A DNA stretch of 64,000 nt, taken from contig CM049314.1 in NCBI GenBank assembly GCA_026874595.1, forward strand, positions 53,613,812-53,677,811. Direction: 5' to 3'. The translations under genes and the position numbers were made by a program. The notes beneath the pieces are model-generated. The model ran no database searches. It was not told the DNA's origin and saw only the letters and a list, made by a program, of their open reading frames with translations. Below are positions 1 to 64,000 of this stretch, in pieces; the first letter of the stretch is position 1, and each line of letters begins with the position of its first letter. The stretch is from Sipunculus nudus (Eukaryota; Annelida; Sipuncula; Golfingiida; Sipunculidae).

Positions 1-3000
1 AGGAAAGTCTTGTGAGCAGAGGTATCGTGTCAGCAGGATGGTCGTGTAAACAGAGGTATCGTGTGAGCGGAATGGTCTTGTTAACAGAGTTATCGTGTCA
101 ACAGCATGGTCATTTAAACAGAGGTATCGTGTCAGCAGGATGGTCGTATAAGCAGAGGTATCGTGTCAGCAGGATGTTCGTGTAAACAGAGGTATCGTGT
201 GAGCAGGATGGTCTTGTTAACAGAGGTATCGCGTCAACAGGATGGTCATGTAAGCAGAGGTATCGTGTCAGCACGATGGTCGTGTAAGCAGAGGTATCAT
301 GTCAGCATGATGGTCGTGTAAACAGAGGTATTGTGTGAGCAGGATGGTCTTGTTAACAGAGCTATCGTGTCAATAGAATGGTCATGTAAACAGAGGTATC
401 GTGTCAGCGGGATGGTCATGTAAACAGAGGTATCGTGTCAGCAGGATGGTCGTGTAAGAAGAGGTATCGTGTCAGCAGGATGGTCTTGTGAGCAGAGGTA
501 TCGTGTCAGCAGGATGGTCTTGTGAGCAGAAGTATCGTGTCAACAGGATGGTCATGTAAACAGAGGTATCGTGTCAGCAGGATGGTCATGTAAACAGAGG
601 TATCGTGTGAGCAGGATGGTCTTGTTAACAGAGGTATCGTGTGAGCAGGATGGTCTTGTTAACAGAAGTATCGTGTCAACAGGATGGTCATGTAAACAAA
701 AGTATCCTGTCAGCAGGATGGTCGTGTAAGCAGAGGTATCGTGTCAACAGGATGGTCGTGTAAACAGAGGTATCGTGTGAGCGGGATGGTCTTGTTAACA
801 GAGGTATCGTGTCAACAGGATCGTCGTGTAAACAGAGGTATCGTGTGAGCGGGATGGTTGTGTAAGCAGAGGTATCGTGTCAGCAGAATGGTCGTGTAAG
901 CAGAGGTATCGTGTCAGCAGGATGGTCGTGTAAGCAGATGTATCGTGTCAGCAGGATGGTCGTGTAAGCAGAGGTATCATGTCAGCATGATGGTCGTGTA
1001 AACAGAGGTATTTTGTGAGCAGGATGGTCTTGTTAACAGGGCTATCGTGTCAATAGGATGGTCATGTAAACAGAGGTATCGTGTCAGCAGGATGGTCGTG
1101 TAAGGAGAGGTATCGTGTTAGCAGGATGGTCTTGTGAGCAGAGATATCGTGTCAACAGTGTCAGAGGTATCGTGTCAGCAAGATGGTAATGTAAACAGAG
1201 GTTTCGTGTCAGCAAAATGGTCGTGTAAACAGAGGTATCGTGTCAGCAGGATGGACGTATAAACAGAGGTATCGTGTGAGCAGGATGGTCTTGTTAACAG
1301 AGGTATCGTGTCAACAGGATGGTCATGTAAGCAGAGGTATCGTGTCAGCACGATGGTCGTGTAAGCAGAGGTATCATGTCAGCATGATGGTCGTGTAAAC
1401 AGAGGTATTGTGTGAGCAGGATGGTCTTGTTAACAGAGCTATCGTGTCAATAGAATGGTCATGTAAACAGAGGTATCGTGTCAGCGGGATGGTCATGTAA
1501 ACAGAGGTATCGTGTCAGCAGGATGGTCTTGTGAGCAGAGGTATCGTGTCAGCAGGATGGTCTTGTGAGCAGAAGTATCGTGTCAACAGGATGGTCATGT
1601 AAACAGAGGTATCGTGTCAGCAGGATGGTCATGTAAACAGAGGTATCGTGTGAGCAGGATGGTCTTGTTAACAGTGGTATCGTGTGAGCAGGATGGTCTT
1701 GTTAACAGAAGTATCGTGTCAACAGGATGGTCATGTAAACAAAAGTATCCTGTCAGCAGGATGGTCGTGTAAGCAGAGGTATCGTGTCAACAGGATGGTC
1801 GTGTAAACAGAGGTATCGTGTGAGCGGGATGGTCTTGTTAACAGAGGTATCGTGTCAACAGGATGGTCGTGTAAACAGAGGTATCGTGTGAGCGGGATGG
1901 TCTTGTTAACAGAGTTATCGTGTCAACAGGATGGTCATGTAAGCAGAGGTATCGTGTCAACAGGATGGTCATGTAAGCAGAGGTATCGTGTCAGCAGGAT
2001 GGTCTTGTAAGCAGAGGTATCGTGTCAGCAGGATGGTCGTGTAAGCAGAGGTATCGTGTCAGCAGGATGGTAATGTTAACAGAGGTATCGTGTCAGCAGG
2101 ATGGTCTTATGAGAAGAGGTATCGTGTCAGCAGGATGGTCGTGTAAACAGAGGTATCGTGTGAGCGGGATGGTCTTGTTAACAGAGGTATCGTGTCAACA
2201 GGATGGTCGTGTAAGCAGAGGTATCGTGTCAGCAGGATGGTCTTGTGAGCAGAGTTATCGTGTCAGCAGGATAGTCTTGTGAGCAGAGGTATCGTGTCAG
2301 CAGGATAGTCTTGTGAGCAGAGGTATCGTGTCAGCAGGATGGTCGTGTAAACAGAGGTATCGTGTGAGCGGAATGGTCTTGTTAACAGAGTTATCGTGTC
2401 AACAGGATGGTCATTTAAACAGAGGTATCGTGTCAGCAGGATGGTCGTATAAGCAGAGGTATCGTGTCAGCAGGATGGTCGTGTAAACAGAGGTATCGTG
2501 TGAGCAGGATGGTCTTGTTAACAGAGGTATCGTGTCAACAGGATGGTCATGTAAGCAGAGATATCGTGTCAGCAGGATGGTCTTGTTTACAGAGGTATCG
2601 TGTCAACAGGATGGTCATGTAAACAGAGGTATCGTGTCAGCAGGATGGTCGTATAAGCAGAGGTATCGTGTCAGGAGGATGGTCGTGTAAACAGAGGTAT
2701 CGTGTGAGCAGGATGGTCTTGTTAACAGAGGTATCGTGTCAACAGGATGGTCGTGTAAGCAGAGGTATCATGTCAGCATGATGGTCATGTAAACAGAGGT
2801 ATTGTGTGAGCAGGATGGTCTTGTTAACAGAGCTATCGTGTCAATAGGATGGTCATGTAAACAGAGGTATCGTGTCAGCGGGATGGTCATGTAAACAGAG
2901 GTATCGTGTCAGCAGGATTGTCGTGTAAGGAGAGGTATCGTGTCAGCAGGATGGTCTTGTGAGCAGAGGTATCGTGTCAGCAGGATAGTCTTGTGAGCAG

Positions 3001-3450
3001 AAGTATCGTGTCAGCAGAATGGTCTTGTGAGCAGAGGTATCGTGTCAGCAGGATGGTCGTGTAAGCAGAGGTATCGTGTCAGCAGGATGGTCCTGTAAAC
3101 AGAGGTATCGTGTCAACAGGATGGTCATGTAAACAGAGGTATCGTGTCGGCAGGATGGTCGTGTAAGCAGAGGTATCGTGTCAACAGGATGGTCATGTAA
3201 GCAGAGACATCGTGTTAGCAGGATGGTCGTGTAAGCAGAGGTATCGTGTCAGCAGGATAGTCGTTTCAGCAGAGTGGTCGTGTGGGCAGAGTGCTCATAT
3301 CAGGGATATCGTGTCAGCAGGGTAGTTAGACTAAACAGAGATATCGTGTCAGCAGGGTGGTCGTGTCAGCAGGGTGGTCGTGTAGACAGTACTCATGTCC
3401 GCAGGGTGGTCGTGAAGACAGGGTGCTCATGTCAGCAGGGCAAGCCATAT
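1..3450. repeat. 34-bp minisatellite array (about 100 units, runs off the left edge)
   Basis: The unit is recognised by the core GAGGTATCGTGTCAGCAGG followed by ATGGTCNTGTAAGCA. Successive GGTATC cores are 34 bp apart (for example 21 and 55). Units differ mainly at a few positions (GTCAGC, GTGAGC or GTCAACA; TCGTGTAA, TCTTGTTAA or TCATGTAA). The array is regular to about 3258, then decays to 3450 through shorter variants built on CAGGGTGGTCGTGT. A 23-bp truncated unit lies near 1141-1170. Because 34 is not a multiple of 3 and the open frames only echo the repeat, I do not call it coding. Confidence 0.97.
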
Positions 3451-3459
3451 AAATTTATC

Positions 3460-4280
3460 AGTTAAATACTCGCTGCCATGAAACATGTTCAAAGGTTGGA
3501 AAAATCCCCCATCGCCTTGATGTAAGTATCAAATTAACACATATATACCCAAAAGCGACATAAAATCCTAATTAGAAATTATACGCGGAAGCAGTTACTA
3601 TAATCGTTGTCAATATGTCAGTTTATGCCACAGCTAGTTAGGAATTTTCAAAGGGAGGTTTAGGCATGCATTATTAGCCTGTACAAAAAGGGAGTCGCTA
3701 AATGCTTTCTTATCCTATAAAGTTTTCAGTATGTCATAAACATTATATTTGGTCGGGACGATTCTTTACTGTGGGTCTTGTTATCATTATCTTTTTGACC
3801 CGTATCAAAGTATCCTGTAGCTTATAAAACAACCCCTAAGACACCTGTTATTCACGTGCACAGCCATTCAGTATGATACAGCTGTTTATTTGCCACATTT
3901 TCAAGGAACCTTGCTATAGGAAAACAAAGAACACCGTATGATAAAGCCGTTTATTATATAAGTTTATCAGAGTATCTTATTATATTAAACAAACGGCTGT
4001 AATAATTTAATCATTTTGATAGAACAGTATTTTTTTTTTAACAATGAGTCCAATAACTTGTATTTGATGTCACATTTATATGATCATGTAACATGATGAT
4101 ATTTTTATACGGTAGTCAATTAAACAATAAAAGAAAAAAAATATTATCCCATCTTAAAAGTTCACACACACATACATATATACATGCATGAATATTGACT
4201 ACAATAAATAATTTGGACACGCGTTTCGGTTCAACAATAAAACCGTTTACAGGGATAAGACCGCATTCATGAATTCACAA
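3460..4280. other. AT-rich stretch with nothing recognised
   Basis: Low-complexity AT-rich sequence between the 34-bp array and a MITE fragment. I see no exon-like frame, RNA gene or repeat ends in it. Confidence 0.6.
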
Positions 4281-4282
4281 GC

Positions 4283-4456
4283 CAGGGGCGGACCCAGGAT
4301 TTAGGAAAAAGAGGGGTCCGACCCAGAAGGACAAATGACAAAACCTGAAAAAGTATCCCAGGTCTAGAAAAGGAGGGAGGCAAGGCCGCCAAAAATGGTC
4401 TGAAACTCTTAAAAAGGTTGCAGGGGCTTGAAAGGGGGAAGGGTGGTCCGGACCGC
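4283..4456 (+). mobile_element. hAT-like MITE fragment (CAGGGGCGGACCCAGG end)
   Basis: It begins CAGGGGCGGACCCAGG, a variant of the CAGGGGCGGATCCAG terminus seen in widespread animal hAT-type MITEs. The body has the usual GGGGTCCGACC and GTCCGGACC blocks. The opposite terminus is missing where it abuts the repeat that starts at 4461, so this copy is truncated. A fuller relative lies at 25688-25980. The hAT assignment rests on remembered family resemblance. Confidence 0.6.
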
Positions 4457-4460
4457 CTTA

Positions 4461-5028
4461 GCCGTGACAATCAGACTCAGTAGGAAATGATAAATGGGCT
4501 TGTAAGCCTACTTGAGTCGTGATACAAGCACTATCGAGGGAATGCATCGCAGTGGGTTCCATCATGTTGCATTCATATCGTGGTAAACCACTCATAATCC
4601 TAACATTATGCTACGGATGATTATTTAACACAAGAGAAAACATGTGAACTCATTACCCAAACTGAAAACCCGTCTCTATGGTACCCAGTCATTTCCGGTA
4701 TCGTCTACAAGTTGCCTGCGTCCTGTAAACCGTTCGAGCCATGATTCTGTTTATGCGGTCACAAATCCAACAAACATGCCGAGATGTTTACCAATATGCT
4801 GAGTTAAAACTTTTTTTTGCTCATGTTTGGTGTTGTTTAAAAGTACACAAAAAATGCTATCGATCGGTCTGGTATATGTTGATTGACAGTGTACCTGTAG
4901 GCCATGAGGCGTTGTCGAAAATATTTGCATCCTCATGGGGCCTTAAAATGCGTTCCTCGGACCTAGATGAAAAGACACTCTGGCAGGCCAGTAATCTGGT
5001 CGTAATTTCAGAGGGTCGATATGGCGCT
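4461..5028 (+). repeat. ~570-bp dispersed repeat, copy 1
   Basis: It begins GCCGTGACAATCAGACTCAG and ends near GAGGGTCGATATGGCGCT. A directly oriented second copy lies at 5737-6310 and shares long blocks such as CTACTTGAGTCGTGATACAA and ATTTGCATCCTCATGGGGCC. No transposase or RT frame is visible. The pair could be two insertions of one nonautonomous element or a local tandem duplication. The 113-codon frame over this copy is not conserved in copy 2. Confidence 0.8.
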
Positions 5029-5029
5029 G

Positions 5030-5080
5030 AACCCCCCCCCCCCCCCACCCACCCCACACACACACACACACACACACACT
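5030..5080. repeat. poly-C tract followed by (CA)n microsatellite
   Basis: A run of C (about 16) passes into CCCACC and then about nine CA units, directly at the end of repeat copy 1. Confidence 0.9.
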
Positions 5081-5736
5081 GACACAGCCTTGGATAAGCT
5101 TCTGCAAGCATTTCATTTAACATTCTTAATAAATGAGCGAGTTGTGTCTCTGTAACGCGATACTTGGACAAATACCTATGTTTCAGAATTATAAATTGCT
5201 CCTGATTTGACAGTTTATATGTTTTATTTTTATTTTTCATTTTTTTTGGGTGGTTGGGATGGGGATGGGTGAGAGGAGTTAAAATATGACCTGTAGTAAA
5301 TTTTGTGTTTAAACTAGCTAAACATGTCCTTGCTTGTCATTTGAGACACTACATGTCAGAAAGGCAGAACGGTCACTACACTTGAATCAGCATTATCCAA
5401 CAAACCAAGGAAAAGAAGAAAACTCAACTTATCTAAATTACATTAAGATTTAATGTAAACGTTAATATAAAAGTTGATTCCAGACTTTTGAAAGCTCCAT
5501 GTTCCAAAAGTCACATCTCACACGCCGGTTACCATCACACGGAAACAGATATCCGGGAACGTCCGCCTTCCTGTAATAAAAAAAGTAGCAAAAGTGACGT
5601 GTTAAAGGTAAAGAGGCCCCGGCATCATTCATACAGGTAGAATCATATAGGGAGAACATATGCCAGGGAACAGAAAACATGTTGCAACCTACTGCTTTTC
5701 TTATGATTTGTTTTCATTCGATTTTTCTTGATCCTA

Positions 5737-6310
5737 GCCGTGACAACCCGACTCAGTAGGCAATGATAATTGGGCTGGTAATTAAGCCTACTTGAGTCGT
5801 GATACAAGCAATATACAGGAATGCATCGCAGTGGTCTTCCGCCATGTTGCATTCATATTGTGGTAAACAACCCATAATCTTAACATTATACTTCAAATGA
5901 TGTCTTAACACAAAGGAATACATGTGAACTCAGACCCCAAACTAAAACTCCGTCTCCATGATAACCAGTAACGAGTCATTTCCTGCATGTATCGCGTACA
6001 AGTTGGCTGCGTCCAGTAACCCGTGCGAGCCATGCTTGTATTCATGCGGTTAGAAATTCAACAAACATGCGGAGGGGTTTACCAATATGTTGAGGTAAAA
6101 CGGAACTTGTTAGAAAGTGTACTAAAAAGGCTAACGTTGAGTCTGTTGTATGTCAAGTAGCAGTGTACCTGTAGGCCATGAGGCGTTGTCAAAAATGACG
6201 AAAATATTTGCATCCTCATGGGGCCTGATAATGCGTTACTCAGACCTAGATATAAAGGCACTCTGACAGCCAGTGATCTGGCCGTAATGTCAGAGGGCCG
6301 ATATTGCGCT
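5737..6310 (+). repeat. ~570-bp dispersed repeat, copy 2
   Basis: Second, directly oriented copy of the 4461-5028 repeat, offset by about 1276 bp. It starts GCCGTGACAACCCGACTCAG and ends GAGGGCCGATATTGCGCT. The many substitutions and small indels relative to copy 1 indicate an old duplication or independent insertions. Confidence 0.8.
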
Positions 6311-7095
6311 AGACTTGATTCCTGCTGCCGATGCAGTTCCACAACTTTACCAAGAAGTTATATTATGTGTGCTTTATGTCGGAGACACGATTCAGGAACA
6401 CGAGGAACCTAATGGTGTAACCTAAGTGATCAACAGCAATCGGCAAAATTGCAATGACGTATTTTTGAAGAAAAAAAAAAATGTTTCATTTATTTATTAA
6501 ATTTTTTTTTTTTTTGGGGGGGGGGGGATTATGAATCCTCTGACCTAGAATTTCCACAAATAAAAGAAAGGAAAATTTATAACATTATCTGCACTCGCCC
6601 GGTTTCAATTTACTGCCTCGATAATATGTCCAAGGGGCTGAAAAACGAACGAGTCCCGCACGACATAGCAGTCATTGATCAAAGCAGCTTATACTTTAGG
6701 CTGGTTTTCTGTTTCGTTCGGCCAGGTATGCAGTAAAAATATTCAGGGTACAAATAAATACACGTGAAGCCGGTAAACTCAAAAACATTTTGAATATGGC
6801 CTAACTATTACATAAATGGTATGACATAGTGACAAGAGTATACATAGACTGAAAACAAAACAAAACGGAATATGCTTGAACATATTGTAGTAATATGACT
6901 TTTATCAATATGATATTTAAATAGTAGAAAACATATTCTCTTTTACGTGTAATTTAGTTTTACACAAATGGATATTTTGTTGATATATATCCAGTTGAAA
7001 AAAAGCTCTCTGTAAAATTAATTGGGCAATATTATGAAAATTTATTTATGCCAACTTAATGCATCTGTTGGTTTTGTGGGTGACTTACGGAATGA
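6311..7095. other. AT-rich spacer with poly-T/poly-G tract
   Basis: It contains a T-run followed by a G-run near 6506-6527. Otherwise it is AT-rich sequence without recognisable exons or element ends. Confidence 0.5.
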
Positions 7096-7237
7096 CTAGT
7101 TGAAGCAGGTGGACGGGGCGTTTCCTGTTGGGTAGCAGCATGCCTCGTGTAGTTGATATTCACAGTTACACATGGCCCAGTCAGGTCTCTCCTCGAAACA
7201 CACCGGGCATCCCTCATAGCCCTCACCGCAACCGAAC
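7096..7237 (-). CDS. Possible terminal exon of a small cysteine-rich secreted peptide (unconfirmed)
   Basis: On the minus strand, an acceptor-like CGTCAG at about 7243-7238 is followed by one base and a 46-codon frame to a TAG at 7098-7096. The frame has eight cysteines spaced C-x6-C-x2-C-x9-C-x-C-x7-C-C-x9-C, with no stop until TAG. The region is much more GC-rich than its flanks. The upstream reading frame has a stop (TAA), which fits an exon boundary. I do not recognise the family. The pattern resembles disulfide-rich secreted peptides, but no signal-peptide exon was found and the pyrimidine tract before the acceptor is weak. It could be a decayed exon or chance. Confidence 0.3.
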
Positions 7238-7995
7238 CTGACGCCAGCGTGACATTAGCCATGACAACATGACACTCAGGCCTTCGGAAATAAACTGATA
7301 GGGCCTGGAGTCATGATGGCAGTCACAACAGAACGCCCATTCTAAGGGTCGGATCAAAATATTTACTGTCTGGTATTATTTGGCATCACAGGCTTATAAA
7401 GTCGTATTATATGTGCTTAATATCGAAGAAGAAATGTTGTTACACAAAAATAATTACATTTTTTACCTCCTTTCATCACTGTGGCACCGATTCACGTGAA
7501 GCGGTACTTCTCATTCAAAACTAAAGGTGTCATGGCGCGGTCGTGTATGTAAACTTGGAAGTCGGAAGCCGGAAGCCGGAAACCAAGGAATGTCTTATAA
7601 ATAAAGCAGTTTAAAGCATGTACAAAATGCTAACGCTTCAATACCATTTTGTTTTTTCCCCGATAGAATAAGATCTTTATTATCATTCTGTGAAGAATAA
7701 TAGTGATCCATTCTTTAATCTGAAAGTTATGGATGATTTTGTGCTCGGAAGCCATCTCGGATTTCAGGCAGAAGTGATGGGATGTGATCCAATGTGTATA
7801 ACTCGGAAGTCACAGAGACGCACTGGTTAACTTGTGGTCAGTTAAGAGCCACAGCCCAAATGCAGTTTCATTATAATTATAGCTGCATGCAAATATTAAA
7901 ATTGCTTATGCATGATTCTGCTTTTAATGAGTGTATAATACAATACATGATACATAATCGAAAAACTATAACTTCTTAATTTTTTTATTTGTTAG

Positions 7996-7998
<3 letters not shown>

Positions 7999-8065
<67 letters not shown>
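7999..8065. repeat. (TA)n microsatellite
   Basis: About 33 uninterrupted TA units. Confidence 0.97.
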
Positions 8066-8071
<6 letters not shown>

Positions 8072-8496
8072 GTGTGGGTTTATTTTCACGTAATATATTT
8101 CACCCCATCTAAAGCTTTGTTTTTGTTAAAGATATTTATATTTACATGGGGAGGGTATGGGAAGGGATTAATTTTTAAAATATGCAATGTAAAGAGGACA
8201 TTTTGAGGCACCTAAAACAAATGATTATGAGGATTTTCTGTTCCGCAACTATTCTCCTACATGTTTTTGAACAATATATTAAAACCTGATGTTGTTGGGC
8301 TTTAATATTTATATTTCTATAAAATTACGGTATAAACTGGAAAGTCCAAATATTCAAAAGTTCATAACATGTTAATGTCAATGATGAAACGCGCGTCTAT
8401 ACATTTATAACTTTCAAAATGTCACTATTTAAAGGTAGTACTCGTTGTCAAATAATTAATATGTTTAAATCTTATGACAATCTTTGCATTTGACCG

Positions 8497-8667
8497 ACTT
8501 TTGTGATCTGTGAGCGCCCAGGCTCGGGCAGCAGAGCACAGTGCGTGAGTCTGAGTATCAGCCGAGGAGGCGTGAGATTTTTCACGGTCGATCCCACCCC
8601 GAGCTCAGCTCTGTGGGAGACCGTGCATGACTCGCACGGTAATGCGATGGGGGGGGGGGGGGGGGGA
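8497..8667. other. GC-rich block ending in a poly-G run, unidentified
   Basis: About 150 bp of GC-rich sequence stands out in an AT-rich spacer and ends in roughly 18 G. GCTCGGG near 8521 can pair with CCCGAGC near 8597, and GGTCGATCCC loosely resembles a pol III B-box. I could not fold it into a tRNA. Open frames exist on both strands, but neither looks like a known protein. It may be an unrecognised SINE or MITE. Confidence 0.35.
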
Positions 8668-9729
8668 TTCCTCAATATACTAGTTTATATTTGGATGCTC
8701 TCATAGTGGAGTAAATCACAAACTTGTGAATTGGAAAGTAAAAAATATAATAATGAAATTGCTGGGGAATAAAAAAAAGTAATCTGAAAAAGAAAGGAAA
8801 ATTAATTACGAATTAATTGGAAAATAACTCGATAAAATGAGAGATATTACGTCTGAAGTGGCTTGCGCCCTCTATGGATGCACCACTGAATAATAAATAT
8901 GTTATAATAAACCCTAATACGGCATTAAAAATAGTAATAAATTACGATGTCATTCAAAATAAAAACAGTAATATATTTCCCATACGTTGAACAAATATGA
9001 AAATTCAATATATTTTGATCCTTATAAAAATCTTTATCTGAATATTCTGTGTATACTGACTATTTTTATTTGATTCTTATATTTTTATCCTCAGAAAACA
9101 AAATTAACCGGACTATAGTCGGAATTCTCGATACAGTAGTACCGTGCGCTTTCGGACATCCTTCTCTCCGAACAAAATAGTTGCTGGTACCATGCAGGTT
9201 CTTAATTAAACAGAATGTGTTATATCTGTAACATTTGCTATGTAACAATTTATTTTTAAACATTTACTGAACTTTCCCCCAACATAAAATACGTAACAGC
9301 GTAAAATATTGATGAGTTAATATAATCTTGTTTTACAAATGAAATAAAATATCATTATTATATATTATAAAAAAAACAGCATCATGAATGTAAAAAAAAA
9401 CAGATTGAGTTTATGAAATATATGTCATATTGAAATAATTGAAAATGCTTGACACGTTTGCTGACGATATGATGACCAGTGCATTAGCCAATACTGGCTT
9501 CCGAGTTTTACACATCTGGACCATAATCGGGCATTTCCGAGAAAAAAAAATAGTCTATAACTTCGGATGGATAACTTTGATTTTTGCATTATGATAGAAA
9601 AAACCTTATTCTATCAATAAACATAAAATGTACTTTCCATTGATCTAGTAGCATTTTAATTATGCTTCGACCATTGCTTTATTTAAAAAAATCCTTGCTT
9701 CCGACTTCCGACTTCCGAGTTTTACACAT

Positions 9730-10089
9730 AGCCGTTTGGGAATCCCCTACCGGAAGTTATGGTTCTCCCGCTGACAGACGTGGAGACGAGTTTTTCGAGT
9801 AAAACTAGCCTCGGTATTAAAAACTGCTGCACGAATACACGTAAGTCAACCGTGGTTGTAATAATAATTATTTTCGCCAACAGAATAACGTCACTTTTTG
9901 TCTTAACTCGGGAAAATGACAGCTCGAGAAGTAGATGAAAATGAAAAATTAGTGTCAGAAATGGCGTGCACATCTGCACGTACTAGAATTGATGCGAACC
10001 CAATAGCTTGTACTGTCACCCCATCGTCTTCAGTATATCTAAAATCGACGTTTGGGGTGACAAGCTGTCGCTAGCGTGACATGTGCCTT
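9730..10089. other. Mixed-composition stretch with two short + strand open frames
   Basis: Two short open frames lie here: about 59 codons from ATG at 9759 and about 52 codons from ATG near 9915. Neither is recognised. The nearby donor-like GTAAGT and acceptor-like CAACAG would give only a ~44-bp intron, so I do not call a gene. Confidence 0.3.
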
Positions 10090-11085
10090 GACCGTCCGGA
10101 CCGCAGCGCAGCTGGCAGACTACAAGGCCTGTAGGTATAAACCATCAAATTAAATAAGAACCTCCAGCCCGCACGGCAGCTGGCAGACAACCTCTCCTGT
10201 AGGTAAAAAGTCAACATAAAAAAGACCCTCCGGCCCGCACTTCAGCTGGCAGACAACGTATCATCTAGGTAAAAAAAAACATAAATAAGACCCTCCGGCG
10301 TTAACGGCAGTACGCTCTTTTCACAGCGCTTTAACAATAGGCCTAGTACCCATACCGTAAGCGCTGTTTGTTATGACCTCGTATCCTGAATTGCTATACC
10401 AGAGGGGAGCACTGTATTTTTGTCCAATCAGGTGAGACTTTGTGCTGGAAGACACTGTCAAGCGAGGAATACACGGAGCCAATCATGTTCATTTCGTTTT
10501 GATTGACAGCTCATCGCCCCGGTAAAAGGCCACAGGCTCAGAGAGAATTGCCCCAGACGTGGTTTGCTTAAGGCCTTGGGCACATATGATGCCCGGCCGG
10601 TGAGCTGTAATTCAAACGAAACGTATCAACAAAGGCTGCTTGCACACCTCGCTGGCTGGTTTCAATTCTGCAGACAACAGATACATGGCTACACTAACAC
10701 AGTCATAATGTCATAATCGAATTGGGTCAATGATGCGAGAATGCAGAGGGAGCAATTAAAATTCGACCGTAAACTCATCAAGCGGCGCTTGAAGCGCAGC
10801 TATTGGCGGAGCCAGGATGCCTGTCGAGTATTTGTTTATTGGCATCTGGTTGGCTGCTTGTCACATCATACGAACGTATTTTTCAGGGGACAACGAACCG
10901 CCATCTTGTGTCTAAATATATCATAAACGGTCAAAGCTGGCAGCGTGAAAATCAGTTGCTTCTTTAGAAGCGCAAGATTTCCGCTGCCTCGGGAGCATAT
11001 ATCGGCAGCTGGCAGACAATTAGTCCTGTAGATAAAAATCACCAAACTAGATAAGACCCTCCGGCCCTAACGGCAGCTGGCAGAC
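10090..11085 (+). repeat. ~67-bp tandem repeat (about 5 units), interrupted
   Basis: Units carry GGCAGCTGGCAGACAA, CCTGTAGGTAAAAA and AAGACCCTCCGGCC. The GCTGGCAGAC core occurs at 10111, 10179 and 10245, then at 11008 and 11076 (steps of 66-68 bp). The gap between the third and fourth cores is filled by the 692-bp element at 10311-11002. Confidence 0.85.
10311..11002. mobile_element. 692-bp nonautonomous element inserted in the 67-bp array
   Basis: It sits exactly inside a 67-bp unit, flanked by CGGCAG at 10305-10310 and 11003-11008, so a 6-bp target duplication is likely. The ends are TACGCTCTTTTCACAGCG and GGGAGCATATAT; the latter reads ATATATGCTCCC inverted, which gives a short imperfect TIR around ATATGCTC. 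An internal inverted pair (TTTTGATTGACAGCTC and GAGCTGTAATTCAAACGAAA) is present. The same two ends bound a much longer relative at 34775-38241. Confidence 0.75.
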
Positions 11086-11638
11086 AACTATTTTGAGAAT
11101 CTGCCTGAAGGTTAGCCCACAAGAATGGACTCCGCAATTGCTTTTATTTTGGCGACTGGCGCAATATGGAGTCGATAGATTGCCCCTGTATAGTTAACTA
11201 TGACTATAACACTTAATATACAACTGTGCGATTTAATATATTTCCATTGGTTAATGTTCAGTTCATCTATGTTTATTGAATATTTGATCACTCAAAAATC
11301 ATAAATGGTCTATTCTGAGCACTATTTTGCACCCAGAAACTGAAAATATGTACATAATAGTACACAGGGTGTAGCATTATACAGGACCGCCACCAAATGC
11401 AAGATGTTTACCATCATGTTAATGCTTCAATTCTCTCTGGACAAATAAATCAATTATTGATGTTACAGGTGCTTCACGCTTTCCAGAATGGTTATTTTTT
11501 ATTACAGGCCTTTCAATATACCACATAATGTAAACATAGGTATGTTACAACCATAGGAAATAGTTTTATTCAATTTCCATTCTAAGAGTAACAGATCGTT
11601 TCGTGCTATAATCCCAGTTAGCCCTATGGTTTGCCGGC
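11086..11638. other. Stretch with nothing recognised
   Basis: AT-rich sequence between the 67-bp array and a perfect hairpin. No supported feature. Confidence 0.5.
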
Positions 11639-11670
11639 CGACGCAACAGACTCAGAAACCTGTTGCGTCG
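11639..11670. other. Perfect 11-bp-stem hairpin at the edge of the inverted repeat
   Basis: CGACGCAACAG (11639-11649) and its exact complement CTGTTGCGTCG (11660-11670) enclose a 10-nt loop. It lies just outside the left arm of the 4.9-kb inverted repeat and has no counterpart at the right edge. It may be a small foldback insertion. Confidence 0.7.
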
Positions 11671-11675
11671 CCGTA

Positions 11676-14600
11676 TAGTGGGTGAGTTAAGTGCATAAAA
11701 TAGGCTGTTGACTTCATTTCATGATGCAAAGGTCCCCTTTGGCATAAAAGTACCTTAGGGTCATAGGATTAAATTTATCCAAAGACACAAGTTAGATCTC
11801 CCTTAGTATGTGAAATATATGCAAATTATTCAAAATGGCCGCCGAAAATACTCCAAACCCATATGCTTGCTGCTGTTACAGCTATAATGACAAATTTTGT
11901 GTCAAAATATACATTTTCTTGGTCAAGGAATCCAATGAAATAGGTTTCCAGATTGAGAAAACAATAGTTTTCTCCTTAACATGAAAATCTGGGGTAAAAT
12001 GGGCACATTTCATAAAATATCAATGATTTTCTTCCATCAGGGTAACCTGAGACACTTGAGACATCTATGTCCTTGGTATTTGGGAGGTATTAAACAGTTG
12101 TGAATAGACCATGAAGACGCGTCTAACTGAACACAATCCTCAGTCGACATACATAGAGCATGAAACCACAGGAAATTTAAAGCATTAACTAGAGAATTAC
12201 TGGTACGTGGCACTTAATTAATCTGAGTTTAGGCAGTACAGCAAGACCATGGTATTACAAGGACAGATATACAGTTTTTTCTTTTTTTTTAAGAATCACC
12301 CAATGAAATACCCACATTCTTGCTCTATCACCGATCAAATACCCACACAGGATCCTCTACTACTAGCAAATATACATAAGGCCTTGGTTGTGGTTTTTTA
12401 CGCATGTACTGTTATTTCATTTATATACATTATCTGGGTAATACGGCATAAAATGACCTTTCTCGAAAGTACAGCATGCATGAGATATATATAAAACCAG
12501 AGTACCAGTACACACAGGAATGGGTAGACATTCCTGTAGGAGAACACAATAAAGTTGCCAATTGTGGTTCCTTCCCAGATTCTAAAATTTTGATTCGACA
12601 GAATATATTGCTTGAAATATATCTTATCTATCTCATGATCTATCTCATGATGGCCAACCCATAATAGTAAATGATCAATGCTGAAAACTAAAAAGCCATC
12701 AGTTCTTGATATTCTTGGTGTTTATGCTTCGCCAATAAGTTTAGGGTTTTATAGTGAAATATCCTAAAAACTGTTCTCATTTCTATTTTTTACAAGTAAT
12801 GTTTAGGGAACTGAAGGAATTAGATGTCTTATATTTTAGTTGTGGGTGAAATGATTGTTGAAGTAATGGTGGCAGTGCTGATTGTTCAGGATGTGGTGCA
12901 GGTTATATCAATGAATCCAGTATTGTTCACAAAAACTGCAATAATGCCACCGATCATCAGCATGTTAATGATGCAATAATAAACTTGCAACCGAAGTATA
13001 AGCACAGCAAGAAGGCGTGATGCCAAGTCCGCCTAACAGGCTTTAATTACCTCTCACTTCCGTGCAATATAACCTTTTACACTAGTCATAACAGAAAAGC
13101 AGAAAGTGTTGAATGTAATGTCTAAATGTAATTCAATAAAGTTTAGAATTTGATAAATTGTAACTTTATCACTTTACATGGACTCAGAGAAACTACTGAC
13201 CTGGAAAGGGTCACTGTCATCTATTCTCATAGCTTTCCCGGGAATTGAAACTGGGTATAGCCAGCACAGAGATTAAAGTCTATTACCACTCGACTCCTAT
13301 GTTCCATGTTCTCAGTGATTAGCTCTTTATTTAAACATTGCGTCCAAAGACATTTCTTTCCGTTGCCAAAAATCAGCTATAATCTTTGGGCAAAAGGATC
13401 TCACATGTACTCCCTGAGGATCCAGTCACCTCTTGGTCCACATATGTTCCTGGTGTCCAATGTCCATGGGGAAGTAAATAATTTTCTTCTCAGTAAGATC
13501 CAAATTGAAGTGGTATAGAAAATTGGTAGTGTCCTTTGTCATATAAAGAGATTAAGACACTAATTTACTTACATCATGCAATGAAAATACATCTTAAACC
13601 TAGATATGCACAAGTCGCGGTAATGCATAAGTGTGAATAATATGTCATTTAACCTTAACAATACCCCGAACAGACCTAGGAAATTAAGTTATCAGTACCT
13701 GGGAGTATACAAGTGTCAGGGCTTACACCAAGAAAATAACCCTTTAGGTTCCATCAGTGGAAAACAAATATTTTTAGGGTTGTAAAGCTGACCATTTGTC
13801 AATGATTCTCCAAAGTTAGGTAATCTCTGATGAACTTATTTAGCAAATCCCATTCAGTCATGTCGCACCAGCAGCTTTATGTTACTATGTATAACCCTTT
13901 CAGGCATGGGCCACGTTGATAAACAGCAGCAGCGCCCGTCATGTTACTTGTCTCTGACCTCTTCAGCAAATTCTCACACATTTCCAATCAAACAAATAAT
14001 CAGTTTTTTTTTCCAGAAAAAAACTAATTCTTGCTCATAAAAATTTAATAAAATGTGTATGTTATACTTTAACAGTTGGTCACAACTAACCTGAAAAGGG
14101 GGCTCAAACTGCTTTGACGTCAGCAAGACACGCCACAAATGTCACTTAAAATTCGAAGGGCCTATAACATAAACAGTACTGGACATTTTATTTAACCTAT
14201 GAAGCAAGATATAGGTTTTCTTTAATTTATGCTGTGGTACCACAATGTGATAATTCCTATGCACACAATCCATTAGTTTTAATTGAAGTGCAATGCTCCT
14301 AAGTTTTTCAGGGTCACCTGCCGATATTCTGCAGATGAATTTGGCAAGTAGGGCCATACCAGGTCACATTTGGGTTTTTAGGGAGATTTCTAAGATTGTA
14401 ATACATGTTGTGCTTACTCGTTAGAATTTCAACAGATATCAGGCGGCTATTAAGTTCATTATAAATATTAATAAACACCAAAGTCCAGGAATCACTCCAA
14501 TCTAAAAGATAGATGTTTGAGGATTTGGCTTCAGAAGTATACACACATTCTCAAATGCAGTTTGACTAGATCTGTAAACAAGCAATGTTTGGCCAAGTTT

Positions 14601-16530
14601 ATCAATTTGTGACTGTCCTGTGACAACTCTGATAGTAGTACTGCCTTTCTGTGCATAAGGGACTTTTACTAATGTGATTCGTGCAATGGACTTCACTATC
14701 CAGAATGCTAGATTCTGGGAAATAGGTGCTTCCATTTTTATCAAATGCACATCTTAAATTGATTATGTGATGATTATATCGCACAAGACCTGAAAGTTGT
14801 GCATTGAAGCTCAAGCAGACGATAATCTTTTGTTGGCAATAAAGAAATTCTCATGTCCACTGTGTACAGCTGCCAATACCTCTGTGTACTCCGTATGTGA
14901 CAGAGTGAAACCTATGTAAGCCGTGCAAAACGTATGGTTTAAGGGGTATTAAAGAGATATTGTATTCCAGAACATGGCAGTAAATTTGAAAACTTACGGA
15001 AGCAAGACTATGGAAGTGTGTTCTTACGTTCAATTAAATTATATCTGATCATAAGCATAATTATATATTATTCGAATAGCATGCAGCTTAATTATTTCTC
15101 CACGCAATACAAATTTGTTTATCACTTTGTTGTGGTTTTATGCTCTGTATGCAGTGAATCGCACACATCGGGTACATATACACTGGTATTAAATGCTCCC
15201 CTGTCTATATAAGGATAATAAACAAGAACTTATAAAGGAATATAATACAAAACCAATCAAAGATATTAAAAGTTTTCATGATGACACTAAAATTTATTGA
15301 AATTTACATACTTTCCCCATAATTTTAAGGTAGGATGAATACTTTTAGTTCATTACTTCAACAATCATTTAATCCACAATAAAACATAACACATCTAATT
15401 CCTTCAGTTACCTGACGTTACTTGTAAAAATAGAAATACGAACACACCTTTCAGGATACGTGTATTTCCCTATAAAACCCAATAACTAACTGGAGAAGCA
15501 TAAAAACCAAGAGTGTCAATGACTGTTGGCTTTTGTGCTTTTGGTATTGATCAACTATTAAGGGTTGACCATCATGAGATAGATAATATGTGTCTCAAAC
15601 AAAATATTCTGTTGAATCAAAATGTTAGATACTGGGAAGAAACTACAGTTGGCAACATTATTGAGTTTTGTTACAGGAATGTCTTCCCATTCCTGTGTGT
15701 ACTGGTACTCTGCTTTTGCCAAGTAAATCCCATGCATGTTGTGAGGTCCAGAAGGGTCAGTTTATGCCGTATTACCCAGATAATGTATATAAATGAAATA
15801 ACAGTACATGCGTAAAAAAACCACAACCAAGGCCTTATGTATATTTGCTAGTAAAAGAGCATCGTGTGTGGGTATTTGATCGGTGATAGAGCAAGAATGT
15901 GGGTATTTCATTGGGTGATTCTTAAAAAAAAGAAAAAAAAACTGTATATCTGTCCTTGTAATACCATGGTCTTGCTGTACTGCCTAAACTCAGATTAAGT
16001 AAGTGCCACGTACCAGTAATTCTCTAGTTAATGCTTTAAATTTCCTGTGGTTTCATGCTCTATGTATGTCGACTGAGGATTGTGTTCAGTTAGACGCGTC
16101 TTCATGGTCTATTCACAACTGTTTAATACCTCCCAAATGCCAAGGACATAGATGTCTCAAGTGTCTCAGGTTACCATGATGGAAGAAAATCATTTATATT
16201 TTATTAAATGTGCCCATTTTACCCCAGATTTTCATGTTAAGGAGAAAACTATTGTTTTCTCAATCTGGAAACCTATTTCATTGGATTCCTTGACCAAGAA
16301 AATGTATATTTTGACACAACATTTGTCATTATAGCTGTAACAGCAGCAAGCATATGGGGTTTGGAGTATTTTCGGCGGCCATTTTGAATAATTTGCATAT
16401 ATTTTACATACTAAGGGAGATCTAACTTGTGTCTTTGGATAAATTTATTCCTATGACCCTAAGGTACTTTTGTGCCAAAGGGGACCTTTGCATCATGAAA
16501 TGAAGTCAAAAGTCACTTAACCCACCTACT
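11676..16530. mobile_element. 4.9-kb long inverted repeat (arms ~1.2 kb, spacer ~2.5 kb)
   Basis: The left arm 11676-12868 reappears inverted at 15345-16530. Identity is not uniform. From about 11700 to 12455 (mirror 15760-16500) I count only a few mismatches per several hundred bases, roughly 98%. The inner part, 12455-12868, is clearly diverged with indels although still alignable. The spacer holds only short minus-strand open frames (14142-15033) that I do not recognise. No transposase was found and no convincing target duplication. It could be a foldback-type element or an inverted segmental duplication. The arms include CAAAATGGCCGCCG. Confidence 0.85.
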
Positions 16531-16539
16531 AGTAGGCGG

Positions 16540-18890
16540 CTACCGAAAGGTAAATTTCATCTATATCAGATATATGGGGATCATGAGGGATCGTGGTTCC
16601 CAATTTAATTCATTTTCAGAACAATACTTTAAACAACATAGAGGGTAATAACATCTGGATACAGTTTAAATCTGAGTGGCTAACCGCTTACTGGTTAACT
16701 ATGAAGTCCCCTTTCCACAGAGAAATTAATTACGGAGCTAAATTGGTCAATGTCGTAAACTTGTTTCCTGTGCTTTAAGATTCGTGTTATCTTTATTTAC
16801 ATATAATTACTTGCACTTAACATACAAATGAATTCTGATTATTTCTTTTGTCTTTTTGACATAAAAAATCCAGTAATTAGTGTTTGATCATAATTAACTG
16901 TGGATATATAGGTGTAGGTTAATTCAATGAAATAATTCACAGTGATGATTAGTTTTGTAGATTGTTTAATGTATTATAGTAATTGTTAAAAAGAAAACGC
17001 GTATTTTCATCTTCGGTTGTATAAACAATTAGTTTATATATAACTGATCATTTTGAGTATGCTTTACAATATACCAAAGCACATTCAAGGTGTAATGTCA
17101 TAGGTAGGCCTATCATATTATCAATATTGTATTTATAAATTTTTGTTGTTGCATGCCACAAATCATATCTTTCAGACCATGAAACTCCTGACCACAATAA
17201 CATCTAGACAGCCTTGTTGCTAAAGGGGCGAACAAGTAACTTTACACTCCTTGAAAGCTCGACGTTTCTATGTGTTAAAAAATGCTGAAAAATAATGAAT
17301 ATTTGTTTATATTTAAATTATGTACCACTACACTTTGGAACTTCAAACAGAATCTGCAACCAGTTCGAAAATATCAACAACAGTTGTTAAATTTTAAAAT
17401 TGGTCAGCTACTGAGTGACTTAAAGTGAGGCATCGACGAAGGAGGGGCAGTGTTAACAAACCCGGAAATCAAATCACCATTATATTAAAATAAAAGTAAA
17501 CTCTGGCTACAATAACAACGGCACGTGCCCTCCCTTACAAGCACCTACCACACATCAGGAGCATTAGGACGAGTCTCGCGGTCATCTTGTACATTATACG
17601 AATCAGCCGACCTCCTTTCTGCGGTTTTAACTTTACTAAGAAAGTTGAACTTATATAATCACGCCACGGCCAGCAACCAGAACATACACACGTACACGTG
17701 CACGGCGGGACCGTGGTTCCCAGCAGGGTGTATTTAAATATCCACGATCATTCCCACGTTTCTTTGTTTTCAGGGCAGGAACATATGTTAACCGGAGTGC
17801 AGCAAGGTGCCGGGATCTGTCGCCGGTGCATCGGTAAATGTTGGTATGTCGGAGTCACGTGACAAAATTAACTTGACATGCTGCAATCTTATTTTTGGCA
17901 CTGAGCATGTTCTGATATATGTTTATGAAAATATAAATGAGACAGGTAAAGAAATGTATAATAATCAAATTAAAAAAAACTTTGGTTCGTGTGATAGTGT
18001 GGTATGCCCATATTCTTAAGGTTGAATTTTCGCGATTTTCATTTTTTACTGCTTTCACCTTTAATACAATATTATATGAAATTTTAAATAAGTGACTGTT
18101 AAGTTGCGTTGATGAGGCATTTTCTTCAGGAAGGCTTTACTGTCTCCGCCATCAGGGTATACATTCATGCGTGTGTGTTTGTTTGTGTGTGTTTGTTCAC
18201 ATCATAACTGTATTTCGGGATGGGCCAATAAAGAATAGATTTGGTTTTAGTGTGGATCCTGCACATGATCCTGATTCAGGAATGTCATCAAAGAATATTC
18301 ACAATTGTGAAGTTACTTATACACGAATGAACCTGGGAATATAAGGGTGGAATATAGGAATGCAAACATGATTTATGACGGAGGCTTGCATTCTTTAAGA
18401 TTCAGATTTCTAGTTTTCGCGATAATTTCCCCTTCTTGAATATCGCAGATTGGGAACCCTCGAGAACATAAAACCAACCACAGTGTCTGAGGATTGTAGG
18501 CTTGTATTAATTCATTGCAGCTTTCATAAAAAAATAGGCCAGAAAACGTGGATATCACCACACACAGGCTACTTGTTTTGTTTATATCAACGTATGTATA
18601 TAGTATGAGGGGGCCCGCCAAAATAATCAAAACAAATTCAACAAGGGCATCTAGCAGCAAGTCAGATAAGCCAGAGCTTTGCAAATGGCATTTTGCGATT
18701 ACAAGTGACCTTTCTTTCGCTGCATAAATGCAACTTACCACCTTAAGTTACATGTTTTCCCCGTTTGTCAACATTGCTGTGTTTACAAACATGTTGTTGA
18801 TAAACAAGTTCATACATCCTTCACGTAGGCATATTAACTTTTCACAACCAGAAGTAGCCTTATATCATTATTATATTTACAGAGGAAGCC
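16540..18890. other. AT-rich region with a GC-richer patch, no gene recognised
   Basis: Mostly AT-rich. About 17500-17880 is richer in GC and CpG (CACGTACACGTGCACGGCGGG, then a TATTTAAATA), which could be a promoter patch. No exon chain is visible on either strand. A 122-codon minus-strand frame at 18373-18741 has hydrophobic stretches but no recognisable family. Confidence 0.4.
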
Positions 18891-18897
18891 AGAAATC

Positions 18898-19206
18898 ACC
18901 ATAATTTATTATATTTCTTTATAAATCTACCATAGTTTATATAATTATTCTTTATAAATGTACCATAGTTCATTATAATTCTCTACAAAAAATGTACCAT
19001 ATAATATTATAATTCTCTGTAAATGTACCATAGTTTATTATAATTCTCTATAAATGTACCATAGTTTATTATAATTCTTTATTAATGTACCATAGTTTAT
19101 TATAATTCTCTATAAATGTACCATAATTATTATAGTTCTTTATAAATGTACCATAGTTTATTATAATTTTTTTATACATGTACCATAGTTTATTTTATTT
19201 TTTATA
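18898..19206 (+). repeat. 31-bp AT-rich tandem repeat (about 10 units)
   Basis: The unit is built on ATGTACCATAGTTTATTATA followed by ATTCTCTATAA. Units in the centre are nearly identical, and both edges are degenerate. Confidence 0.9.
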
Positions 19207-19410
19207 ATTGTATATCAGGAACAAAATGTTTCATACGCTACAGCTGGGGTAAATATTAGATCTATAACTGTAGCACTGAAATTTAATTTTGAGAATTTTA
19301 ACTGGAGTATATTAATTGATTTAGGGAAGATCTACTTTGCATATACATGTATACTTGAACATGTTTCTATCACACTTCAAACGAACCTTCTTGTGTGTTT
19401 GAATAAAACA

Positions 19411-19540
19411 GGGAAAGTTATCCTTATATTGAGCAGATAACAGGAAAAGTTATCCTTATATTGAGCAGATAACAGGAAAAGTTATCCTTATATTGAGCAG
19501 AAAAGGGTGAAAGTTATCCTTATATTGAGCAGAAAACGGA
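19411..19540 (+). repeat. 32-bp tandem repeat (4 units)
   Basis: Four units of GAAAAGTTATCCTTATATTG followed by AGCAGATAACAG, nearly identical. Confidence 0.95.
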
Positions 19541-21070
19541 GCATATTTTAAAAGTATTTTAGAACTGCACAAGCCTTCCCCGTCAGCAAAAAATGTGTCC
19601 TTAAGGGCCCAACTGTAAAAGAGTTGAAGACGAGAGACCAGGGTGATTAGAGACTAAGGCCTGTCAGTTTTAAGGTTGAATCATTATAATTAAATGAAAA
19701 GTTTATTCAGGTATGAAGGCCTCTGGCCCATGGACCAAAAAACAAAGTACTGCAATGAATACATAAATATATGGGGTGCTCATCCAAGTCAGAGTAAAAA
19801 CATAAAGTATAACAAGTGCATGAATAATAATAACAATAACAACAATAATACTTGATATAGATATGAAATCAGCCATAAGATATCTGAAATTAGGTGTAAA
19901 GACACTATGCTCATCATTATATCAGTCTATGGAGAACTCAGACATATCTACATGTTTTCAAAAGTCTCCAAAAATAACAACAATACATTTTGAGTGTGCT
20001 GCCACCCATTGGCAAACTTTTACGGTTCACCATTAACTCTGGTGTTGATTTAAAGTAATATACTGAAACTTTAACTGTAATGTTTATACACATATTGGAA
20101 TGATGATTTTATGATAATCAATTATGATATACAAAATATGGTAACATTACGATATAAATGCATTAACACAAGAAAATATAATTACACAAGATACAGTGAC
20201 CAATTATTGGTGCGAGCATAATTATGCAGATGTTATACTCAACCGTGATAAATATACATGACATGCATCGTCCCTTTTATTGAAATGAATGATATATATA
20301 TATAAAGCAAAATTTTTCATTGTATAAATATTTTTGCTCGACATCAGCTAAATTAAGCTATTTGTATTGTTTCGAAACGTGTTCACTTAGATATTTTCTT
20401 CTTAGTTCATCATATATAAATTTCATGATAAAGTGACTTTTACCCGTTTTTCTGTTTCCAGCAAGGATTTGTACTGCATATAACTTTGTAGTTTTTGATT
20501 ACTGGCCATTTGTTCATTAAATTCTTGTTTACCCATGTCGTGAACTCTTTGCTGGGACATGCATAAGAATAAATTCACATCCCTAACATCCTGTATAATC
20601 CAGGCTAAACCAAATCCATAACTAAATATGATAATTTTCACCTTTGCTACCCAGTTGATTCTACCAGCTGTGTCTAGCTGTTACAAACAATAATATGCCT
20701 GTTTGACAAGTCTTTTGTCAGTCATGTTCAATATTTTGACCCAGTATTTTTATCAGTGTTGTAAAACAATGTATTTTAATAGGTAATCTTCCACATTCTT
20801 CTATAAAACAGCAGGAGTGGAAGTTGATGAGCCCAGTTTTAGCATGAAATTACAAAATTTTGTTTAAACTCTTTCTAAGTTTTCACATTCTCTCAATCCC
20901 CATGCATAGTTCACTTCCATATTTCAGGACTGGTAAAACCTTTATATAAAAATGTTAAATAACGGATTTAAAGATGTAGATTTGTAACGATTACAGCTGA
21001 GTTTTAAAACGCTCGGCCTTCTCCGCTGGCGACCCGGGTTCGATTCTCGGGGTGGCTATGAGAGTGGGTT

Positions 21071-22310
21071 CACTGTAAAATATGGAGACACGTCTAGTGT
21101 TTTTGTACAAAACGCCACTGTTTTATTTGAATACCCACGTGTTTTTAAGTGCTATGATAAAACGTCAGTGTTTTGGCCGAAAACACTAGTGTCTACTAAT
21201 AGACACTAGACGTGTTTTTACTGACATGTTTATAAGCTCCTTTAAAGTGGTATAATTCTGACAAAAATGAATTAATGACAAAATATTGATATACTTTGTG
21301 CATATGCATGAGCGCGCAAGTTTTCTTCAAATGCTAATTACATTGAAACATTATCAAATGTTTGTAAAAATAAACTTTTTTTAATAATAGGTACTATATA
21401 TACGCGTATTTCAGGGATTATTGTTTGGGGTCAGTATTTTTGACAAATACATATTTGCAGTTAAATAATTTATGGTGGATTGAAGGTTTAAGAGGTTTTA
21501 TAATGCCTATCCCTTTATTCATTAATTCGTCAGCCCCTATAACAAGAGCAGTATAAACACCAGGGTGTTTATAAGCGACACGATATAAACACCTGGGAAA
21601 ACGCTAGTGTTTTTATGGTTGACCAAGGTCCAGTGCTTAATGAGACCACGTGATGCTGTACGGCCAGCTGCTGATAATGCGCGGTTGACTTGAAATGACC
21701 TACATCTTAGGCTGCACATGTATAGACAACTAAACATTCAGTTCACGCGATTTTTATCCAGTGTCATCCCGAAGACCACCATGTGAAAACAGGTACGTCT
21801 TTATTTATCTTGACAGTTATTATATTTATCATATAATTTATAACAATAAGAAAACATGCAACTACATCAAATTACTTTTATTGGTTACTTTATCAGTCCA
21901 ATATGATATAAGACATTGTTACAATGTAAATGTAAAAATGGCGGCCATGTTGATTTCAACCTTGTTTTGTTAACATATAAACTGAGGTGTGGTAGAAGTT
22001 ATGGTTGAGTAATTGTTTGCATATATATACGTGTGTGTGTGTGTGTGTCTGTGTGTGTGAATGTGTGAAGATGATCTTTAGAGTGCTCGAGCTGTAACAG
22101 AGGGAGAGACGTTCGACTCGACTACGGGATCTTGTTGTTTAAGGTTGCTACCCTAGAGAGGGCAGCTCCATCTGCTCCCCGCCCCAAGAAGAAGGGGGGG
22201 GGGGGGGCAGTGCCATACACAAAAACACACCGCAATGCCAAAAAAACCCTGTCATTTACATTCATCTTCAGCCAAAATATCAAAACCTGCCCTGAGTAGA
22301 GCATGTTTTC

Positions 22311-22369
<59 letters not shown>

Positions 22370-22370
22370 C

Positions 22371-22402
<32 letters not shown>

Positions 22403-22476
22403 ATACACTCTCTCTTTATATATATATGTGTATATGTGTGTGTGCTCGTGATATGTTACGTTATGTTATAGACTAA

Positions 22477-22517
<41 letters not shown>

Positions 22518-24274
22518 CTATATATATATTTAGTATATATGCGTATATCTTATGCATGATCTGTAAATTAATCTTTCAGCTCAATCACGGCCACTCTTAA
22601 TCATGAGGACAAACCGAGGACAAATAAGACACAACAGTCTGTCATCAGAAGGCATTACCAGTGCCATGTTTCTAGTCAACAAGAATTAACCTAGTGGTAA
22701 ATATATTTTTTACATCTGAAGTGAGCACATAATTCATGTTCCTCAGAGAACCTGCTTTTTTCGATGAATACACCTTGATTTAACGAATAAATATGTGTAT
22801 ATAGATTTATCTTTACTGCAGTACTGGAATTGTCAACATACATAGCTTTACGTTTACCGTTATGTTATTGAACTATTTAAATATATAACAACGACTAATA
22901 TATACATGTATTCTTTATATTCTTACAATAATTCACAACTTTTCATTAATCTCATATAAAATTATATAGGCTTGTTTCTTTCTGCAGAATCATTTTAAAA
23001 TGTTGTTTAATCATTATAATTATCTCATATCTGACGATTCAAAAAATATATCTATATAATTTCTTTTTACAGGCATGTGTATGTATAAGCACCATAAAAA
23101 AAACGATAATTTTCTATTTATCAATATGGTTGATTAGTCATCTATGTGTCTGTTTTTGTCTTCCGTTATTAAACAAGACCTTTAATTAAGGTTTCAGATT
23201 TGCTGCTTTTCTTCAAGTAAACAAAACTGTAGTGTTCTCATTCATCCTCGAAGCATTATTAAAATGTGCTGGGCAAATGATCTAAAAGTTTGTAACTGTC
23301 CATGAACTGTTGTTACAATTTCACAGAAACTATATTACAGATTCATTTATTTCTACAGATTTATAATGGGAACTAATATACATACTTCACAGCTGATTCC
23401 ATGATCATAATACAAATTCTTTGATTGTCTTATTTTAGAGAATAACCGAGACAGAAGTGGACCTTCATGCATGACATGTGGATAGAAGGGGTCCCATACA
23501 AAAGACAACCTCATCGTCCGGTTATATAAAAGTCTGACCTGGAAGACATCCTTGAATTCCATCCTATAGAATTCCATATGGTGGCTGATATGACAAAAGT
23601 CTTGACCACCAAGAATAGTGTTTACCAGACCTAATAAATTGTTGATGCTGTACTTTATATATGTGAGCAATTCAGATTCACGTTGGATTTATTTACTACC
23701 GGTTGGTTTAGTTCAGCAGTTAGCACTATAAGAGGTGAAGCGAATTTCAATCAGAACTACTGGAGAAAATGTCTGAACTTCAAAATCAGGATGGACACAA
23801 TTAATGTTATATACTGAACTTTATCATCACTACATTGTTTCGCACTGAAATAAACAAATATGATTAAACTGCAACCACTGTTTCTTTTCTCGTTTCTGCA
23901 AGGTACATATATGCTTCTGCAATGTATTCTTCAAAGTTCTCTATTTGCAAATAGACGAGCATGTTCACAAGACGTGGATGGGTGACATTAAAAGTAATTC
24001 ATGCCGATATCGAGGTGTAAAAACACCGACGTCTTCCCCATATAAACATTAGACGCGTCTATAGCCTTAAAACACCGGCGTCTTCCCTATAAACACTAGA
24101 CGCGTCTATCCTGAAAACCCCCGTGTTTATTCCAGTGTCTACCCTTAAAAACACCGGCGTCTATCCCATAAACACTAGACGCGTCTTAATTTGTAAACAC
24201 TAGACACGTTTTCTAGCTGTTACACTTAGGTGTTTTTCAGTAAGACGTGTTTACCCTTTTTTGTTTTTACAGTG
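21071..24274. mobile_element. 3.2-kb CACTG-ended DNA transposon with subterminal repeats (nonautonomous)
   Basis: It interrupts the SINE. The termini are CACTGTAAAA and TTTTTACAGTG, with TT on each side (21069-21070 and 24275-24276) as a possible 2-bp target duplication. Subterminal regions hold many copies of ACACTAGACGCGTCTA-like motifs in both orientations: left 21088-21240 and 21540-21600, right 24000-24250. A CACTG terminus with short duplication and iterated subterminal sites fits the CMC (CACTA/EnSpm) group. I see no transposase frame. The interior contains compound microsatellites. Confidence 0.7.
22312..22402. repeat. Compound microsatellite (CT)n(AT)n(GT)n
   Basis: About 18 CT units pass into AT units and then GT units. 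Smaller related tracts follow to about 22445, and a further (TA)n lies at 22481-22514. The 78-codon frame across it is repeat-derived. Confidence 0.95.
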
Positions 24275-24423
24275 TTGTAGTGGCCCGTCCAAGGTCGGTG
24301 GTTTTCTCCGGGTCCTCCGATTTCCTCCACCCTTTCCGACTACCGAGCGCAAACATCGGTGCCATGAAGAGTGCCTCGTCTTATGTTTATAACTAGTTGA
24401 ACAATCCATGTAAAATAAATAAA

Positions 24424-24424
<1 letters not shown>

Positions 24425-24469
<45 letters not shown>
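24425..24469. repeat. (TA)n tail of the SINE
   Basis: About 22 TA units follow AAATAAATAAAG at the SINE 3' end. Confidence 0.9.
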
Positions 24470-24472
<3 letters not shown>

Positions 24473-25200
24473 TTATTACATGGTATACCGGTATTTCTTT
24501 ATTAATCCTATTGCTTTCTGTGCTTGGTTTGCTTGATATTTATGACATTCAGACCCTTTACTAAATCTTGAAAAAACTGTTCCGAGATATTTACATATAA
24601 ATATGAGCTTACTGTTTCAATATCATGACCCTAAAATTTCAATTTTTCATTTCCCCCCCAGTTTTCTACCATTTCCGAATAAACTACCTTTGTTTTCTTA
24701 AGGTTGACATTCATCCCATATCAGAAGGACTCCAAGAGTTTTAATGTGGTTTTGATGGTTTCCAACTGTGTCTCCTAAATTGAATAAAACAATATCATCT
24801 GCATACATAAGTTTAGCTAATTTGGCAATTTTTCAGATAAGGATAACCCACAGTAATCAGAATGTATTATCATATGATAAAGTTCATAAAAATGATAAAT
24901 ACCATAGGACTTATCATTCAACCCTGTCGTTTTCCGGCCAGTCTCACACTGGAAATATTCAGAAAAGCCTGTTTCTGTAAAAAAAAAAAAAAAAAAAAAA
25001 AATGACTTTAATTTAAAATGCATGGAATTGAGGATTTTAAAGAAGCTTCTTGTTACACCAATTTTAAATAGAACATACATTAAAATATTATGTTTTATAC
25101 TGTCAAAAGCTCTTGAAAAATCCACAAATAATGCATATACTCTTCTTTTAGGTTAAGATATAGACTTCTGAATTCCTGTCATTAAAGTAAACATATTATC

Positions 25201-25432
25201 TACAGTGCTTCTTGCTGCAGTGTCTCTATCCTCTTCGACTCCTCTCTATTTTCTCGACCCCTGGTGCGGAAAGCAGTAGCGTAATCTCGCGGCTCCCTGC
25301 TTGGCTTGTGTGCAGTGCGTCTATCAACTCCATCAAAATTACGCTTAGGGAGCGCGCAGGTCTGAAGTCCAAGACTTCAGCAACCTGTAGCTGCTCGAAA
25401 AAGCACAAACATTTGCAATCAATTTACAGTGC
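25201..25432. mobile_element. 216-bp GC-rich insertion in the LINE RT, flanked by TACAGTGC
   Basis: The direct repeat TACAGTGC occurs at 25201-25208 and 25425-25432. The DNA between is GC-rich and breaks the LINE RT between a QAG block and the TVDNMFTL block that normally follow closely. An 8-bp duplication is typical of hAT elements, but no clear terminal inverted repeats are present, so the class is unknown. Frames across it (60 and 86 codons) are not recognised. Confidence 0.6.
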
Positions 25433-25687
25433 CTTTTTTGCTTCTGACTCCCGCCTGTTCCTCCACCAGTAAATTAAGCTGCTTCCACTGTCTATTTAGT
25501 TCAGTAGCCTATTATTCAATAATTAGCTGAATATCTTTCCTATGCAATTAAATAATGAAATTCCTCTTTATATCATAGATGTCACCAAACTTGTATAAAG
25601 GTATAAAAATTGCTTGTGCCCAGTTTTCAGGAAATACCCCTTGATGCAAGGTCTCATTAAATAACATCAATAACATATCCTGGCAAG

Positions 25688-25980
25688 CAGAAGCGGATCC
25701 GAGGGGAGGGTCTAGGGGTTCCCCCCCCCCCCCTTTCTGGACCCGGGGACCCTTTTTTAAGCTCTGTCATAAGTCCTCCTGGGTTGGACCCCTCCTATAG
25801 CTATTCTTAAATCCTGGATCCGCCCCTGTCAAGGTTCAAGCTAAAAAGGTCCAGTCTGGTCCGGAAAGGAGGCGGTCTAGATCACATAATTTGGTTTGAA
25901 ACCCTTAAAAAAGGTTGTTTCGGCTCAACAAAAGGGGAAAGGGGACCCCTTGGACCCCCCCCCCCCTGGATCCGCCACTG
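25688..25980. mobile_element. hAT-like MITE pair (GGATCCGCCCCTG ends)
   Basis: It starts CAGAAGCGGATCCGAGG and ends CCTGGATCCGCCACTG. An additional complete end, CCTGGATCCGCCCCTG, lies inside at 25813-25828, so this is probably two adjacent or nested copies of the family also seen at 4283. It contains two poly-C runs. It truncates the LINE to its left. Confidence 0.7.
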
Positions 25981-26640
25981 AATTATTACATAAAATTAAA
26001 ATATATAACAAAATCTTTTAAAATATACATCATGGTAACAGCCTTGATATGAATGATGCAGTCAGACATTCAGTTATCTACTCATGGATGCAAAATCAAA
26101 TTTGATAACTAGAATTTCGACTACACATATTTCAATACAACTGCACGTTAAATATACCCTGTCAGATAATACATTTTACTGTTTACGAATGTGCGCATGA
26201 GATCTATCGTGGAACTTCAAACAGCTCTCATGTGTGGAGAATGCGAGAAATCATGTCACGAGAACTACCGTGAATTTCTCCCTGTGTGGAGGTTGGCGTG
26301 TACCCACCCTTCCGCCAGAGGTCGTTTCTACTCAAAACGAATCTCTTCTGTTTGGGCACTGTGGGAAGGACCGAACTACTTGACAAGTGTAGCCGGTACC
26401 AAATATATCATGCACCTATAGTTCGTCCCAGTACCCGTGTCAACATGTTTTTCTGGGATGATTTTTCATACGTGTAAAGCAGTGTAAACCTTTCTTGTCC
26501 AAAAACAGGAGCTATTCCGCCGACTACCTGCGTAAAAAGTAATGCCTTACCTTGTTTTGATTTTGTATGAGACAATCTAAAATATGACAAAACAAGTTAC
26601 AGATTTTACGAATTATTCCTTGTCTGAGAACTGATAATAA
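25981..26640. other. Upstream region without a recognised gene
   Basis: AT-rich, then more GC-balanced from about 26190 to 26480. A 76-codon + strand frame (26191-26421) is not recognised, and I see no splice-linked partner. Confidence 0.4.
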
Positions 26641-26658
26641 AAAAGCCAGTCAAACATA

Positions 26659-26717
26659 TGACGTCAGTCAATTGAAGGTGACGCGCGACCGATCACAGTG
26701 ACGTCTTTGTGACGTCA
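26659..26717. promoter_or_regulatory. Cluster of CRE sites (TGACGTCA)
   Basis: Two consensus TGACGTCA palindromes lie at 26659-26666 and 26710-26717, with a third near-match GTGACGTCT between (about 26698-26706). They lie 4.2 kb upstream of the CFAP300 start. Without the transposons at 27158-30843 they would lie about 0.5 kb upstream. Binding by CREB/ATF-type factors is inferred from the motif alone. Confidence 0.5.
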
Positions 26718-26958
26718 CTGATGTCTAACGAACACAAAAACACAGCCATAGGCACGGAAAGTGTACCATGGAGGAATGTACTGTCCAGCAGTGCCGATAA
26801 GACGCCATCCACGGTATTTCAGCAATAAGGCAAAAGAGTCGCAAAGTGAATTCGTTTTACATGATAACTAGGCTACTTTGTACAAAATCCGACGCATTTT
26901 AACGGACTACATTGGCTCATTTTCACCACTTGTATATTTCCGCTGTCAGTGTACATGT

Positions 26959-27037
26959 AGACTGGTACCCCGCTCTATTATGGCACCGCTTCTCTAGGCC
27001 AAGGCTTGAGGGCCTTAATAGAGCAGGGTACCAGTCT
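26959..27037. mobile_element. 79-bp miniature foldback element (AGACTGGTACC ends)
   Basis: AGACTGGTACCCCGCTCTAT at the left is matched inverted by ATAGAGCAGGGTACCAGTCT at the right, nearly the whole element folding back. It is flanked by GTGTACATGT (26949-26958) and GTGAACATGT (27040-27049), a possible ~10-bp target duplication. The same ends bound the larger element that starts at 27158. Confidence 0.7.
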
Positions 27038-27157
27038 AAGTGAACATGTTGATGCCGCGCGGTGCATTATTGGAGTCAGATTTTGACTCCAACAATCCCT
27101 AGACAGCAATGTCGTACTATTTAGAGTCCGAGTCTGCGCAGTGTGGGCATGTACCTT

Positions 27158-30100
27158 AGACTGGTACCCCGCTCTATTATGGCAGCCGCTGCTCTAGGCC
27201 AATCATAGAGACGGGCGTACAACGCCATTTTATTTACTCCCGGCAGACTGTTTCCAACTCCAGTATGTATTATATGATAAAAATAAGCATTTCGTTTGCT
27301 CAGAGAAGTTACCTAAAGTTGGCTGTACATTATGTGTGACATTAATGATTAGATTAATAGATATTAATAATAAATCATTGCTACGCACAGTGGAATATCA
27401 AAGATACAGTATATCGTATTATCTATACATCCATCATTCAATTTTTGTGCAACATATCATTCTTCAATATTTGAAAACTAGAAATAACAAAAGAAAAATA
27501 TTTTATAAAAAAATCTTCATGGATTATCAGCCAGGATCGCGTGAACGTCCATGACAACCGGTATGAGCGTGCATACTGGAGTTGGAACCAGTCTACGGGT
27601 AAGTCAGGAGTTGCAACTGGGAGTACTGTACGCCTGTCTCTATGCTTGGCTGAGAGCCATAATAGAGGGGAGGGTATAATTCGCTGATCAGCGCGCTGAT
27701 CAGCGGTCTGCAGTATAAAACGCTGATCAGCGCGCTGATCAGCCACCTTTAAAAGACAGCATTGATTTCCGGCAAATTATCTCCCATACAGCAACCTCCG
27801 CCTATTTTGTGATTAAATATGATAAAAAGACACTTTTCCTATCAGTATTACGTATTCACAAACATATACATTTATTTTTATTGTGTTTATAATTATACAT
27901 GAAACGCAAGTTACCTGCCAGTGACTATTTCGCTGATCAGCGGGCTGATCAGGAACCCTTCTTCCAAGCAATTATTTTAGACAAATTAGCCCCATATAAC
28001 AACCTCCGACTATTATATGATTAAATTTGATTTAAAGATACATATTCTATAAGTGTTTCATATTTACAAACAAACGAAAACACTTTTAATGTGTTACTTA
28101 TTATGCATGAAACCTTTCTACCACCTACTATTTCGCTGATCAGCAAACTGCGCAATCGCTGATCGGCAATGATTTACGTACTTCTTGACTAAGATACCTG
28201 TCACGGGTGATTCGCTATAATGGTAATACTGAAGGCTCTCAGTTGTTTTACTTATATCCTGTGAAACCGAGTGATTGCCAATACATCGCCCATTCCAGGC
28301 TACTTCATACAACTTTAAAATATCAGTCCCCCACCGACCACTCGGAGATATTAGCTAACAGTAGGGGGCGCTGCATTAATTAATGTCAGGTGTTCACCGG
28401 CCAGGTGAGATAAATAGCTGAGATATGAACTTAGTATGAATGTATATAAAATTTGAATTTATCGAAAAAAAATGTTAAATGTATATGGCCATAAAAAAAG
28501 ACTGATTATCCTCTTATTTTTTATTAAGAACTGTACGTATAGCCTATAAGGATTCTTTCACTCTTCATTTATAATATAATCGTTCCTTAAAAACTTTCTC
28601 GAGTTTCTTTACATCCCTCTTATATTTCCCCTTTTTGCATTTAAAAAGTGGGTCGCCAGAATCTTTTTCAACACCATTGTATAGATGATTTGATCGATTT
28701 TAACACGATGTTGATAGACTACTCCTGTTTTAATCCCACTTATATATATATTATATATATATGTTGAAGTACGTCAAAGAATAACTCAACAAAAACATCA
28801 TTATCGGTATTTTTTTTTATTTTTTTTCATTTTACAACAGGACATTTCCATTATTGTGTAAAATTTTCCGCATATCTATTGCTTTATCATCGATACATAT
28901 AAAAAACGATTGGAATATGAATGCTTTTCATAGTTTTGGAAAACAGCATACACTACCAACATAAATATAATGAGTACTAGAAAGGTTGAAGGAGTAATTA
29001 CTTTTAATTACAACACTACAATAAATCATCATCTTTTTTTTTAACTTTTAACGGCAGTGAATGTCGATGAACGGTGTTGAAACAATAAGGTAACAGGATG
29101 GATGTAACCTCTAAATTCTACAATGGCATTGTTATTCAGAACTTTATCGTTTTTATAGGGATCAATGTGTTAGGTATTATAAAATATTAAACTCTTAAAA
29201 ATTTATTATAAAAGAAGTCTGCATGCTTCGAGTAATAATTTTGCCAATGATTTCATTTATTTTAATTCAACACAGTTCTCCTTCTTTAGCACAGTTATAT
29301 GTTGAAATAGGCATCATTTCAAGAAATAAATAAAATGACTTAGAAATATGTTAGGAAAATGATTTTATCGCCCACATTTTTATTGACCGAGGAAGATTGC
29401 TATAAATTTCCCTTTTATTTATTGCATTATACCTTCTGTGGGTTGCAGTTTTATTTTGTTTCAGGATATAATCGGAACAAATTTAAATTAAAAATACGCA
29501 ATTTACAAGGTTAAAATATATTTTTATAATACAATACATCGTACAAGTGAATCTTCCATATTTTTTTCTATATAAATTATGCGGGACCGCGCAAGTCTGT
29601 AACAGTGTTGAAATTGATGATACACTTAGGGCATTAATTTAGCCGAAACTATAATTTAATATGAAAGTACCTGTTCTGCTAAAAGAAATTTTATACACTA
29701 GTAGTTAATATTTTTATTGCCATAATAGACTCCAAAAAAATAAATATTAAGATGTCATTTTTCAGATGCTGTATACCTGCTGAAATGGGAAGTTTTTCGT
29801 AGAAAGACCCATTAAATTTTAAATCCTTTTACGGTTTCTTTAGGTGAACGACTATATATGCCTTCTTCTAAATAATTAATGATTGCCCTCTCACTTTTGT
29901 CTGATCAAAATACACGTTTTTCCTATATAGGCCTACTTTTAAATTAATTTTAAAAAATCAACAATATTAGAGATTGCAAAAAAATCCACAGTCCAAATAT
30001 TTTGCTGTTGGTTCATTCGTGGTATTTTCACTTAAATATATATGCAAGATATTGTAAATAAATTAAAATTTTAAAATTCAATTAAACTTAGTATTAATCT

Positions 30101-30843
30101 CGGCTATTTCTATCATCTGGCCGGTGAAATATACCAACAAATTACTGCAGCGCCCCCTACTGTCAGCTAATATCTCCTGTGGGGAACGGATTTTTGTAAA
30201 TTGTATGTGGTACGATGTTTTGGCAGTCATTCGGGTTTCACAGGAAATAATTAAGTAAACAACTGAGAGGTTTCTATGTTACCATTATAGAGAATCACAG
30301 ATGACAGGTATCATAGTCATGAAATACATATGACATATTGTCATATATGTCATTGCCGATGAGCACTTTATCAGCGTCAAGTGATTGCGCAGTTTGCTGA
30401 TCAGCGAAATAGGTGGTAGAAAGGTTTCATGTAACACATTAAAAGTGTTTTCGTTGTTTATGAATATGAAACATTGATAGAATATATATCTTTAGATCAT
30501 AATCACACAATAGTCGGAGGTTGTTATATTTGGGCTAATTTGTCTAAAATAAATGCTTGGTTTGAAAGGTTCCTAATCTGCGCCGCTGATCAGCGAAATA
30601 GTCACTGGCATGTAACTTGCGTTTTCATGTATAATTATGAACACAATAAAAATATATGCATATCTTTGTAAATACGTAACACTGATAGGAAAGGTGTCTT
30701 TTAATCATATTTAAACACAAAATAGGCGGAGGTTGCTGTATGGGAGATAATTTGCCTCAAATTAATGCTTTAATTGAAAGGTGGCTGATCAGCGCGCTGA
30801 TCAGCGAATTATACCCTCCCATAATAGAGCAGGGTACCAGTCT
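27158..30843. mobile_element. ~524-bp foldback element split by a second transposon, abutting CFAP300
   Basis: The left end AGACTGGTACCCCGCTCTAT is at 27158 and the right end AGCAGGGTACCAGTCT finishes at 30843. Its own sequence is 27158-27667 plus 30830-30843; the rest is the inserted element 27668-30820 and its duplicated target. Internal arms pair (TTCCAACTCCAGTATG near 27252 with CATACTGGAGTTGGAA near 27576). Flanks GCATGTACCTT (27147-27157) and GCGTGTACCTT (30845-30855) look like an 11-bp target duplication with one mismatch. The right end lies 33 bp before the CFAP300 ATG. Confidence 0.8.
27668..30820. mobile_element. 3.15-kb long-TIR transposon with 9-bp target duplication
   Basis: The termini are GGGAGGGTATAATTC and GAATTATACCCTCCC. 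They are bounded by a perfect 9-bp duplication ATAATAGAG (27659-27667 and 30821-30829) created inside the surrounding foldback element. The inverted arms are about 750-780 bp (27668-28450 and 30070-30820), about 85-90% alike by eye. Both carry repeated GCTGATCAGC palindromes. The left arm has an extra copy of the terminal palindrome block. The ~1.6-kb AT-rich core has no transposase. Long TIRs plus a 9-bp duplication fit Mutator-like (MULE) elements; that class call is inference. Confidence 0.85.
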
Positions 30844-30848
30844 AGCGT

Positions 30849-30861
30849 GTACCTTCGCAAC
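30849..30861 (+). promoter_or_regulatory. Degenerate RFX X-box candidate upstream of CFAP300
   Basis: GTACCTTCGCAAC has an intact right half (GCAAC) and an imperfect left half (GTACC) relative to the X-box GTTGCCATGGCAAC. It lies between the transposon end (30843) and the ATG (30877). RFX factors commonly drive ciliary genes through X-boxes near the start, but this match is weak and one base short. Confidence 0.3.
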
Positions 30862-30876
30862 TTCGTTAGCGTCATC

Positions 30877-61229
<30,353 letters not shown>

Positions 61230-61396
61230 TTCTCACCCTCAGCCCTGTATATGTCTATTTATTGCACTGAATCTGTTGTTATGGTAACCCAAGATGCCGT
61301 TTGATTGTGTAATGTAGTTAAGTGAGAGAGTATATAAAAGAACATCTTTATTTTGAATGTAAAGAACAGTTTGTTTATGCATATCCTTCAAACTTG

Positions 61397-61402
61397 AATA
61401 AA
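61397..61402 (+). terminator. CFAP300: Polyadenylation signal AATAAA of CFAP300
   Basis: First AATAAA after the TGA, 168 bp downstream, in CTTGAATAAATTTAAG. A second AATAAA lies near 61822. A 3' UTR of roughly 190-200 nt is implied. Confidence 0.6.
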
Positions 61403-61429
61403 TTTAAGTGTGAAGCTGTTTTTAAATCA

Positions 61430-62050
61430 AATAGGTGATACTAAGGCACTAGATATGTCATACAAACTGTTATGTAATGTAGTTACAAGCTATCAATTCA
61501 GATAAACATATTTAAGTATTAAGTACAGTTTATGAACTATTGTATATTTTTGCCAGATTAGAAGTGTTAAGTCTTAAAGCAATGTTAAAACCGTTTGCTG
61601 TCAGTGATGTCCTGTTGTCTACATTAGAATTGACCTATCCACCAAAGCCCAAATGCTTCGCCCTTTAAACCTGATTATTATAACCCTAAAAGTAATCCTA
61701 CACAGGTTTTCCATGCCCTTGGTACTAGAGCTGTTTACACCATAATAATGATGTGACAAAGATCACATAGAGTTCATGAAAAGGTCAATTGCTCATGGTC
61801 TGTTAACTTGTTCATCTGATCAATAAAAATATGAACCATTCTGAAGACTTTTCAATTTATCACTCCAATGATTTAATTTCCAAGCTGGTCTTGGGACCTC
61901 CTGTTGAGGCATTAGTCTTATGATACACATTCCAAACCATTCTGGATATTTTAAAATGTTTAAGTCCATTATACTATTCAAAACCATTTTGTGGATATTT
62001 CAAGATATGAGTCTATTTATCAACATTGTGTATCTTTCTCAGGACTGTAC
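61430..62050. other. Downstream flank, nothing recognised
   Basis: AT-rich sequence between the CFAP300 3' end and dispersed repeats. No supported exon. Confidence 0.5.
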
Positions 62051-62054
62051 ACAT

Positions 62055-63065
62055 CAGTTTTAAGCAAACCTGTAAGCTTATGCCATTATTTGGCATCGTC
62101 CATTGTCCATACACTAGCCCTTACTATTGCAAAAACAACAGGAGCTAGCATCACCAAATTTTACACAAAAATCAGCCATAAAAAAACTCTATCGGATTTT
62201 GCTTATTTTTTTGCTATCTTCATTTACTTAGATTTAATTGGAATAAAGCTAAAAAAAAAACTAAAAAATTCTTCATCTCCAGAACTGTTAAGCCATATTG
62301 TTCATTATTTCACAGAAATAATCTCTGAGACAATTTCTCTCAAGTTTGTTCGAATGATTCTAGTTTGGTGAATTTAAGCTGAGTTACAGGAAGCTGAACT
62401 TAGTCATTTGGCCAAAAATGGATACTAAAATTACAATATCAGAATTGTCTGCAGCTATCTTCACCAAATTTTATGCAAATGTTGGTCACATGACTCAAAT
62501 TTGAAACTGAGGTATTTGTGGCGCCACCTGCATTGACCTTTTTTGTACAGGGGTCATCAGTTATCAGTAATTAACACATAATTTCTAAGGAATAGCTGGA
62601 GCTAACATCCCCAAATTTTATTCAAAAACCTGTCAAATATCAAATATTGTGGGATTGAGCTTTTTGTGGTGTCACCTGCTTTAACTTACATTTTACATGG
62701 AAAAAGCAATAAAACCTTTGAAAATCTTCTTCTCTGAAATCATTCAGCCATATTGTTCAGTATTTTACTGAAATGATCCTAGGCACAAGCTCTCTCAAGT
62801 TTGTTCGAATGATTCTAGTTTGATGAATTTTTGCCGAGTTACAGAAATTTGAACTCAGTCATTTGGCCAAGTAAGTATACTGAAATAATGATAACAGAAG
62901 CGACAATTGCTAGCATCACAAAGAATTGTGCAAATGTTGGTCTCATGACTCATATTTGAAATTGCAGTTTTTGCCGGGCCACCTACATAGACCTGTTTTT
63001 TAAATACAAAACCTTATAATTTTAGCCTCTTTAAAGTCATAGAAAGCTAAAGCTGCATTAGTTGT
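62055..63065 (+). repeat. ~1.2-kb dispersed repeat, downstream copy
   Basis: It shares order and phrases with 35240-36420 (AAAACAACAGGAGCTAGCAT, CACAGAAATAATCTCTGAG, GGAAGCTGAACTTAGTCATT). The 126-codon frame at 61991-62371 lies across the start of the repeat and is not supported as a gene. Confidence 0.75.
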
Positions 63066-63069
63066 TCAG

Positions 63070-64000
63070 ATACCAGAGCTTTTGTATTAAATATTCCATT
63101 ATTCTGAGGGATATTTCAGAGCCCCATAGCTTGGAGGATATGGGTAACAGTGACCTAATTTCAGGTTTCAAGGTAGACTTTTTCATGGGCCTCACTGCAT
63201 GTCAAGAGAGAATATTGTAGGTCTAGATGTTACGAATTGTGCCTTGTAAACAGATGACTGCATCTTTAAAGGTATTAAAAACAGAGAAAACAATTTGAAA
63301 AAAAAATTTTTTAAAATACAGGTGGCACCACCAGCCTGCAGAAACTGATGAATCCCTCCATGATCAATATCCATGCAAAAAATCATGGTGATAAATACAG
63401 TAGTTGTTTAGATACTGGTGCTTTTGTATCAAATTTTTCATTATTCTGGAGGATACTTTGGACCCCAATTGCGTATAGGATATGGGTAACAGAGACCTAT
63501 TTTCAGGTTTCCAAGGAGACTTTTCATAAGCCTTTCTGTATGTCAAGAGAAAAGATTCTAGGTCTAGTTGTTACGATTTGTACCCTGTTATCGGACAACA
63601 GCATCATTAAGATCTCAAAAATAGAGAAAAAAAATCGAAAAAATACAGATGGCGCCACCAAATTGCAGAAACTGAAGAAACATTCCATGATCAATATCCA
63701 TGCAAAGAATCATGGTGATAACTACAATAGTTGTTCAGATACTTGAGCTTTTGTATCAAATGTTCCATTATTCTGGGGGATACTTCAGAGCCCCATATCT
63801 TGGAGGATGTGGGTAACAGGGATATAATGTCAGGTTTCCAAGGAGACACTTCATATTTCATTAAAAACAGAGAAAACATGATTTGAGCCCTATTAACAGA
63901 TGACGCATTTTAAGAGGTCTCAAAAGTAGAGAAAAAAAATCCTTAAAATCGAAAAAAATACAGCTAGCGCCACCAAACTGCAGAAACTAATAAAACATTC
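63070..64000 (-). mobile_element. TAGCTCAGCTGACT-family element, inverted and partly tandem, runs off the right edge
   Basis: Blocks such as ATATGGGTAACAGNGACCTA and ATTTCAGGTTTCCAAGG are the reverse complement of the TTGGAAACCAGAAATTAGG and CTGTTACCCATATCC blocks at 57390-57430. They recur at about 63100, 63440 and 63770 (about 330-bp steps). The ends of the element are not within the window. Confidence 0.65.

Follow-up and report, generated by a model that had tools for sequence, protein, structure and literature searches.

From where is CFAP300 transcribed in Sipunculus nudus, where transposons reach almost to its start codon, and what became of the promoter that lay there before them? The gene is required for dynein-arm assembly in motile cilia, and patients with homozygous loss have immotile airway cilia (excerpts of PMC9561811). 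All positions refer to a window of 64,000 bp (contig CM049314.1, 53,613,812 to 53,677,811), the whole stretch that was analysed. The coding region (30877..61229, + strand) has seven exons (30877-30974, 39908-39989, 44993-45065, 56430-56596, 59505-59677, 60430-60496 and 61101-61229) and encodes 262 aa, and the full model contains no internal stop. The gene identity proposed in the first-pass annotation was confirmed with an approximate version of this model (Pfam CFAP300, E = 7.7e-84). No second CFAP300 copy was found in the genome assembly, and the segment 30845-30990 matched the genome at a single place.

Four non-coding cut-and-paste DNA transposons are piled up within the last few dozen bp before the ATG, and 4,549 bp of transposon now separate CFAP300 from the old upstream sequence, which was formerly 23 bp from the ATG. 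Two nested transposons adjoining the gene had been described before; both have ends and duplications, and the stack is more extensive than that two-element description. Target duplications accompany 4/4 elements (9/9, 9/10, 9/10 and 9/10), and the chance of such matches, computed outside satellites since satellite DNA inflates the estimates, is 2e-5 to 9e-5 each (2.3e-5 for a 9/9 match between two randomly paired positions of the window).

The inner foldback element (27668..30820, 3153 bp) has arms of ~730 bp with CGCTGATCAGCG palindromes, and its terminal 37 bp are perfectly complementary at both ends. It is flanked by 9/9 copies of ATAATAGAG (27659..27667 and 30821..30829, + strand), just as claimed earlier for a long-TIR element with a perfect 9-bp duplication. 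Each arm contains two ~200-bp units and is internally repetitive, as expected of foldback-type elements, and all 12/12 window matches to GCTGATCAGC (≤1 mismatch) fall in the two arms. In the 1.43-Gb genome of the species the element belongs to a ~3.2-kb foldback family, with 9-bp duplications (≤1 mismatch) in 15/17 complete copies, 11 of them perfect. A 12-kb locus of this family on C6 (L014) was rejected as an autonomous copy, as its open frames are mirrored and gave no convincing domain (in the scanned part, 2868-6110, the best Pfam E values, 0.026 and 0.091, did not reach the cut-off).

The foldback element is inserted in a MITE of a 538-bp family, and must be younger than it. The MITE is thereby split into a left part of 511 bp (27157..27667, + strand, beginning TAGACTGGTACC) and a right part of 15 bp (CAGGGTACCAGTCTA, 30830..30844, + strand), or 526 bp without the foldback and one copy of the duplication. 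The outer element annotated at 27158-30843 (~524 bp, 33 bp from the ATG) is thus real, with its limits shifted to 27157-30844 and its distance to 32 bp. Its 10-bp target duplication, missed earlier, consists of GCATGTACCT (27147-27156) and GCGTGTACCT (30845..30854, + strand), matching at 9/10 positions. The 38 family copies fetched, which rank among the top 40 by score out of 1504 first-look candidates, were 537-543 bp long (38/38), and 33 had duplications of 9 or 10 bp (27 perfect). The inverted ends are imperfect and ~85-110 bp long. The family is short, non-coding, high-copy and homogeneous in length, with inverted ends and target duplications, as is characteristic of MITEs. A GTGTAC target preference was not observed (0/33 accepted duplications), and the CpG excess of the flanks was marginal (18 loci vs 40 random kb, p 0.046-0.066). 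No Pfam domain was detected in six frames of 27157-30848, which covers the inner element and MITE parts, and exact-pattern searches found no match to the inner-element end in viral contigs or to the outer-element end in viral or GTDB contigs.

The apparent upstream flank left of 27145 is also a transposon, missed earlier. TE-A (26305..27145), a high-copy non-autonomous repeat with ends CACCCTTCCGCC...GCGCAGTGTG, has its own 10-bp duplication, in which the left copy GGCGTGTACC (26295..26304, + strand) matches GGCATGTACC (27146-27155) at 9/10 positions. Both boundaries were defined from the C3 and C7 copies and the right one also from the C6 copy; the C3 duplication was 9/9 by script, and that of C7 (CTGACACCT) was read by eye from the flanks. 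TE-A measures 750 bp without an 81-bp insert and one duplication copy, and 1143 first-look candidates were found in the genome, 40 of which were scored. Its terminal inverted repeats amount to a weak, gapped match obtained without a shuffle control, and a scan of 17500-27156 gave no Pfam domain in those TE-A frames that it covered. The insert (26958..27038, duplication AGTGTACATG/AGTGAACATG, 9/10) is an internal-deletion derivative of the MITE; its site is uninterrupted in 2/3 aligned TE-A copies (L101 and L102), and L100 is deleted across it. Upstream of the stack, the contiguous sequence of the locus ends at 26304, the last base of GGCGTGTACC. A flank that looks ordinary in one window can be a transposon that is seen only against the whole genome. 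The CRE motifs of TE-A were accordingly rejected as an ancestral CFAP300 enhancer.

A single GGCGTGTACCT target, 22-23 bp from the ATG, received both TE-A and the MITE, with a 1-bp shift. The middle target copy (27146..27156, + strand) serves as the right duplication of TE-A and the left duplication of the MITE, and one G>A within it accounts for both outer mismatches, because the left and right copies both read GCGTG. Insertion of TE-A before the MITE was considered and dropped; either order is compatible with the locus, as each leaves the same sequence. The empty site is predicted to be GGCGTGTACC directly joined to TTCGCAACTTCG. Judged by divergence the stack is recent: private substitutions number just 3 in the MITE (523 aligned bp) and 4-6 in TE-A (717 bp). 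With the inner element younger than the MITE, fixation of these elements at this place in distant relatives looks unlikely; together with the shared target, the recency predicts a single GGCGTGTACCTTCGCAAC site in outgroup genomes. The stack is probably tolerated, because CFAP300 is single-copy and its 262-aa frame is intact.

The elements share features with Mutator-like (MULE) transposons. Target duplications within the 8-11 bp of MULEs were found in the inner family (15/17, 9 bp), the MITE family (33/38, 9-10 bp), TE-A (window, C3 and C7) and the 81-bp element (9/10), and long terminal inverted repeats, which are not universal in the superfamily, in the inner element and the MITE. The genome yielded 131 MULE-transposase matches among 150 scored of 252 candidates, 43 with a 607-aa open frame. 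The ends of the stack elements are TAGACTGGTACC, GGGAGGGTATAATTC and CACCCTTCCGCC, and none of the four MULE loci that were read has the MITE or inner ends. For Rehavkus, the 9-bp duplication of the inner element fits and its arms have internal repeats, and no coding sequence was found; that group is marked by a PHD-finger transposase and, ahead of the 3' end, a minisatellite.

Taken as a whole, we lean towards an explanation in which at least four MULE-type insertions occurred upstream of exon 1 and the gene is expressed from the retained 32 bp. In this explanation at least four non-autonomous DNA transposons of this type, with 9-10 bp duplications, accumulated just upstream of the CpG-rich exon 1; their activity would have been supplied in trans by MULE-type machinery, and the site may have been struck repeatedly because its promoter chromatin was open. 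CFAP300 expression would continue, with its start site most probably within the retained sequence between stack and ATG (30845..30876, + strand; a 10-bp target copy and 22 further bp), so that the leader would be very short. Because the target duplication kept this 32-bp stretch intact, the start-site region would have survived, with everything further upstream shifted by 4.55 kb.

The old upstream end and exon 1 hold 15 CpG in 246 bp, a count that 1.2% of 778 segments of the window reach, as do 2.8% of 720 overlapping segments taken at 20 random loci of the genome. The TISU element, with the consensus SAASATGGCGGC at the ATG, is associated with very short leaders. The CFAP300 start context CATCATGGCGGA fits the consensus at 10/12 positions (position 12 is mismatched), and 12/3598 window ATGs, that of CFAP300 included, fit it as well or better; ATG GCG is a common protein start. 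In PMC2518114, where the consensus was not found as a string, the median TISU leader is 12 nt, and positions 5-12, including the one mismatched here, are called essential for transcription. Other candidate promoter signals were rejected or given no weight. An RFX X-box (RTNRCC N1-3 RGYAAC near the start, excerpts of PMC2375033) across the target/remnant junction (30845-30890) reached 9/12 at best, a background level, as 260/400 random 46-bp segments scored ≥9. A forkhead TGTTTAC at 26180 has an expected frequency of 0.28 per 326 bp, and an NRF1-like TGCGCA at 26192 falls in a short repeat relic. As for a divergent gene partner, no Pfam domain with E ≤ 0.01 other than a reverse-transcriptase fragment was found on either strand of 17500-27156, in an unspliced frame scan that can miss genes with short exons.

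A transposon, the short remnant and sequence beyond the transposons had all been named earlier as promoter options. They still stand, and the third now lies upstream of 4.55 kb, not 3.7 kb, because the supposed ordinary flank is itself transposon. On the sequence features, a start in the retained 32 bp is narrowly preferred to a spliced leader and to a promoter within the transposons. The spliced-leader arrangement, in which transcription starts at the old promoter upstream of 26305, 4.57 kb off, and all four transposons are removed as a new first intron, is a credible possibility, if not a probable one. The CpG-rich old upstream end is intact, and the retained 32 bp contain one AG acceptor (first exon base 30870). 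Under an acceptor-scoring model it falls at the 86th percentile of the 3263 AGs in the window, on a level with three of the six real acceptors of CFAP300 (83rd, 87th and 87th; the others 98th-100th). However, one in seven window AGs scores as well, and a leader exon or its donor cannot be identified from sequence alone.

It is rather unlikely, to our mind, that the assembled haplotype happens to carry, in the stack, a polymorphic allele that is partly disabling, with an empty site and a normal promoter on other haplotypes, although the stack haplotype could be a weakened CFAP300 allele. The low private divergence of the MITE and TE-A is in keeping with this, and the CFAP300-loss patients described in excerpts of PMC9561811 were homozygous, so a single disabled allele could go unnoticed. 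Against it, a second haplotype or empty site was not found in the (possibly haploid) assembly, and the coding frame is intact, though a recent insertion would have left it undamaged so far. At a single-copy ciliary gene, this recent 4.55-kb displacement would allow a direct test of the upstream DNA needed, by comparison of natural alleles that carry the stack with alleles that lack it.

A transposon source of the core promoter, and of the greater part of the 5' UTR, seems to us more doubtful still, whether it be TE-A or the end of the MITE or of the inner foldback. A start in the last ~110 bp would make the CFAP300 ATG the first, since no ATG occurs between 30765 and 30877; TE-A holds two TGACGTCA motifs, and two of the analysed roo insertions in one Drosophila promoter gave new start sites (excerpts of PMC4982627). 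Yet the best TATA-like match near the junction is 6/8, not a strong one, TE-A is 3.7 kb from the ATG, and the same ends occur in many copies, none of which shows a sign of promoter action here. A misjoin of repeats next to CFAP300 is highly improbable: all four elements come from high-copy families, but each is present with its two ends and flanked by a matching duplication, and these duplications are interlocked, a pattern that a misjoin would not create.

Beyond the preferred start in the retained 32 bp, we tentatively raise a further reading that we consider rather doubtful. The GGCGTGTACCT target 22 bp before the ATG, hit by two unrelated families within one base, might be a true hot spot marked by promoter architecture and not by sequence; each duplication would have re-created the start-site DNA, so that the gene kept its start as its whole proximal promoter was exchanged for transposon DNA. 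If so, CFAP300 would be a natural promoter-replacement experiment.

Known systems were compared through excerpts of the papers cited. Pack-MULEs peak just upstream of start sites, and in maize 0/4 Mu promoter insertions altered expression, whereas 5/20 in 5' UTRs of the same set caused knockout or strong knockdown (PMC7337890). Maize Mu and the maize and rice Pack-MULEs resemble the CFAP300 case in this preference and in the harmlessness of the tested promoter insertions, but they are experimentally mapped plant elements, and CFAP300 is one natural locus read from sequence. The Tm1 Mutator/Foldback elements of root-knot nematodes are similar in their composite foldback ends, MITE-like non-autonomous members, one case of nesting, and duplications of 8-10 bp (mostly 9) in 45/53 with no target consensus (PMC3169594). 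They differ in their tandem units of 13-15 bp and in that a member with transposase has been identified; here the inner arms carry CGCTGATCAGCG palindromes in two units of ~200 bp, and their ends are tied to no transposase. The MULE superfamily, including Rehavkus and Phantom, likewise shows duplications of 8-11 bp, long inverted ends and insertion in or near genes, whereas membership rests on the transposase, a domain not found in the stack elements (PMC6446971). Nine roo insertions in the Drosophila CG18446 promoter are also repeated, independent insertions in one small interval, some giving new starts, but they involve one retroelement family with one insertion per strain (PMC4982627); at CFAP300, three DNA-transposon families lie on one allele, two of them at the same target. 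Each kind of event in the CFAP300 stack is already known: the instance is striking, the kind is not new.

The stack upstream of the CFAP300 ATG (30877) has an established structure of four non-autonomous DNA transposons. The first-pass annotation described two nested transposons directly against the start codon. Its inner element (27668–30820, with a perfect duplication) was exact; the terminal 37 bp are perfectly complementary, with ATAATAGAG on either side, and the arms are ~730 bp long. The surrounding element (hereafter, MITE) is also real, but its symmetrical ends (TAGACTGG...CCAGTCTA) place it at 27157–30844, and the gap to the ATG is thus 32 bp (30845–30876) rather than 33 bp. Once the inner insertion and a single copy of the duplication are removed, the MITE is 526 bp long; it has a target duplication absent from that annotation (GCATGTACCT left, GCGTGTACCT right; 9/10). 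When two window positions were drawn at random outside satellite DNA, the frequency of a 9/9 match was 2.3e-5 and that of at least 9/10 was 8.9e-5.

Both elements belong to families in the same genome. A MITE search gave 1504 candidates, of which 40 were scored; from these best-scoring 40, 38 distinct copies were fetched after setting aside the copy in the window itself and a complex locus. All 38 were 537–543 bp, and 33 had duplications with ≤1 mismatch (26 of 9 bp and 7 of 10 bp; 27 perfect). Three of the five that failed this test (L052, L059, and L062) have the same flanks and therefore probably lie within a larger repeat. The target duplications of copies L067 and L070 (GGGTACCAG and TATTATGGG) resemble the MITE's own ends, which suggests nesting of MITE in MITE. 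Searching the 1.43-Gb genome with the inner-element arm gave 323 first-look candidates (40 scored), and both ends were present in 17 of 20 fetched regions. A 9-bp duplication with ≤1 mismatch was found in 15 of these 17 (perfect in 11), the exceptions being L026 and L021, the latter with an 8/8 repeat; 12 of the 17 were 2.7–3.3 kb long (range 1.6–4.6 kb). A 12-kb locus of this foldback family (G000:C6:54626603-54638633; L014, L015) has the layout of a mirrored inverted duplication, its two sides carrying identical open frames; the part of the locus that was scanned gave no convincing domain.

A third element, TE-A, lies left of the MITE. It was searched with 26500–26957 (1143 candidates in the genome, 40 scored). 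Copies on C3, C7, and C6 match the window up to 27144–27147 and diverge beyond, and the sequence further left in the C3 and C7 copies sets the left boundary at 26305. Excluding its insert, TE-A (CACCCTTCCGCC...GCGCAGTGTG) spans 750 bp, and it is flanked by GGCGTGTACC / GGCATGTACC (9/10); the duplication is TTATACGAT (9/9) in the C3 copy and CTGACACCT in the C7 copy, the latter read by eye from the flanks, where the script had detected no exact match to the left end. The insert, at 26958–27038, is an 81-bp internal deletion of the MITE (its left 45 bp and right ~36 bp) with duplications AGTGTACATG / AGTGAACATG; the site is uninterrupted in the C7 and C6 copies and deleted in the C3 copy. Just upstream of the stack, a ~60-bp hairpin-forming sequence (26185–26246) has 38 other genomic matches (82–90% identity; 40 of 58 candidates scored) and no Rfam match at E ≤ 1. 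In all five other copies aligned, the common sequence extends farther to the left and stops at GGAGAATG, so the stretch here resembles a truncated repeat end. Further upstream, 25690–25990, which has C-runs and is bounded by GGATCCG/GGATCCGCCACTG, looks by eye like another inverted-repeat element.

The elements are ordered GGCGTGTACC - TE-A - GGCATGTACCT - MITE - GCGTGTACCTTCGCAAC...ATG, and TE-A and the MITE are inserted at the same target with a 1-base shift, TE-A 23 bp and the MITE 22 bp from the ATG. The left and right target copies have G and the middle copy A, so that one G>A change in the latter accounts for both mismatches. Structure alone is compatible with either order of these two insertions, whereas the inner element certainly arrived after the MITE, and the 81-bp element after TE-A.

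That the stack is recent is well supported, its youth being expressed as substitution counts and divergence rather than clock-based dates. Compared with the family majority and with the closest relative in the sample, the MITE shows 3 private substitutions over 523 aligned bp (hand-calculated exact Poisson limits 0.6–8.8, or about 0.1–1.7%). TE-A differs from the C3 copy at 10 of 717 positions; the script's criterion classes 4 of these as private, and inspection by eye as many as 6. The inner copy is 2.9% divergent from the majority of 13 near-full-length family copies, a figure that includes pre-insertion divergence. At such low private divergence, distant relatives would be expected to lack the stack, which may still segregate as a polymorphism.

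CFAP300 is complete (7 exons, every intron GT/AG, 262 aa, stop ending at 61229), with a Pfam CFAP300 match of 7.7e-84 for an approximate version without exon 3, and it likely tolerates the stack. All six protein matches fell within this locus and the exon-1 region matched once in the genome; at the sensitivity of these searches no paralogue, second haplotype, or retrocopy was seen, the last of which would have revealed the transcript leader. Intron 3 (45066–56429) is mostly filled by a satellite (45424–55913; 65-bp unit, ~161 copies), and minisatellites occupy 7–3366 and 38412–39299 (34/68-bp and 35-bp units, respectively). Reverse-transcriptase fragments lie in intron 1 (31726–32560; RVT_1, 3.2e-13) and upstream on the minus strand (24817–25152; 5.2e-6, below the Pfam cut-off).

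From sequence features, we rank transcription initiation within the retained 32 bp first, by a narrow margin. The CFAP300 start context resembles TISU, a short-leader element, at 10 of 12 positions of the consensus (mismatch at position 12); 12 of the 3598 window ATGs, this one included, score as well. Second would be a start upstream of the stack with splicing into the remnant, whose one acceptor has a score on a par with three of the gene's six real acceptors and lower than the remaining three. A start within transposon sequence ranks third: initiation in 30766–30876 would give a clean leader because this stretch has no ATG, but no good TATA-like site was seen. A candidate X-box at the CFAP300 start failed against background.

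Target duplication length fits MULE in all four elements, whereas scans of the elements gave no transposase domain, and neither MITE nor inner ends occurred at the four MULE transposase loci read; we accordingly use "MULE-type" for their behaviour and treat them as candidate members of the superfamily. The genome also has a homogeneous MULE transposase family (e.g., L096; 607-aa open frame, near-identical scores in 43 of 131 matches) that looks recently active; the one copy fetched gave no clear ends and showed no match to those of the stack elements.

The old upstream end (left of 26305, including the short repeat relic at 26185–26246) together with CFAP300 exon 1 is CpG-rich. GTGTAC occurred in none of the 33 accepted MITE-family duplications, so a family sequence preference does not account for the shared target. 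CpG in the flanks of other MITE copies is only marginally above the random genome, so a promoter preference here would be an extrapolation from other organisms. MULE-type elements are known to insert near genes (PMC6446971), and Pack-MULEs in maize and rice peak directly upstream of start sites (PMC7337890). In the latter paper, maize Mu promoter insertions left expression unchanged in 4/4 tested, and 5′ UTR insertions gave knockout or strong knockdown in 5/20. The CFAP300 stack is ordinary in kind and unusual in degree.
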